64,000 nucleotides of DNA from Fibrobacter sp. (GTDB taxonomy: Bacteria > Fibrobacterota > Chitinivibrionia > Chitinivibrionales > Chitinispirillaceae). The stretch spans positions 1-64,000 of the forward strand of contig JAAZBG010000064.1 of NCBI GenBank assembly GCA_012513915.1. Reading direction: 5' to 3'. The position numbers and the translations under genes are program-made. The notes beneath the pieces are model-generated. The model was not told the DNA's origin, ran no database searches, and worked only from the letters and a program-made list of their open reading frames with translations. This document shows positions 1 to 64,000 of the stretch, in pieces; positions within the stretch are counted from its first letter, which is position 1; each line of letters starts with the position of its first letter.

Positions 1-56
1 GCAGGTTCTGACCAGGCACATACTGAAAGCATAAATAGTATCAAAATCAGCCGCAT
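1..56 (-). CDS. N-terminus of a secreted protein, cut by the window edge
   Basis: An ATG at 54-56 on the minus strand is preceded by a strong Shine-Dalgarno AAGGAG (62-67, spacer 5). It opens a frame running off the left edge: M-R-L-I-L-I-L-F-M-L-S-V-C-A-W-S-E-P. This is a typical signal peptide with a short positive start, a hydrophobic core and an Ala-Trp-Ser cleavage region. It lies downstream of sbcC on the same strand with a 76-base gap, so it may be the next gene of that run or have its own promoter. Nothing can be said about the mature protein. Confidence 0.7.
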   Translation of the reverse strand, partial: MRLILILFMLSVCAWSEP

Positions 57-132
57 TACAACTCCTTACTAACAATTGATCGATAACTACAAGTTATATG
101 CAAAATAATTTCCGCAATTGTTTCCACTATCA

Positions 133-3100
133 TTAGATAATGAATTGTGTAGAACTTCCCGACTTTCCTGTAATGACTTCCAGACGTGTTTCGATACGCT
201 CTCTAAGCTCGGTTACATGTGAAATAATACCCACCAGACGTCCTCCCTGCCCAAGATCGGATAGCGTTTTCAAAGCAAGATCAAGAGCTTCCGAATCCAG
301 ACTCCCGAAACCTTCATCAATAAAAATCGTTTCAAGCCTTATTCCACCTGCATAGGATTGTACAATATCAGCAAGTCCAAGCGCCAGGGAAAGTGCTGCA
401 AGAAAACTTTCACCACCTGATAACGTTGTGACAGGACGTTTGGTTCCTGTGTAGGAATCAAAAACCTCAAGATTTAATCCACCATGTGAACGCTTGTCCT
501 CAATGACGGTTGATCGAAATAATTCAAATCGTCCATGACTCATGATCTTGAGCCGAAGGGTACCTGCATAGAGCACTTCATCCAGCAGTGATGAAAGAAT
601 GTAACGTTCGAATGTTATTCGCAACGGATTGGATCCAGATGCTATCGATGATAATGAAGATGATGTTGTCCATGCATTGCTCTTTGCTGCAATCAACATG
701 TCAAGTTTGGCAATTTCACTACGTTTTTTTGCCAATGTTTTAATGCGCTGTTCAAGCGATGCCGTTTGCTGTGCAATTGATTCGATCCTGTCTGACAGTG
801 ATTTCCTTTGCTGTTCCAGATCCTTCAGATCCGATGGTGTAAGGTTTGAACATGCTTTGATTGCCGATATAACTCGTTGTTCTGCAGATGCAAACTGTAT
901 TTTGAAATCGGTAATCTGCTGTTTTACATTGTCAAGTATATCACTTTGTTTCACACATGCGACAAAATCGTCTCTGTCCCTGAAACCGTTTTGCAAAAGT
1001 ATGGTATTGAATTCCTCTTCATGTAACTGTAGTGTGGTGTTCAGTTCACTGTACAATTTCTGATGCTGGTCAAGTTCTGCGTTTATTCGTAGTTGCTGTT
1101 CATGAACCTCCTGATTATTCTTCAGGGCTTCCTGGTAGGCCTGTTCAATGTTTACCAGTTGTAACTCTTTTTCTTTTCTTAATGTGTCAATATTACGGAC
1201 AGTCCTGTATTCAACCGGTATTGTGTCCTCAATACTTTTGATCATTGTCTGAAGCTGAACCTGTTCAATATTTAATTTGTCAAAATTTGATCGCGTTGCC
1301 TCCAGTTCAGAAGCTGCATTCTCAATTGCCTTGTCACCCCGTGTTTTATCATTCAACCGTTTCTGGTACCTGTTCTCAAGTTCCGTTATTTCAGAAAGCT
1401 TCTCAATACTTTGTTTCAGAAGTGATTTTAATCTAGTACCATCAGATGATGACGCCTGGAGCAGTGTTGCTTCACCGTTGACAATTGATTGATCGCATTT
1501 TGCCAATTGAACCGAAATACCGGTGTGCTCACTGCGTGATTTTTCCAGTTGTTCATCAATTTTTTTCAGGTTGTTCTTTAACGAAGCAAGTTTTGATTCA
1601 TCAGGGGATTCACTATCGGTTGCTGCCGGTGATGGATGCTCGGGAGAGCCGCATACGGGGCAGGGTTTTCCATTGACAAGTGATCGGGCTATTGATGCAA
1701 TCTGATAGTGCTCTTTCAATGCAATGAGCGAATCAATTGCCTGAATTGTTTCATCCCGATGTATTGTTAGTTCCCGGATGTTTTTTTCTACAATGTTAAA
1801 ATTTTGGTTAATTGTCAAACGTGTTGCTTTTAACAAAATAAGATTATCGGATTCTTTTACGAAACGGCCAAGATCCTCTACCCGTTTTTCAAATACTTCC
1901 TTTTGAATAATCTGTTCCTTTAGTGACAGAATTTCACTATTTACCTTTTCAAGGGATGTTTTGATGACTTCAAAATGTTTTGTTTTTTCTGTCAACAGGT
2001 TTGCACAGGTTTGCTTTTGTTGCGTAACGTCCGAGAGCTGTTGTATGGTTGTATCAAGGCTGGCAATTCCGGGAGCAATTTGCTTTAGTAGTGATATCTC
2101 AAGATTCAGGGCACCCCGTGTCTGTAACGATTGTTCACAGGTATGTAATGCATTCGCAGTTTCATTTTTCTTTAACGCAATGATGTCACGGTTTTTTTTT
2201 CGGGAATCAATCAGCTGTGTCAGTTTGGTAATTTCATTGGTACTATGTTCACACCGTTCAAATGCTGGTTTGAATTGAAGTGCTTTTTGAATTTTTACGA
2301 TGCGTTGTTCGAGCTCATTAATAGAGTTCTTTTCATTCTGTAATTTTTCAAGCGTTGTCTGAGCGTCCCTTAACTCTGCAAATTTTTCATTATCTGAGGT
2401 GACTCTTGCTATAGTTGATAATAAAGAATCCTCCTCTTTTCGCAGAAGTGCATAGTGAGCTCTGCACTGATCAAGTTCTACAGTCATTGACTGTACCATT
2501 ATATCAAGTTCTTCTATTGATCCAACATCGCAATCACGCAGGTGCAAGGACTTTTCGGAGACAATCTGATTGTATTCCTGCTCAATTTTCTTTGATGCTT
2601 CCTGCAGGGCCAGTTCAAAAAGTTTGTAACGGTCTGTTTTAAACAGGCATGCGAGTATGGACTGCCGTTCCTCTGATTTCGCTGTAAGTAAACGCAGGAA
2701 TTCCCCTTGTGGCAGGATCACCACCTGACAGAACTGATTTGATTTGAACCCGAGCAGCGTTTCAATTTTCCGGGTTACATCACTGCTTCCGTTTTCCAGT
2801 ACGATTTCCTGTTGTGTATCCGTGATTTCCCATAATGTGGCATTTCCATTCTTTTTTGTAGTCCCTTCACCACGCAATTTTCCCAGTTCCTGTGTGGGGA
2901 ACCGGTAAACTTTATATATCGATGTTCCAAGCGAAAAGGTAAAGGTGACCTCTGTGGGAACAGTGTTATCTGCAAAGTCACTGCGCATATTGATTGCCTG
3001 ACGGTTATTGCCGCTCACAACACCATACAATGCAAATGTAATTGCATCAAGTATCGTTGTTTTACCGGAACCGGTATTTCCGTGAATAAGGAAAAGCGAT

Positions 3101-3183
3101 CGTCCATCAATAACTGAAAAATCAATACATTCTTTATTGGCAAATGGACCAAATGCCTGCATGCTCAACGATAGTGGTCTCAT
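133..3183 (-). CDS. sbcC: SbcC, ATPase subunit of the SbcCD nuclease
   Basis: Large SMC/Rad50-like ATPase of the SbcCD complex, which opens and cuts DNA hairpins and blocked double-strand ends in the cytoplasm. At 1016 residues it has the family's usual length. Walker A is GNTGSGKTT at residues 35-43. Long coiled coils flank a zinc hook with a CPVC motif near the middle (in GKPCPVCGSPEH). The ABC signature (LSGGES) and Walker B (IFIDEGFGSLD) are near the C-terminus. The start ATG overlaps the sbcD stop by four bases (ATGA), so the two are translationally coupled. Recognition is secure from end to end. Confidence 0.96.
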   Translation of the reverse strand: MRPLSLSMQAFGPFANKECIDFSVIDGRSLFLIHGNTGSGKTTILDAITFALYGVVSGNNRQAINMRSDFADNTVPTEVTFTFSLGTSIYKVYRFPTQELGKLRGEGTTKKNGNATLWEITDTQQEIVLENGSSDVTRKIETLLGFKSNQFCQVVILPQGEFLRLLTAKSEERQSILACLFKTDRYKLFELALQEASKKIEQEYNQIVSEKSLHLRDCDVGSIEELDIMVQSMTVELDQCRAHYALLRKEEDSLLSTIARVTSDNEKFAELRDAQTTLEKLQNEKNSINELEQRIVKIQKALQFKPAFERCEHSTNEITKLTQLIDSRKKNRDIIALKKNETANALHTCEQSLQTRGALNLEISLLKQIAPGIASLDTTIQQLSDVTQQKQTCANLLTEKTKHFEVIKTSLEKVNSEILSLKEQIIQKEVFEKRVEDLGRFVKESDNLILLKATRLTINQNFNIVEKNIRELTIHRDETIQAIDSLIALKEHYQIASIARSLVNGKPCPVCGSPEHPSPAATDSESPDESKLASLKNNLKKIDEQLEKSRSEHTGISVQLAKCDQSIVNGEATLLQASSSDGTRLKSLLKQSIEKLSEITELENRYQKRLNDKTRGDKAIENAASELEATRSNFDKLNIEQVQLQTMIKSIEDTIPVEYRTVRNIDTLRKEKELQLVNIEQAYQEALKNNQEVHEQQLRINAELDQHQKLYSELNTTLQLHEEEFNTILLQNGFRDRDDFVACVKQSDILDNVKQQITDFKIQFASAEQRVISAIKACSNLTPSDLKDLEQQRKSLSDRIESIAQQTASLEQRIKTLAKKRSEIAKLDMLIAAKSNAWTTSSSLSSIASGSNPLRITFERYILSSLLDEVLYAGTLRLKIMSHGRFELFRSTVIEDKRSHGGLNLEVFDSYTGTKRPVTTLSGGESFLAALSLALGLADIVQSYAGGIRLETIFIDEGFGSLDSEALDLALKTLSDLGQGGRLVGIISHVTELRERIETRLEVITGKSGSSTQFII

Positions 3184-4337
3184 GAACCCACCTCCCGCTC
3201 CCTGTTTTGCATCGATTCGAATACCGAATGAAGAAATTCAATTTGCGCATCATTCATAGCCTCACCCCTGACTTCCTGATAAAAAGCCTTGAACAGATCA
3301 TCATCAGTCATTGTCCGGTGATCAATACCGGATTTTCGGGATGCGGTTATTATTGCTTCAAGACCGGGACGTTCTATTGCCATAATATTCGGATATACCG
3401 CCCTGAGCTTTCCAATAGCGTCAAGAATAGGTACTGTGTCCTCAAGGCGTACAAGTATATAGTCATCGGGTGATGTATCCCTGGCAGAATCACGAAGTAT
3501 AGTGTCCATCAATCCGGTGATCGATCTGAATGCGAATCGTGGTGTAAGTGGTACATATTCGTATGAGTAGTTCCCTGATGCATCAAGATCAATAATGGTA
3601 ACTGATTTCTGATGATCAATTTCGGAAAATGAGTAGGGGAGAATTGAACCGCTATAATGCACCGGAAATGCGCTGAACCATTGCGCTTTGTGTAAATGTC
3701 CAAGCAGTGTACAATTAAATCTGCTGAAGTTATTGATATCGACCGATCCGGATCCGCCAACGGAGATCGGCCGTTCTGATTCCTGAATAATGCCACCCTG
3801 GACAAACGCATGTCCGCAGAAAACATTTCTCTCATTATCAATTATTGTTTCTGTAATGGATTCCGCAATTGTTATCATCGCATCATTGTGTTCACGAATA
3901 ACTTCTTTGCCGCTTCGTTCACGTACTATTGATGGTTCCGAAAATGGTACTGCATAAAAATGTACATTACCATAAGTGTCGGATAATGTGATACGGGGAA
4001 CTGGATATTGAAAGTTGCCGAATAGGTGCAGCCCGTGATGCGCAAAAAGACGGGAGCCAAAACTGAGCCGGTCAGGACTGTCATGATTACCACTTATGAT
4101 AATCACGTTTTTTTGGCAATCAATGAGAAAATCGTTTAGTGTATTGTCAAGTAGCGTTACGGCTTCAGGTGGTGGCACTGCCCGGTCATAGATATCACCG
4201 GCAACAACGACGAGATCGACGTTGTATTCCCTGATTATTTGTTTGATCTGATCCAGAACATACGATTGATCATCAGTTAAATGAATATTATTAAAGATTC
4301 GTCCAAGATGCCAGTCGGATGTATGAAGAATTCTCAT
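3180..4337 (-). CDS. sbcD: SbcD, metallophosphoesterase nuclease subunit
   Basis: Mre11-like manganese-dependent nuclease that pairs with SbcC. The phosphoesterase motifs appear in order: DWHLGR near the N-terminus, GDIYD, GNHDS and GHLHKAQ. An upstream TTG at 4388 would add 17 residues, but the family begins MRILHTSDWH. The ATG at 4337 gives exactly that, so I use it (385 residues). The stop overlaps the sbcC start. Nothing in the 5' region stands out as a promoter. The C-terminal capping domain is complete. Confidence 0.95.
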   Translation of the reverse strand: MRILHTSDWHLGRIFNNIHLTDDQSYVLDQIKQIIREYNVDLVVVAGDIYDRAVPPPEAVTLLDNTLNDFLIDCQKNVIIISGNHDSPDRLSFGSRLFAHHGLHLFGNFQYPVPRITLSDTYGNVHFYAVPFSEPSIVRERSGKEVIREHNDAMITIAESITETIIDNERNVFCGHAFVQGGIIQESERPISVGGSGSVDINNFSRFNCTLLGHLHKAQWFSAFPVHYSGSILPYSFSEIDHQKSVTIIDLDASGNYSYEYVPLTPRFAFRSITGLMDTILRDSARDTSPDDYILVRLEDTVPILDAIGKLRAVYPNIMAIERPGLEAIITASRKSGIDHRTMTDDDLFKAFYQEVRGEAMNDAQIEFLHSVFESMQNREREVGS

Positions 4338-4522
4338 GTATTTTTTTACTCTGTATCCCCGAATTAGCGGGATTGTTACGGTTTTCAACGAACGAAAGAT
4401 TTGATAGTAAAATAAATCCGGCGGTAATGGATGCGTTGGAAAACAGATGTGTGTTGTTATTGCGGTTTTAATTATGAAACAGGCAACAACAACACCAAAA
4501 GACTGTAATGGAGGGGCAATCT

Positions 4523-4897
4523 CTATCCATGCACCATATACGGATTACCCTCGTTGTCACGGAAATCAAACATTTTCCCATGAGCGTATTCCTTGATCTC
4601 ATTGAGCTCAACGCCATTATTTTTAAGTTGTTCCCACAGTGTATCAATTTCAAGTGATGAAAACATTATTGATGGATGAGCAATACTTTGGGGACTCTGT
4701 TCCGTCATTAAAGCTTTTGAGAATAAAACAAGCGTTGTAAGCTCAGGATCATCATTTGGTGAAACCTCAATCCATCGGGCATCCGGTCCCATCGGTTGAT
4801 CAATTAAACAATTAAATCCCATTTTCTCAGTCCAGAATTTTAGTGCATCATCCTGCGAATCAACATAAATTGTAAGTTTTTCAATCTTCAGAATCAT
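4523..4897 (-). CDS. VOC-family (glyoxalase/bleomycin-resistance fold) protein
   Basis: Protein of 124 residues with the single-chain VOC fold. It starts MILKIEKLTIYV, followed by DALKFWTEKMGF, the typical first module. A second module ends with FDFRDNEGNPYMV, where the family's C-terminal metal ligand (usually Glu in 'D.dGN...l') would lie. The longer frame starts at 4960, but AAAGGAGA at 4906-4913 sits 8 bases before the ATG at 4897, which decides the start. Substrate cannot be told: VOC proteins include lyases, dioxygenases and drug-binding proteins. Possibly monocistronic. Confidence 0.82.
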   Translation of the reverse strand: MILKIEKLTIYVDSQDDALKFWTEKMGFNCLIDQPMGPDARWIEVSPNDDPELTTLVLFSKALMTEQSPQSIAHPSIMFSSLEIDTLWEQLKNNGVELNEIKEYAHGKMFDFRDNEGNPYMVHG

Positions 4898-4905
4898 TAT
4901 ATCAA

Positions 4906-4913
4906 TCTCCTTT
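4906..4913 (-). promoter_or_regulatory. Shine-Dalgarno fixing the VOC gene start
   Basis: The minus strand reads AAAGGAGA, eight bases before the ATG at 4897. It favours this start over the upstream in-frame ATG at 4960, which has no comparable site. Confidence 0.7.
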
Positions 4914-5016
4914 AATCTGCTAAGTAAACCAATATTTCTTATTGTACAATGATGTGGCAAACAAGAAAAGATAAAAACAACAGCAATAATGATGTTTTGT
5001 ATAGAATGATAGTACT

Positions 5017-6774
5017 CTACGACAGTTGTGGTATGGAGAATTTTGTAATACGATTTTGTAAATGATTGATTAACGGTTTTGAATATCCAAGAAGGTATGC
5101 TTCAAGTACATCAAGATCCATTGGTCCTTCAATCCTTTTTTTGCCATTAAGAAACACCGTGAAGTTTTCTCCGCCATCAGCAAGAAATGATGGTACGGTA
5201 ACCGTGTAATCCGCATTCCTGTCAATTGATACACCATCTTTAAAAACATCAATAACGTGACTGTAACTATCAGATGATTCATTCCAGGAGTATGTTAGTC
5301 CGCTTACCTGAAGAAAACACGGTCTGGTCCGGTTCTGCCACTGCTGATTTAACAGGTCGACAATCTGCTGACCACTTAATGTTATTTTGACAAGCTTGTT
5401 GTTGTTTGGCTGAATATAATACAGCTTGCTCCACGTTATTGGGCCGGCACTCAGATTGCCGCGTAACATGTTAGTGTTAACAAAAGAAAAATCACTTCCC
5501 ATCATTGTTCTTTGAGCGTCTGCGAATAGATTTCCCAGTGCAGATTCACCAGCCTCGTTAGTTGATTTAATAATGGCATGTTCTGCATCACCGATTTTTT
5601 TGTTGCTTTTTAATGATGCTCTCGCGGAAACATACTTTGTAAATTCAACGGTTTGCTTATTGAGTACAACAGCAGGGCCCTTGTTTTCAAGTGCCGGTAG
5701 TATTGCAGCCGTTTTTTTAGTGATCTCTCCTGTTGATTTCTGAATAACAATATCGATATCGGCGAATGCTGTCCCTGCCCTGCCCCCTTGTGTTACAAGA
5801 ATTGTTTTCGAATTGCCTTTATGGTAGTATGTGTTGGTGAATGAATGTGAATGTGATGTGATTGCAATATCGATATCGTCATTTAATTTGTCAAGAATTG
5901 ACAAAATCGGACCAGAAAGTGTACTTCTGGTAGAATCTGTCTGGCCTTCATATGTATTCTGTAAACCGCCATTATGAATAATTGCAACGATGGCGTGTAT
6001 TCCTTTACTTTTAATCTCCGGAATAAAACTGTTGATCGCATCTGCTTCATTGGTAAACTGCAACCGCAACATGGTCGGGTTCTTTACAATATGTGGTGTT
6101 GATACCAGCGTCGCACCAATAAATGCGATTTTTGCTCCGTTAACACTCTTGATGATATAGGGAGGGAAGACAAGTTCGTTATCAGATTTTCTTCTCACAT
6201 TACAGGCAATTACAGGGAATCTTGAGCCGGTCCATTCCTTTTCAAGAAAAGGACCCTCTTCGTGATTACCACCATTGATCAGTCGTAGATATTCCTCAAG
6301 ACCGGCATCAAATTCATGGTTACCGGGAATGGCAATCAGATTGCAGGAATTCGAAAACCGGGCATTTGGTGTGCATCCGCAACTGTTATTACCAAATCTG
6401 CTAAAAAACTGCACTGCGGGTTCATCCTTGAGAATTGCGGATGTAAGCGCCGATGCACCAGTCAGATCTCCGGCACTTATAAAAAAAGTATTGCTATTCT
6501 TTGATGCTGCATTCCGAAGATATGCATCAAGAACAGCTGCACCACCAGCTCTCCCAAGTGGTGTTTCGATACTGAAATTAATCTGACCATGAAAATCGTT
6601 GATTGCAAGAAGCTTTACAGAAACAGTCGAGTCCGGATGTTCACCGGGTGTATCTTTGGATGACAATTTCCCTAATGAACATGAAATTACTAATGTGGAT
6701 AGTAGGATGGTTACTATTATTATTAAACAGGGTATAGTGTGAAAATCCGGTTTCCCGTAATGCATTACTCTCAT
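5017..6774 (-). CDS. 5'-nucleotidase/2',3'-cyclic phosphodiesterase-like lipoprotein (UshA family)
   Basis: Predicted lipoprotein of 585 residues. A hydrophobic stretch at residues 15-31 ends in a lipobox-like V-I-S-C (Cys32). The calcineurin-like metallophosphatase domain follows, with NDFHG at 59-63, GDLTG near 102 and GNHEFD near 150. The C-terminal 5'-nucleotidase substrate domain includes ESALGNLFADAQ and a final DGGENFT region. UshA-type enzymes remove phosphate from extracellular nucleotides; the exact substrate is not readable here. An alternative ATG lies three codons downstream. A long spacer separates it from the VWA gene upstream, so it may be transcribed separately. Confidence 0.9.
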   Translation of the reverse strand: MRVMHYGKPDFHTIPCLIIIVTILLSTLVISCSLGKLSSKDTPGEHPDSTVSVKLLAINDFHGQINFSIETPLGRAGGAAVLDAYLRNAASKNSNTFFISAGDLTGASALTSAILKDEPAVQFFSRFGNNSCGCTPNARFSNSCNLIAIPGNHEFDAGLEEYLRLINGGNHEEGPFLEKEWTGSRFPVIACNVRRKSDNELVFPPYIIKSVNGAKIAFIGATLVSTPHIVKNPTMLRLQFTNEADAINSFIPEIKSKGIHAIVAIIHNGGLQNTYEGQTDSTRSTLSGPILSILDKLNDDIDIAITSHSHSFTNTYYHKGNSKTILVTQGGRAGTAFADIDIVIQKSTGEITKKTAAILPALENKGPAVVLNKQTVEFTKYVSARASLKSNKKIGDAEHAIIKSTNEAGESALGNLFADAQRTMMGSDFSFVNTNMLRGNLSAGPITWSKLYYIQPNNNKLVKITLSGQQIVDLLNQQWQNRTRPCFLQVSGLTYSWNESSDSYSHVIDVFKDGVSIDRNADYTVTVPSFLADGGENFTVFLNGKKRIEGPMDLDVLEAYLLGYSKPLINHLQNRITKFSIPQLS

Positions 6775-6914
6775 ATGCTGCCTGCCTGACTTGATTATCA
6801 GCTAAATCTAACAGTGTTCAGTTAATTATATCCATGGGAGATTGAAAAGAACTACAGCTTTTTATGAAAACAATTGCCTGATGGAGTACGCGGGTGATTG
6901 GTCAATATTCTGAA

Positions 6915-8834
6915 CTATTCAATTCTTCTTCGGAAATACCATTCAACTGAAAATAGCACCAGTATTAGCGTAATGAGCCACCAGGAACGCCTAAGGGGGA
7001 TTATCTGTTTAATTGGCGGTTTTGGTGTGTCTGAGTGTGCGGCGAAAAACGTCGCAATCGCAGAATCGGAATTTAATTGCACAGGAAGTGCATACTGATT
7101 CAGCAGTGATGTATTCTGAGTACCAACGCTCCGTTCCCTGTTCATATACTGATTAAAAAAACAGTCCTGATATTTGAATTGTTTATTCCCGTGTTTCAGT
7201 GAGGCTTCATAACAGATGATACTGTCACGTGGAAACGGTATTTTTATGTAATGTAAAGAACCGGTAGTCGTGAGCTGTGATTGTGACATCTGAACCGGTT
7301 CCCCGGAGGACGACAATAACCTGAGGTCTAAAGATACAAGTTGTGATAACTTCAGTTCAGACGGGAGTGATACCGCAAAAACAAGTGAATCGCTTTCTGA
7401 ACGGTCGAAGTCGGGATAGGTAAAAAGGTCTGATCCTTTATTTGCAATAATCATTTCTTTACATAGCGCAATAAGATATTCTGAAAATAAAAAAGGTTCT
7501 TCCTCACCGCGTGAGCTGGACATTGGCCAGAAGTCCCATCGCCATAATCCCTGGAAACTGACCTGCAAAGCGGGACGGGACATGAACATTCCTGTTGAAA
7601 GAAGGGGATAGGGAGCAGTCGTTCGAATGCTTGATACAGACAGAATCGTTGATACATTTTCAAGTTCCGGCCGGCAGATTGGCAGTGCTGACGGCGGGGG
7701 GAGATCAGCAAGTGGAATTGTGAATGGTACCTGTGGTATATACGATTGATCTTTAGTAATTTTAAAATGATCACGCACAACTGTACTGGAATCACCACAT
7801 TGTGATACGCCAAGAAATGCGCATACCGCATTTGGTTGTATCTTGCCAATTATCGCCCTCAGATTATTTTGCGAACCGGTAAAAATTGACAAGTCGGCAA
7901 GCCCAGGTGATGTCTTTTTGAATTCCGGATGTTTCATAAGCGCTTGGGTAAAAAAACGCAAATCAAGTGATGGTGCCGGTGAATGAATTACATATGTAAA
8001 CTGTTTCGGATGAATGGTAACGACAGTAAAGTTCTGGGCAAGTAATGATGAGTCACTGTTGAAAAACGTTGTTTTGAAAAGATGTTTGCCAGTAAGTACG
8101 GCTGTAACTGGAAAGATGATTGTTGAATCAATTGATCCGCTATCGAAGGAAATTGCCATCAATTTGAAAGGTCGGTTATTATCAGAAACCGTAAGTGTGC
8201 ATAATGTTCGTTTTGATACGTATCCGGTAATTCTTGTTTTAAAGACAGCGGTACCTGTGTCACTATATAAACTGGCGATATCAGCGTATGGTTTTCCCGA
8301 AATGGAATTCAAAGGGAGATAATACACCTGACGTTCCGAAAGTTTATTGATTCGTTCGGCACTGCTGTTCCATTGACCATCGGAGATAATAATAAAGTCA
8401 TCAACGTTAAATAATTCACCTTTGACAATATCTGGAAGTTCAGATTTTGCTTCTGAGAACGAGTGTTTATCAAATTGTGTGAACGGCCGTAATGTATCGC
8501 CGAATGTAAACGCTGTAACGGATATTTTATTATTGATGGACGCAGATTGCAGGATCTTGTTTACAGGCGCAATGACGGTGCTGTCAGGAGCAAAACCGGT
8601 CATGCTTTTTGAATTGTCAATTAACAATACAATAGACCTTTTCGCAGTTGACAATCTGTTGAGTGATAGTTCCGGTTCAAAAAACGCAAGTGCAATTGCA
8701 GTAATCAGCATAATACGTATTGAGACAAGAAGTACTTTGCTGTTTGTATTTACAGGAGTACGTACAAAACAGATCACTGAAATTATCAGGACGGTTATCA
8801 GTAGTGCTGTGAATACTACAGTAATACTATTCAT
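6915..8834 (-). CDS. Membrane-anchored von Willebrand factor A domain protein
   Basis: Protein of 639 residues with two N-terminal membrane segments (about 6-23 and 35-52) and one at the C-terminus (about 612-632) followed by an Arg-rich end. Between them lies a VWA domain with a MIDAS-like D-N-S-K-S (73-77) and a later IIISDGQWN strand. The layout resembles the BatA/BatB-like and glutamine-amidotransferase-like membrane proteins often found near MoxR ATPases, but no MoxR gene is here. The start ATG overlaps the nadB stop (ATGA), so it is coupled to nadB, an unexpected partner. Specific function is unknown. Confidence 0.8.
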   Translation of the reverse strand: MNSITVVFTALLITVLIISVICFVRTPVNTNSKVLLVSIRIMLITAIALAFFEPELSLNRLSTAKRSIVLLIDNSKSMTGFAPDSTVIAPVNKILQSASINNKISVTAFTFGDTLRPFTQFDKHSFSEAKSELPDIVKGELFNVDDFIIISDGQWNSSAERINKLSERQVYYLPLNSISGKPYADIASLYSDTGTAVFKTRITGYVSKRTLCTLTVSDNNRPFKLMAISFDSGSIDSTIIFPVTAVLTGKHLFKTTFFNSDSSLLAQNFTVVTIHPKQFTYVIHSPAPSLDLRFFTQALMKHPEFKKTSPGLADLSIFTGSQNNLRAIIGKIQPNAVCAFLGVSQCGDSSTVVRDHFKITKDQSYIPQVPFTIPLADLPPPSALPICRPELENVSTILSVSSIRTTAPYPLLSTGMFMSRPALQVSFQGLWRWDFWPMSSSRGEEEPFLFSEYLIALCKEMIIANKGSDLFTYPDFDRSESDSLVFAVSLPSELKLSQLVSLDLRLLSSSGEPVQMSQSQLTTTGSLHYIKIPFPRDSIICYEASLKHGNKQFKYQDCFFNQYMNRERSVGTQNTSLLNQYALPVQLNSDSAIATFFAAHSDTPKPPIKQIIPLRRSWWLITLILVLFSVEWYFRRRIE

Positions 8835-10450
8835 CTGTGTTTTAAACGGGACAGTATGGTATCTTTTTTCCAGTATCTGTCATTTTGTTCAGGGTAATCG
8901 GTGGTATAGTGTAAACCCCTGCTCTCTTTACGCTGTGCAGCTGATGAAACGATAAGTTTTGCAGTTGTTACAAGATTTCTGAGCTCAAGTAATTTCGCCG
9001 TTACCTTCGTACGTTTGTAAAAATTGTCAATCTCTTTTTCAAGGAGTTGAATTCGTCTCGCAGCTCGTCCAAGACGGACGTTTGAACGAACGATTCCAAC
9101 GTAGTCCCACATGACTGACTGAATTTCCTTGAAATTATGTGAAAGAAGAATCCATTCCTCATTGTCAATAGTTCCGGTGTCGTCCCAGGCAGGAATAGCA
9201 GATGGTTCTACTGTGGAAATTCTCCTGATACATTCAGCTGAATGATCGGATGCCCGTTTTGCAAATACAAGCGCTTCCAGCAGCGAGTTTGATGCAAGAC
9301 GATTGGCTCCATGAACACCGGTACAGGATACTTCACCGCATGCATAGAGATTCTGAATGCTTGAACGGCCGACAGTATCGACTTTAATACCGCCGCAAAT
9401 ATAATGCGCTGCGGGAACAACAGGAATCATATCTTTCGTAATGTCAATGCCGAAATTTATACAGTTTGCATAAATGTTGGGGAAATGTTCACGGGTATCT
9501 GATGGGTCTGCATGACGGATATCGAGAAAAACACAGGGCTCACCCGATATTTTCATTTCATTGTCAATTGCCCGTGCAACAGTATCTCTTGGTGCGAGTG
9601 ATTTCAGCGGGTGGTATTTATCCATAAACTCCCTCCCATTGACATCCCGCAAAATCGCACCATGCCCGCGTAATGCTTCAGAGATAAGGAATGAGTTAGC
9701 TTTTTCATGAAACAGTGTTGTCGGGTGGAATTGAATGAATTCCATATTCGAAATAACCGCTCCCGCTCTGTAAGCAATCGCGAAACCATCACCGGTAGCA
9801 ATATCCGGATTTGTTGTATGAAGATACACTTTTCCGGCACCTCCGGTTGCAAGGCAGGTGATTTTAGACTGAATAGAGAAAATGATCTTTGTTATATTGT
9901 CAAGTACATAAGCACCATGACAGCTGGTGTCGGGTTGTAACGTATGAGATAAATGGTAGTCGGTTATAAGATCGATGGCGCTGTGATGTTCGAGCATGGT
10001 GATATTTTTTATACTGTGTGCGCGTTTCAGGAGTGTTTCTTCGACTTCCTTACCGGTAAGGTCGTGTGCATGAACAATACGGTTTTCGGAATGACCGCCT
10101 TCTTTGCCAAGATGTAAATGGTACGGATTACTTGTAGCATCTGATTTTGAAAAATTGACACCCCAGTCGATCAGGTCTTTAATGCGGTCAGGTCCCTCCT
10201 CGACAAGAATTCGCACAGATTCTTCATTTGACAATCCCTTCCCTGTTGTCAACGTGTCCTTGATATGGCTATTAAATGAGTCACCCCTTTCGAGTACGCA
10301 TGCAATCCCTCCCTGTGCGTAGTTGGTATTGCTTTCAGTATCGTTTTTCTTTGTTATGAGAATTACACTGCCGGATTTTGCCGCTTGTATGGCAAAACAT
10401 AAACCGGCAATACCGCTTCCGATAACAAGAAAATCGCATTGAGTATTCAT
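8831..10450 (-). CDS. nadB: L-aspartate oxidase NadB
   Basis: FAD enzyme that oxidises L-aspartate to iminoaspartate, first step of bacterial NAD synthesis. The dinucleotide motif GSGIAGLCFA is near the start. Further flavoprotein motifs are HLGKEGGHSENRIVHAHD, FIQFHPTTL, RDTVARAID, PAAHYICGG and GANRLASNSLLEALVF. The C-terminal helical domain is present. A GTG at 10465 is possible, but the ATG at 10450 gives the family start MNTQCDFLVIGSG and 539 residues. The stop overlaps the VWA gene start. nadA and nadC are not in the window. Confidence 0.95.
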   Translation of the reverse strand: MNTQCDFLVIGSGIAGLCFAIQAAKSGSVILITKKNDTESNTNYAQGGIACVLERGDSFNSHIKDTLTTGKGLSNEESVRILVEEGPDRIKDLIDWGVNFSKSDATSNPYHLHLGKEGGHSENRIVHAHDLTGKEVEETLLKRAHSIKNITMLEHHSAIDLITDYHLSHTLQPDTSCHGAYVLDNITKIIFSIQSKITCLATGGAGKVYLHTTNPDIATGDGFAIAYRAGAVISNMEFIQFHPTTLFHEKANSFLISEALRGHGAILRDVNGREFMDKYHPLKSLAPRDTVARAIDNEMKISGEPCVFLDIRHADPSDTREHFPNIYANCINFGIDITKDMIPVVPAAHYICGGIKVDTVGRSSIQNLYACGEVSCTGVHGANRLASNSLLEALVFAKRASDHSAECIRRISTVEPSAIPAWDDTGTIDNEEWILLSHNFKEIQSVMWDYVGIVRSNVRLGRAARRIQLLEKEIDNFYKRTKVTAKLLELRNLVTTAKLIVSSAAQRKESRGLHYTTDYPEQNDRYWKKDTILSRLKHR

Positions 10451-10494
10451 ACTATAAAGTAGCACCTTTCAGTAACAGGATGAAAATACCGTTA

Positions 10495-11115
10495 TTATTC
10501 CGGAGGAAGGGGCAGGTCTGCTGCGTTCTCAGGAATCAAAGAGCGTGCTTTCTGGCCGAGATAGCCGCCGTGATGACGAAGGCCATATTGCTCTTTTGAA
10601 AAATTTTTCCGTTCCATTAAAATGAGTGCGAGTGTGTCACCGATGGCAAGTTGCACTGTTGTTGATGCCGTGGGTGTGAGTCCCAGATAGCAGGGCTCCT
10701 TTATTTCTCCCATATTTATGACAACATTTGATAATGACCGTATCGTCGCATCAGGATGTGACGTAATACTGATTATTTTATCAATACCCAGGTGACTTGC
10801 CAGTTGAAGCATTTCAATTACTTCACGCGTCTTGCCGCTTGTCGAGAATGCAAGAACGACATCACCTTTAGATAAAATACCTAAATCACCATGTGCTGCC
10901 TCACCGGGATGAAGAAATGTTGATGGTGAACCTGTGGAACAGAGTGTCCCTGCGACCTTACGGGCGATATTTCCGGCTTTACCCATGCCGGTGGTAATAA
11001 TCTTTCCCGTACAGTGTTCAAGAAGATTCACTGCTTCCTCAAAACTGCTGTCAAGCGGAATGTCTTTGATTGCCTGTGCTTCTGCTAAAAGTATCTCTTT
11101 TACTCTTGTTAACAT
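10495..11115 (-). CDS. SIS-domain sugar-phosphate isomerase (KdsD/KpsF-like, no CBS domains)
   Basis: Protein of 206 residues matching the isomerase half of D-arabinose-5-phosphate isomerase, which makes the KDO precursor for lipopolysaccharide. Visible SIS features are TGMGKAGNIARKVAGTL, the FLHPGEAAHGDLG loop, the FSTSGKT phosphate loop and a late GLRHHGGYLGQ holding the conserved His. The tandem CBS domains of E. coli KdsD (328 residues) are absent; the protein stops after the SIS fold. The ATG at 11115 aligns with family starts. A TTG at 11136, with GGGAG close by, is an alternative. Other phosphosugar isomerases remain possible. Confidence 0.82.
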   Translation of the reverse strand: MLTRVKEILLAEAQAIKDIPLDSSFEEAVNLLEHCTGKIITTGMGKAGNIARKVAGTLCSTGSPSTFLHPGEAAHGDLGILSKGDVVLAFSTSGKTREVIEMLQLASHLGIDKIISITSHPDATIRSLSNVVINMGEIKEPCYLGLTPTASTTVQLAIGDTLALILMERKNFSKEQYGLRHHGGYLGQKARSLIPENAADLPLPPE

Positions 11116-11399
11116 ATTTCCCAAAAATAAACTCAACTTTCTCCCGTGCCTGGATTTTTATAGCATGTGAATTATGACCCATATATAAATGAAGAGCGAC
11201 AATATGGTTAACAAACACCCGAATCTGTCGCAATACAACGGCAATTCATGCTGCATGCCGTTTTTAAGTCTCCAATCAATCTAAATATAAAATGTGTTCA
11301 ACGAAATTATTAGTTTTTTACATTTATACTATTGCGAAGCTATGTTTCGGGAAAGTATACTCTTAGAAACAAACACCAAATGATCTATCAGGAACCTGG

Positions 11400-11705
11400 A
11401 TGAAACTTTCGTTAATTCTAAAAATGTGCCTATTTCTGATTATTCTTGCTGGTGCTTCTTTGGCCGCACCTGAAAATATCAAGAAAATGATTTTTGAGGA
11501 ACAGCGTATTGAGGGTAAAATCCGCAGGCCGCAGCTTGTTCTCATTAAAGCAGAGCAACGTCCTGAGTTCAAACCGATGGTTATGCAGAGCTACGGAAAA
11601 AATGACAATCTTCTTAACTCAGTAAATGATCAAATTATTGAAAACTCCCCCTATAAATTGCCATTTCAGTTTGATGGAACCCGAGTCAAGGGGTATGAAC
11701 CTTGA
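11400..11705 (+). CDS. Small secreted protein at the head of the ExbB/ExbD cluster
   Basis: Protein of 101 residues that I do not recognise. It has a clear signal peptide (residues 1-22, ending S-L-A-A). The mature part is short and charged, with E-E-Q-R-I-E-G-K-I-R-R-P and A-E-Q-R-P-E-F-K-P. An AGGA lies just before the ATG. It precedes the ExbB-like gene by 139 bases on the same strand and faces the isomerase gene across a divergent promoter region. By position it may be a periplasmic accessory of the motor, which is inference only. Confidence 0.65.
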   Translation: MKLSLILKMCLFLIILAGASLAAPENIKKMIFEEQRIEGKIRRPQLVLIKAEQRPEFKPMVMQSYGKNDNLLNSVNDQIIENSPYKLPFQFDGTRVKGYEP

Positions 11706-11844
11706 TCAGGAATGATTCCGGACAATCTTTATCAGGTGCGGAGTGAGTGAGATCACAAATTACGTAGTTTATTAGTGGTGAAGATAATCTGTTTTATTAT
11801 TAGAATGTAAATCGTTTTTATATAGAGATAACGGGAGGAATCCG

Positions 11845-12612
11845 ATGGAATTTGTAACCAAATTGATTCATGCGTTTAGTCTTAAGGCTGATGCGTTTTT
11901 ATTTATGTGGGCAATTATGACTACCGGTGTGTTTGCACTGGCGATAGTAATTGAACGTTTTATTTATCTGACAGTCAGGCAGGGAACAAGCACAGAGCTG
12001 TTCGTAAAAAATATCCTGAGCTTTATAGAAAAGGAAGATATTCCATCAGCAATTGTACTTTGTAAAAAAGCAAAAAATATGGCAATTGCAGGAGTATTAA
12101 AAGCTGGTCTGGAAGATGCCGGGGCTGGTGCAGAGAGAATTAAAAATACCATTGATGAAGCAATGCTTAAAATGATTCCGCGTCTTGAGCAGCGAACCGG
12201 GTATCTTGCAGTGATAGGAAACGTAGCAACACTGCTTGGACTTCTTGGTACTGTGTATGGTCTTATCATGTCGTTTGCAGCTGTCGGAAAGCCGGGTATT
12301 GACGCCGCACAGAAATCAGAACTGCTTGCGAGTGGTATCGCAACTGCTATGAATTCGACATTTCTTGGTCTTTCTGTTGCTATCACCGCTATTATGGTGT
12401 ACTCATTTCTCAGGGCGAAAACACAAAGAATTGTTGATGAGCTTGATGAGTATTCATTGCGCGTCATGAATACACTTGTTGAAAGATCGTATAAAACTCA
12501 TAAATATCACATTTCAGCGGCTCAGCTAAAAGAGGGCGTTGGACTTCATATTACTCATAATAATATCAAGATATTTACTGATAATAAGATGATAAAGGAA
12601 ATTAACATCTGA
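11845..12612 (+). CDS. MotA/TolQ/ExbB proton-channel protein (first copy)
   Basis: Inner-membrane stator subunit of 255 residues. The first membrane segment is about residues 18-37. The conserved channel helices follow: ATLLGLLGTVYGLIMSFA, with the Thr that lines the proton path, and a last helix with AMNSTFLGLSVAITAI. The cytoplasmic loop between helices 1 and 2 is normal. A GGGAGG site lies about 8 bases before the ATG. The stop is one base before the next gene, a related ExbB fused to ExbD. TolQ, ExbB and AglR cannot be told apart by sequence alone. Confidence 0.9.
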   Translation: MEFVTKLIHAFSLKADAFLFMWAIMTTGVFALAIVIERFIYLTVRQGTSTELFVKNILSFIEKEDIPSAIVLCKKAKNMAIAGVLKAGLEDAGAGAERIKNTIDEAMLKMIPRLEQRTGYLAVIGNVATLLGLLGTVYGLIMSFAAVGKPGIDAAQKSELLASGIATAMNSTFLGLSVAITAIMVYSFLRAKTQRIVDELDEYSLRVMNTLVERSYKTHKYHISAAQLKEGVGLHITHNNIKIFTDNKMIKEINI

Positions 12613-12613
12613 T

Positions 12614-13906
12614 ATGGAAATACTCAATGAAGTAGGCAGATGTTTTCTGCCATCTCATGAGGCTTTTGCTTTCATGTGGCTTCTTGCAGGTATGGCTGTT
12701 GTTGCTTTTGCAATTTCTATTGAACGATATATTGCAATCGGCAGGCACACGGACTATGATGCAGCGGGCTTATATGCAAAGCTCAAAAATCTGATTGAGA
12801 ATAAAACCTATGATGAGGCGTTTCATCTGTGTTCAGCAGCCGGTAAACGTGCTCTGCCGCGAATCCTTGGTGCAGGAATCCGCAAGGCATCAACAGTTCC
12901 GGAACTTGTAATCGATGCCATGGCCGAGGAATCCCTTCATATGTCATCACAGCTTGAAAAAAGGCTGAGTTACCTCGTCATGATCAGTAATGCTGCAACG
13001 CTTCTTGGGCTTCTTGGTACGGTTTTCGGGCTTATCATGTCATTTGCTGCTGTTGGACGTCCTGATATTGCGGCATCAGAAAAAACAGCACTACTTGCGG
13101 CTGGTATTTCAGCTGCGATGAACTCCACACTTGTTGGTCTTAGTTTATCAATTACTTGTGTGGGTATTTATGCATGGCTGCGTTCGAAAGTTGAAAGCTC
13201 ATTAAGTGAAATTGACAGATATGCTGTTGCAGTTGTAAAACTGCTCAACCCTCCATCATCAGTGCATACCAGAATGAGTGTTATTAAAAGTCGTCATCAG
13301 GATGAGGAAGTGGCAGATGCTGATGTCACACCAATGCTTAACCTGATGGTTATGCTGATTCCGCTGCTATTGACATCATCGGAATTTGTACGGATTGGTG
13401 CGATAGAACTTAAACTCCCTGAATCGTCTCAGGGTAGCGGCGGTGGTGGCAGTAGTAACGAGCTTCAAAATCAGAAGCTTGATGTTGGAATTGTCATAAC
13501 ATCCAAAGGTTTTAATCTGTTCAGTTATTTCAAGACCGATACGGTTAAAAGTGCTCCGGATCAGCCTGATATTCCTCTTGTCAATGGCGAATATGACTAT
13601 ATCACCCTTAATGCAAAGCTTGCGGAAGTTAAACGTAAAGCGCTGTATGAATTATTGAAAGCGAACTTTGGTGATGCAGTACCTCCGGGTGCGGATTTGT
13701 ACCAGTTGTATCTTGCCTATACAAAGAAGGATTTAACTGGAAATACAATCTTTCCTGATCATGAGAGTATAAAAATTGTGGCAGAGGAGAAGATTAAATA
13801 CAAAACAGTTATTGATGTAATGGATGCAGCCCGTGGAACAAAGACGCCTCATGGTAATGCGACAATGTTTCCGAATGTGTCGATCGCGGGAGGTATAGTA
13901 CAATGA
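12614..13906 (+). CDS. ExbB-ExbD fusion protein with Asn in place of the channel Asp
   Basis: Protein of 430 residues joining two motor subunits. Residues 1-210 are a second ExbB/TolQ domain closely similar to the preceding gene (ATLLGLLGTVFGLIMSFA at 128-145, AMNSTLVGLSLSI at 168-180). After a charged linker, residues 236-430 form an ExbD/TolR domain with one membrane helix (VTPMLNLMVMLIPLLL), a Gly-Ser linker near 276-284 and a periplasmic part ending in the ExbD-like IKIVAEEKIKYKTVIDVMD. The Asp of ExbD and TolR that carries protons (VTPFID in E. coli ExbD) is Asn243 here (codon AAC, read directly). It overlaps the next gene by four bases. Confidence 0.9.
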   Translation: MEILNEVGRCFLPSHEAFAFMWLLAGMAVVAFAISIERYIAIGRHTDYDAAGLYAKLKNLIENKTYDEAFHLCSAAGKRALPRILGAGIRKASTVPELVIDAMAEESLHMSSQLEKRLSYLVMISNAATLLGLLGTVFGLIMSFAAVGRPDIAASEKTALLAAGISAAMNSTLVGLSLSITCVGIYAWLRSKVESSLSEIDRYAVAVVKLLNPPSSVHTRMSVIKSRHQDEEVADADVTPMLNLMVMLIPLLLTSSEFVRIGAIELKLPESSQGSGGGGSSNELQNQKLDVGIVITSKGFNLFSYFKTDTVKSAPDQPDIPLVNGEYDYITLNAKLAEVKRKALYELLKANFGDAVPPGADLYQLYLAYTKKDLTGNTIFPDHESIKIVAEEKIKYKTVIDVMDAARGTKTPHGNATMFPNVSIAGGIVQ

Positions 13907-14406
13907 GCGGTCGTCACCTGGGAAGAGGCAGAAGAAGAAATCGCGGTGGTGGTGTCGTAAAACTGAACATCACCTCAATGATTGATATGTTTACCCTGAT
14001 GGTGGTCTTTTTAATAAAGAATTACTCATCACAGGGGCAGCTTGTAACTCCGGCAACCGGGCTTGTATTGCCGACATCAACGATTGAAACAATCGCACAT
14101 GAAGCGCTTAATATTATGGTGTCAAGTAATACCATCATGGTGGAAAATGAAATCGTTATTGATCCTGGCACTTATAAAAAGGTTATGGAGCAGAAGGAAT
14201 TTTTAATAGAGCCCCTTTTCAAAGTGCTTGATCAACACAATAAAGAGGCAAGAAAATCAGCAGAGATGTTTAAAACTGAGTTCTCGGGAAAGATCTCAAT
14301 TCAGGGTGATGTCGAAATTCCATATAATATTTTGACCCGTGTGATGTATACCTGTGGTCAGGCCGGATATCCCACTATGAATCTGGTAGTGTACAGGAAG
14401 GAATAA
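13903..14406 (+). CDS. ExbD/TolR-like protein with intact channel Asp
   Basis: Protein of 167 residues with a very basic cytoplasmic start (GRHLGRGRRRNRGGG). One membrane helix begins L-N-I-T-S-M-I-D-M-F, where Asp28 matches the proton-carrying Asp of ExbD/TolR. A periplasmic domain follows. It starts by ATGA overlap with the ExbB-ExbD fusion and ends directly at the start of the TonB-like gene. The Asp here, and its loss in the fusion, suggests that this is the proton-coupled ExbD of the complex. Confidence 0.85.
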   Translation: MSGRHLGRGRRRNRGGGVVKLNITSMIDMFTLMVVFLIKNYSSQGQLVTPATGLVLPTSTIETIAHEALNIMVSSNTIMVENEIVIDPGTYKKVMEQKEFLIEPLFKVLDQHNKEARKSAEMFKTEFSGKISIQGDVEIPYNILTRVMYTCGQAGYPTMNLVVYRKE

Positions 14407-15492
14407 ATGGCGAACAGAAACCACTCGGGAATATTCTACATGAAGCAGGATGGAAAAAGAATTCCTGCTTTTCCAAAAGAGTATAAGCGCGGGCCTTTCA
14501 GCAGGTTCGAACGCAGATTTCTTGTAATTTTTGGAGTTCTGGTATTTCTTTTTTACGCAACGATTGGTCTGCTATCTACATTTGTGAAAGTAGATTCAAC
14601 CCAGGATGAGAAACAGATACTTAAAATTCAGGAACGTTATGCTCAACTGGTTATGAATCAGCCAAAGCCAAAAGAAGAGGTTAAAAAAGAGGAGAAGAGT
14701 ACAACTGGTCCGGCTATTGAAACTAAGGAAGAAGTGATGGATGAGGATCAGAAGGAAGAGGTAAAAGTCGACCGGAATAAGGAATCTTTTGCAGAAAAAG
14801 AACAGAGGAAAGAGGCCACAAGCGAAACCCGTCGTCAGGTGCGTGAAGAGGTATCAAAGCAGATTCAGTCATCAGGTATTTTCGCTGCGATTACAGCAAC
14901 CGGCGGAGGTGGTGGAGGCGGAAGTACGGTGGCATCCGCAGCAGACCTTCTTGGTACAGCGGCTGATGATGGACTGGGGGATCTTTCAAACCTGAATATT
15001 ACAAAGGGATCATTTGCAACCCGAAAGGCTGATGCTGCTACTACAGAGGGTACAGAACGGAAAGGTTCCCGTACAACAGATGTGGGTATAGAAAAACAAA
15101 GCGTTGGTAAAGCAGAAGTTGCACAGGTGGCAAGTGCTGCAAACGTAAATATTACATCTGCGCCACCAGAAATCAGTGGAGAATCATCGGCGCATGCAGA
15201 CAGAAGTCAGGCTGCCATTTTAAGGGTTGTACAGCGCGAGACCCAGCGTTTAAAGCGCGTTTATGAAGACTGGTTGAAACGTGATCCGGCATTGAGCGGA
15301 CGCCTGACGATTAAGTTCACAATATTGCCATCCGGAGCAGTTTCAAATGTATCTGTTGTCAAAACGACAATTAACAACCCTGAATTTGACGAAACAATTC
15401 TCAGGTATATCAGGCGATGGCAATTTCCTGTGGTTAGCGACGGTACACCAGTCGAGGTTGTGTACCCATTCGTATTCGAAGGCCAATCGTAG
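14407..15492 (+). CDS. TonB/AgmX-like energy-transducer protein
   Basis: Protein of 361 residues with one membrane helix near residues 37-60, after a basic cytoplasmic end. A long Lys/Glu-rich and coiled region follows, then a run of seven Gly near 160-170. The C-terminal domain (about 280-361) resembles TonB/AgmX-PglI: AILRVVQRETQRLKRVYEDW, GRLTIKFTILPSGAVSNVSV, ILRYIRRWQFP. It follows the ExbD gene with no gap and is the last gene of the cluster. Such proteins carry ExbB/ExbD work across the periplasm; the outer-membrane partner is unknown. Confidence 0.85.
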   Translation: MANRNHSGIFYMKQDGKRIPAFPKEYKRGPFSRFERRFLVIFGVLVFLFYATIGLLSTFVKVDSTQDEKQILKIQERYAQLVMNQPKPKEEVKKEEKSTTGPAIETKEEVMDEDQKEEVKVDRNKESFAEKEQRKEATSETRRQVREEVSKQIQSSGIFAAITATGGGGGGGSTVASAADLLGTAADDGLGDLSNLNITKGSFATRKADAATTEGTERKGSRTTDVGIEKQSVGKAEVAQVASAANVNITSAPPEISGESSAHADRSQAAILRVVQRETQRLKRVYEDWLKRDPALSGRLTIKFTILPSGAVSNVSVVKTTINNPEFDETILRYIRRWQFPVVSDGTPVEVVYPFVFEGQS

Positions 15493-15512
15493 GGGCGAAT
15501 CATTATTCGCCC
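15493..15512. repeat. Palindrome GGGCGAAT-CATT-ATTCGCCC
   Basis: A perfect 8-base inverted repeat with a four-base loop begins at the TAG stop of the TonB-like gene. There is no T run after it, so it is not a standard terminator. Similar short 'GGGCGAAT...ATTCGCCC' palindromes recur in intergenic DNA of many environmental bacteria, from memory and not checked here. A sister-type palindrome is at 27942-27974. Confidence 0.75.
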
Positions 15513-15515
15513 GCA

Positions 15516-15608
15516 CGTATTAAAAAACGCAATTAAAAAACGCAATTAAAAAACGCCGATTAAAAAACGCCGATTAAAAAAACGCCGATTGAAAACGCCG
15601 ATTGAAAA
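15516..15608. repeat. Seven-unit degenerate tandem repeat, unit 12-15 bases
   Basis: Seven head-to-tail units run from 15516 to 15608. One unit is CGTATTAAAAAA, two are CGCAATTAAAAAA, two are CGCCGATT plus six or seven A, and two are CGCCGATTGAAAA. Each variant after the first comes as an adjacent pair. The array starts four bases after the palindrome at 15493-15512 and ends in ordinary AT-rich DNA about 120 bases before the PilZ gene. Confidence 0.9.
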
Positions 15609-15729
15609 CGATAGAATTTAATTGGGTAAACGATAGGAATGTAATCACCTGCAGGGAACGAATGCCAGCAATAAATTTGCCATTAGAGGTAGCAAAAAAT
15701 GATGACCGGTATTTTTTCACGGAGGCAAT

Positions 15730-16050
15730 ATGAAAGAGCGTGATGGTGAGAGAATAGAGAACCTCAGCAGTGGTGAGCCGGGTACTGTATTCGACATGAG
15801 TACTTCAGGAATGGCGCTGCTTCTGTCTGCACCCCGTAAAAAAGATAGTGAACTGAATTTATATATCAACGATAAATGTGTCCGGGTACGAGTCATTTAT
15901 TCAAATGAGTGTGGACAAAAATACAGGGTTGGGTTACAGTTTTTAAGGGGAGAACCGGAGGTTCAGGCTATGTTTCCGGATATTGTTGATAAATTTTCAA
16001 AGGGGATTCCTTTAACGTGTGCGCTTGATGACAGTAAGTCCAAATTGTAA
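15730..16050 (+). CDS. Small PilZ-domain protein (c-di-GMP binding motifs)
   Basis: Protein of 106 residues made of little more than one PilZ domain. An R-D-G-E-R (residues 4-8) fits RxxxR and D-M-S-T-S-G (22-27) fits DxSxxG, the two c-di-GMP contacts of the family. The gap between them, 13 residues, is shorter than usual. The later V-G-L-Q-F strand is typical. GGAGG sits four bases before the ATG and an in-frame stop at 15700 excludes a longer start. It may report c-di-GMP; the PAS-GGDEF-EAL protein at 55480-57249 is the only turnover enzyme in the window. Confidence 0.75.
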   Translation: MKERDGERIENLSSGEPGTVFDMSTSGMALLLSAPRKKDSELNLYINDKCVRVRVIYSNECGQKYRVGLQFLRGEPEVQAMFPDIVDKFSKGIPLTCALDDSKSKL

Positions 16051-16131
16051 TTTATACTCTGTTGGTTATCGGTATTCATATTTTGTAATGTAGTGGGCCG
16101 GTATTACGTAATGATATGTTAAGGTTATTGC

Positions 16132-16959
16132 ATGAATCAGGCATCATGGGAAAAGGTGCAAAAATCCCGCACTCGTCACGCGAAAGTTACTACTATCAGT
16201 GTAATAGCTGTTGCGGTAGTTGCGGCAGTTATCGTTTTGAATAATAATGATCTGATTTCCGGGAAATCAGAAAACACGAATACGTCTGACAATACATCAT
16301 TTTCTTTTGATGAATCTGAGTTATCGGTCATGATGGATAGTATTGTATCAGATGATACCGAATTGGATGGTCAATCTACTGAAAATCAAAAAGATACATC
16401 AGATAAAATTCAAAAGAATCTATCTCAGGAAAAAATGTCTGCACATTCACACGCAGATGATAATCTGATTGAATCGAATGACAATCATAAAGAACCGGCA
16501 GATAAAAAAGCGACAATGCTTTCAACGGTTGAATCTAAATTGGTTTCAGGAGAACAATCAACTGATGAACGCATTCCAAAGCAGTTTGATGCTCAGGATA
16601 CTGCATCTGTTGCTTCCAGTGATAAAAAATCCGCAGACCAGGCAAAAAATCTTCTAAAAGAACAAGTTTTTTTACTCACAAATGTACAAAGTCGTGTAAT
16701 AGATCGAAAAGATCTTATTATTTCACTGGCGCTTGAGCTATTTTACACTGATTCGGTGGACAGGAGTGATTTACATATTAATCGTGATGCGCTCAGGGTG
16801 ATTGCGCTTAATGTTTTGCAGGACAAACCGTTAGCATCGTTAAAGAAGGAACAGCTTGCGGAAGATTTTAAAACGGAAATGAATAGTATATTTGAACGAA
16901 AGACTCTGAAAAAAGTGCGAATCAGGGAATTTCACATAAAAAAGGTTTCTGAACAATGA
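16132..16959 (+). CDS. FliL-like single-span membrane protein
   Basis: Protein of 275 residues with a short basic end, one membrane helix (about 19-37), a long low-complexity Ser/Asp/Lys-rich spacer (40-180) and a folded C-terminal domain. That domain has the pattern of FliL: a strand, then [23 protein letters not shown], an amphipathic helix and a closing V-R-I-R-E-F-H-I strand. FliL supports flagellar stators, but no flagellar gene is near. The stop overlaps the secA start (ATGA). Assignment rests on the C-terminal pattern and is moderate. Confidence 0.6.
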
Positions 16960-19900
16960 CACTACTAAAATTTCTTGGTTTTCTTTTTGGATCAAAACAG
17001 GACAGGGATGTTAAAAAAATTCGTCCAATACTTGCGAGAGTCAATGGTCTCAAAGAGACAATTAGCAAACTATCTGATGATGAGTTAAAAGCAAAAACCG
17101 GTGAATTCAGGGAACGCCTTGCTGCTGGTGAGACGCTTGATGACCTCCTGCCGGAGGCGTTTGCTGTTGTTCGGGAAGCTACGCACAGGGTACTTGGTGA
17201 GAGAAGAATGGTTACCGACCCGGTTTTGGGTGAGATACCATTTATGGCCCACTTTGATGTTCAGGTGATGGGCGCGATTACACTGCATCAGGGAAAAATC
17301 TCCGAGATGAAAACCGGTGAGGGTAAGACACAGGTTGCTGCAATGGCTGCCTACCTTAATGCACTTGGCGGCAAAGGTGTACATGTTATTACTGTCAACG
17401 ACTACCTTGCAAAACGCGATAGTGAGTGGATGGGGAGAATCTTCAGATTCCTCGGACTTACAGTCGGGTGTCTTGATACAACGGAACCACACGGGCCTGA
17501 ACGTGCTGAAGCGTATCGCTGTGATATTACCTATGGAACCAATAACGAGTACGGGTTCGACTACTTGCGTGACAACATGGCGACATCACCGGAGCAATGT
17601 GTACAGCGTGAACTGAATTTCGCTATCATTGACGAAGTGGATAATATTCTTGTTGACGAGGCGAGAACGCCGCTTATTATTTCCGGTCAGGTCGCACGTT
17701 CCAATAAGGAATATGAGGAGTTGAAACCACAGGTTTCAAAGGTTGTAAATGCACAAATGACACTTGTTCAGGATATTGTTGCAGAGGCGGAAGGGCTGTT
17801 GCAACAGGGAGGCAAGGATTATGAGGCCGGAAAGCGCCTCCTGATTGCAAAACGCGGATCTCCAAAAAATAAAAAGCTTATTAAAATGTTAAAAGAGCAG
17901 GGAATTGCGAAACTTGTCAAAGTGGTTGAAACAGATTATCATCGTGACAAAAAAACTCACGAGCTTGACGAGGAGTTGTACTACACAATAGATGAATCCG
18001 GTCACAGTGCAGAGCTAACAGACAAAGGTCGTAATCTTGTCGGCGGTTCAAATCAGAACTTTTTTGTTGTTCCGGATCTTGCTGAAGAAATTGGTAAAAT
18101 TGACAAGGATGAATCCCTCTCCATTGAAGATAAAGCAGTGCTTAAAGAGCAGATTCATCGTGAATATGCAACGCATTCCGAACGTATCCATTCTGTAAGT
18201 CAGCTTTTAAGGGCATATTCACTGTTTGAAATTGATGTCGACTATGTGGTACAGGATGGACAGATTCTTATCGTTGATGAATTTACCGGCCGTATTCTTC
18301 ACGGACGCCGCTACAGCGAAGGGTTGCATCAGGCACTTGAGGCGAAGGAAGGTGTAAAGATCGCCGGTGAAAGCCAGACGCTTGCAACGATTACGTTCCA
18401 GAATTTTTTCAAGATGTACGCAAAAGTTGCAGGTATGACTGGTACGGCTGTTACTGAAGCGGCTGAATTCCATGAAATCTATAAGCTTGATGTGGTAACA
18501 ATTCCTACTAACCGTGGTCTCAAACGTAATGATTTTAATGATGAAATCTACAAGACGCATAGAGAAAAATATAATGCGGTTGTAAAGGATATCAAGGCGA
18601 TGAAGGAAATCGGGCGACCGGTGCTTGTCGGAACGACATCAATTGAAAAATCTGAATTGTTAAGTAAACTGTTGCAGCGTGCGGGCGTTGAACATGAGGT
18701 TTTGAATGCAAAGCAGCATGCAAAGGAAGCGACAATTGTTGCGCAGGCCGGTAAGCTCGGTGCAGTTACGATTGCGACCAATATGGCCGGTCGTGGAACA
18801 GATATCGTGCTTGGCGGTAACTTTGAGATTATGGCTAATAACGAGCTTATCAAACAGGGGATCGATCCTGAATCAATGACTCAGGAGGAAAAACGTGTCA
18901 AATTCGCAAAGTTCTATGAACAGACAAAAGAGGAACATTTAAAAGTAAAGGAACTAGGTGGTCTGCATATTCTGGGAACGGAACGACACGAGTCACGCCG
19001 TATTGATAATCAGCTCAGAGGTCGTGCAGGACGTCAGGGTGACCCCGGATCAACTAAGTTTTACCTTTCGCTTGATGATGACCTGATGAGAATTTTCGGT
19101 TCTGAACGCATTGCTAATATTATGGACAGGCTGGGTGCCGAGGATGGTGAAGTTATTTCACATCCATTTGTCAGCAGCGCAATCGGAAACGCTCAGAAGC
19201 GTGTTGAGGGAAGAAACTTTGAAATTCGTAAGCATCTTAAGGATTACGATGATGTCATGAATCTTCAGCGTAAAGAGATTTATGGTTTACGTCAGAGAAT
19301 TCTCAGAGGAGAAGATCTGAAAGAGGAAATTCTTGACCAGGTGGCATCAACGCTTGATGATATGATCGTACTGCATACCAGCAACGGCAAGTATGCTGAA
19401 AACTGGGCACTTCAGGCATTGTATGGTGATATTCAAACAATGTTTGGGGTCTCGTATAAAATCAGTGATGATGAATTGACAACAAAGACGCAGCAGCAGC
19501 TTTTTGATGATGTATGGAAACTTGTCAAGGATAAGTATAACGACAAGGAACACAGGTTTACATCACAGTTGATGCGTCAGTTTGAGCGCCATGTATTCCT
19601 GATGGTTATTGATAACCTCTGGAAAGATCACCTTTACGAGATGGATCATCTGAAGAGCGGTGTGCAGTATCGTTCGTTCGGTCAGAAAAACCCTCTTTTT
19701 GAGTATCAGCGTGAAGGTTTGCATATGTTTGAAGAGCTGCGGACGATGATCTCAAAAGAAGTAACAAGCTTCATCTTCAGACTTGAGCGTGTTGAACAGC
19801 GTTCTGCTCCGGTACCGCAGCCATCACAGACGCTTCATGGAAATTTTAACGTTTTTACACAGGCTGGTGGACAATCCTCTCAGGAACCTGCCGCTCAGCA

Positions 19901-20075
19901 GGCTGCACCGGTACAGCAACATTCATACAACAGTGCACCTCAGCAGCAGATGACCAATCGCAATGGGCCGCAGCCACCAAGGCAACCTGTTGTTCGTAAT
20001 GCATTTGAAGTCGGGCGTAATGATCCCTGTCCATGTGGTAGTGGCAAGAAATTCAAGAAATGTCATGGAGCGTAA
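16956..20075 (+). CDS. secA: SecA preprotein translocase ATPase
   Basis: Motor that drives proteins through SecYEG. Walker A is MKTGEGKT at residues 118-125. The DEVD box ([18 protein letters not shown]), GTDIVLGG and the [13 protein letters not shown] motif VI are intact. The C-terminal zinc motif [16 protein letters not shown] for SecB/ribosome contact is present. At 1039 residues it is about 140 longer than E. coli SecA. Extra sequence in the first half (after [15 protein letters not shown]) accounts for much of this, as in SecA of Bacteroidota and relatives. It is coupled to the FliL-like gene upstream and lies six bases before tmk. Confidence 0.98.
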
Positions 20076-20081
20076 GATCTG

Positions 20082-20705
20082 ATGCAGGGAAAATTTATAA
20101 CATTCGAGGGCATTGACGGGTGCGGGAAGAGTACGCAGCTCGCTTTGACTTCGAAACTATTGGCAGAAAAAGGGTTTGATGTCGTTGTTACCCGTGAACC
20201 GGGGGGTACATTAATATCAGAGAAAATTCGTGAGATTCTCCTGTCGCCTGACAATAGCGAGATGGTCAACGAATGCGAGATACTGCTTTATTGTGCAGCA
20301 AGGGCGCAGCATGTCCGTGAAAAAATTATTCCTGAGGTGGCGAGTGGAAAAATCGTTCTCTGCGATCGTTTTCAAGAGGCAACATTCGGATATCAGGGAT
20401 ATGGGCGGGGAATTCCTCTGGACGTTCTCAAGACGGTCAATACCTATGCAACGGGGGGCTTGAATCCAGATCTGACCTTTATTTTCGATTTAAGTGTTGA
20501 AACTTCGGCAGTAAGGATGGCAAAAATAAACAAGGCAAAGGACCGTCTTGAACAAAACAGTGCAGAGTTTTTTCAAAAGATACGGGATGGATTTCTGAAC
20601 ATGGCAAAAAGTTCGCCTGAACGGATCAAACTTATAAATGCAGAGCAAAGTATTGAGCAGATTTCTGAAGAAGTGATAAATTTGATACAAAAACATATAA
20701 AATAA
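20082..20705 (+). CDS. tmk: Thymidylate kinase
   Basis: Converts dTMP to dTDP with ATP. The P-loop FEGIDGCGKSTQ is at the N-terminus. D-R-F and GYQGYGRG cover the substrate loop (usually DRY...YQG.GRG), and a LID region with KAKDRLEQ follows. Length of 207 residues is normal. It follows secA by six bases and probably shares its transcript. After the stop a weak AACAGG-AAAA-CCTGTT hairpin (20712-20727) has no T tract. Confidence 0.95.
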   Translation: MQGKFITFEGIDGCGKSTQLALTSKLLAEKGFDVVVTREPGGTLISEKIREILLSPDNSEMVNECEILLYCAARAQHVREKIIPEVASGKIVLCDRFQEATFGYQGYGRGIPLDVLKTVNTYATGGLNPDLTFIFDLSVETSAVRMAKINKAKDRLEQNSAEFFQKIRDGFLNMAKSSPERIKLINAEQSIEQISEEVINLIQKHIK

Positions 20706-20848
20706 AGAAAAAACAGGAAAACCTGTTGATACGTGATATATTTTCAAGTTCTCTATAAACTATAGGGCAGGTATTGCTTTGTTTAGGGAGAATGCTTTTA
20801 ATCAGTACTTAATTATTGTAGTCAATAATCAAATAACCAGGTGTGTGA

Positions 20849-22762
20849 ATGGAAATTCAAAAAGACAAAAAGAGTTCTTTCGGGAAAATTCCTCTTGTTG
20901 GTGTCGTGATACTTGTCGTTGTTGTGATGGGGCTAATGGTTGATGCGACCAGGGCTGACAGTGACAGCTTCTACAAAGACATTGTTCGTCTTGACAATGT
21001 TGCATCTAAGATTCATCAGAACTACGTTGAGGAGGTCTCGTCAAAAGATCTTATTGACAACGCAATCAAAGGGATGACACATATCCTTGATCCTCATACG
21101 ACCTACTTTGAAGAGAAGGAATATCAGGAACTTAAGATTCACACTGAGGGAAAATTCGGTGGGCTTGGTATTCAGATCTCTATTCGTGATAAAGTGTTAA
21201 CGGTAATGACCCCGATTGCAGGAACTCCGGCATCACGCGCTGGAATTCAATCCGGTGACCAGATACTTAAAATTGATGGGAAATCGACTGCCGGTATCAC
21301 TATTGATAATGCAGTCGGCAAATTGCGTGGTGAGCCTGGTACGAAAGTAACGATCACTATTCGTCGCAGCGGTGAGATGAAAGATGTTGATTATACAATA
21401 AGCCGTGAAATTATACACATTAAATCGGTACCGTTTTCCGGTGTGATATCAGATAGTATCGGTTATGTCCAGCTCACAACATTCTCCGAAGATGCTGGTG
21501 CGGAAGTGGAGAAGGCAATCAAAGAATTATTGAAAAAAGGTATAAAAGGATTAGTCTTTGATCTGCGTCATAATCCTGGTGGTTTGCTGCCTCAGGCTAT
21601 TGAAGTGTCAGAGAAGTTTCTTCCAAAGAAATCGCTGATTGTTTCTACTAAAGGACGGGTTAGCGGACAAAATAAAGAATCGTATTCATCATCACAGCCG
21701 ATTGTTCCACCCGAAATGCCTCTTGCAGTGCTTGTAAACTATGCAAGCGCGAGTGCATCAGAAATTGTAAGTGGTGCAATTCAGGATTGGGATCGGGGAA
21801 TAGTGGTTGGTGATACAACATTTGGTAAGGGATCGGTTCAGACACTGTTGCCGCTTGATCCGACGCATACAATCAAATTGACAACTGCTTTTTACTACAC
21901 ACCGTCAGGCCGTTGTATAAACAGGCCAGAGAATTCTATTCGTGGTAATGGTGATGACGTGGATGAGGCTGGTAGTTCAGAAGGAAGTACTGCTAATGCG
22001 GACAGTTCCGAAACCCGCAAATCAAAGATTGATACAACTGTTTACAAGACCAAGAGAACCGGACGTCTCGTGTATGGCAGCGGAGGCATAATTCCGGATA
22101 CTGTTGTTAAAATTGATATTCCTGCTTTGCCGGTTCGTGCGTTGCTTGTGAAGGATGTGTTTTTCCAGTTTGCTAACAGCATCTATCCTCAGCTTAAAAA
22201 ACGCAACGTTAAAATTGATAAGGATTATATGCCTGATGCTGCAACAATCAAAGGTTTCTTCAAATTTCTTGATTCAACAAAGTTTACATTCCAGAGTGTT
22301 GCACAGATGCGGTTTGAGGAGTTCAAGAAAAGTGCCGGGTTGAAAGATACAGTTGATTCTCTCGGGAAAAAGGTTGTTCTTTATCCTGAACTGCCGAAGT
22401 TTGAAGATGCCGAGCTTGCTGAAATGAAAGTAATGGTTCAGCGGGTTGATTCTGTGCTTGTGGAAGAGAGCAAGCGTGCGGTTGCAAGTAATGATAAAGA
22501 GATAAGGAAGCTTCTGCGTGATGCGATATTGTATCGTGAGTATGGTCAGGATCACGAAATATACTTCCGTTCAAAGCTCGCAGATGATACGCAACTGAAG
22601 GCTGCTGTTTCGTTGATATCAAATAAGGATGTTTATAGTTCATTATTGATACCTAAAAAAGTTGAAAAAACGGAAAATGCTGAAAAAAAAGAAAAAGTTG
22701 ACAAAATTGAAAAAATAGAAAAAACCGTAAAAGATGGCAAAAAAGAAAAGCAGGCAAAGTAG
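20849..22762 (+). CDS. C-terminal processing peptidase (S41 family, CtpA-like)
   Basis: Periplasmic Ser/Lys protease of 637 residues anchored by a helix at residues 14-31. The PDZ domain (about 95-175) has FGGLGIQI and AGIQSGDQILKIDG. The protease domain carries VFDLRHNPGGLLPQA, the catalytic Ser in SASASEIVSGA near 300, and the catalytic Lys in FGKGSVQT near 328. A C-terminal helical part ends in a Lys/Glu-rich tail of repeated E-K-x-E-K units, an unusual ending. Such enzymes trim or degrade envelope proteins from their C-terminus. AGGTG precedes the ATG. Confidence 0.93.
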   Translation: MEIQKDKKSSFGKIPLVGVVILVVVVMGLMVDATRADSDSFYKDIVRLDNVASKIHQNYVEEVSSKDLIDNAIKGMTHILDPHTTYFEEKEYQELKIHTEGKFGGLGIQISIRDKVLTVMTPIAGTPASRAGIQSGDQILKIDGKSTAGITIDNAVGKLRGEPGTKVTITIRRSGEMKDVDYTISREIIHIKSVPFSGVISDSIGYVQLTTFSEDAGAEVEKAIKELLKKGIKGLVFDLRHNPGGLLPQAIEVSEKFLPKKSLIVSTKGRVSGQNKESYSSSQPIVPPEMPLAVLVNYASASASEIVSGAIQDWDRGIVVGDTTFGKGSVQTLLPLDPTHTIKLTTAFYYTPSGRCINRPENSIRGNGDDVDEAGSSEGSTANADSSETRKSKIDTTVYKTKRTGRLVYGSGGIIPDTVVKIDIPALPVRALLVKDVFFQFANSIYPQLKKRNVKIDKDYMPDAATIKGFFKFLDSTKFTFQSVAQMRFEEFKKSAGLKDTVDSLGKKVVLYPELPKFEDAELAEMKVMVQRVDSVLVEESKRAVASNDKEIRKLLRDAILYREYGQDHEIYFRSKLADDTQLKAAVSLISNKDVYSSLLIPKKVEKTENAEKKEKVDKIEKIEKTVKDGKKEKQAK

Positions 22763-22922
22763 CTTTTTATCGGTTTGGTAGTAACAGGGTGATATCAGGG
22801 TTTGATTTTAAATCTCAGGCTACGTGGTTACATATTCAGTAGTTCCTCAGGTAAAGACTCAGTTACCCGCTGATAAGTACGAAAATTAATTTCATTGTAT
22901 ACGCACAATCATAGGAGATCTT

Positions 22923-24767
22923 ATGATCAAGAAAATGCGGGAAATGGCTCCCACAATAATGATAGTCATTCTTGTCACTTTTGTGATAGGAACCATATTT
23001 TTTAACTGGGGTATGAATGCCGGTGGACCCAAAAACAAGTACTCAACGGCTGGTTCTATAAATGGCAAAGAGATTCCACTGAGCAGATTTGATCAGCATG
23101 TTAATGTTGAACGTCAGAGACTTCAGGAGCAGCGTGGTGGTGGTGAGGTTCCGCAGGCACAATATCAAATGGTACCACGTCAGGTATGGGAACAGCAGGT
23201 TCAGTCCATTCTGACTCAGGAAATTCTTAATAAAATGAAAATAAGCGCATCCGCAGATGAAGTGTTCGAATACATAAAGAGAAACCCGATTCCGGGTGTT
23301 GATACGGCTTCGATTTTTCAGACAAATGGTGTGTTTGATACCAGCAAATACGTAAATTTTCTTAACGATCCGGCAAATTACGATCATTATCCATGGTTGA
23401 CAAGTGTAGAGAGTTATGCTCGTGAGAGTGCTGTTCCTGCACAAAAACTCGAAAAAATACTCAATGCCGGCGCTATTCCGTCAAAAGCAGAAATAGCCTG
23501 GGAAGCTACCATGACAAACAGTAAGGTTAAGTACGAGTATGCAAGAGTAAATCTGTATGCTCTTGATGTCGACACTAATAAGACAAGCGATGAAGAATTG
23601 TTAAAGTACTATAAGGCCAATCCTGATTCGTTCAAGTCAGAAGCTCAGGCAAATCTTTATTTCGCAAAATTCCCGAAGGTTGCCACTGCTGCAGATGAAA
23701 GAGAACTGGTAAATCAGTTGAATGAAATCAGAACACGTGTTGAACAGTCAACAAATCCAGGTGAAGCTTTTACGAATGAGGCAAGGTTGGAGTCTGATGA
23801 TGAAGGAAGTGCTCCGAATGGTGGAGATCTTGGATTTTTTGGCCGTGGTCAGATGGTTCTTCCGTTTGAAATTGCAGCCTTTGGTACGGACAGTGGTAAA
23901 GTGTCCAATCCGGTCAGAACTCAGTACGGATATCATATAATTTACGTAGAGGGGAAAACGGGTAAGGATTCCACTGCCAGGGTAAAGGCACGTCATATTC
24001 TGAAAAAACTTGCACCATCAGCAGAAACCTTCGAAATGCTCTCTGACAGGGCAGATAGTCTTGTGGCACTTGTTGACGAGAAGAATAAACTTCCTCTTGC
24101 GATTAAAAACTTTCCTGGTGTTGAGTTCGATTCTACCGGTTTTTATGCAAAAGGAGCATTGATTCCAAAGATAGGGTACTTGTCAGGTGCGGGACAACTT
24201 GCATTTGGCAGCAGTGACAGGAAATATACTGTAGAACGACTTGAAAATAATGATGCATATTATGTTGTTGCTGTTAAAGAAACTACCAAAAAAGGGATTG
24301 CTCCATTTGAATCTGTCAAGGAAAGAATCAGGACAACAATTATTGATTCTGTCCGCAAACAGATGGCAAAGGAATACATGGATAGTGTCAAGCAGAAGTT
24401 AAGTGATACATCATCACTGGTGGCAATTAAAGATTCTGATCCAAAGGTGTTTTCTGGTGTAACAGATACTATTTCTGTTAATGGATATGTGCCAGGTATT
24501 GGAAACGATACAAAGGTATCTGCTATCGCGTTTGTAACACCTTTGAATAAAATCTCAAATGTAATTGAATTTGACGGAACCTACTATCTTGTAAAGTTGA
24601 TATATGTAAACAAGGCTCCTGAAATCGACTGGAATTCTGATGGTGTTAAAACTGTTAAAGAAGAACTGAAAATGAGAACTATTCAGCGTTTGTATTACGG
24701 TTGGTTTCAAAGCTATAGAAATAAGGCAAAGATCGAGAGTAATGTTGATGAACTCTATCTTGACTGA
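22923..24767 (+). CDS. PpiD/SurA-like membrane-anchored peptidyl-prolyl isomerase
   Basis: Envelope folding factor of 614 residues. One membrane helix near 10-29 is followed by a SurA-N-like chaperone region with SINGKEIPLSRFDQHV. The first parvulin domain ends in the family signature GGDLGFFGRGQMVLPFEIAAF...PVRTQYGYHIIYVE. A second begins A-R-H-I-L-K-K but its C-terminal half is degenerate (IGYLSGAGQLAFG). This order fits PpiD, the periplasmic chaperone near SecYEG. AGGAG sits five bases before the ATG and a clear terminator follows at 24791. It shares envelope-quality context with the Ctp protease just upstream. Confidence 0.88.
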   Translation: MIKKMREMAPTIMIVILVTFVIGTIFFNWGMNAGGPKNKYSTAGSINGKEIPLSRFDQHVNVERQRLQEQRGGGEVPQAQYQMVPRQVWEQQVQSILTQEILNKMKISASADEVFEYIKRNPIPGVDTASIFQTNGVFDTSKYVNFLNDPANYDHYPWLTSVESYARESAVPAQKLEKILNAGAIPSKAEIAWEATMTNSKVKYEYARVNLYALDVDTNKTSDEELLKYYKANPDSFKSEAQANLYFAKFPKVATAADERELVNQLNEIRTRVEQSTNPGEAFTNEARLESDDEGSAPNGGDLGFFGRGQMVLPFEIAAFGTDSGKVSNPVRTQYGYHIIYVEGKTGKDSTARVKARHILKKLAPSAETFEMLSDRADSLVALVDEKNKLPLAIKNFPGVEFDSTGFYAKGALIPKIGYLSGAGQLAFGSSDRKYTVERLENNDAYYVVAVKETTKKGIAPFESVKERIRTTIIDSVRKQMAKEYMDSVKQKLSDTSSLVAIKDSDPKVFSGVTDTISVNGYVPGIGNDTKVSAIAFVTPLNKISNVIEFDGTYYLVKLIYVNKAPEIDWNSDGVKTVKEELKMRTIQRLYYGWFQSYRNKAKIESNVDELYLD

Positions 24768-24790
24768 TTACATAGTCTGAAAAATTATTA

Positions 24791-24828
24791 AACGGGTGAT
24801 ACATAGTGTGTGTATCATCCGTTTTTTT
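24791..24828 (+). terminator. Rho-independent terminator after the PpiD-like gene
   Basis: Arms ACGGGTGATACA and TGTATCATCCGT pair over 12 positions with one G-T wobble and a short loop. Seven T follow. It closes the transcript that ends with the PpiD-like gene and separates it from the glycosyltransferase. Confidence 0.88.
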
Positions 24829-24883
24829 ATAGATATCAATCCAATTCCTTGCTAAAACAGTGTCTATCGCGTATATTCAGTGA

Positions 24884-25999
24884 ATGAAAATCGGATTTGA
24901 TGCAAAACGGGCGTTTTTCAATAATACCGGGCTTGGTAATTACAGCCGGTCAACAATTGCCGGACTATCGACATACTTTCCACATAACTCCTACATCCTC
25001 TATACACCAAAACCTCACAGGGCCAGGTATCAGACAGCGGCAAAGAATGTACTGATTAAGGGGCCTAATACTATTTTCTATAAGAAATTTCAGTCACTCT
25101 GGCGAACCCATGGAATTCCATCGGAAGTAAAACAGGATAAGATTGACATTTTTCATGGACTCAGTAATGAGATTCCGTTTGGTATAGAGAAAACAGATGT
25201 TCCCGCGATTGCATCAATTTGTGATATTATCTTTATTCATTATCCTGAACTGTATAAACCTATTGATCGTAATGTTTACAAAAAGAAACTCAGCAATGCT
25301 ATTGCGAATGCAACACGGATAATTACAATAAGTAAACAGACCAAAGATGACCTCGTACTTACCTGCAATGTCAATGAAGAACAGATACGGGTAGTCTACC
25401 TTGCCTGCGCGTCTGTGTACTGGAATCCAGTGACTCTGTACGCGAAACAGCAGATGTTGCAAAAGTATAAACTTCCTGCCGAGTTTATTTTGAATGTTGG
25501 TACTATTGAAAAACGGAAAAATATTCTCTCTGTTATTAAAGCAATGCATATTCGTAAGATACGCTATCCACTGGTGATTGTCGGCCGCAGTACGCCGTAT
25601 CTCGATGAGGTGCGGGCATATATTAGCGAAAACAGAATCAGGGATGTACATATTCTTACCAATGTTCCATTTGAGGACCTTCCGGCGCTGTATCAGCAGG
25701 CCCGGCTCTTTGTGTATCCGTCAATCTATGAAGGGTTCGGAATGCCGATTCTTGAGGCAATGGTTTCGAATACGCCTGTGATTACAACAAAGGGTGGTTG
25801 TTTTGAAGAAGCTGGAGGACCGTATACAGTCTATATCGATCCTCAAAACCCCGAACAGATTGGTGATGCTATTCGCTATCTGCTGGATAATGGCGGTTAT
25901 TGCGAGTATATGGTCAATGCAGGACTCGTACATGCCGAACAGTTTAAACTCAAAAATATTGCCGCTGCCACAATGGCTGTTTATAAAGAAGTATTGTAG
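24884..25999 (+). CDS. Glycosyltransferase family 4 (GT-B fold)
   Basis: Retaining glycosyltransferase of 371 residues. The N-terminal half starts MKIGFDAKRAF with a Gly-rich GLGNYSR acceptor loop. The C-terminal nucleotide-sugar half has LNVGTIEKRKNI, the E-x7-E region YEGFGMPILEAM near 286 and a following NTPVITT. These features fit GT4 mannosyl- or glucosyltransferases of surface glycans; donor and acceptor cannot be read. No strong Shine-Dalgarno precedes the ATG. It stands alone between a terminator and gatC. Confidence 0.9.
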   Translation: MKIGFDAKRAFFNNTGLGNYSRSTIAGLSTYFPHNSYILYTPKPHRARYQTAAKNVLIKGPNTIFYKKFQSLWRTHGIPSEVKQDKIDIFHGLSNEIPFGIEKTDVPAIASICDIIFIHYPELYKPIDRNVYKKKLSNAIANATRIITISKQTKDDLVLTCNVNEEQIRVVYLACASVYWNPVTLYAKQQMLQKYKLPAEFILNVGTIEKRKNILSVIKAMHIRKIRYPLVIVGRSTPYLDEVRAYISENRIRDVHILTNVPFEDLPALYQQARLFVYPSIYEGFGMPILEAMVSNTPVITTKGGCFEEAGGPYTVYIDPQNPEQIGDAIRYLLDNGGYCEYMVNAGLVHAEQFKLKNIAAATMAVYKEVL

Positions 26000-26131
26000 T
26001 ACCCGCTAACAGGACGTTAGTATAGTCTCCTCCAAAGCCTTCTTTTCAATTGCGGATTACTGCTGTATAAGGTATTTTACCTTCGTATTACCTGATATTT
26101 TTGGAATAATCAACTTGAACAGGATCCATAC

Positions 26132-26419
26132 ATGAGTCAGATCTCTCCTGAAATGATTAAAAAAATCGCGAATCTTGCACGTCTCTCTTTTGATGAAAAA
26201 GAAGAGGAAAAGGTCGCCGGTCAATTAAGTGATATTATCAGTTACGTTGAAAAACTCAATGAACTTGACACAAAGGATGTTGTACCCTTAAGTAATCCTT
26301 TCGATGTTGACAAACCGCTCCGGGCGGATACTCCTGCTGACAGTCTGACTACCGGTGATGTTCTTGCGAATGCACCGATGTCAAAACTTGATTACTTTGT
26401 TATTCCGAAAGTGATTTAA
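26132..26419 (+). CDS. gatC: Aspartyl/glutamyl-tRNA amidotransferase subunit C
   Basis: Small subunit (95 residues) that stabilises GatA and bridges it to GatB. It shows the family pattern: IKKIANLARLSFDEKEEEKVAGQLSDIISYVEKLNELDT, then PLRADTP and LANAP. AGGA precedes the ATG. It is followed after four bases by gatA. gatB is not in the window. Confidence 0.95.
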   Translation: MSQISPEMIKKIANLARLSFDEKEEEKVAGQLSDIISYVEKLNELDTKDVVPLSNPFDVDKPLRADTPADSLTTGDVLANAPMSKLDYFVIPKVI

Positions 26420-26423
26420 TGAT

Positions 26424-27914
26424 ATGAGCATGCAATTGACAAAAGAAAATATCGTTGTTCAACCTGTCAAGGTACTTCAGGACGCGCTTGCATCAAAGCA
26501 GGTATCAAGCAGGGAATTAACACAGGCATTTATTGACCATAGCGAGAAAGTTGATATCAAAATCGGTGCGATACTTACACCGATGTACGATAAGGCGCTC
26601 AAAGCTGCTGATGCTGCCGATGCGCGGATCAGCAGTGGTGAGAAAACACCGGTGCTTGGCATACCAGTAGGTATCAAGGATGTGATCAGTACCAAAGGAA
26701 CACAGACTACCGCAGGGTCAAGAATCCTGGAAGGATATATTCCGCCTTATAACGCTACGGTAATTGATAAACTCGAACGTGCCGGCGCTGTGTTGATCAG
26801 TAAACTGAATCTTGACGAATTCGCAATGGGATCATCCTGCGAAAACAGCGGTTACAAAAAGACTTATAATCCCTGGGATCTGTCACGAACACCCGGAGGA
26901 TCATCGGGTGGCTCTGCGGCTGCGGTAGCGGCAGGGGAGTGTCCATTCTCTCTGGGCACCGATACCGGTGGCTCGATTCGCCAACCGGCATCATTCTGTA
27001 ACCTTGTGGGTGTAAAACCCACATACGGACGTGTTTCCCGTTACGGTGTTATCGCGTATGCGTCATCGCTTGATCAGGTAGGAACATTCGCCCGTGATAT
27101 TCACGGAGCGGCATCACTGCTGCAGGTAATTTCCGGTGAGGATCCTCACGATTCAACGTCATCAGCACGTGCTGTTCCCGATTATACTGCGTCAATAGGC
27201 AGGGATGTCAGGGGTTTGCGGATTGGTGTTCCGAAGGAGTATTTTCTCGAAGGACTCAATGCCGGAATTCGTCATCTGGTACAGTCAGGTATTGACCTTC
27301 TGGTAAAAAAAGGTGCGCAGGTTGTTGAAATAAGTCTTCCGCATACTGATTATGCTGTGTCAACATACTATCTTTGTGCTACAGCTGAGGCATCAAGTAA
27401 TCTTGCCCGTTATGATGGTGCCCATTATGGCTACAGGGCTGACAATGTGGCAAACCTCCACGATATGTATTTCAGATCACGTTCGGAAGCGTTCGGTGAG
27501 GAAGTTAAGCGTAGAATACTGCTTGGAACCTTTGTGCTAAGTGCTGGTTATTACGATGCCTATTATCTGAAATCGCTGCAGGTACGAAGATTGATTCAGC
27601 AGGATTTTCTTAACGCATTCAATAATGTCGATTGTATCATAACGCCAACATCACCGATCCCGCCGTTTAAAATCGGAGAGCTCACTGATGATCCGTTGCA
27701 TATGTATCTTGCGGATATTTTTACCGTAACGGCAAGCCTTGCAGGACTTCCCGCCATGAGCATTCCCTGTGGATTTACAAAAGAGGGAAAGTTGCCGGTC
27801 GGCATGCAGATCATCTGCCCGCCATGGCAGGAGGAACAGCTTTTTAAAATCGGAGCCGCCTACGAACAGGAAACATCCTGGAGAAAAGAGACCGCGACGA
27901 TTGGTAATTGGTAA
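26424..27914 (+). CDS. gatA: Aspartyl/glutamyl-tRNA amidotransferase subunit A
   Basis: Amidase-signature subunit (496 residues) that releases ammonia from glutamine for conversion of mischarged Asp-tRNA(Asn) or Glu-tRNA(Gln). The catalytic Lys lies in GIPVGIKDVI. The Gly/Ser-rich core GGSSGGSAAAVAAG and SLGTDTGGSIRQPA supply the cis-Ser and nucleophilic Ser. An internal ATG two codons on is a possible start. It forms a pair with gatC. The aspartyl-tRNA synthetase at 57627 looks non-discriminating, consistent with use of this enzyme for Asn-tRNA. Confidence 0.97.
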   Translation: MSMQLTKENIVVQPVKVLQDALASKQVSSRELTQAFIDHSEKVDIKIGAILTPMYDKALKAADAADARISSGEKTPVLGIPVGIKDVISTKGTQTTAGSRILEGYIPPYNATVIDKLERAGAVLISKLNLDEFAMGSSCENSGYKKTYNPWDLSRTPGGSSGGSAAAVAAGECPFSLGTDTGGSIRQPASFCNLVGVKPTYGRVSRYGVIAYASSLDQVGTFARDIHGAASLLQVISGEDPHDSTSSARAVPDYTASIGRDVRGLRIGVPKEYFLEGLNAGIRHLVQSGIDLLVKKGAQVVEISLPHTDYAVSTYYLCATAEASSNLARYDGAHYGYRADNVANLHDMYFRSRSEAFGEEVKRRILLGTFVLSAGYYDAYYLKSLQVRRLIQQDFLNAFNNVDCIITPTSPIPPFKIGELTDDPLHMYLADIFTVTASLAGLPAMSIPCGFTKEGKLPVGMQIICPPWQEEQLFKIGAAYEQETSWRKETATIGNW

Positions 27915-27941
27915 TTATGATTTGTCAAATTCGAATTGTTG

Positions 27942-27974
27942 GTAGTAGGGACAGGCATGCCTTGTCCCTACTAC
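27942..27974. repeat. Near-perfect palindrome built on GTAGTAGGGAC
   Basis: Arms GTAGTAGGGAC and GTCCCTACTAC enclose a smaller palindrome AGGCATGCCT, with one bulged T on the right side. It sits 28 bases after the gatA stop and has no T run. This type of GTAGGGAC...GTCCCTAC palindrome is, from memory, common as a dispersed intergenic repeat in environmental genomes. Confidence 0.75.
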
Positions 27975-28320
27975 TACCAAATGTTTCTATAATTCACGAA
28001 CACACACACAATCAAAAAACGAATTCTGTATTGGTAAAATAATTCAATCGGTGTAATCCGGTTGACCAGCGCAATTCACATAAAATATTATGCTGTTCAA
28101 TTTTAAAAATCATGTTTATCACAAAAATCATACACATCACAGTTCGGATAATTTACGAATGCGATTGCGCAACGTATATTCCACCCTTACAGGGCTTATG
28201 ATAAATTATAGGTTCGTATTAACCCGAGCCAGCAGGGCGGGCTGGTGTATTTCGCGCTTTCAGCGCTTGAGAGCGACATGTCATGAGAATCATTTAGTTT
28301 TATGTGTTGGTTTTTAATTA
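27975..28320. other. Intergenic DNA with three small GC hairpins
   Basis: No convincing gene is seen. An AT-rich run is followed by three short hairpins in a row: CCCT-TAC-AGGG (28184-28194), CCAGC-7 bases-GCTGG (28229-28245) and GCGCT-TTC-AGCGC (28254-28266). The spacing and shared '-CAG-G' loops suggest one composite dispersed element and not three chance events. A 75-codon open frame across it looks non-coding. Confidence 0.45.
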
Positions 28321-28471
28321 ACCACAGAGGACACGGAGAACACAGAGATTAGAATTTTTGGGTTCTAAAAATTGACTTGTACAAGATTGTTTTTGTTCAT
28401 CAGTATATTTAACTCTTTTTTCCTACTCCTATCGTTTTTCATGCCTCAGTGTTCTCTGTGTCCTCTGTGGT
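28321..28471. repeat. Inverted repeat, 25-base arms (ACCACAGAGGACAC type)
   Basis: The left arm at 28321-28345 begins ACCACAGAGGACAC. The right arm at 28447-28471 is its reverse complement with 23 of 25 positions matching. About 100 AT-rich bases lie between. Sequences of this 'accacagaggacac(a/g)gag' type are, from memory, widespread repeated elements in environmental bacterial genomes. It has the shape of a small non-autonomous element; no target duplication is obvious. Confidence 0.8.
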
Positions 28472-28531
28472 AAAAAATCGAATTGCACTGTTTACACATA
28501 ATAATCGTTTAAACGCTGCATATTGGTTCCC

Positions 28532-28560
28532 TTGACTATATTTAAGTTGCCTTTTTAAAT
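28532..28560 (+). promoter_or_regulatory. Candidate promoter of the FIST gene
   Basis: TTGACT at 28532-28537 and TTAAAT at 28555-28560 are spaced by 17 bases, about 80 bases before the FIST start codon. The match to a sigma-70 promoter is fair at -35 and weak at -10. Confidence 0.35.
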
Positions 28561-28641
28561 GGCGATTTCCATATTGCTACATTACGTTGAAATTGTAAAT
28601 GTATCTTTGTCTTATAAATTAGTTATCTGGTTGGGGAGTTT

Positions 28642-29817
28642 ATGGCAAGTCCTAATAAGCTTTTGTCCGGTATTGGAATCAGCACAATTCAGGATTCTTT
28701 TTCTGCAGGAAAGGAAGCTGCGCAGAAAGCAGTTGCATCTCTGGGCGCAGTTAAGCCTTCACTCGTAATGGTATTCACAACGCCACGGTTTGATCTGAAA
28801 ACGCTGATAAAAGGGATCAGGTCGGTCACTGGTGATGCACTACTTGTTGGATGTACCAGTTCTGGAGAAATGGCTAATGGTGTCTATTTAGGGTTTCAAG
28901 CCGGGGTCAGTGTTCTTGTACTTGGTGGTGGAACGTACCGGTTTGGCGCTGCATCTGCATCTCAGATTTATGGAGATCTCGAAAAAACAGGACAAGAGCT
29001 GGCTCGTAAGAGTCAGGAGTGCGCCGGGGAGAGTCCCCATGCTGCACTACTGCTTTTTGTCGATCAACTGGCGGGTGATCTTCAGCAGGTAATTAACGGT
29101 GTCTATCGTGTTACTGGTCCTAACGTGTGTTTTGCGGGTGGGGCTGCCGGTGATGAACAGAAATTTGAAAAGACATTCGTGTTTCATAATGAGCAGATTG
29201 TGGAAAAAGGAGCAGTGGCGCTCTGGATTGCCAGCGATCATCCGTTAAAAACCTTTGTAGCACATGGCTGGAAACCCATTGGAATTCCACTGCTTGTGAC
29301 ACGTGCTGAAGGGACAGAAATACTTGAACTTGCAGGTCGGCCTGCTGCAACAGTGTATGAAGAACAGATCGGAATAGCACCAGGAGAATTGGCAATTGAA
29401 AAATTCTGGGGTACATCGATTCTACACCCGCTTGGATTGATTCAGTATGACGGGTCGACCATCATAAGGGTTGCGCGATCAAAAAATGACCAGGGTACAC
29501 TCAGAATTCAAGGATGTGTGCCTCCCGTTGGCAGTGCTGTTCAGGTAATGGCTGGTGACATTGATGCACTACTTGGGATTGCAGAGAATGTTACAAAAGA
29601 AGCCCTTTCTTTTAATAAAGATGCAGGGGTTCTTTTATCATTCAGTTGCGCTGCACGCGCGACGATATTTGGAGCGCATGCAGCTAAGGAAGCCCAGATT
29701 ATTCAACAAACCGCTGGTGATATACCATCCTTTGGTTTTTATTGTTGTGGTGAATTTGCCCGTTCAGCTGGGGTTTTGAGTACACATAATGCAACGTTGG
29801 CAAGTATTGCATTGTAA
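28642..29817 (+). CDS. FIST-domain sensory protein
   Basis: Protein of 391 residues made of FIST-N and FIST-C domains, which bind small ligands, probably amino acids, in signalling proteins. FIST-N features are ALLVGCTSSGEMANG and VCFAGGAAGDEQKFE. FIST-C features are a V-Y-E-E-Q-I-G motif, FNKDAGVLLSFSCAAR and the closing SFGFYCCGEFAR. No membrane, kinase, GGDEF or receiver domain is attached. GGGAG lies just before the ATG. The GAF protein follows after 14 bases, so the two probably act together. Confidence 0.9.
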   Translation: MASPNKLLSGIGISTIQDSFSAGKEAAQKAVASLGAVKPSLVMVFTTPRFDLKTLIKGIRSVTGDALLVGCTSSGEMANGVYLGFQAGVSVLVLGGGTYRFGAASASQIYGDLEKTGQELARKSQECAGESPHAALLLFVDQLAGDLQQVINGVYRVTGPNVCFAGGAAGDEQKFEKTFVFHNEQIVEKGAVALWIASDHPLKTFVAHGWKPIGIPLLVTRAEGTEILELAGRPAATVYEEQIGIAPGELAIEKFWGTSILHPLGLIQYDGSTIIRVARSKNDQGTLRIQGCVPPVGSAVQVMAGDIDALLGIAENVTKEALSFNKDAGVLLSFSCAARATIFGAHAAKEAQIIQQTAGDIPSFGFYCCGEFARSAGVLSTHNATLASIAL

Positions 29818-29831
29818 GATTCGGGGATCTG

Positions 29832-30935
29832 ATGAATGATTGTTGTAAAATAAGTAAACCATTTCCTTCTGTAAATGGTTCAGAAAATGTGGAAAAATTA
29901 AAGTCAGAACTGAGCAATGCATTAAAAGAACGTGACAATGCGATTCATACAGCGCAACTTGCAGTAGCCAATACAACCCGCATTACACGTCTGCTTGCAA
30001 TTTTAAGTGAGCCTGCGTCAATAAAAACGGTTTTAGATCGTCTGCTTGTTTTGCTCTCTGAACTTTTTTTTGCCGATATTGTTGTAATTCTTGATCCTGT
30101 GGGAACTGGTAGTTTTATTCCTTTGGCGACACTGGGTGTCCCTGAAAAAATGGATCAGTGCTGTTTTTCCGATGATATAAACGGACATACTGCAACTGTT
30201 CTTACAACCAACGATGTCGTAATTTCCAATCAGGCAGAATTAGATAAAAATATCGATCCAATTTTACGAGAGCTTGGTGTTAGAACGGCTATTTCGGTAC
30301 CTTTGACCAGTGCTTCTGAAATGTCAAGAGGTGTTATGGTTCTTGCCAGGTGCACTCAATCTCCATTTTCAGACGGGGACAGGGATCTCCTCATGACAAT
30401 GGGGTATAGAATTGGTTTGTCAATAGAAGAGTCGCGGCGGAGTGCGCTGCTTGAAAAAATTATTGAAACAGGATATGAAATAACCCGTCTTTCTACTATT
30501 AAAGATATATGCAATGAAATAGTTTGTGTGTTTTCGTCCATCTTCTGTTCAGATGCAGCTACGATTGTCTTAAAAAAACAGAGAACCATTCCCGAATGTG
30601 TTGCCTGGTATGGTATCAGGCCTGATCAGCTTGATGTATGTGTCAAGGTAACTGAGTCGTTGCTTCATGATCATCTTTTTGCCACGACCCGACCATTCTG
30701 TACACAGGATCTTCATGACACCGCAAAGCGTATCTCATTGGAACTTCCCGACAACTTTCCAGTTCGGGCACTCATGGCAATACCTCTTTTCCGTAATCGT
30801 CAAGTCTATGGCTTACTGTACGGTTTACGTTATTCAACGATACCATTCAGTCAGGAAAGTTCACAACTGGCATCACTTTTTGCAGCACAGATTTCGGTCT
30901 CTATAGAAAATGCCAGCCTTTATCAGGCAATGTAG
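29832..30935 (+). CDS. Tandem GAF-domain protein lacking an output domain
   Basis: Protein of 367 residues. A short coiled coil (about 20-50) is followed by a GAF domain (about 55-195, with GVRTAISVPL) and a second one (about 205-365, with VRALMAIPLFRN and ISVSIENASLYQAM). The chain ends exactly where GAF sensors normally pass into a histidine kinase or cyclase, with TAG followed four codons later by an in-frame TAA. It therefore looks like a sensor module without output, or a truncated kinase. GGGGA precedes the ATG. It is paired with the FIST gene. Confidence 0.82.
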   Translation: MNDCCKISKPFPSVNGSENVEKLKSELSNALKERDNAIHTAQLAVANTTRITRLLAILSEPASIKTVLDRLLVLLSELFFADIVVILDPVGTGSFIPLATLGVPEKMDQCCFSDDINGHTATVLTTNDVVISNQAELDKNIDPILRELGVRTAISVPLTSASEMSRGVMVLARCTQSPFSDGDRDLLMTMGYRIGLSIEESRRSALLEKIIETGYEITRLSTIKDICNEIVCVFSSIFCSDAATIVLKKQRTIPECVAWYGIRPDQLDVCVKVTESLLHDHLFATTRPFCTQDLHDTAKRISLELPDNFPVRALMAIPLFRNRQVYGLLYGLRYSTIPFSQESSQLASLFAAQISVSIENASLYQAM

Positions 30936-31071
30936 ATGGTACGATAACAAAAGGGATAAATCATAAGAGCATGTCGTCTCAACTCTGCTCGACGACAATT
31001 TCTCTGCAGAACTTTTTCACGGATGTAACCATCGAATCACAATCACGGTTCACAAATCGTGACCCCATCTA

Positions 31072-31100
31072 TTGACACATATATACCCTTGACGTAGTTT
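31072..31100 (+). promoter_or_regulatory. Candidate promoter of the acetyltransferase gene
   Basis: A perfect TTGACA at 31072-31077 and a weak TAGTTT at 31095-31100 are 17 bases apart, about 90 bases upstream of the start codon. The -10 match is poor, so this is tentative. Confidence 0.35.
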
Positions 31101-31189
31101 ACTAAAGAAGCGCACGGCACTAATTTTATTTCAGTTGTACAGTGCTGGCGGTATTTACGAAACCGGATAAAAAGATTAAGGTATGAACT

Positions 31190-31726
31190 ATGGAATTTAA
31201 TGTTGGCTCATTCAGATTGAGAAAACCTGGTTATGAAGACGCTGATGGATTTATTGAAATATGTTCCGAAAAAGAAACCATGAAATATTATGGAATTGCA
31301 GGTGCATGTATCGATACTGTTCAGAAAGCAAACGATCAAATTGATTGGTGTAATAATTTGTTTGAAAACTCTGGTGGTCGCTGGATCATTGTTGAGCAGG
31401 ATGTTAATAAATACATTGGAGATATTGGATTTCATAATTATCAGGGAGATCATAACAAAGTTGAAATAGGATTCAGAATAAAACAAAAATATTGGGGTAA
31501 CGGAATAATGACTCAATGTATTAACACATTAATAAAATTGGGTTTTGATAACATGAATTACAATAGAATTGAAGCATTAGTTGACAATAGAAACATCGGA
31601 TCAAAAAAAGTACTTTTAAAAAATAATTTTAAATATGAGGGAACGTTACGTGATTATGAGTTTGAGCATGGTCATTATATAGATATGGAAATCTTTTCAA
31701 TATTAAGAAGAGAACATAATAGTTAA
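31190..31726 (+). CDS. GNAT-family N-acetyltransferase (RimJ/RimL-like)
   Basis: Protein of 178 residues with the RimJ/RimL form of the GNAT fold. It has R-L-R-K-P-G-Y-E-D-A near the start and YIGDIGFHNY on the central strands. The acetyl-CoA loop is EIGFRIKQKYWGNGIM, and EALVDNRNIGSKKVLLKNNF follows. Members acetylate ribosomal proteins or small amines; the target here is unknown. The gene is visibly richer in A and T (many AAT, AAA, ATA codons) than its neighbours and stands alone behind its own candidate promoter. That fits recent acquisition. Confidence 0.88.
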   Translation: MEFNVGSFRLRKPGYEDADGFIEICSEKETMKYYGIAGACIDTVQKANDQIDWCNNLFENSGGRWIIVEQDVNKYIGDIGFHNYQGDHNKVEIGFRIKQKYWGNGIMTQCINTLIKLGFDNMNYNRIEALVDNRNIGSKKVLLKNNFKYEGTLRDYEFEHGHYIDMEIFSILRREHNS

Positions 31727-31802
31727 TACTGGAATATCTTTGAACTGGATATAAAATCACTGAATGTATTGGCAAATTAGAACAGAATAAGGAGACAAAG
31801 GG

Positions 31803-32057
31803 ATGCGTCACCCCCTTGTAAATCCCCGTAATAACCCAAAACCATTACCGTTTTCTGATGATTATGCCAAGGGAAGATTCAGTCCTGAAATCACCTGCAA
31901 TGCGGTTATCTTACCACTGCCCTTTCTGTATACTACAAAAATAGTATCACTATATAGGACATCTGATCTATCTAAATCAACCAGATCTCAGACAAATGCC
32001 TGTCGTGATGGTGATTTAAATGCATTGACAATTCCTAAAAGAAAGGTAAGAATGTGA
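31803..32057 (+). CDS. Possible small protein of unknown function
   Basis: Open frame of 84 codons between the acetyltransferase and cysE. For it: AAGGAG at 31789-31794, eight bases before the ATG, a very good site. Against it: the residue make-up (many Arg, Asn, Pro, Ser; no periodic hydrophobic pattern) does not look like a folded protein, and I recognise no family. It could be a short peptide gene, a decayed gene or chance. Treat as tentative. Confidence 0.25.
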   Translation: MRHPLVNPRNNPKPLPFSDDYAKGRFSPEITCNAVILPLPFLYTTKIVSLYRTSDLSKSTRSQTNACRDGDLNALTIPKRKVRM

Positions 32058-32137
32058 ATATGTCAGGGTTGAACTATGTAAGATAGATTGAGATTATGTA
32101 TTTTGTAAATATATGTTACATTTTTATAGGTTTTTAT

Positions 32138-32962
32138 ATGACAAATAATTACGATGCACTGTGGAGTAAGTTACGGGCTGAAGTTGAAAAAATGGCCAGT
32201 GATGAGCCATTGCTAAGTGTTTATTTGAATACCATTGTGCTTGAACAGAAATCATTTGAGGATGCATTGTCAAGTCTGCTTTCATGGAAACTGGCTACAG
32301 TACATGTAGATGCAAAGACGCTTCAATCAGTGTTTTTAATGGCCTTTAATCACTCTGAAACAACAAAGAGAACAATTAAACGGGATCTTCACGCAATTGT
32401 TGAACGTGATCCTGCCGCGCGTGGATATGCAGAACCATTTCTTCATTTTAAAGGTTTTCATGCTCTTGAAGCGTATCGTGTATCACATATTTTATGGACT
32501 AATAAAAAAACTGCCCTTGCACTCTTTCTTCAAAACAGGATTACAGAAGTTTTTTCATTGGATATTCATCCGGCAGCACGAATTGGAAAGGGTATTCTGA
32601 TTGATCACGGAACCGGCGTTGTCATTGGAGAAACCGCGGTTGTTGGTGATGATGTATCGCTTCTTCATGAGGTTACTCTTGGTGGCACAGGAAAAGAACA
32701 GGGTGACAGGCATCCGAAAGTTGGTAAAGGAGTGCTTATCGGGGCTGGTGCAAAAATCCTGGGAAATGTAAAAATCGGTAATGGATCAAAAATCGGTGCC
32801 GGAAGTGTTGTACTTGATGATGTTCCTGAGCACTGTACGGTTGCAGGGATACCAGCAAGAGTTGTTGGACACCCCAGGACTCAAAAACCATCACTGCTTA
32901 TGGATCAGAGTCTTGACGGAGAAATTCAAAAAGACCTCTCATATTCAAGCTCTATGCTATAG
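32138..32962 (+). CDS. cysE: Serine O-acetyltransferase CysE
   Basis: Makes O-acetylserine from serine and acetyl-CoA, the carbon backbone of cysteine. The N-terminal helical domain ends in D-P-A-A-R-G and A-Y-R-V-S-H. The left-handed beta-helix carries SLDIHPAARIGKGILIDHGTGVVIGETAVVGD, LLHEVTLGGTGKEQGDRHPKVG and AGIPARVVG. An upstream ATG at 32096 would add a hydrophobic 14-residue leader. The ATG at 32138 starts like other CysE proteins and has AGG eight bases before it, giving 274 residues. A hairpin follows. No cysK is present. Confidence 0.95.
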   Translation: MTNNYDALWSKLRAEVEKMASDEPLLSVYLNTIVLEQKSFEDALSSLLSWKLATVHVDAKTLQSVFLMAFNHSETTKRTIKRDLHAIVERDPAARGYAEPFLHFKGFHALEAYRVSHILWTNKKTALALFLQNRITEVFSLDIHPAARIGKGILIDHGTGVVIGETAVVGDDVSLLHEVTLGGTGKEQGDRHPKVGKGVLIGAGAKILGNVKIGNGSKIGAGSVVLDDVPEHCTVAGIPARVVGHPRTQKPSLLMDQSLDGEIQKDLSYSSSML

Positions 32963-32966
32963 AAAG

Positions 32967-32997
32967 GGCTATTTGCAATGATAGATTGCAAATAGCC
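32967..32997. terminator. Hairpin terminator between cysE and the PL11 gene
   Basis: Perfect 13-base arms GGCTATTTGCAAT and ATTGCAAATAGCC enclose a five-base loop, followed by GTTATTT on the plus strand. It lies between convergent genes. The T run is short, so termination strength is uncertain. Confidence 0.7.
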
Positions 32998-33053
32998 GTT
33001 ATTTCAGAGCAGTCGTGGATTAAACCTGATTGGCGCAGTTGGCGTGAATGGTG

Positions 33054-33080
33054 CCTGGATACCGTTTCCCCGGTATCAGG
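33054..33080. other. Hairpin CCTGGATACCG / CGGTATCAGG
   Basis: Ten base pairs with one bulged G and a TTTCCC loop, between cysE and the convergent PL11 gene. No T run on either side. It may shield the 3' end of a transcript or be a repeat remnant. Confidence 0.4.
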
Positions 33081-33185
33081 AAGCAGAACATCTCATCAGC
33101 AATTGACGCATTAAAAATCACAGGAACAAAGCCGGCTCCAACACCTTAATAGTAAAAATGACACGAGATTGTACCGTTTTGTCAG

Positions 33186-35273
33186 TTATGGAGCATCATT
33201 TAGAATTATCTGTTGTGCTTTAACAACATATACACCGTTTGCAATACCGAATTCACTTAATGTAAACTGAGCATTTCTGACGGTCACCTTTTTTACAAGA
33301 GTTCCTGAAAGGTTGTAGATAGCAACTTCTGCACCTGAATGTTCTGTCATCCTGAGAGTAACAGGGTGATTAAATGCGACAGTTTTTGTAGTTGTCAGTT
33401 TTCGTATTGGATGAGCACCGTTAATTGCTGGTGAAACATGTACCGGCGCACCCGCAAGGTAAATATTCGGTTTAGGGGTTTTATCAGCGCCGTTTCCCAG
33501 GAAAAAACCAAGGTGCGGTGGTTGATTATACGATGACTGTTCAGATGCAACACCTGCACGATACTGTGGATCATGCATAAGTGTATAGAGCCTGTGTGTT
33601 GTAGGTATTGTTGTTGTATAAAGATATAATTTTGATGCCCCGTCATGGAGTATTAATTCTTCGCGCCAGTCACCCAAAATATCAGCAGTGATATTAGGTG
33701 TTGCCTTGGTACCATTGCATGAATTCCCGTTTGCAGTAAACAGACGGGTTGTACCATTGCCGTTCCACTTGTCAATTTTGTTTCCGTCAAGAAGCTCATC
33801 CTGCAGATCTCCATCCCAGTAGAGTCTGAAATTACAGGATCCTTTATTTGAGCTTATTTTGGTTCCTTTGCAGCTATAGGTGCCATCAGTAGCACTTGAC
33901 CACATTTCGTAACCTGCACTTGATGCATCGATATCTGCTGCCATACCACGACCCACATCAGTTTTTTCTGTCACATTATGCTGCCAGATTGTCTTACCAG
34001 TTATGGCATCAGCCATATAAGAACCGGCAGAACCTGCAGTGGCACCTTCCCGTACAAGCCATAATTCAAGTCCTGCCCGTGATGGATCCATGTCGCCAAT
34101 GTGATTTGCATCACCATGACCCATTCCGTTTGCGAAAAGAAGTTTACCGTCATCGTTTAATGCTGATGCGCCAAAAAAAATCTCGTCTTTCCCGTCACTG
34201 TCAACATCCGCAGTCATTATTGAGTGGTTACCCTGATCGTTCATGGAACTATAACCAGAAGTGTTTCGTGAATCGATAAACCATCTTTTTGTCAATTTAC
34301 CGTCCCGCCAGTCCCAGGCTGCACAGGTTAGGCGATAATAGTATCCGCGCTGAAATATCATACTCGGGCGCTTTCCATCAAGCCATGCCGTGGTGGCATT
34401 GTACCTGTCAACACGATTACCATAATCATCACCCCATGTTGTTTTTGTGACACTTCCACGGGGATTCGCATATTCAACGGTAGCCATTTCTGCACCGGTC
34501 ATTCCGTTAAAAACGGTAAGGTACTCAGGACCTGTCAGGATATAGCCACCTTCATTACGATAATCGGCTGCATCATTGTCGTTTGCTGCTGGTCCCATTT
34601 TGAGATATGCACCAGTGCCATCCTTTGTTCCCGGGGCTGTTTTACAGGCAACTTCTGCAAATCCATCACCATCGTAATCGTATACCTGATGCTGAGTGTA
34701 ATGTGCGCCACCGCGAATATTTATACCAAGATCAATTTTCCAGAGGCACTTCCCGTTTAGTTTGTATGCGTGAAGATATACTTTGTCAACAACACCGGAT
34801 TGAGAATTGTCTTTTGTATTATTGGGTTCGTATTTTACAACAAGTTCATACTCTCCGTCCCCGTCAAGATCACCTACGTTGATATCATTAGGTGCATAAA
34901 TTGATCCGGGACTTTGAAGATTGATAGTAAGACAGTTGTTGGCCCACACGGAGACCGCTTTTGATGATTCCTGTTCGGTACCATCAACTATTGCCTGGAC
35001 AGTATAGGTGGTACTGGTACTTCCCGATGAGTCTGTGTAGTTGGTTGCACCGGTGATCGGAGCAGCGTTTACTTTTGATGTTCCGCGGTAAATATTGAAC
35101 GCAGTTGTGCCGGCATCAGTTCCCAGAAGTCTCCAGCTTAAAAACACTTTATTTCCTCCGGTACTTACAGCGACAAGCCCCCGGTCAAGTGCTTCCATCT
35201 GACGCTGTGCCATAAGCGGTAGTATTAGTGTTGAAATTAATAGTGCGATCCCTGCAACCCGCTTTAGAATCAT
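33186..35273 (-). CDS. Rhamnogalacturonan lyase, polysaccharide lyase family 11, with C-terminal sorting-like domain
   Basis: Secreted lyase (695 residues) that cuts rhamnogalacturonan I, the branched pectin backbone. A signal peptide ending L-M-A-Q precedes a fibronectin-like domain starting R-Q-M-E-A-L-D-R-G. The eight-bladed propeller shows calcium-type D-x-D-x-D loops (NVGDLDGDGEYELVVKYEP, VYDYDGDGFAEVACKTAPG, TADVDSDGKDEIFFGA). These match YesW/YesX-like PL11. The last about 60 residues (VAIYNLSGTLVKKV ... GVYVVK) resemble type-A sorting tails. GAGGGGA (35280-35286) before the ATG at 35273 decides this start over 35291. Confidence 0.93.
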   Translation of the reverse strand: MILKRVAGIALLISTLILPLMAQRQMEALDRGLVAVSTGGNKVFLSWRLLGTDAGTTAFNIYRGTSKVNAAPITGATNYTDSSGSTSTTYTVQAIVDGTEQESSKAVSVWANNCLTINLQSPGSIYAPNDINVGDLDGDGEYELVVKYEPNNTKDNSQSGVVDKVYLHAYKLNGKCLWKIDLGINIRGGAHYTQHQVYDYDGDGFAEVACKTAPGTKDGTGAYLKMGPAANDNDAADYRNEGGYILTGPEYLTVFNGMTGAEMATVEYANPRGSVTKTTWGDDYGNRVDRYNATTAWLDGKRPSMIFQRGYYYRLTCAAWDWRDGKLTKRWFIDSRNTSGYSSMNDQGNHSIMTADVDSDGKDEIFFGASALNDDGKLLFANGMGHGDANHIGDMDPSRAGLELWLVREGATAGSAGSYMADAITGKTIWQHNVTEKTDVGRGMAADIDASSAGYEMWSSATDGTYSCKGTKISSNKGSCNFRLYWDGDLQDELLDGNKIDKWNGNGTTRLFTANGNSCNGTKATPNITADILGDWREELILHDGASKLYLYTTTIPTTHRLYTLMHDPQYRAGVASEQSSYNQPPHLGFFLGNGADKTPKPNIYLAGAPVHVSPAINGAHPIRKLTTTKTVAFNHPVTLRMTEHSGAEVAIYNLSGTLVKKVTVRNAQFTLSEFGIANGVYVVKAQQIILNDAP

Positions 35274-35668
35274 GTCGTGTCCCCTCATCATAAGAGTATT
35301 TTTGAAAATGATAAGCTTTAATAATGAATATATTGAGTAGTATACTCAAAAAAAACGTTAATTGCATTGAAATATAATGTATGTACTTCTGATCTGTTGA
35401 CCGATAGATCAACAGATTGTTGTTTATAACATATTTAATGATAATATGATAGATCGTATTTAGTCTTTGCGAAGCACAATCAGCAATAAATAAAAATACA
35501 AATGGTGGTCAACGATCATCTGTCCAATTCATCCCGGAATCGAACCGGGGATTGCAAAGCGGGACTGAATCGTCTTGATTTCCAGCCCCTCTTTATATCC
35601 TGGCTTGTTTGAAAAAAAAAAGTAGTTCTGTTATGCTAAATATATCACTTTATAAAAAAGCATAGTGC
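35274..35668. other. Intergenic region between PL11 and GH10 genes, with a tRNA T-arm-like hairpin
   Basis: No gene is seen. It is AT-rich apart from 35521-35600. On the minus strand, 35533-35549 reads CCCGG-TTCGATT-CCGGG, a perfect five-pair stem with a consensus T-loop. I could not fold acceptor, D or anticodon arms around it, so it is not a tRNA gene. The first part upstream of the PL11 start should hold that gene's promoter. Confidence 0.5.
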
Positions 35669-37114
35669 CTATTTGTTAACATAATGCCATGTTGAATATT
35701 TACCTGATGATGAAGTCAGCCTGATAATCGAAATCCGGTTCGTACGATTGTTGATTTCAGCAATTCCATTAATAACGTTTGATGATCCGGTTTGTGTACC
35801 ATCAAGATTATAAAACGTTGCAGTTCCAGTTCCTTTTGACAGACCTTGCACATACAGCTTATTGTTTTGCATTTTTATAAGGATGTTTTTTTTTTCGGAT
35901 GACCTGGATGTTTTTATAGTACCAACGTTCCCTTTTACGTCTACAATTGCTTTTCTGAAATCGGTATATACTGCTTTGGGTTGATATTGGGCTGTGAACA
36001 GAAGTGCATCCTGTCCCATTCGCCAATAAGTATTTGTGTTATCGGCAACACCCCACAGGCAGAGCCAGTCAACGCCACCTGCGACTGCGGCTTTGACAAA
36101 GTTGTAATAACCCGTTTTTTGTGCGGCTTCCATTTGTGCTGACCAGTTGGATTGTTTTGCCGGTGCAATCTGGTCGGTATCACCGTAATCGATTTCCGTT
36201 ATATAAACTTCAAGGCCAAGTTTTTTATATTCCTGAACAGCTTTTGTAAGTTGTGCCCAATCATAGCTTTTATCAAGACGGAAATGTCCCTGAAAACCAA
36301 TAGCATCAATTGGTACACCGGAGTTTTTCAGGTGCTTAACAAGCTGGTAAAACGCCCGTGCCTTTTTTGAATCATCCCAGAATTCGATATAATAATCACG
36401 TAACTCAAGTTTAGCAGTTGAATATTTGCGTGCAATTTCAAATGCTTTACGAATATAAACCGGATGCTTTTCGTATACTTTTGCTGCTCCGCTTAATCCC
36501 GATTTGTCTTCTTCCCAGCCTAACTGCTGCCACCGGCATTCTGCCTCATTTGCCCAGTATTGTCCATCCCAGGTAAATGCTTCATTGACAACGTTCCAGT
36601 AATCGACCTTTGTTGAATTATTGTTGGATGTCATTATTGATGATATCCAGTGAGTCAATAAATCTTCGATTTGGGCATTTGTCCATGTTCCGGTATTAAA
36701 CCAGGCCGGAAAATAAGTGCCTGATCCGGCAAGAAGATGAATCGCAATTTTTTTCCCTTCTGCATCAGCCCAGTTGATTACCTTGTTTGTTGAGGTCAGG
36801 TCGTATGTTTTAGGATTTTGTGCAGTCCCGGTCCATACTCCCCATGCAGGGTATGCTGTTGTCTGAACCAGGCCAAATTCCTGTTTAATAACGCCTTTTA
36901 CTTTATCTGCATCTTTCCAGTCAAATAAACCTTCCTTATCGGCAGATCCGACTTCAGCCGTTGCACCAACCAGAATTCCGGCATCAGTTAGGCTGGCGGT
37001 TGCTGCAAACAGATGCGAATTGAGAAATATGCTGGTGAGTAACAGCATGCATTGTATATTCTTAATCGTAAGACGACAACGATAATGTCGCGGGGCTTGT
37101 CCAGTTGCGTTCAT
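35669..37114 (-). CDS. Endo-1,4-beta-xylanase, glycoside hydrolase family 10, with C-terminal tail domain
   Basis: Secreted xylan-cutting enzyme of 481 residues. A signal sequence with a long basic start has its core at about 21-37 and an A-T-A end. The GH10 barrel has acid/base Glu178 in DYWNVVNEAF, nucleophile Glu307 in VYITEIDYGD, and substrate residues in GFQGHF and L-C-L-W-G-V. The usual HTLVWH motif reads I-H-L-L-A-G-S-G-T-Y-F-P-A-W-F, a divergence. No carbohydrate-binding module is present. The final 80 residues (NKLYVQGLSKGTGTATFYNL onward) look like a sorting or anchoring domain. GGAG five bases upstream supports the ATG at 37114. Confidence 0.9.
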   Translation of the reverse strand: MNATGQAPRHYRCRLTIKNIQCMLLLTSIFLNSHLFAATASLTDAGILVGATAEVGSADKEGLFDWKDADKVKGVIKQEFGLVQTTAYPAWGVWTGTAQNPKTYDLTSTNKVINWADAEGKKIAIHLLAGSGTYFPAWFNTGTWTNAQIEDLLTHWISSIMTSNNNSTKVDYWNVVNEAFTWDGQYWANEAECRWQQLGWEEDKSGLSGAAKVYEKHPVYIRKAFEIARKYSTAKLELRDYYIEFWDDSKKARAFYQLVKHLKNSGVPIDAIGFQGHFRLDKSYDWAQLTKAVQEYKKLGLEVYITEIDYGDTDQIAPAKQSNWSAQMEAAQKTGYYNFVKAAVAGGVDWLCLWGVADNTNTYWRMGQDALLFTAQYQPKAVYTDFRKAIVDVKGNVGTIKTSRSSEKKNILIKMQNNKLYVQGLSKGTGTATFYNLDGTQTGSSNVINGIAEINNRTNRISIIRLTSSSGKYSTWHYVNK

Positions 37115-37400
37115 ACTGACTCCATAACTTAAAAAAGTGAATTATCCATACAATATTCTGTATTATTGTATTTGAAATCTTTAGTTATAAAATACGTATC
37201 ACGGGTTTAATTAATTATTTGAAAAAATAATGTTTTGATATAGTGTTATATTTAATACTAAGTACTGCTTTGCGTGTGGCATGTCTTGTATATGGCACCG
37301 ATTCAGATTTCAGAAGTCTTTTAATGTAGATGTTCAAATTAAGCAAAAAAAGAAAAAAACTCAAATATTTGGTTTAATTTGAAAAATAGAGGCAATTTTG

Positions 37401-37416
37401 TGGACAATTCTGTCCA
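37401..37416. promoter_or_regulatory. Operator-like inverted repeat TGGACA-ATTC-TGTCCA
   Basis: A perfect six-base inverted repeat with a four-base spacer, about 90 bases before the TIGR02147 start. Size and position fit a dimeric repressor or activator site controlling one or both divergent genes. The protein that binds it is unknown. Confidence 0.4.
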
Positions 37417-37494
37417 TAGTTTTTACTTTTTTATCCGGGTTTATTCTGAAATGTGGTAGTATATTATCGGAAGCAGGCATATTCATCAATGTGT

Positions 37495-37498
37495 GGAG
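37495..37498 (+). promoter_or_regulatory. GGAG ribosome site selecting a TTG start
   Basis: GGAG lies six bases before the TTG at 37505. It supports that codon over the GTG at 37493, which would overlap the site itself. Confidence 0.65.
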
Positions 37499-37504
37499 TA
37501 CATT

Positions 37505-38332
37505 TTGAAATCGATTTTTGAATATCTTGATTACCGGACATATTTAAAAGACTTCTATGAGGAACGAAAAGGGCGACAGACTTTTTTTTCTTACAGATAT
37601 TTTGGAAATAAAATCGGTGTTGATGCAAGTTATTTGCTGAAAGTGATGCTTAAGTCACGTCATCTTTCGGATTCTGCAACTGATCGTGTCTGCCAGTTTT
37701 GCGGGCTTGATGTCAATGAACGGGAGTATTTCAAAACACTTGTTCACTTTGCAAAAGCCCGATCACAAAGTGAAAGCAAACTCATGTTTGAAAAGTTACT
37801 TGCATTACGATATGTAAAGAGCAGTACTCTTGTTGAAAAACAATATGAATATTTTCGTACCTGGTATCATCCGGTAGTACGATCAGTACTGGAATATTAT
37901 GATTTTAAAGGTGATTATGCGTTACTTGGTAAACAGCTTTCACCTCCGATCAGTGCAAAGGAAGCTGCTGCATCAGTGAAACTACTGGAGCAGCTTGAAC
38001 TGATAAAAAAGGATAATGATGGGCGGTATTGTCTGACAGAAAAAGCAGTTACAACCGGTGATGAATGGCGGAGCGCTGCAATTATAGCGTTTCAGGAACA
38101 GACGATCAGATTGTCAGTGGAATCAATTGACAGGCATGATCGTTCGCTTCGTGATATTTCCACCGTAACAATGAATATAACAGAAGCTGATTTTGAGGAA
38201 ATTTGTGATCGTATTACAGAGTTCAGACGTTCAATAATTTCATTTGTAAATGAAAACACTAACCCTGATCGTACCTATCAGCTCAACATTCAGTTCTTTC
38301 CTTTGACTGATGTGAAAGGAAAGACACAATGA
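37505..38332 (+). CDS. TIGR02147/DUF4423 family protein
   Basis: Protein of 275 residues of a family first recognised as a large paralogous group in Fibrobacter succinogenes. It opens M-K-S-I-F-E-Y-L-D-Y-R-T-Y-L-K-D-F-Y, the family signature. An N-terminal helix-turn-helix-like region (YFGNKIGVDASYLLKVMLKSRHLS) follows, then a middle domain and a C-terminal winged-helix-like part (AASVKLLEQLELIKKDNDGRYCLTEKA). A regulatory role is likely but unproven. The TTG start is set by GGAG. The stop overlaps the next gene (ATGA), coupling it to a DUF2341/LamG surface protein. Confidence 0.9.
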   Translation: MKSIFEYLDYRTYLKDFYEERKGRQTFFSYRYFGNKIGVDASYLLKVMLKSRHLSDSATDRVCQFCGLDVNEREYFKTLVHFAKARSQSESKLMFEKLLALRYVKSSTLVEKQYEYFRTWYHPVVRSVLEYYDFKGDYALLGKQLSPPISAKEAAASVKLLEQLELIKKDNDGRYCLTEKAVTTGDEWRSAAIIAFQEQTIRLSVESIDRHDRSLRDISTVTMNITEADFEEICDRITEFRRSIISFVNENTNPDRTYQLNIQFFPLTDVKGKTQ

Positions 38333-40008
38333 AGCAACAGGTGTTGAAAATTTCTATTGGTATCATGACAATGCTATCTTTATTGTCAATTGAGTGTACC
38401 ACGACCAATCTTGCCGGTGCAACCACAGAGACTACGAATGGTTTGACCGGTTGTATTCTGAACAGTGACAATACTCCTGCATCACATAGTATTGTCAAAC
38501 TGCTCCCCGTTGACTACAACCCTGTTTATGATAATTCAGAGTATCAATGTGATACAACCGACTCCAACGGTGTTTACAGTTTCAGGGGTGTTGATACCGG
38601 AAAATATTCGGTGATTGCCCGTAACACAAAAGAACTGACAAGCTGTCTGGTAAGGAATATTGAAATTGATCAGGATACCATACAAATGGCTCCTGAAGGA
38701 ATATTGAAAAAATCAGGTTCATTATCAGCATCATTTTCTTCTGAGAATGCTGTGGCGAACGGATATGTTTACATACCGGGAACGGATGTGTATTCCACTA
38801 CAGGAAGCGAAAGCACGGTATACCTGAGCGATATTCCCAGCGGGGAGTATGAGGAAGTAATTGCGGTTTTTAAAAACGGGCATGCAAATATTGCCCGGAA
38901 TCCGGTGGTCGTTAATGCCGGTGAGACCTCTACGGTTACATTCCCGCTGTGGAAATACAGTACTGATTTTATTCTTAACACGACGTCAAGTGGTGCTGAT
39001 GTTACAGGTAATGTTTATGACTTTCCTGTTCTTATCAGATTGAACGGTAACACGTTTGATTTTTCCGAGGCTCAACCGGATGGAAGTGATGTTGCCTTTA
39101 CCAATGCTTCCAATACAATGCTGCCTTATACCATTGAGCGCTGGGATGCTGAGAGGAAAGTCGCAGAAATCTGGGTTACTATTGATACTGTTTATGGAAA
39201 TAATCAGACACAGTCAATTTCCATGTACTGGGGAAATCCATCAGTACAATTCCAACAGTCGATGACGGTATTTGATACGGCAAACGGTTTTCAGGGTGTA
39301 TGGCATCTGGGTGACTCATCAAACAGTAAACTGGCTGATGCGACTGACAACGGGTATAACGGAATATCGCCGGATTCCGCCTCAGTGAAAATTGATGATG
39401 GTGTGATTGGGTTATGCAGATACTTTGATGGAAACGATTACATTACGATGCCGTCAACAGCACGGAGCCGTTTATCTTTTGATGAGGGTAGTTATTATAC
39501 GGTAAGTGCCTGGGTTCGGCTTGACGCGTTTGATAATGCATCACATTGCATCGTATCAAAAGGATTCGAGCAGTACTATTTACGGTCAACCTATATCTCA
39601 ACAAATTCAGCATCGCAGATACCACTTTGGGAATATGTTGAATTCAGTGAGACAATCAAATGGCAGTCATTAAACACGCCTGTAGCAGATAAAAACTGGA
39701 CGTTAATCACCGGTGTACGTAAGGGTACAGAGCAGAAGCTCTATTGCAATGGTGTCCTGGTTGACAGCACTGCTGATATCTGGATAAATACTGTTTCACG
39801 AAATACATCAAATGATCTTTACATTGGTCGTTTTGCTGCACCGGTACTATTACCGCTTATTGAAGGGCATTGTTATTTCAAAGGAGCTATAGACGAAGTC
39901 AGGATATTAAGCAAAGCACAGACACCTGAATGGATTAAATTAAGTTATATGAACCAAAGGTCTGATGACAAGCTGGTTATCAGGCGAGCAGACAGCACGA
40001 CAAAATAA
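38329..40008 (+). CDS. Secreted DUF2341 / LamG-domain protein
   Basis: Protein of 559 residues. A hydrophobic start ends L-S-I-E-C. The Glu before Cys is unusual for a lipobox, so lipoprotein status is doubtful. Residues 35-110 and 115-205 resemble carboxypeptidase-regulatory beta-sandwiches (DSNGVYSFRGVDTGKYSV). DUF2341 follows (FPVLIRLNGNTFDFSEAQPDGSDVAF ... ISMYWGNP), then a LamG/concanavalin-like domain (GVWHLGDSS ... YFDGNDYITMP ... FKGAIDEVRI). These are glycan or adhesion modules. It is coupled by ATGA to the TIGR02147 gene and ends before a strong terminator. Confidence 0.85.
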   Translation: MKQQVLKISIGIMTMLSLLSIECTTTNLAGATTETTNGLTGCILNSDNTPASHSIVKLLPVDYNPVYDNSEYQCDTTDSNGVYSFRGVDTGKYSVIARNTKELTSCLVRNIEIDQDTIQMAPEGILKKSGSLSASFSSENAVANGYVYIPGTDVYSTTGSESTVYLSDIPSGEYEEVIAVFKNGHANIARNPVVVNAGETSTVTFPLWKYSTDFILNTTSSGADVTGNVYDFPVLIRLNGNTFDFSEAQPDGSDVAFTNASNTMLPYTIERWDAERKVAEIWVTIDTVYGNNQTQSISMYWGNPSVQFQQSMTVFDTANGFQGVWHLGDSSNSKLADATDNGYNGISPDSASVKIDDGVIGLCRYFDGNDYITMPSTARSRLSFDEGSYYTVSAWVRLDAFDNASHCIVSKGFEQYYLRSTYISTNSASQIPLWEYVEFSETIKWQSLNTPVADKNWTLITGVRKGTEQKLYCNGVLVDSTADIWINTVSRNTSNDLYIGRFAAPVLLPLIEGHCYFKGAIDEVRILSKAQTPEWIKLSYMNQRSDDKLVIRRADSTTK

Positions 40009-40020
40009 TTCCCCCGAAAC

Positions 40021-40074
40021 CTTCTTTGGGATAGACATGATTCCCCCCGATGAATCATATAATATCCAAAGAAG
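40021..40074 (+). other. Long imperfect hairpin in the 3' region of the LamG gene
   Basis: Outer arms CTTCTTTGGGAT and ATCCAAAGAAG pair over 11 positions with one bulge. Inner arms ATGATTC and GAATCAT pair over seven, closing on CCCCCGAT. It lies between the stop codon and the terminator, so it would form a structured 3' tail. Confidence 0.6.
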
Positions 40075-40080
40075 TATCTG

Positions 40081-40113
40081 CAGGAGTTTTCAATTGAAAA
40101 CTCCTGTTTTTTT
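40081..40113 (+). terminator. Strong Rho-independent terminator
   Basis: Perfect palindrome CAGGAGTTTTCAA / TTGAAAACTCCTG (13-base arms) followed by seven T. It closes the TIGR02147-LamG transcript. Confidence 0.92.
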
Positions 40114-40310
40114 ATGGTGCGAATATTATTTGCCGGGACTTGTCTGCTAATACGTAAGTTATTGAAACTACTATATAAATTCCACTGTGTGCATTGTAAT
40201 GTCACCATTTGAACCGGGTGCTTTTCGTTGGCATCCTTACCAAAAAAAATGAAATCATGTATATTCTAACAGAATCTTGATTTTGTACACAGTTTAACGA
40301 TGAGGTAATA

Positions 40311-41594
40311 ATGTTTCGTTTTAAAGGATTATCAATGAAATTTAAAGTATGGTTTCTTTTATTTATTGTCGTATCTGTCAATGGGCAGGACGTCGTGGAT
40401 ACTACCGGTTCTGTTCTAAATGCACAAAATGTTGATTCTTTGGAAAGTACTTCGATTATACCGAATATACCAATTGCACCGGACACTTTGCAGGCTGTTC
40501 AAACGCAGGCCGTTGAAACACAAGTCCAGTCTGCAGAGACACAAGCCATTGAAACACAGACACGGACTGCTGAAGCACAGACAGTATTTCAATTAAAGAC
40601 TATCACTAAAATTCAAAGGAAAAATACAATCGTTGGAGCAACGGTGAAGGATATCGATAATGATAAGAAAAATGAAATTATCCTGATTACCCGGCGGTCT
40701 GTTGAAGTTGCACGGTTTGTAAATAAAACGTTACAGACAGTATCCGAATTCAAGACTCCATCAGGAGTGTCACTTGTAAGTATTGATGTTGCCGATATTA
40801 ATGAAAATGGTGCTTATGAGTTCTATATCTCTGCGGTAAATGCAACATTTGAAATATATCAGTCAATGATTCTTGAGTACAATAAAGGTCAATTTTCAGT
40901 AGTGAAAAAACGTTGCGGGTACCAATTCAGAGTTCTGAATGAACCTGATGGTAGCAGCACATTATTAGGCCAGAAGTATTCATCAAATGGGGTCCAGAAA
41001 GGAGATGTTTTTGTATTAGGACTTAATGGTGGTGAACTTGTGGAAAAGAATAAGATTGATATTTCTGACAGAGCGGTGCATACCTTTACAAGTCCCTGCG
41101 ATCACTCGGACAATTCATCCGTCTATGCGATGTCTGCCCCTGATGGTCTGATTGAATTAATTGACAAACAAAGCGGCAGTAAAATTGCCGAGTCTGCGGA
41201 AAAGTTCGGTGGAAGTCCGTTTGCTATAAAATTGCCAGCACATACTATGTCAAATCCGGCGATGTCAACGCTTCCGATTAGAAATGTCTCATCCGATGTA
41301 AATAATGATGGCGTTGATGAACTTGTTTGTGTAAAAAACCATGATTCTTTCCGTAGTATAATGGCATCAACAAGCCTTTATAAGCAGGCGCATTTCGAAG
41401 TTCTTTCGTTCGACAGGAATGAAGGCTTTGTAGAATCTATCTGGAAATCAGGTGTTTACAGCGGTTTTATCATTGATATCGCTGCTGGTGATATTAATGG
41501 TAACGGCAAGAACAATGTTATTGTGATAAAACTTGATAATGTGGGAAACAACATGTTTAAAAAGGCAAAAACCGAAATTATTGTTTTTGAATAA
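40311..41594 (+). CDS. Secreted FG-GAP/VCBS-repeat-like protein
   Basis: Protein of 427 residues with a signal peptide (core about 12-24). An early stretch near 62-92 repeats T-Q-A and E-T-Q units (V-Q-T-Q-A-V-E-T-Q-V-Q-S-A-E-T-Q and on). The mature part has at least four FG-GAP-like loops with D-x-N-x-D or similar: VKDIDNDKKNEIILI, VADINENGAYEFYIS, SSDVNNDGVDELVCV and AAGDINGNGKNNVIVI. These suggest a beta-propeller with calcium sites, as in integrin-like surface proteins. Ligand unknown. GAGG lies six bases before the ATG. It stands alone after the terminator at 40081. Confidence 0.8.
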   Translation: MFRFKGLSMKFKVWFLLFIVVSVNGQDVVDTTGSVLNAQNVDSLESTSIIPNIPIAPDTLQAVQTQAVETQVQSAETQAIETQTRTAEAQTVFQLKTITKIQRKNTIVGATVKDIDNDKKNEIILITRRSVEVARFVNKTLQTVSEFKTPSGVSLVSIDVADINENGAYEFYISAVNATFEIYQSMILEYNKGQFSVVKKRCGYQFRVLNEPDGSSTLLGQKYSSNGVQKGDVFVLGLNGGELVEKNKIDISDRAVHTFTSPCDHSDNSSVYAMSAPDGLIELIDKQSGSKIAESAEKFGGSPFAIKLPAHTMSNPAMSTLPIRNVSSDVNNDGVDELVCVKNHDSFRSIMASTSLYKQAHFEVLSFDRNEGFVESIWKSGVYSGFIIDIAAGDINGNGKNNVIVIKLDNVGNNMFKKAKTEIIVFE

Positions 41595-41654
41595 CTGTGA
41601 TGACGCAGGAGTGTAAAGTGTGGGGATTGAAAACTACCTGTCATATTTAACAAT

Positions 41655-41685
41655 CGGTTAGCAGTATAGTACTGTTGCATAACCG
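41655..41685. other. Interrupted hairpin upstream of lepA
   Basis: CGGTTA and TAACCG form the outer pairs and CAGTA and TACTG the inner pairs, with an unpaired TTGCA on one side. No T run follows. It could be part of the 5' leader of lepA or a 3' element of the FG-GAP gene. Confidence 0.3.
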
Positions 41686-41803
41686 GTCCAGACCTGCGTC
41701 CTTTTATATTCCATACATTATATGAAAACGGCAAAAACTATATTTTACAGGTTTTAGGTTTCATGCCGGCAACAAACAGCCGTGCAACAGCATTTTAAAC
41801 AGC

Positions 41804-41809
41804 AGGAAG
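41804..41809 (+). promoter_or_regulatory. Shine-Dalgarno selecting the lepA GTG start
   Basis: AGGAAG ends five bases before the GTG at 41815. It supports that start over the GTG at 41782, which would add an 11-residue Gln-rich leader. Confidence 0.65.
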
Positions 41810-41814
41810 TAGTT

Positions 41815-43611
41815 GTGACAACAGAATTTATCAGAAATTTTTGTATTATTGCGCATATTGATCATGGAAAATCAACACTTGCGGATCGATTTCTCGAGAT
41901 TACCGGAACTGTCAGTAAAGAGAGAATGCAGGAACAGGTTCTGGACGATATGGATCTTGAGCGCGAACGCGGCATTACGATCAAGTCGCATCCAATCAGG
42001 ATGATGTATAAGTCGAACAGTGGTCAGGAATATCAGTTCAACCTTATTGATACTCCGGGGCATGTTGATTTTTCATATGAGGTATCACGCTCTCTTGCTG
42101 CATGTGAGGGGGCTATTCTTGTTGTTGATGCAAGTCAGGGTATTGAGGCGCAAACTTTGACAAATATCTATCTTGCTCTTGAGAATGATCTAGCAATCAT
42201 ACCGGTACTGAATAAAATAGATCTTCCATCCGCACATCCCGATGAAGTCCGGCGTCAGGTAGCGGAACTCCTTGGTATTGATCCGTCAACTATTCTGGGA
42301 TGCAGTGCAAAAACCGGTGAGGGTGTTGCGCCAATACTTGAACGAGTGATTGAACAGATTCCTGCACCCAAAAATTGTATAGACAAACCGTTAAAAACAC
42401 TTGTTTTTGATTCCAAATTTGATTCATTCAGAGGTGCTGTTGCCTATGTTCGTGTTTTCGAAGGGCAGCTCAAGCGGGGTGATCAGATTAAGTTTTTCTC
42501 AACAGGGCGGGAATATGACGTTGATGAAATCGGCTATTTTAAGATGGGACGTGTGCCGTCAAAAACGCTTATTAATGGGGAAGTGGGATATGTAATTGCA
42601 AATGTTCGTACCGTTTCGGATATTAAAACAGGTGATACGATAACAACACGTCTCAATGGTGCTGCGGAACCTGTTGAGGGATACCGTGAGATCAAGCCGA
42701 TGGTTTTCAGCGGATTGTATCCTGTTGACAAGGCTGATTATGAAAATTTACGTAGCGCGCTCGAAAAACTCAAACTTAATGATTCTTCAATTACCTGGGA
42801 ACCTGAGACTTCAGCAGCTCTTGGTTTTGGTTTTCGTGCGGGTTTTCTTGGTCTTCTTCATATGGAAATTGTTCAGGAACGTCTTGATAGAGAGTTTAAT
42901 GTAGATATTATCACTACTGTTCCGAACGTAAAGTATAAAATATTGCTTAAAAATGGTGATGAGGTTTTTATTGAAAGTCCTGCTCAGATGCCATCAATGC
43001 AGGAAATTGAGGGCATAAATGAGCCGCTTGCCAAATTGCAGATTATTACACCAACCGATTTTACTGGTGTAATAATGAAGTTGTGCGAAGAAAAAAGAGC
43101 CCGGCTTGCCGGCATGGAATATCTTGAACCAACCCGTGTCTGCCTGCACTATACAATCCCGTTGCAGGAGATGATAATTGATTTCTTTGATAGATTGAAA
43201 AGCTGTTCAAAAGGGTATGCATCCATGGACTATGAGTTCCAGGGGTTTCAGCGTGAGACTCTTGTTAAAATGGATATTCTGATCAATGGTGATCCGGTTG
43301 ATGCATTTTCAACAATTGTCCATCGTGACAAGGCGTATCAGTTCGGTCTTGACATTACATCAAAGCTTAAGGAACTGATACCCCGTCAGCAGTTTGAAGT
43401 TGCCATACAGGCTGCTATTGGTTCTAAGATCGTAGCACGTACTACGGTTAAAGCGTATCGTAAGGATGTTACATCAAAATGTTATGGCGGTGATATCTCC
43501 CGTAAACGTAAACTGCTTGAAAAACAAAAAGAGGGCAAGAAACGGATGAAACAGATTGGCTGCGTTGAGGTGCCTCAGGAAGCATTTCTAGCAGTGTTAA
43601 GCAGGGAGTAG
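41815..43611 (+). CDS. lepA: Elongation factor 4 (LepA)
   Basis: Ribosome-bound GTPase that acts on translation under stress. Motifs are G1 [10 protein letters not shown]2 region RERGITIK, G3 DTPGH, G4 NKID and G5-like S-A-K. The LepA C-terminal domain ([26 protein letters not shown]) is intact. With the GTG start at 41815 the protein has 598 residues, the normal size. It is followed after seven bases by the lepB-like gene, the same order as lepA-lepB in E. coli. Confidence 0.97.
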
Positions 43612-43618
43612 TGTCTTG

Positions 43619-44560
43619 ATGGAGGAGACTGACAAGCTTGCGTATGATTCGCGTATAATCCTCTATAAAATGATACGGCAGCTTGTACTCATTGTGCTGG
43701 TTGCGCTGCTGATAAAATCATGCCTCGTTGATAGTATTGCAATCAGGGGCAATCAGATGGCTCCGACACTGTTGAATGGTGATCAGACACTTGTCAATAA
43801 ATTCACCAGTTTACCATTCGTGCGTAATGTGTTTGCATCATCAATTGGAAAGCCGGTCATCTTCTATAATGCTATTAACCGTAAAGAACGGTTTTGTATG
43901 CGTGTCGCGGGTATTGCCGGAGATACCATCGCAATTGACAGTGGTATTGTCTATAATTCAAAAACCGGTATTGTTACACTCAGGGGCCGTGAAAAAACAT
44001 CTGTTGTATTACCTGCAAATTTTTCTTCCCGCGATTTCTACGGTGAATACCGGATTCCATCCAGAGGAGATGTTTTATATCTTGATTCGCTGACACTTCG
44101 CGATTTCTTTTCTGCGGTTTCAGTGATCCGTCAGGAAAATACAAAATCCCGAATAACTATCGATCAGGATCTTTATATTGATGATACCTTGTCAAATGAT
44201 TATTTTATTAAAGAATTTTCTCTTTACAAAGGTACACTTGATACATTACCATCAGAGTATGATTTTAACTGGTTTTTCTGGGATCGTCTTGCTCAATATA
44301 TAAATGTAACAGCAGAGGACTATTCTGTAGAAATCCGTTTTACGGTGAACATTGACAGTGTTCCTGTTAGTAAATATGTTGTAAAAGAGGATTATGTGTT
44401 TATGCTTACTGATAACTGGAGCGACGGGCTTGACTCCCGTTATACCGGTCCTGTAATGCGTAAAACGATAATCGGGAATGTGTTTTTTATAATCTGGTCA
44501 AGTAACGTGGCTGAAGGTGGAGGAGTGAATTTCAAACGAATCGGCCGTATTATACGTTAA
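43619..44560 (+). CDS. Signal peptidase I homologue lacking the catalytic Ser and Lys
   Basis: Protein of 313 residues with one membrane helix (about 17-36) and the S26 fold boxes. Box B reads I-R-G-N-Q-M-A-P-T-L, where active enzymes have S-M-x-P-T-L: Gln46 replaces the nucleophile (codon CAG). Box D reads F-C-M-R-V-A-G-I-A-G-D, where the general-base Lys precedes Arg: Met94 replaces Lys (codon ATG). Box E is recognisable (M-L-T-D-N-W-S-D-G-L-D-S-R-Y). The frame is intact and position after lepA matches classical lepB. It is probably a non-catalytic paralogue with a binding role; a working leader peptidase should be elsewhere. An ATG at 43619 is preferred to TTG at 43616. Confidence 0.85.
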   Translation: MEETDKLAYDSRIILYKMIRQLVLIVLVALLIKSCLVDSIAIRGNQMAPTLLNGDQTLVNKFTSLPFVRNVFASSIGKPVIFYNAINRKERFCMRVAGIAGDTIAIDSGIVYNSKTGIVTLRGREKTSVVLPANFSSRDFYGEYRIPSRGDVLYLDSLTLRDFFSAVSVIRQENTKSRITIDQDLYIDDTLSNDYFIKEFSLYKGTLDTLPSEYDFNWFFWDRLAQYINVTAEDYSVEIRFTVNIDSVPVSKYVVKEDYVFMLTDNWSDGLDSRYTGPVMRKTIIGNVFFIIWSSNVAEGGGVNFKRIGRIIR

Positions 44561-44570
44561 AGGGGGACAG

Positions 44571-45317
44571 ATGATTACCGAAAAACTGGATCTTGCATTT
44601 GTTGCAGCCCGTCTCGAGGGGTTTGAGGAAACGATTATTACCCGGCTGATTGACAGGGCTCAGTTCTGTGCTAATGAGATAGTTTATAAAAATGGGCTTA
44701 GTGGTTTTAAAGGTGAGAATCAGCTCTCCCTGTTTACTATCCGACTGACTCAGCAGGAACAGATGGATGCACGGTTCGGACGTTTCTGTGTACCAGAAGA
44801 ACGTCCGTTTACTAAAGATCTGCCTGTTCCACAGCGTATCGTTTCTCTTTCTGATACTGGATTGAAAATCATCAACTGTAATGTAATCAGTCAGGTTAAT
44901 GATATTTTGTCAAGCTATCTTGATCTTATTCCCAGGATATGTTCAAAAGAGGATGATGGCCAATATGGTTCAAGCGTTGAACATGATGTTTATGCAATTC
45001 AGGCCATTGCACGAAGAATACATTATGGTTCGTTATATGTAGCAGAATGTAAATACATGAATACGCCTGATGAATACCGCATGTTGATAAAAGAGAAAAA
45101 TACAGAAGCGCTTGTTGAATTGTTGACAAGAAAAGATGTTGAAGATAAAATTATTATCAGGATCCGCGAGAAAGCTGCATCTGTACAGGCATGTGTCAAT
45201 AAGCTCGTTCGAAAAGTAATTGATCCTGAGCAGATTGCAAATTACTATAGAGACTGGATTATCCCACTCACCAAAAAAGGTGAAATCGCCTATCTTCTTA
45301 ACAGATTGAATGTTTGA
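44571..45317 (+). CDS. Chorismate mutase, eukaryotic-type AroQ
   Basis: Protein of 248 residues like yeast Aro7 and plant chorismate mutases, which rearrange chorismate to prephenate for Phe and Tyr. Matching parts are F-E-E-T-I-I-T-R-L-I-D-R-A-Q-F, ARRIHYGSLYVAECKYMNTP (Arg and Lys of the active site), the V-E-D-K-I-I-I-R helix and I-P-L-T-K-K-G-E-I-A-Y-L-L-N-R-L (catalytic Glu). The Arg equal to yeast Arg16 is not in register: the chain reads V-A-A-R-L-E, placing Arg two positions late. AGGGGG precedes the ATG. It sits two bases before tyrA, the next step. Confidence 0.85.
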   Translation: MITEKLDLAFVAARLEGFEETIITRLIDRAQFCANEIVYKNGLSGFKGENQLSLFTIRLTQQEQMDARFGRFCVPEERPFTKDLPVPQRIVSLSDTGLKIINCNVISQVNDILSSYLDLIPRICSKEDDGQYGSSVEHDVYAIQAIARRIHYGSLYVAECKYMNTPDEYRMLIKEKNTEALVELLTRKDVEDKIIIRIREKAASVQACVNKLVRKVIDPEQIANYYRDWIIPLTKKGEIAYLLNRLNV

Positions 45318-45319
45318 TT

Positions 45320-46426
45320 ATGGAAATAAAAAATAACACAATAGGAATTTACAGTGTCGGACTGCTTGGCGGGTCAATTGGGTTTGCATTTAAAGAGTCC
45401 GGATTCAAAGGGAAGATTATCGGTTTTTCATCAAAATCCGGTATTGAAAAAGCGCTTGAGATCGGATGTATTGATGAAGGGTATGGGTACGATGAATTAC
45501 AGAAAGTAGCAGGATCTGTCGATATTCTGTTCTTATGTTCTCCGATTAATACAATAATTGACACAATAAAAAAAATGGCATCAATGGAACTACCGGATGG
45601 AATGATTATTACTGATGTCGGTTCCACAAAACTTGATATTATCAATGCGGCGGCATGTCTCCCGTCGCATGTGCGTTTTATCGGTGGACATCCCATGGCC
45701 GGCTCCGAGAAAAGTGGACCTTCAGCAGCAGATCCATTTCTGTTTCAAAATGCCATATATGTTTTAAGTAATAAAGACGGTGTGGAAACGGATCTCGAAA
45801 GATCAATGAGCGTTATGCTCAAAAAGTATCTCGGATGCAGGACAATATTTCTTAATCCGTCAACACATGATCATATTGCAGCAACCGTAAGCCATGTACC
45901 GCATCTTCTTGCAGTTGCACTTGTACTGCTCGCCCGCGAGACTGAAGAACAGACAGCTGAAACGCTGACTCTTGCAGCCGGAGGGTTTCGTGATATGACC
46001 AGAATCGCATCTGCATCATATCCGATGTGGCATGATATTCTGGTAACCAATAAAACAGAAATTACAAAGCAGCTTGATAAATACATAGAAATACTTGGTT
46101 CGATAAAAGAACTGCTTGCCTCTAATTCATTGAATACTGCATTTGACAAATCAAGGGAAACCCGTTCGGCAATTTCAAGTTCGGGAAAAGGTTTTATAAG
46201 TCAGATGAGCGAAGTACTTATTCATGCAAAGGATCAACCCGGATTTATTGCATCTGTTGCAACTGTTTTAACAAATAATAATATAAATATTAAAGATATA
46301 GAGGTCGTGAAAGTGCGGGAAGGTGAAGGTGGTACAATACGTCTTGCATTCGAATCACCGGAAATTTCACGCAGGGCAATTAAACTTCTTGCAGAACATG
46401 GTTTCTCTGCCCGGGAAAGGAATTGA
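45320..46426 (+). CDS. tyrA: Prephenate dehydrogenase with ACT domain
   Basis: Oxidises prephenate to 4-hydroxyphenylpyruvate, a tyrosine precursor. The NAD motif is I-Y-S-V-G-L-L-G-G-S-I-G. Conserved HPMAGSEKSG, SHVPHLLAVAL and GGFRDMTRIA segments are present. Residues about 295-368 form an ACT domain (V-L-I-H-A-K-D-Q-P-G-F-I-A-S-V), the usual tyrosine-feedback module. The ATG at 45320 gives 368 residues; a TTG six bases earlier overlaps the previous stop and is less likely. It forms a tight run with the chorismate mutase and the EPSP-synthase-like gene. Confidence 0.94.
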   Translation: MEIKNNTIGIYSVGLLGGSIGFAFKESGFKGKIIGFSSKSGIEKALEIGCIDEGYGYDELQKVAGSVDILFLCSPINTIIDTIKKMASMELPDGMIITDVGSTKLDIINAAACLPSHVRFIGGHPMAGSEKSGPSAADPFLFQNAIYVLSNKDGVETDLERSMSVMLKKYLGCRTIFLNPSTHDHIAATVSHVPHLLAVALVLLARETEEQTAETLTLAAGGFRDMTRIASASYPMWHDILVTNKTEITKQLDKYIEILGSIKELLASNSLNTAFDKSRETRSAISSSGKGFISQMSEVLIHAKDQPGFIASVATVLTNNNINIKDIEVVKVREGEGGTIRLAFESPEISRRAIKLLAEHGFSARERN

Positions 46427-46429
46427 TAT

Positions 46430-47797
46430 ATGTTGTCAATTAAACCGGCTCGTTCTGTTCAGGGGAAAATTGATCTTCCGGTTAGTCCTGATCTGTTTCT
46501 TCTTGCGTCAATAATTGCTATTGCATCACATCGTTCCGTAAAAATAAAAATTGACAAATTGACTCCTCTTCTTGAACTCTGGATCGATATTATCAAAACT
46601 CAGGCTGATGTTGAAATACTTGATGGCACTGTAGTTACTATTGGTCAAAAAGAAGGAGAATGTGCTGCGTTTATTGTGCTCCCATACGATATACTGCCAT
46701 ATAAAGATTTTATTGTATTCACTTTAATGTCAATCGGTAAGGTTGTTGCGTTAAAGAATGCAGGACAGAAACGTGTTGATGCAATCATTAAAAAGGCAAA
46801 AAAGTTTGGTTTTACTGTTCAGGCTACAGATTACAGCGGAAATCCGGGATTGTCTATAACTGATATTCCTGATACGTTAAATACCGCAATTGAGATATAT
46901 GATGACGATGTGGCATCACTTACCGGTTTGTTGCTTGGACAGAAAAAGAGTGCAGCATATATGGTCGATTTCCATTATGCGCATCCAGTGAGAAATGTTG
47001 CATCGCTTTTTGGATTTGAATTTGCGATCAGAAGTACTGTTGTAAAGGAGACTGATCCTCTCGCACGAAGAATCAAGATGATGCAGGGTAAGAAAAAAAC
47101 GCAGGCGTCATCCGGGCAGCAGTTTCAGCTTTTTCTGAATTTTGAAAATCTGCAAAATGTAAAAGAGGATGTCCTTGACATAACACTGCCAGGGGATGAA
47201 GTATTGGGTGCAATGCTTGTTACCGCAAAATGCCTTCATTCAAAAAGCTCGTTTGTTATCAATAATCTACCGCTTGAAACCTGGGGATCACCGGTGATTA
47301 CACTGCTCAAGAAGATGGGGTGCAAAGTTTCGGCGCAGGAAACTGCGCGTACATCGTTTGGTTCCACCGGTATGTTCAGTATCCAGAAATGTAGTCTGTA
47401 CGGAAGAAAAGTTGAGTGCAGACCATCACAGGCGTATATTCCATACCTTCCATCGATGGTGGTACTTGCGTGTTTTGCAGAAGGACAATCGGTGTTTCGT
47501 GATCTGGAGGATTTACGAAATGATGAACCCGATGGTATTGACCTTATTGAACATTGCATACGAACACTTGGAGCACGTCATGGAGAAATGCCTGATGGTA
47601 TTGTTGTTGAGGGTGGGAAAAGTTTTGATGGATTCGATATAACAGACAATCTTGTTCCATGGTTAAGCGGTAGTCTTGCTGTCGCAGGATTGAAGTGCAT
47701 GGGTGATACCCGTATTGAAGATACATCTCTTTTACAGCGCTGGCCTGCATTTAATGAAATGCTTGCAGGCATTTGCGAATTCAGAGCAGACAAATGA
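46430..47797 (+). CDS. EPSP-synthase-fold protein with degenerate active site
   Basis: Protein of 455 residues that follows AroA from end to end in layout but not in key residues. The start L-S-I-K-P-A-R-S-V-Q-G-K-I-D-L-P-V-S-P-D matches family L-P-G-S-K-S but lacks the Lys and Ser. The P-G-D-E-V-L-G-A-M-L segment matches P-G-D-x-S-S-A. I-P-Y-L-P replaces I-P-D-A, and N-D-E-P-D-G replaces K-E-S/T-D-R. D-N-L-V-P-W replaces D-H-R-M-A-M. All phosphate-, PEP- and catalytic contacts thus look lost although the frame is open. It may be regulatory or bind another ligand. It overlaps nadK (ATGA). Confidence 0.75.
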   Translation: MLSIKPARSVQGKIDLPVSPDLFLLASIIAIASHRSVKIKIDKLTPLLELWIDIIKTQADVEILDGTVVTIGQKEGECAAFIVLPYDILPYKDFIVFTLMSIGKVVALKNAGQKRVDAIIKKAKKFGFTVQATDYSGNPGLSITDIPDTLNTAIEIYDDDVASLTGLLLGQKKSAAYMVDFHYAHPVRNVASLFGFEFAIRSTVVKETDPLARRIKMMQGKKKTQASSGQQFQLFLNFENLQNVKEDVLDITLPGDEVLGAMLVTAKCLHSKSSFVINNLPLETWGSPVITLLKKMGCKVSAQETARTSFGSTGMFSIQKCSLYGRKVECRPSQAYIPYLPSMVVLACFAEGQSVFRDLEDLRNDEPDGIDLIEHCIRTLGARHGEMPDGIVVEGGKSFDGFDITDNLVPWLSGSLAVAGLKCMGDTRIEDTSLLQRWPAFNEMLAGICEFRADK

Positions 47798-48681
47798 AAA
47801 CAATAAATTCTTATGGTGTTATTGCGTATAAAGATTCACCACGAATTGAGGATGTTGTTAACAGGCTGATCGTTTGGGCCCAAAAAAACCATCTGCATAT
47901 GACATTCCATCCGGCGCTTCACAATAAAGTAAACCGGAAGGATCTTGTTGCTGCTGACGAATGTGAGCTGATTTCACACTCTGATGCACTGATTTCAATT
48001 GGTGGAGATGGTACCTTTTTGTCAGTCGCGCATATGTGCAAATTCAGTGAAAAACCGATTATCGGCATTAATCTTGGTAGTGTCGGATTTCTTACAGATT
48101 TATGTCCTGAATCCCTCGAAGAGAGTATGGACAAAGTAAGAAGACGGGAATATACCATTATAACGCTTCCGGCGCTTGAAACGTGTGTTATCCGTAACGG
48201 CGAAAAAGTATGTACACTTCATGCGCTTAATGATATTTATGTCAACAGGATCAACAGACCAAAAATTACCTCTATATCAACATGGTATGGTGATGATTAT
48301 GTGACTGATTTTTTTGCGGATGGTATTATTGTTGCAACTCCCAATGGTTCAACTGCATATTCACTATCAGCAGGTGGTCCGATTGTTGAACCCGGGGTCA
48401 AAGCATTCCTGCTGACACCGATCTGTCCACACTCACTGACTGAGCGTCCTTTGATTTTGTCATCTGACAGAAGTATAAGGCTTATTGTCAATGAGAGAAA
48501 TCCGGATCTGCTTTTAAGTGCTGACGGGTTACAGTCATTCCCGTTACAATGTGGTGATGAAATCCTGATTTCGTATTGTAATATTAAAACAAATATGGTG
48601 CAGCTCGGGCAGAAATCATATTTCGATCTGTTACGCCAGAAGCTTGAATGGGGAAGAGGCTACAAACAGCGCGATTCATAA
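47794..48681 (+). CDS. nadK: NAD kinase
   Basis: Phosphorylates NAD to NADP. The GGDGT motif lies in ALISIGGDGTFL. N-L-G-S-V-G-F-L-T, the L-N-D-I-Y-V-N-R loop and TPNGSTAYSLSAGGPIV complete the active site. The ATG at 47794 overlaps the previous stop and gives 295 residues, the normal size; a TTG at 47773 is possible but unlikely. It is followed by recN after about 70 bases, a common bacterial gene order. Confidence 0.97.
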   Translation: MKTINSYGVIAYKDSPRIEDVVNRLIVWAQKNHLHMTFHPALHNKVNRKDLVAADECELISHSDALISIGGDGTFLSVAHMCKFSEKPIIGINLGSVGFLTDLCPESLEESMDKVRRREYTIITLPALETCVIRNGEKVCTLHALNDIYVNRINRPKITSISTWYGDDYVTDFFADGIIVATPNGSTAYSLSAGGPIVEPGVKAFLLTPICPHSLTERPLILSSDRSIRLIVNERNPDLLLSADGLQSFPLQCGDEILISYCNIKTNMVQLGQKSYFDLLRQKLEWGRGYKQRDS

Positions 48682-48750
48682 TAAGAAGTAATACATTGAA
48701 TTGTGTGTAAATCAGGTATACATGCCGATTATTTGAAGGATTACAGGACT

Positions 48751-50421
48751 ATGCTTCGTGAATTACACATTAAAAATCTTGCACTTATCGAAGAACTGAC
48801 ACTTGAATTTAATAGCGGTTTCAGTATCTTTACAGGTGAAACAGGTGCTGGAAAGTCGATTTTAATTGGTGCAATCGGGTTGCTTCTCGGTGAACGGGCA
48901 TCAACGGATATGATAAGAAACGGGTACGATGAAGCTGAAGTAAGCGGCGCTTTTGATCTTTCTAATGTTAAGGATGGATTGAAAGAACTTCTTGGCATGT
49001 TATCGGTACCTATTGATGAACATGAACTGATTATCCGGAGAAAAGTATCACGGGGAGATCGAAACCGTATACTTGTCAATCAGATACCTGTTCCGTTGAG
49101 TTCTCTTAAATCAATAGGAAACTACCTTATTGATTTTCATGGACAACATGAACATCAATTACTTCTTAACGAAGATGAACATGTCAGAATTATTGATTCG
49201 TTACCGGAAGTATCAGCATACCGGAAAAAATATGATGAAGCATATTTTCAATATAATCAGGCGATAAGTGATCTGGATAGTTTCAAAAAAAAAGCATTAC
49301 AGCTTGCTGAACGTAAGGAAATTCTCGAATTTCAATATAAAGAGATTAAGAGTATTGGTCTAAAGCACGGGGAAGAAGATGAGCTTGAAAAAGAATTAGC
49401 ACTTTTGTCAACATCTGCTGAACGTACCGGATGTGCATCTGAGATTATCACCCTGCTTGGAAATGGTACCGATTCAGTTGAACGTAACGTGGCTGCAATT
49501 CGCAGAAAACTTGAAACGCTTGTAAAGTACGATGCAACAGTATTACCCTGGCTTACAGATGTTGAAAATGCAATGTCAACCTTGACTGAGCTTGAAACAT
49601 TCTGTGGTTCATATCTTGAAAAAACGGGTGGAATCGCAGATCCTAAGCGACTGGAATTTTTAAATGCCCGTCTGGCAAAGATCCAGCGGTTAAAGAAGAA
49701 GTACAATGTAACTCTCGATGGTCTTATCGGGAAATATCATCAACTTGAAATCGATCTTAAGTCACTTGAAAATGTTGATGCAGATATTGCTGAATTTGAA
49801 AAAAAAGCGAAACAGGCATTGCGTACGTGCAGGAATTCCGGAGATGATCTTTCCCGAATAAGAAAACGCCATGCAGTGGAGTTCGATGCCAGAATAAGCT
49901 CTGTGCTTAAAACACTTGGATTCAGCAGTGGTGAGTTGCAGACAAAGTGTGATCAGCTTAGTGAACCATCAAAGGATGGACTCGAGAAAATCACGTTTCT
50001 TGTTCAGACTAATAAAGGTGAGCCATTTTTACCGCTTGCAAAAACGGCATCCGGCGGTGAAATTTCTCGTATCATGCTTGCAATAAAGAGTGTACTTGCA
50101 GAACATGATCAGGTACCGGTACTTATTTTTGATGAAATTGATACAGGAATTGGTGGTGTGCTTGCAAGTGAGGTCGGTAAGGCAATGTATGCATTAAGTA
50201 AAACACATCAGTTGCTCTGTATCACACATCTTCATCAGATTGCATCCCTTGCAGATCATCATTATAAAGTGCATAAGAAGGCGGTTGGCGAGCGAACAGT
50301 TACTGATGTATCGGTTCTTGACGGCGATGCAAAGGTAGACGAAATCGCACGTATGCTTGGAGGGAGTACGGAAATATCCTTAAAACACGCACGTGAGATT
50401 ATCGGACAGGCAAAGCATTAA
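48751..50421 (+). CDS. recN: DNA repair protein RecN
   Basis: SMC-like ATPase for double-strand break repair. Walker A is FTGETGAGKSI near the start, ABC signature A-S-G-G-E-I-S-R, and Walker B VLIFDEIDTGIGG. Central coiled coils are intact. A start at 48703 would add 16 non-family residues; MLRELHIKNLALIEEL from the ATG at 48751 is the family start, giving 556 residues. GAAGGA lies about ten bases upstream. It ends the long lepA-to-recN run. Confidence 0.96.
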   Translation: MLRELHIKNLALIEELTLEFNSGFSIFTGETGAGKSILIGAIGLLLGERASTDMIRNGYDEAEVSGAFDLSNVKDGLKELLGMLSVPIDEHELIIRRKVSRGDRNRILVNQIPVPLSSLKSIGNYLIDFHGQHEHQLLLNEDEHVRIIDSLPEVSAYRKKYDEAYFQYNQAISDLDSFKKKALQLAERKEILEFQYKEIKSIGLKHGEEDELEKELALLSTSAERTGCASEIITLLGNGTDSVERNVAAIRRKLETLVKYDATVLPWLTDVENAMSTLTELETFCGSYLEKTGGIADPKRLEFLNARLAKIQRLKKKYNVTLDGLIGKYHQLEIDLKSLENVDADIAEFEKKAKQALRTCRNSGDDLSRIRKRHAVEFDARISSVLKTLGFSSGELQTKCDQLSEPSKDGLEKITFLVQTNKGEPFLPLAKTASGGEISRIMLAIKSVLAEHDQVPVLIFDEIDTGIGGVLASEVGKAMYALSKTHQLLCITHLHQIASLADHHYKVHKKAVGERTVTDVSVLDGDAKVDEIARMLGGSTEISLKHAREIIGQAKH

Positions 50422-50604
50422 AAAAAATTCTGATTGCGTAATGGAACATATTGAAATCCTGAAAAAATGCTGTTTTACCGCATAACTGGTACTTTTAATG
50501 ATAAAAAAATAGCTATAGGCAGATCACTTAATTCATATTATAATAGTTACGTCAATGCTGGTAACAGCTTATAGTATGATATCACTTTCAAAAGGGAGGT
50601 TCAG

Positions 50605-50970
50605 ATGGATACCATGTGGGATAAAGTTAAAAAAGGTCTTCGTGATGGGGCTGCGATGTCAATCGAGAAAATTGAGGAATATACAAAGGTTGGTAAGCTG
50701 AAGATAGAGGAACTTTCTGCAAAACGTAAAATTGAACGTACCTTTATGGATATTGGTGAAAGAACGTTTGATTTGATTGACAGTGGAAAAGATGGTTCAA
50801 CCATTGCAGCTGATTTAACAATTCAGAAGGCAATTGAAAATGTTAAGAAACTCCGCGAAGAGCTTATTGACGTAGAGAAAAAAATCAAAGATATCACAGA
50901 AACACATAAAAAAAGCAATAAAGAAGATTATTCTGACAGTGATCTGGATGATGAAATCAACAGTATTTAA
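50605..50970 (+). CDS. Small helical protein of unknown function
   Basis: Protein of 121 residues that I do not assign to a family. It is almost wholly charged and helical: an amphipathic first half (M-W-D-K-V-K-K-G-L-R-D-G), then a predicted coiled coil (A-I-E-N-V-K-K-L-R-E-E-L-I-D-V-E-K-K-I) and an acidic tail. No signal or membrane segment. GGGAGG lies about six bases before the ATG, and a TATAAT at 50539-50544 could be its -10. It precedes an M23 peptidase. The pattern recalls small YtxH-like or phasin-like proteins but is not specific. Confidence 0.7.
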   Translation: MDTMWDKVKKGLRDGAAMSIEKIEEYTKVGKLKIEELSAKRKIERTFMDIGERTFDLIDSGKDGSTIAADLTIQKAIENVKKLREELIDVEKKIKDITETHKKSNKEDYSDSDLDDEINSI

Positions 50971-51082
50971 GGTATAGTGTTACTATGGCGGCAGTATACT
51001 TGCTGCTGCCATTCCAACCGGCATTACGGTATGAGGTCTCCGGAATCAATTATTAAAGTGTTACTATCGCTGATAAGGTTGT

Positions 51083-51940
51083 ATGAAAAAGAAAAAGACG
51101 CTGCTTGTGGTTTCTCCCAAAGGGGTTCCGGTAAAGGCTTTTAGTGTTAATATCTTCCTGCTGGTCATTTTGATTCTGTTTATTATTACCGGACTCACCG
51201 GTTTCTTTATTCCGTATGAGAAATTTTCTCTTAATAAGCAGGAAATTCAGCAGAAAAAAAACCTGTCTGAGCAAAATAAAGAGCTGCTTAACAATATCAA
51301 GGCCACGATTGGTTTACTTAATAATCTCAAGGAGAAACTTCTCAAACTTGAAGAGAAGAAGAAAACAGTATTACAATTGGGCATTATCGGATCAGATACT
51401 ACATTAATTATCAGAAAACGTGTCGCATTTAATGCAATGACGACCAGGGAACTGCTTGCATATATTACTTCCCAGGAAAGTTATGTCAGAAAATTTGTAC
51501 AGTTTGCAAAAAAAGACGGTAACCTGTTTGATCGCATACCTGTAGTATATCCAGTGCCAACAGAAGCATCGGTAAGTCGTCAGTTTGGAAGTGCACTGGA
51601 CCCCTTTACCGGGAAAAATAAATTTCATTATGGTATTGATTTTGTTGCTGAAAAGGGTATTGCTATTATTGTTCCCGCAAGTGGTGTTGTTGAACGGACA
51701 GAGAAGCATCCAGTGTGGGGATTACGTGCTGTGATTGATCACCGCAATGGTTACAAAACGGTATTCGCACACGTTGGTGAATTGAAAGTACGTAATGGAC
51801 AATCAGTTAAAAAGGGTGAACTGCTTGGATACATTGGTATATCAGGCCTGACAAGTGGTCCTCATGTTCATTACGAAGTACGTTACAAGAATACTCGAAT
51901 CGATCCACGTACCTATTTTTTTCCGTCAAAACTATTCTGA
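51083..51940 (+). CDS. M23 (LytM-type) metallopeptidase, membrane anchored
   Basis: Cell-wall hydrolase of 285 residues. A basic cytoplasmic end and one membrane helix (about 20-43) lead to a coiled coil (50-95) and the LytM domain. Zinc ligands are seen in HYGIDF (His, Asp) and GPHVHYEV (HxH), with the catalytic His in F-A-H-V-G-E-L. All are present, so it should cut peptidoglycan cross-links, unlike the inactive EnvC/NlpD group. AAGG precedes the ATG. Convergent with the BrkB gene 18 bases on. Confidence 0.92.
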   Translation: MKKKKTLLVVSPKGVPVKAFSVNIFLLVILILFIITGLTGFFIPYEKFSLNKQEIQQKKNLSEQNKELLNNIKATIGLLNNLKEKLLKLEEKKKTVLQLGIIGSDTTLIIRKRVAFNAMTTRELLAYITSQESYVRKFVQFAKKDGNLFDRIPVVYPVPTEASVSRQFGSALDPFTGKNKFHYGIDFVAEKGIAIIVPASGVVERTEKHPVWGLRAVIDHRNGYKTVFAHVGELKVRNGQSVKKGELLGYIGISGLTSGPHVHYEVRYKNTRIDPRTYFFPSKLF

Positions 51941-51958
51941 TTTCATAATCTGCTTTTG

Positions 51959-52828
51959 TTAAAGCCTGACAATTACATTTCTTTCTCTTTTCATGTTTTT
52001 CCTTTTTGTCTCATAATTGCAAAGAATGTGTGCACGGGTAAACTCAGCTCCAAGAAACACTATTTGTGCCGATATGTAAACCCATACAACAATCAGGATA
52101 AATGATGCAAGAGAGCCATATGCAAGCATGATCTCGCTATGCCCCAGAATCCGGCTTATAAAAAACTTGCTGATATTGAATAATAGGGATGTAAATAGTG
52201 CTCCCATGCGAACATCACGCCACAAAATTTTGACATCAGGTACAATCTTGAATATAAACATGAACAATCCGGTAAAAACAATTACCGACAGGACAAAATC
52301 AGTAAGATTCATGAGAAAAACAGGTACTGTGACAACTGAACTGATTATAGTGCCGACAGAGGCAAGAACAAGACTTGAAATAAGTGACATCAGGAATAGT
52401 GATACTATCAGAATTACAAGTAATACGGTAATAATCTGCTTGCGTAAAAAGGAAAGAAACGTATTACGTTTATCTGATGGAACCTCCCAGATGCAGTTCA
52501 TCGCTTCATGTAAAGAATTAAAAACAGCAGAACCTGCCAGGTATAAGAGTACGGCACCAATACTTGTTGTCATGATTTTATGTTGTGCATTGGCCGCTCC
52601 ATCGATAATTTTGTTTATAATCGATGCCCCTTCAGGGCCGACAAGGTATGCCAGGTGATGAATCGATTGAGACCGGGCGGTGACAGAGTCAATTATATGT
52701 GAAGCAATTGTAAGCGCTATGACAAGCAGCGGACCCAGTGATAACAATGCGTAAAATGTAAAGGCTGCAGCCAGTTGCTGCACCCGGTGTCCAAACCAGC
52801 CTTTTATTGTCGTAGTGATTATACTCAC
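51959..52828 (-). CDS. YihY/BrkB-family membrane protein
   Basis: Inner-membrane protein with six or so hydrophobic helices. Its opening VQQLAAAFTFYALLSLGPLLVIA is the family's first conserved helix. Other family segments are WEVPSDKRNTF and AYGSLASFILIVVWVYISAQIVFLGAEFTR near the end. Once called RNase BN in error, the family's role is unknown. An ATG frame opens at 52927, but the GTG at 52828 has AGGGA just upstream, gives 289 residues (usual size) and avoids overlap with the diadenylate cyclase gene, so I use it. Confidence 0.88.
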   Translation of the reverse strand: MSIITTTIKGWFGHRVQQLAAAFTFYALLSLGPLLVIALTIASHIIDSVTARSQSIHHLAYLVGPEGASIINKIIDGAANAQHKIMTTSIGAVLLYLAGSAVFNSLHEAMNCIWEVPSDKRNTFLSFLRKQIITVLLVILIVSLFLMSLISSLVLASVGTIISSVVTVPVFLMNLTDFVLSVIVFTGLFMFIFKIVPDVKILWRDVRMGALFTSLLFNISKFFISRILGHSEIMLAYGSLASFILIVVWVYISAQIVFLGAEFTRAHILCNYETKRKNMKRERNVIVRL

Positions 52829-52853
52829 ATCTTCCCTGTTAGTTTTTCCATGA

Positions 52854-54299
52854 TTAGTAAGGTTTTGTCCGGCCAGCGTCAAAATGAACCCTGACAAATT
52901 CATCTGTATGGTTAATAAATTGTACACCTTGAGGTAATACTACCCGTGCTTTCAATGTTCCCTGTGATACAATCGAATCAAGCGGAATTGCTTCTGTGTA
53001 AAGTTCTGTAAGGGTACGGCGTTTATCACCGAGGATTTGAACTTTTACCGTAGCCGGATGAATTCTTATTTCGTTAATGTCAATGTTTTTTTGAGCCTTG
53101 CCAATGGTTCTCAGCCGAATTGTAATGTCACGTTGTTCAATGCCAGTAGCTTTCAGTTGAAATGATTTGGTAAGTATTTGATTGACAAAGATACCATCAG
53201 GTACTGTAATGTTCTGTTTTGCCACGGTTAATGTATGAATGCCTTCACTTATGGAAGAAATATCGAATGATGCTTTAAGGTTGCGCTCATCAAAGTTGAA
53301 ACTGCGTTCCGGCCCGTTTAAGGTTACCTTGATCTCTGATGGCCTGGTTTCATCAATAACAAAATTATCCGGAATATTTTTTAACACAATAGGAATGGAA
53401 TATGATCTGCTGATCACATCTACCTGGTATACAAAAGTAAACCATAGAGCAATTGCAGCAATAAGTGAAAGAATCTTGAAACCAGGGTTGGTAGTGAAAA
53501 TGGTACGTTTCTTTTTAACTGATGCTGTCGGGAAAATTCTGTTGTAAAATGTGTCGATTCTCGTACGTAAGGATTCTCTGTCAACTTTTTCCAATATACC
53601 ATTTTCTGCAATACTTACTGTCCCGCGTTCTTCGGAGACGACGACGACAAGTGTATCTGATCGCTCTGCAAGACCGAGTGCTGCAGTATGACGTGTTCCG
53701 ACATCTTTGATTGCCTCGATATTATGGGACAAAGGAAGCCGAACTCCAAACTTGTCAATTCGTTCACCTTCAATAATAACTGCACCATCATGACTTGGTG
53801 TTTCCGGATGGAAAATGCTGTATAAGAGTGGCACACTGATTCGTCCATTAACAGAGATGCCACCGCTTAAATGACGGTCAATGGAATCACGGCCTTTAAT
53901 GACAACAAGTGCACCGATACGGTCACGTGCAAGATTGCAGAATGCATCAACAAGACATTCCACTGTTTTATTCGATGCAACAAGGTTGTGTTTCGACTTG
54001 AATGTATGAATAGATGACAATTGCTCAAATGCCATGCGGATATCATCCTGAAATATAATAACAAGACCAACGAGAACAGCAGTCAATCCGGCCTGGAATA
54101 CCTGACTTGTCATATACATATTGAGAAAACGTGCAAGTGCATACAATGTAACAACTGCTATTACACCAATAACGACAGACCTTGATGCACGTCGTCTGAT
54201 CCACATCAACAAAAAATAGATACAAACAGACACAGTTGTAATGTCAAGTAAGTCTGCAAATCTGAAACCAGATAGTATCTGTAACAATGACGCTGCCAT
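52854..54299 (-). CDS. cdaA: Diadenylate cyclase CdaA fused to YbbR (CdaR-like) domains
   Basis: Protein of 481 residues. Residues 15-90 hold membrane helices of CdaA and 100-230 the DAC domain that makes c-di-AMP. DGA is at 171-173 (SHDGAVII) and the second motif reads G-T-R-H-T-A-A-L-G-L-A-E (203-205) where active enzymes have RHR. The Thr codon ACT was read directly. A further membrane helix (about 273-290) leads to YbbR repeats (about 295-475). In Firmicutes CdaA and CdaR are separate neighbouring genes; here they are one chain. The start faces tatD. Confidence 0.9.
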   Translation of the reverse strand: MAASLLQILSGFRFADLLDITTVSVCIYFLLMWIRRRASRSVVIGVIAVVTLYALARFLNMYMTSQVFQAGLTAVLVGLVIIFQDDIRMAFEQLSSIHTFKSKHNLVASNKTVECLVDAFCNLARDRIGALVVIKGRDSIDRHLSGGISVNGRISVPLLYSIFHPETPSHDGAVIIEGERIDKFGVRLPLSHNIEAIKDVGTRHTAALGLAERSDTLVVVVSEERGTVSIAENGILEKVDRESLRTRIDTFYNRIFPTASVKKKRTIFTTNPGFKILSLIAAIALWFTFVYQVDVISRSYSIPIVLKNIPDNFVIDETRPSEIKVTLNGPERSFNFDERNLKASFDISSISEGIHTLTVAKQNITVPDGIFVNQILTKSFQLKATGIEQRDITIRLRTIGKAQKNIDINEIRIHPATVKVQILGDKRRTLTELYTEAIPLDSIVSQGTLKARVVLPQGVQFINHTDEFVRVHFDAGRTKPY

Positions 54300-54652
54300 T
54301 TTTATAATAAAACTTTCTGATACAGATAATTAATCTGTGATCAAGCGCCGGACTGAACAGGAAATTACTGAGAATTATATAACGTTGGGGCGATTACTAT
54401 AATTTCCGGCAGTAAAATCCTCTATGAATCACCTGACAGTGGCCTGAATGATTTGAACAGTACGGCAATTTTGACTAATGTATTGATTTAACGTAATTTA
54501 TATGAATCCCGCAATTTTGGGAATGCTGATTATTCTTTCGATGAAATTATAAAAGAAATACAGTCTGAAAAATAGACCTTGCATCTAAAGATTTCAATGT
54601 TTTTGTTTGTTTCTTTCTGGACATTATTCTTTCTTAAAGTTAGATTTCTGTT
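54300..54652. other. Divergent intergenic region cdaA / tatD
   Basis: About 350 AT-rich bases between divergent genes. No gene, strong hairpin or convincing promoter pair was found. It should hold the promoters of both genes. Confidence 0.4.
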
Positions 54653-55426
54653 ATGAAACTATTTGATTCACATGCCCATTTACAGGATAACAGAATTTAC
54701 AATAATTACACTGCGCTGTTGGAACGGGCTCAAATGTGTGGTGTCTCCAGGATTCTTTGTTGCGGCAGCAATGAAGAGGATTGGGAGATTGTTGCAGGAC
54801 TTTATAAAAAATATCCGGATTGTATTATCCCGGCATTTGGAGTGCATCCGTTTTATGTTCATTCACTCAGTAAGAACTGGTTTGAGACGTTAAATAATCT
54901 GTTTACGCTGTATCCTGATGCGGCAGTAGGGGAGATCGGTCTGGATAAATTGGTTAAAGACAGCGGCTATCAACGACAACCTGATGTTTTCAGAAGGCAG
55001 ATGGAGTATGCAGTTTCGCACAATCGACCGGTTTCACTTCATTGCAGAAATGCCTGGTGTGATGTAGCTGATATACTGTCTGTTACTGGTGTACCTGAGT
55101 GTGGAGGCGTCGTACACTCATGGTCCGGTTCTGCTGAGATGGTGCATGTTATGATAAAACATAATCTGTCAATCTCATTTTCCGGATCGATTACAAATGA
55201 TAATAATCGCAAAGGGAGAAGGTCACTCCTTGAAGTTCCACCTGAGAAACTGCTTGTTGAATCGGATGCACCCGACATACCACCATCACAAAGAAACTTC
55301 CCCAATGAACCATCCTATCTGGTTGATACGATCAAAAAAATTGCAGAATTGCGAATGGTGTCAGAAGAAGAAATTGCAGAACAAACTTTTAACAACGCCA
55401 GTAGAATTTTCTGTAGCAGAATATGA
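54653..55426 (+). CDS. tatD: TatD-family metal-dependent hydrolase/DNase
   Basis: TIM-barrel nuclease of 257 residues. Metal-site motifs are in order: D-S-H-A-H at the N-terminus, A-F-G-V-H-P, V-G-E-I-G-L-D, the His of S-L-H-C-R-N, the His of V-V-H-S-W-S-G and L-L-V-E-S-D-A-P-D. These are the TatD/YcfH type. No clear Shine-Dalgarno precedes the ATG. It converges on the PAS-GGDEF-EAL gene across a hairpin. Confidence 0.92.
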   Translation: MKLFDSHAHLQDNRIYNNYTALLERAQMCGVSRILCCGSNEEDWEIVAGLYKKYPDCIIPAFGVHPFYVHSLSKNWFETLNNLFTLYPDAAVGEIGLDKLVKDSGYQRQPDVFRRQMEYAVSHNRPVSLHCRNAWCDVADILSVTGVPECGGVVHSWSGSAEMVHVMIKHNLSISFSGSITNDNNRKGRRSLLEVPPEKLLVESDAPDIPPSQRNFPNEPSYLVDTIKKIAELRMVSEEEIAEQTFNNASRIFCSRI

Positions 55427-55435
55427 TACAAATGG

Positions 55436-55472
55436 TGCGTAGTGTAATACGTACGTACAATTATACTACGCA
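55436..55472. terminator. Hairpin between convergent tatD and GGDEF-EAL genes
   Basis: Thirteen-base arms TGCGTAGTGTAAT and ATTATACTACGCA pair with one G-T and an 11-base loop. No T run on either side, so it may terminate weakly or protect 3' ends. Its place between convergent stops supports a terminator-like role. Confidence 0.5.
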
Positions 55473-55479
55473 CTAACAG

Positions 55480-57249
55480 TCAGATGTCAAGAAACCGTTT
55501 TTCGAATTCCTGAGCCGGAATCGGTTGACTGTAAAGGAATCCCTGTACTTTTTCACAGTCGTGATGTTTAAGATAATCCGCCTGTTCTTTTAACTCGACA
55601 CCTTCAGCAATAACTTTTATACCAAGACTGTGTGCAAGAGCAATGATTGCAAGTACAATTGCAGCATCATTGGAATCGTGATGAATATCCGAGACAAAAG
55701 AACGATCAATTTTAATGGTATCAATAGGAAATTTCTTGAGATAACTTAATGATGAATACCCTGTTCCGAAATCGTCAATCGATATACGGATTCCCATTGC
55801 CTTGATTTCATTCAATGTTTTAAGCGTCAATTCCGGGTTTTTCATACCAAGGCTTTCGGTAATTTCGAGTTCGAGCAGAGATGGCTGCAGTGATGAGTCC
55901 TCAAGTGCCTTACTTATCAGAAAAGTAAGGTCCTGCTGTAGGAATTGTCTGGCTGATAGGTTTACAGAAATAGAAAGTGATTTGCAATACTTTTGCTGCC
56001 AGATTCTTGTCTGCTCACAGGCTGTGCGTAAAACATGTTCACCGAGTGGTAATATGAGACCGGTTTCTTCTGCAAGAGGTATAAACCGTCCTGGTTGAAT
56101 CATCCCGAGTTCCGGATGTTTCCATCTTACAAGCGCTTCAGATCCTGTTACCTGTCCTGTTGCCAGTTCAATGAGTGGTTGATAATAGACAATGAATTCA
56201 TTTTCACGTAGTGCTTTACGTAAATTGTGTTCCAGTGTCAACTGCTCAAAAGCTTTTACATTCATTGCCGGTTTGTAATGCTGATAGTTATTGATACCCA
56301 GTTCTTTTGCCCGCTGCATTGCAGCTTCAGCATTCTTCAGTATGGTTTCGACATTATCACCATCCGGTGGAAACAGGGAAATACCGATGCTTATCGTTAT
56401 ATATATTTCCTGTCCTATCAATTGAAACGGCAATGAACATATTGACAAAACACGTTTTGCAACTCTTGCTGCATCCTGCTGCTGCGCAATATCCTCGAGA
56501 ATAATCGCAAATTCATCATCACCAAGTCTGAAAATTGCATCTACCTCCCTCACGCAGGACTTTAACCGGGTTGTAACTATCTGCAGCAGAAGATCTCCTG
56601 CCGCGTAACCAAGCGTATCGTTAATCGTTTTGAAACGGTTAAGATCGAGTAACAGTAGTGCCATCACCTGCTTCTTCCGTTTTGAATGGCTGAGCTGGTG
56701 TTCGAGGCGTTCATTAAGCAGAACTCTGGTTGGAAGTCCGGTTAGTGTATCATGGTATGCATTGTTATGAAGTTGTGTGCAGTCATCATTAAGTACAATT
56801 GCACTATTATAAAAACCAGCATAACCGGCAATTTGCGAATTTTCTGCAGTAATCGGGAAGATCGAAAGATATTGAAGATACATCTCACCATTTTTGCGCC
56901 TGTTCCAGACTTCTCCGCACCATTTGCCCGTTTTTATCAAAGACTCACTGAGTTCCTGATAAAATACATCTTCATGTTTACCACTTTTAAGAACAGATGC
57001 ATTTTTCCCGACAACATCCTCCTGATTGTATCCTGTTATCGTTGTGAAACTTGCATTGACCTTCAGGATTGTGAATGAACTATCGGTTATCAGGATCCCA
57101 TCGGAGGTATTTTCAAAAAGGAGCTGGCTTAGGTGAAGTTTAAAAATTTCATCCAAAGTAAGCTGCTTTTCGACAATACGTTGTGTCTGAGACCGGATAC
57201 GATCCAATTCTGACTGAATTTTCGCTTTTATTTCATGTTCGTCTATCAT
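55480..57249 (-). CDS. PAS-GGDEF-EAL protein with degenerate GGDEF motif
   Basis: Cytoplasmic c-di-GMP protein of 589 residues. A PAS domain (about 41-150, NTSDGILITDSSF) is followed by GGDEF (about 160-320) and EAL (about 335-585). The cyclase signature reads R-L-G-D-D-E-F (243-247): the second Gly is Asp, so cyclase activity is doubtful. The EAL half has all expected motifs: SEALVRWKHP, a late E-I-T-E, IDDFGTGYSS, K-I-D-R-S-F-V and A-E-G-V-E. It is therefore likely a phosphodiesterase with a regulatory GGDEF. No membrane segment. Confidence 0.94.
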   Translation of the reverse strand: MIDEHEIKAKIQSELDRIRSQTQRIVEKQLTLDEIFKLHLSQLLFENTSDGILITDSSFTILKVNASFTTITGYNQEDVVGKNASVLKSGKHEDVFYQELSESLIKTGKWCGEVWNRRKNGEMYLQYLSIFPITAENSQIAGYAGFYNSAIVLNDDCTQLHNNAYHDTLTGLPTRVLLNERLEHQLSHSKRKKQVMALLLLDLNRFKTINDTLGYAAGDLLLQIVTTRLKSCVREVDAIFRLGDDEFAIILEDIAQQQDAARVAKRVLSICSLPFQLIGQEIYITISIGISLFPPDGDNVETILKNAEAAMQRAKELGINNYQHYKPAMNVKAFEQLTLEHNLRKALRENEFIVYYQPLIELATGQVTGSEALVRWKHPELGMIQPGRFIPLAEETGLILPLGEHVLRTACEQTRIWQQKYCKSLSISVNLSARQFLQQDLTFLISKALEDSSLQPSLLELEITESLGMKNPELTLKTLNEIKAMGIRISIDDFGTGYSSLSYLKKFPIDTIKIDRSFVSDIHHDSNDAAIVLAIIALAHSLGIKVIAEGVELKEQADYLKHHDCEKVQGFLYSQPIPAQEFEKRFLDI

Positions 57250-57626
57250 AATCTTCCTATTTTACACTTCTTAAGATTATACCACCACGCGAAAAATGAT
57301 TCAATCAAAAGAATTGGCATGAAGCAAGCGGGACGACTGTTGCGTATGTTTCTGTCGATGGGTAAAATGGTCTTTCCTTCTGCGTTAACAGAGCAACCAG
57401 GAATGCTTACGGTTCGCTCAATCACACCTCCCATTCATAATATGTCTGTAGGATTTTGCAGTATCCGAATATATTTTCTATGATCTATATACACTGAATG
57501 TTTTGGACAACTGCCTCAGGGTGTGTTGGTTATAATAAGCTTAAGTATCATTATGTTACAGCTGCTTACGCTGTAGTATCGGTAAGAAAAAAATATAAGT
57601 ATTCATATCAGAACAAGGAATCGAGT
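57250..57626. other. Intergenic / 5' region of aspS
   Basis: Divergent region between the PAS-GGDEF-EAL gene and aspS. It is open in the aspS frame from 57498, but the extra 43 residues there do not resemble AspRS. No other gene is supported. Promoters for both genes should be here; none is clear. Confidence 0.45.
57615..57620 (+). promoter_or_regulatory. Shine-Dalgarno selecting the aspS GTG start
   Basis: AAGGAA lies six bases before the GTG at 57627. It supports that start over the in-frame ATG at 57498. Confidence 0.65.
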
Positions 57627-59423
57627 GTGGCAGAATTGAAGGAAAATCAGGTAACGCATATTTACAGAACTCATACCTGTAATGAGCTTCGTAAGTCAAA
57701 TGTTGGTGAGACTGTTCGAATAAGCGGGTGGATCAACAACCGTCGTGATCATGGCGGTGTGCTTTTTATTGATCTGCGTGATCATTACGGATTAACACAG
57801 GTAGTGATTCATCAGGATAAGGATTTCCAGAAGGACGTTGAGCATCTTCACAAGGAAACAGTTGTTCGCTTTGATGGTGTTATTGCTGCAAGATCTGCAG
57901 AAACGATCAACGATCGTCTTCCAACCGGAGAAATTGAACTCGTTGCAACATCGTATGAAGTGCTTGGAAAGAGTGAGATTACACCGTTTTCTATTTTTCC
58001 CGAAGATGCTGCACCGGAAGAGATGCGCCTGACCTACCGGTATCTTGATCTGAGAAAAACGAAGCTGCACCAGAACATTCTTCTTCGTTCTCAGGTGATA
58101 GCACATCTTCGCCGCGTAATGACTGATAAAGGATTTAACGAATTTCAGACTCCTATATTGACAAGTTCTTCTCCGGAAGGTGCCCGTGATTTTCTGGTTC
58201 CATCACGTTTGCATCCAGGCAAATTCTATGCGCTGCCGCAGGCACCTCAACAGTTCAAGCAGCTTCTGATGGTTGCTGGATTTGACCGCTATTTCCAGAT
58301 CGCTCCCTGTTTCCGTGATGAAGATGCGAGGGCAGACCGTTCCCCCGGTGAATTTTATCAGCTTGATATTGAGATGAGCTTTGTTACGCAGGAGGATATT
58401 TTCAAGGTTGTTGAAGAGGTGCTTGATAGTACATTTGACAAATTCGCAACAAAGAAATTCGATAAACCGCCATTCCGTCGTATTCCATATCGTGAATCAA
58501 TGCTCAAATACGGGTGTGATAAACCCGATCTGAGAAATCCTCTTGAAGTTCAGGATGTGTCGTCAATTTTCCTTGAAAGTGGTTTTAAGGTATTCAGCCA
58601 GACCGTTGCACAGGGTGGTGTCGTGCGTGCTATTCCTGTCAAGGGATGTGCATCACAGCCAAGAGCATTCTTTGATAGAATGGTAGAGTTTGCACAGTCG
58701 GTTGGTTCACAGGGACTTGCATATCTTGTGTGGAATGATAATGCAGTCAAGGGTCCGATTGCCAAGTTTCTTGATGAGGCAAAGATGGCACAGCTTAAGT
58801 CTGAACTTAAAATGGACAATGGTGATGTCGCATTTTTTGTTTGTAATGATGTCAAACGGGCGAATAAAATTGCCGGTGAAATCCGTACAAAACTTGGTAC
58901 CGATCTTAATCTTATCGAGAAAGATACCTATCGTTTCTGCTGGATAACTGATTTCCCGATGTATGAATGGAACGAGGAACATAAGCGCGTTGACTTTTCC
59001 CATAATCCGTTTTCGATGCCGCAGGGTGGCATGGATGCACTTGTCAATAAAGACCCGCTTGATATTCTTGCGTATCAGTATGATATCGTTTGTAACGGTA
59101 TTGAATTGTCAAGCGGTGCAATCCGTAATCATCAGCCGGAAGTAATGTACAAGGCGTTTGAAATCGCCGGTTACGACAAGAGTGTTGTTGATGAACAGTT
59201 TGCCGGTATGATCAATGCGTTCAAATATGGTGCGCCACCACACGGTGGCATTGCTCCGGGAGTTGATAGAATGGTAATGATCCTTGCTGATGAACCAAAT
59301 ATCCGCGAGGTCGTTGCATTCCCGATGAACCAGAAGGCACAGGACCTGATGATGAAGGCGCCTGCTGAAGTGACAGAGCATCAGCTTAAAGAACTTCATT
59401 TGAAAACGGCAAAGTTTAACTGA
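57627..59423 (+). CDS. aspS: Aspartyl-tRNA synthetase (bacterial type, probably non-discriminating)
   Basis: Class II synthetase that charges tRNA with aspartate. The N-terminal anticodon domain has [19 protein letters not shown]. Motif 2 is [11 protein letters not shown], and motif 3 is [11 protein letters not shown]. The bacterial GAD insertion is present. GTG at 57627 gives 598 residues. The His in R-R-D-H-G-G is the residue seen in non-discriminating enzymes, where discriminating ones such as E. coli have Leu. With gatCA in the window, the organism probably makes Asn-tRNA by amidation. The stop overlaps the next ATG by one base. Confidence 0.95.
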
Positions 59424-60703
59424 TGAGTATGGTAAGATACAATATGATCAATCGAGCGCTGTGTCTTATTATACTGTTTTTTTTCATGGCAGCATCGCCT
59501 GCAAAGGCGATGCTGCTGATTCCGATGGATGACACCCAGTCCGATCATCTCAAAGCGTACGGTGCTGTTTACAAACTGCTGCTTGCACATCAGAAAGTAT
59601 ACTGGCTGCTGAATTACCGTGGTGGTTCGTTTGCCTGTGAAATCCCAAAGAGTCTTGAGCTTGTTATCCGCAGTGCCGGTGTGTCATCACAATATGTCAA
59701 CTCAGACAGTTGGGCACAAATACTTGTCACTATTAATGAAAACAATATGGAAAAAGTGACACTTGAAAAGCCGCCGAAAATTGCTGTGTATACACCACCA
59801 AATAAACTTCCCTGGGATGACGCTGTAACACTCGCACTCAGCTATGCAGAAATTCCCTATGATAAGATTTACGATAAAGAAGTAATTACCGGTAAATTGA
59901 TACAATATGACTGGCTTCATTTGCATCATGAGGACTTTACCGGTCAGTATAGTAAATTTTATAATGGATTTTCCCGCGCAACCTGGTATCAGCAGAATAA
60001 ACTTGATATGGAGAAGGCATCAAAGGAGCTTGGATTTTCCAAGGTGAGTGATTGCAAAAAGGCAGTCGCACTTGCGATCCGGAACTATGTTGAGAATGGT
60101 GGATTTCTCTTTGCAATGTGCAGTGCAACCAATACGCTCGAGATTGCGCTTGCAGCACTTGGAACGGATATTGTTGATAAGGTATATGATGGAGACGGCG
60201 TTGACCCTGATTACAAACTGAAACTGAATTTTGATAATTGCATGGCATTTGAAAATTTTACCATTCAGACAAATCCACTTGAGTCATATTTTGACAACAT
60301 CGATGTCAACATGGTAAATACACCGCTGCGTATTGATGCAAAGGATTTTACGCTGTTTGATTTCAGCGCAAAGCTTGACCCGGTGCCATCAATGCTCGTG
60401 CAGAATCACCGGAGCACCATAAAAGGGTATCATGGATTATTGACATCATTTAATAGAAAAGTGATTAAGAAAAGTGTCATAATCCTTGGGGAGATCCCTG
60501 GAACGTCAATGGTAAATTATATCCATGGGCTTGTAGGTAAAGGTGAGTTTGCCTATCTTGGCGGCCATGATCCTGAGGATGTCAGTCATGCGGTAGGGGA
60601 CAAGCCGACGATGCTTGAACTTCACCGGAATTCTCCCGGTTACCGGTTGATTTTGAATAATGTGCTGTTTCCTGCTGCTGAGAAGAAAGAAAAGAAGACC
60701 TGA
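59423..60703 (+). CDS. Conserved secreted protein (type often labelled 'asparagine synthetase B')
   Basis: Protein of 426 residues with a signal peptide (core about 12-24, ending A-K-A). The mature start L-L-I-P-M-D-D-T-Q-S-D-H-L-K-A-Y-G and later W-L-L-N-Y-R-G-G-S-F are like proteins in Bacteroidota that databases often name asparagine synthetase B. I see no glutaminase Cys2 or ATP-pyrophosphatase motif to support that name. An inverted repeat within codons 22-32 could form a strong mRNA hairpin. It overlaps aspS by one base and the MFS gene by one base. Function unknown. Confidence 0.75.
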   Translation: MSMVRYNMINRALCLIILFFFMAASPAKAMLLIPMDDTQSDHLKAYGAVYKLLLAHQKVYWLLNYRGGSFACEIPKSLELVIRSAGVSSQYVNSDSWAQILVTINENNMEKVTLEKPPKIAVYTPPNKLPWDDAVTLALSYAEIPYDKIYDKEVITGKLIQYDWLHLHHEDFTGQYSKFYNGFSRATWYQQNKLDMEKASKELGFSKVSDCKKAVALAIRNYVENGGFLFAMCSATNTLEIALAALGTDIVDKVYDGDGVDPDYKLKLNFDNCMAFENFTIQTNPLESYFDNIDVNMVNTPLRIDAKDFTLFDFSAKLDPVPSMLVQNHRSTIKGYHGLLTSFNRKVIKKSVIILGEIPGTSMVNYIHGLVGKGEFAYLGGHDPEDVSHAVGDKPTMLELHRNSPGYRLILNNVLFPAAEKKEKKT

Positions 60704-61995
60704 TGGCAAATGATAAAAAACAGATCTTTGCATGGTGTCTTTACGATTGGGCAAATTCAGCATTTGCGCTAACCGTTATGGCTGGATTTTTCCCGGTTTT
60801 TTTCAAGACATTCTGGTCTGCGGGTGTTGAACCGACGATCAGTACTGCAAGGCTTGGGTTTGGCAATGCTGTTGCTGGTCTGATTGTTGCTGTTTTATCA
60901 CCACTGATGGGTGCTGTTGCTGATGCCGGGCGGGCTAAAAAGAAATTTCTTGTTTTTTTCATGATTGTCGGAGTGTCATCATCGGGCATACTGTTTTTCA
61001 TTGGTCAGGGACAATGGATCGCGGCACTGGTCATTTTTGCAATCGCAAGCGTTGCCTATAACAGCGGGAATCTGTTTTATGATTCGCTGCTTGTTGATAT
61101 CTGCGAAAAAGATTCAATGGATATGGTAAGCGCACGGGGTTACGGAATAGGGTATCTCGGCTGCGGTGTCTTATTTTTGTTTAATGTCATGATGGTAAGT
61201 TATCCAGAAGCGTTTGGACTTAACAGTGTTGCTGATGCGGTAAGAATATCATTTCTGACTGCGGCACTATGGTGGCTTGTTTTTTCACAACCGATAATTT
61301 TGTTTGTTAAAGAAAAAATCTATTCTGAAACCACCGGGTTTTTACCGATACTACGCGGAAGTCTTCAGAATCTCAGGCAAACCACTCGTAAAATACTCGA
61401 CAATCCAACACTGCTTCTTTTTTTAATTTCCTACTGGTTATACATTGATGGTCTTAATACTTTTGTGCTGATGTCGGTGGATTTTGGAATGGCAATTGGA
61501 ATTACAACGAAGTCACTAATGATCGCATTAATATGTGTTCAGTTTGTCGCGTTTCCATCATCACTGCTGTTCGGATATTTTTCGCGTAAAGTTGGTGCAT
61601 TTGTCATGATACTTGTCGGCTTAGGTATTTACATATTGGTATCTGGTGTCGGATCAATTATTCTTAAGACCGAACTTCATTTTATTATACTTGCAGCATT
61701 AAGCGGACTTGCGCAGGGTGGAATTCAGGCTTTAAGCAGATCATATTATGCAAAAATGATTCCTGCATCGGAAAGTGCGGAATATTTTGGATTTTATAAT
61801 GTCATGAGCAGATTTGCGGTAATAATCGGACCAGCGGTTGTCGGTATTGTTGCGTACGTTACGCATAAGGCCGGGGTTGAGTCGACACTTGCGTCAAGAA
61901 TCGGGATGTCATCAGTTTCGGTACTGTTCCTTGCTGGTGCGCTTTTACTGATTTGGGCAGAGATGAGGAAAAAATGGGTGGCAGGGGTAAACTGA
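60703..61995 (+). CDS. MFS permease of the UMF1/Atg22-like type
   Basis: Membrane protein of 430 residues with about 12 helices. The start C-L-Y-D-W-A-N-S-A-F-A is the signature of the UMF1 (Atg22-like) branch of the major facilitator superfamily. A conserved G-A-V-A-D loop and R-G-Y-G-I-G-Y-L-G-C-G follow. Bacterial members' substrates are mostly unknown. It starts one base inside the stop of the secreted protein and overlaps the RNA methyltransferase, so the four genes from aspS form an operon. Confidence 0.9.
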   Translation: MANDKKQIFAWCLYDWANSAFALTVMAGFFPVFFKTFWSAGVEPTISTARLGFGNAVAGLIVAVLSPLMGAVADAGRAKKKFLVFFMIVGVSSSGILFFIGQGQWIAALVIFAIASVAYNSGNLFYDSLLVDICEKDSMDMVSARGYGIGYLGCGVLFLFNVMMVSYPEAFGLNSVADAVRISFLTAALWWLVFSQPIILFVKEKIYSETTGFLPILRGSLQNLRQTTRKILDNPTLLLFLISYWLYIDGLNTFVLMSVDFGMAIGITTKSLMIALICVQFVAFPSSLLFGYFSRKVGAFVMILVGLGIYILVSGVGSIILKTELHFIILAALSGLAQGGIQALSRSYYAKMIPASESAEYFGFYNVMSRFAVIIGPAVVGIVAYVTHKAGVESTLASRIGMSSVSVLFLAGALLLIWAEMRKKWVAGVN

Positions 61996-62564
61996 AAATA
62001 GGTGACATTGAAACCACCATGATGGAGGTACGTAAATTTGATGCAGCAATAAGTATCGATGCCTATAAAGCGCTACCGAAAAATCCGTTGTATATCATAC
62101 TTGATAATTTACGAAGTGCGTTCAATGTCGGTTCCATTTTCCGGTTATGTGATACCCTGAGGGTGAGTGGTCTTTTTCTGTGTGGTTACACTGCACACCC
62201 ACCGCATATCAAACTCGCGAAGACATCACTGGGCACAATTGATTATGTTCCCTGGATGCATTTTGAGAAAACGGTAGATGCTGTCAAATATTTACAAAAT
62301 CAAAATGTTCCGGTATGGGCTGCAGAAACAACGACGACATCAAAGATATACACTGAAACAACCTATCCATCACCGCTCGGGCTTGTTTTCGGCAACGAGG
62401 CGCTCGGAGTACATAAAGACGTACTTGATATATGTGACAATCTGATAGAGATCCCGCTTTACGGATTCAAAAACTCCATGAACGTGGCGACATCGTGTGC
62501 GGTTATTGGCTTTAAGGTGATTGAGAAGATTGGTCAGGGTGCTGCGGCCAGGCTTGACCGGTAA
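61974..62564 (+). CDS. SpoU/TrmH-family RNA 2'-O-methyltransferase
   Basis: SPOUT-fold enzyme of 196 residues that methylates ribose in tRNA or rRNA. The three SpoU motifs are clear: NLRSAFNVGSIFR, LVFGNEALGV and IPLYGFKNSMNVATSCAVIGF, which form the trefoil knot for S-adenosylmethionine. AGGA precedes the ATG at 61974, which overlaps the permease gene by 22 bases; a TTG at 61953 is less likely. The target nucleotide cannot be read. It ends the aspS operon. Confidence 0.9.
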   Translation: MGGRGKLKIGDIETTMMEVRKFDAAISIDAYKALPKNPLYIILDNLRSAFNVGSIFRLCDTLRVSGLFLCGYTAHPPHIKLAKTSLGTIDYVPWMHFEKTVDAVKYLQNQNVPVWAAETTTTSKIYTETTYPSPLGLVFGNEALGVHKDVLDICDNLIEIPLYGFKNSMNVATSCAVIGFKVIEKIGQGAAARLDR

Positions 62565-62909
62565 CGGATATCATAACATCACTTTCAGATGCTCAATCCC
62601 TGAAGTCGTATCTGATAATGTATCAAATAATCTTTGTATGTATCAATTTTGTTCAAAAACACATTTCTGTAACTTCAAGCGTACCACATTCTTTCGGACA
62701 TAATCTCTTTCTCAAACCCCCGAATCACTTATCACGCCCAACTTTTTTATCCTTTTTTTAAGATTCTTAGTAATCCATCACCAAGTATTAAGTATTTTCT
62801 ACAGATTCAGAATGTTTCTGAACGGTGTTGTGACCCTATTAACAGCATCATTTTTTTTTTTAAATCAATTGATTATTAATAATTTATACATATTTTAATG
62901 GAGTTTGAG
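62565..62909. other. Intergenic region before lysS
   Basis: About 345 bases, pyrimidine-rich and AT-rich, with runs of T near 62745 and 62850. No gene, strong hairpin, T-box-like element or clear promoter pair was found. Confidence 0.4.
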
Positions 62910-64000
62910 TTGGTGGAAACACAAGGTGATTTGAATTCAGTTGAACAGATGAATGAGCAGATGAAGATACGGCTTGAGAAGGTTTCGCAGCTTCGGGAGG
63001 CCGGATATCATCCGTATGCAGAGCGTTTTGACAGAAATTATCGTTTGGCCGAAGCTGCTGTTTTAGCTGATGGCGTCAAAGGGGTAAAAGTTGCAGGACG
63101 TATCATTTCTCTCAGGTATTTCGGGAAACTGGCATTTGGTCATCTTTATGACGTTGATGGGAAAGTGCAGTTTGCGGTTCAGAAGAATAAAATCGGGGAT
63201 AAGAAGTTCGAGGAATTCAAACGTCTTATTGACCTTGGTGATTTTATCGGTATTGAAGGTGAAGTGATTACAACAAAGACCGGTGAGAAGACAATTGATA
63301 TTGATAACTTTACATTTCTTACAAAGACACTTCGTCCGCTCCCGGAAAAGTGGCATGGCATTTCCGATCCTGAAATCCGTTTAAGAAAGCGCTATCTTGA
63401 TCTTATTTCATCAGAGGAATCCCGGATCCGTTTTATCAAACGTACACAGATTATTCGTACAATACGAAATTATCTTGACGATAACGGATTCACGGAAATT
63501 GACACACCGGTATTGACCAATAAAGCAACCGGTGCGCTTGCGCGTCCGTTTTTAACACATCACAATGCACTTGACATCGATATTTATCTGCGAATTGCAC
63601 CGGAAACGTATTTGAAACGTGCGATAGCGGGTGGGTTTGACCGCGTTTACGAATTTGCCCGTTCATTCAGAAACGAAGGTATGGATGCATCACACCTGCC
63701 TGATTTTACTCTGCTTGAATATTATTGTGCATACTGGAACTATGTGGATAATATGAACTTTACTGAAGCACTGTTCAAACATCTGCTTCAGACAGTTAAC
63801 GGCGGTTTGACAGTTACCTATGAAGGTACCGGGATTGATTTCAGTGGGGAGTGGCCCCGGTATACGTTCAGAGAACTGATTATGAAAGATTGCGGTGTTG
63901 ACATTGACAAATTTGATACCCGCGAAGCACTCTTGAAAGAGATTGACAGGCAGGGGATACGGTTCGAAACTGATGTCGAGATTGCAAGTGCAGGTCGTGG
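62910..64000 (+). CDS. lysS: Lysyl-tRNA synthetase, class II, 5' part
   Basis: Open to the window edge, about 363 residues. The OB-fold anticodon domain has L-R-E-A-G-Y-H-P-Y and V-A-G-R-I-I-S-L-R-Y-F-G-K-L-A-F. The catalytic core starts R-L-R-K-R-Y-L-D-L and includes E-I-D-T-P-V-L (motif 1) and F-R-N-E-G-M-D-A-S-H-L-P-D-F (motif 2). Start choice: GGAG at 62900-62903 fits TTG 62910 (6 bases) or GTG 62913 (9 bases). The ATG at 62898 has no site. The 3' part is beyond the window. Confidence 0.93.
   Translation, partial: MVETQGDLNSVEQMNEQMKIRLEKVSQLREAGYHPYAERFDRNYRLAEAAVLADGVKGVKVAGRIISLRYFGKLAFGHLYDVDGKVQFAVQKNKIGDKKFEEFKRLIDLGDFIGIEGEVITTKTGEKTIDIDNFTFLTKTLRPLPEKWHGISDPEIRLRKRYLDLISSEESRIRFIKRTQIIRTIRNYLDDNGFTEIDTPVLTNKATGALARPFLTHHNALDIDIYLRIAPETYLKRAIAGGFDRVYEFARSFRNEGMDASHLPDFTLLEYYCAYWNYVDNMNFTEALFKHLLQTVNGGLTVTYEGTGIDFSGEWPRYTFRELIMKDCGVDIDKFDTREALLKEIDRQGIRFETDVEIASAGR

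Follow-up and report, generated by a model that had tools for sequence, protein, structure and literature searches.

The gene that directly follows lepA in the window (the whole stretch of 64,000 nucleotides of Fibrobacter sp. DNA that was analysed) encodes a protein with the predicted fold of signal peptidase I (SPase I) in which both residues of the catalytic dyad are replaced. Comparison with its orthologues indicates that this pseudo-SPase is maintained by purifying selection, next to a canonical LepB that is encoded elsewhere in the same genome.

The lepA-linked gene and its catalytic site

The open reading frame (ORF) starts with ATG, is of full length (313 aa) and contains zero internal stops. 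Its product matched the S26 family profile PF10502 of Pfam with 78 bits (curated cut-off 22.9) and the NCBIfam model TIGR02227 ("signal peptidase I") with 83 bits (cut-off 47). The features of the locus are:

41782..43611, + strand: lepA (EF4), upstream neighbour, ending 7 bp before the S26 ORF; linkage conserved in relatives
43619..44560, + strand: lepA-linked pseudo-signal-peptidase I (S26 fold, 313 aa), assigned from the ORF, alignments, PF10502, TIGR02227 and the AlphaFold2 model
43649..43726, + strand: N-terminal helix, residues 11-36, predicted membrane anchor (helix in the model; hydrophobic stretch with Arg/Lys N-terminal to it)
43754..43756, + strand: Gln46 codon (CAG), nucleophile position, aligned with Ser90 of E. 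coli LepB
43898..43900, + strand: Met94 codon (ATG), general-base position of box D, aligned with Lys145 of E. coli LepB
44009..44323, + strand: cap region (domain II-like), residues 131-235, with NWFFWDRL at 217-224; assigned from conservation, as many of the invariant residues that do not belong to boxes B, D or E fall here
44408..44449, + strand: degenerate box E, residues 264-277 (TDNWSDGLDSRYTG), with Gly272 changed to Thr, Ser278 changed to Gly, and DSR kept
44571..45317, + strand: plant/yeast-type chorismate mutase, downstream neighbour (TIGR01802, 176.5 bits against a cut-off of 170.9)

An AlphaFold2 model built from 26 orthologues (pLDDT 85.1, pTM 0.79) consists of the helix at residues 11-36, followed by a beta core and a mixed cap. 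Foldseek comparison with the PDB returned E. coli SPase I as the best match (3iiq, E 3e-9), followed by SpsB of S. aureus and SipA of S. pyogenes, and SipA was also among the PDB matches obtained by sequence profile (6e-11). The TM-scores to E. coli SPase were modest overall (0.42-0.51 normalised to the target, the superposition being loose), perhaps because domain placement differs, and the fit to the SipA core was better (TM-score 0.68 normalised to SipA, rmsd 4.3). The model is regarded as a confident S26-fold model.

The catalytic positions were located by alignment with LepB of E. coli K-12, read from the genome record of that strain, in which lepB likewise comes after lepA. The earlier note had described an intact S26-fold protein at the lepA-lepB position with Gln46 for the nucleophilic Ser and Met94 for the box D Lys, and both the codons and the alignment bear this out; its statement that box E is kept holds for the DSR motif and the final G, but not for Gly272, the Arg after DN, and Ser278, which are replaced by Thr264, Trp267 and Gly270, respectively. 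In active enzymes, two box E residues, Gly272 and Ser278, leave space for the general-base Lys and set its orientation; Sec11-type enzymes use His as general base in place of Lys. The window protein lacks the box B Ser, the box D Lys (or His) and the Gly272/Ser278 pair that define an active SPase I (S26A), and combines the attributes of pseudo-signal-peptidases of the SipA/SpsA kind, i.e., the SPase I fold, replacement of both dyad residues, and the presence of an active paralogue.

This paralogue was identified by running the family model over the genome, which yielded two S26 proteins, the window protein and a canonical LepB of 391 aa. The latter is encoded on contig C232 (L001:1360-2535), adjoins pfkA, is unlinked to lepA, and contains the motifs PTGSMENSL, YIKRC and GDNRDNSLDSR. 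Because the estimated contamination of the assembly is 8%, the origin of C232 was checked. Its GC content is 0.407 compared to 0.411 for the window, its tetranucleotide distance of 0.300 falls inside the window's own range (maximum 0.336), and G002 is the sister genome of both LepB and the pseudo-SPase in the tree; on these three grounds, the idea that the active LepB stems from contamination was rejected.

Downstream of the pseudo-SPase, the chorismate mutase gene (no Pfam match at E 0.1) is followed by tyrA, an aroA-like gene and nadK. In several of the relatives examined, trpB separates the pseudo-SPase from the chorismate mutase, and it is absent between them in the window. A functional link to the chorismate mutase was rejected: the mutase is retained in genomes that lack the pseudo-SPase, and trpB intervenes in relatives, so that only an operon neighbourhood is indicated, and the mutase and the tyrA, aroA-like and nadK genes are considered to lie outside the pseudo-SPase function. 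Upstream of lepA, the window encodes large predicted surface or secreted proteins, a laminin-G/DUF2341 protein (38329-40008) and an FG-GAP repeat protein (40311-41594).

Orthologues in the order and across Fibrobacterota

Among 60 relatives examined, orthologues with 30-45% identity were found across the family and order, and in most of them lepA lies directly upstream; the close matches among named relatives were Chitinispirillaceae, Chitinivibrionales, and metagenome-assembled genomes named 'Fibrobacter sp.' or 'Fibrobacteres'. Residues were counted in 28 orthologues of the same order (Fibrobacterota, Chitinispirillales-like), with 20 aligned canonical LepB paralogues as the comparison set. 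The nucleophile position is occupied by Gln in 27 orthologues and by Leu in one, and the Lys position by Leu in 26, Met in one and Tyr in one, with zero Lys. At the Ser278 position Gly (21) or Ala (7) is found, and the Gly272 position contains Ala (18), Gly (7), Ser (2) or Thr (1), and is thus non-Gly in 21/28. Ser, Lys, Gly272 and Ser278 are all invariant in 20/20 canonical paralogues.

With Gln in 27/28 orthologues and Lys in none, the substitution pattern is far beyond chance, and the counts at the four positions imply a joint change of every known element of the catalytic site. As the Lys position is Leu in 26/28, Met94 represents a variant of a Leu-dominated position, and the Gln46/Met94 pair is, as judged from these alignments, an instance of a Gln/Leu signature that extends through the order. 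The question raised in the earlier note of whether relatives share the Gln and Met replacements therefore has a divided answer, the Gln being common and the Met confined to a single sequence. That note had also considered that the Ser/Lys pair might lie elsewhere in register, or that the window protein might be the sole SPase I of the genome; neither was found, as the orthologues of the order contain no other invariant nucleophile/base pair at the site, and the LepB on C232 carries both residues. Its expectation that the protein should be inactive as SPase I agrees with the absence of the dyad from every orthologue of the order and with the separate canonical LepB. Because the catalytic-site elements are gone in the orthologues and an active paralogue is present, we strongly infer that the protein performs no proteolysis at all.

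That the protein is a protease which uses other residues in a novel catalytic arrangement is barely credible. In favour of it, Gln46 is strongly conserved and Asp55, Arg95, Ser136, Asp139 and Arg161 are invariant polar residues, but near the site there is no invariant Ser, Cys or Thr accompanied by Lys or His. Moreover, Ser136 is located in the cap and E. coli LepB also has Ser at the matching place, and the substitutions at the same locus vary by lineage (Gln, Gly, Val, Ala, deletion).

The lepA-linked copies in other Fibrobacterota also lack the full dyad, with other replacements at the Ser and Lys positions. Outside Fibrobacteraceae, three other families have Val/Leu (G041), Gly with the Lys kept (G043) and Ala/Gly (G158). 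A second S26 protein is present in 58/61 Fibrobacteraceae genomes, and in this family all 42 distinct lepA-linked genes that were read encode Arg at the Lys position; the nucleophile position is Ser in 36 of them, Ala in 5 and Thr in 1. Box E in these genes is reduced to DSR and, in most, two Cys; in most of the sequences concerned (L113, L150-L179) the Cys pair replaces the GDN..S part of box E (C-x-K-x-x-x-C-x-DSRE), and could possibly form a disulfide across the dead active site. In ten genomes of genus g34 (Fibrobacteraceae; L189-L193, L195-L199), box B is short by approximately 10 residues, including the nucleophile, and the C-terminal DSR motif is kept; lepA was not found within the stretch read in these ten genomes. 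A 279-aa S26 protein of another Fibrobacterota family (L117, G166:C249, 2934-3773, minus strand), with lepA not seen nearby, has Gly at the nucleophile position and retains Lys and the full GDNR..S..DSR box E; on its sequence, it is perhaps a separate pseudo-SPase.

In a maximum-likelihood tree that included E. coli LepB, a branch with support 100/96 splits 48 lepA-linked sequences from 31 canonical Fibrobacterota LepB sequences and the E. coli protein. The window protein, encoded directly after lepA and placed apart from canonical LepB, is one of these lepA-linked Fibrobacterota S26 paralogues. Position and tree suggest that the lepA-linked copies are orthologous across Fibrobacterota, although long branches among these proteins make their deeper branching order uncertain. 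If they are orthologous, the dyad must have decayed in parallel, at least twice, unless residues were regained, because Ser survives without Lys in Fibrobacteraceae, and Lys without Ser in G043.

Selection, conservation and proposed function

Pairwise dN/dS of the pseudo-SPase was 0.15-0.30 in the order of the window and 0.07-0.16 in Fibrobacteraceae, compared to 0.05-0.10 for two canonical LepB pairs, with several dS values close to saturation. Given values of 0.07-0.30, the pseudo-SPase appears to be constrained by purifying selection rather than decaying, and together with the intact frame this upholds the earlier claim that the gene is unbroken though its dyad is lost. Loss of the gene does occur: no S26 gene follows lepA in G003, G005, G029, G034, G037 and families f11, f12 and f14, and in G005 the next gene after lepA is trpB, which in relatives comes after the pseudo-SPase. 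The pseudo-SPase is therefore dispensable in some lineages, where LepB functions in its absence. In G038, a strongly diverged S26 remnant that lacks the QM and DNW motifs (L050, G038:C86, 2246-3118, minus strand) adjoins the chorismate mutase gene and is no longer beside lepA.

Clean loss in several lineages, evolution faster than that of LepB and the G038 remnant are what would be expected of a decaying duplicate that is retained only for want of time, but we consider this very improbable, as orthologue frames are intact across many genera with dN/dS well below 1, Gln and Leu are near-invariant at the dead sites, the cap is conserved, and a second S26 protein persists in nearly all Fibrobacteraceae genomes.

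The distribution of constraint differs between the two S26 proteins of the genome, which have a homologous core and cap in common: LepB has all catalytic residues, has no lepA link, and is core- rather than cap-conserved. Mean column conservation in boxes B, C, D and E is 0.94, 0.87, 0.85 and 0.91 in the catalytic paralogue and 0.59, 0.54, 0.63 and 0.72 in the pseudo-SPase. In the cap, conservation is 0.61 versus 0.64 in LepB for residues 131-175, and for residues 201-235 it is higher in the pseudo-SPase (0.57) than in LepB (0.41), though the pseudo-SPase otherwise evolves faster. Residues that are invariant in the orthologues include Ser136, Asp139, Pro147, Arg161, Phe200, Gly205, Pro211, Phe220 and Trp221. 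These values are suggestive of a shift of conservation towards the cap, which may be the present working surface, and are not proof because the cap alignment of the paralogues contains length differences.

Since relatives in the phylum keep a non-cutting copy beside a cutting one, this copy probably has a different, non-enzymatic job at the membrane. The reading that we prefer, and hold to be moderately probable, is that the window protein is a membrane-anchored pseudoenzyme that acts by binding, as an accessory factor without catalysis in protein export or LepB processing. The intact gene, the loss of four catalytic elements, the separate LepB, purifying selection, the lepA position, the cap shift and the fold model count for this role, and loss of the gene in several lineages and a peptide groove that is less conserved than in LepB count against it. 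Mechanistically, a lepA-linked SPase I paralogue would have lost catalysis and retained the fold, a single membrane anchor and a periplasm-facing domain; it would sit in the inner membrane beside the translocon, where the cap, perhaps together with remains of the peptide groove, would bind a partner, and this binding would tune or direct precursor processing. We infer the periplasmic topology and the action by binding; fold, membrane anchor and precedent point by analogy to the export/LepB accessory role, and conservation points to the cap as the partner interface. The partner could be the active LepB, part of the translocon or some of the exported precursors; here both partner and pathway are guesses. 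A link to the type IX secretion system (T9SS) was considered and dropped, as the translocon protein SprA/Sov (TIGR04189) is present in 61/61 genomes regardless of the pseudo-SPase, and there is consequently no co-variation.

Two other binding roles were weighed against the accessory role; the earlier note had already suggested that the protein may bind signal peptides without cutting them, or regulate secretion. As a dominant-negative or titrating regulator, the protein would bind signal peptides and delay their cleavage by LepB, for which the LepB-like fold, the membrane anchor, and the partial retention of M, P and hydrophobic groove positions would be suitable; nevertheless, this is quite improbable, as the groove strand and the oxyanion-hole Ser position are more variable than in LepB, and no linkage to regulatory genes is seen. 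Unlikely as well is a substrate-specific assembly chaperone, in which the old peptide groove holds one class of surface proteins or pilins and presents it to another enzyme. SipA of S. pyogenes, a non-catalytic SPase I homologue with Asp and Gly at the dyad that is needed for pilus polymerisation, offers a precedent with the same fold, Ser and Lys gone, and Gly272 and Ser278 changed (PMC4049620), and it is among the PDB matches by profile and by fold given above. However, relatives show no linkage of the gene to pilus, sortase or surface-protein genes, as it is flanked there by lepA, trpB and aromatic amino-acid genes, and genus g34 has lost the box B strand yet kept the DSR motif, so that the groove is not needed in that genus.

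The accessory role can be extended to the phylum, in a form that we put forward tentatively and regard as rather doubtful: most of this diderm phylum would have a two-protein signal peptidase system, composed of a catalytic LepB and, encoded after lepA, a conserved S26 partner that lacks catalysis and acts via its cap, and the dyad would have disappeared on several independent occasions, catalysis having already given way to the partner role.

Significance and comparison with known systems

In diderm bacteria, signal peptidase I is generally viewed as a catalytic protein that acts alone. A phylum-wide non-catalytic lineage, maintained by selection at the classic lepA-lepB position beside the active enzyme, suggests that a subunit or adaptor without catalysis can be dedicated to signal-peptide processing in bacteria. 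The finding also carries a warning for annotation, as the window protein passes the TIGR02227 cut-off and cannot be a signal peptidase I as this enzyme is understood; a lepA-lepB pair is therefore no proof of an active SPase. No description of a lepA-linked Fibrobacterota pseudo-SPase was found in the literature searched, a search whose scope excluded most subscription journals, and this diderm, phylum-wide lineage appears to be undescribed, pseudo-SPases being already known in Firmicutes (SipA, SpsA).

E. coli LepB has in common with the window protein the fold (best PDB matches) and the position after lepA, but is catalytic, whereas the window protein lacks the equivalents of Ser90, Lys145, Gly272 and Ser278. 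SpsA of S. aureus is an inactive SPase I homologue that lacks two catalytic residues and is dispensable beside the active SpsB (PMC12445088). By this description, SpsA resembles the window protein as an inactive-type homologue next to an active enzyme; SpsA differs in being a Firmicute paralogue for which lepA linkage is not known. SipA (PDB 4n31, 4k8w) shares the S26/SPase I fold, the replaced catalytic Ser and Lys, and the changed equivalents of Gly272 and Ser278 (PMC4049620). It differs in its Asp/Gly dyad, small cap and Gram-positive pilus context from the window protein, which has Gln with Leu/Met, a large cap, a lepA link and a diderm host phylum. By locus, with lepA and aromatic amino-acid genes as neighbours and no sortase or pilin linkage, the pseudo-SPase is not a SipA orthologue. 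Compared to the known pseudo-SPases, it is distinguished by its occurrence in a diderm phylum, its lepA position, large cap and Gln/Leu signature, and by a phylum-wide spread with parallel decay.
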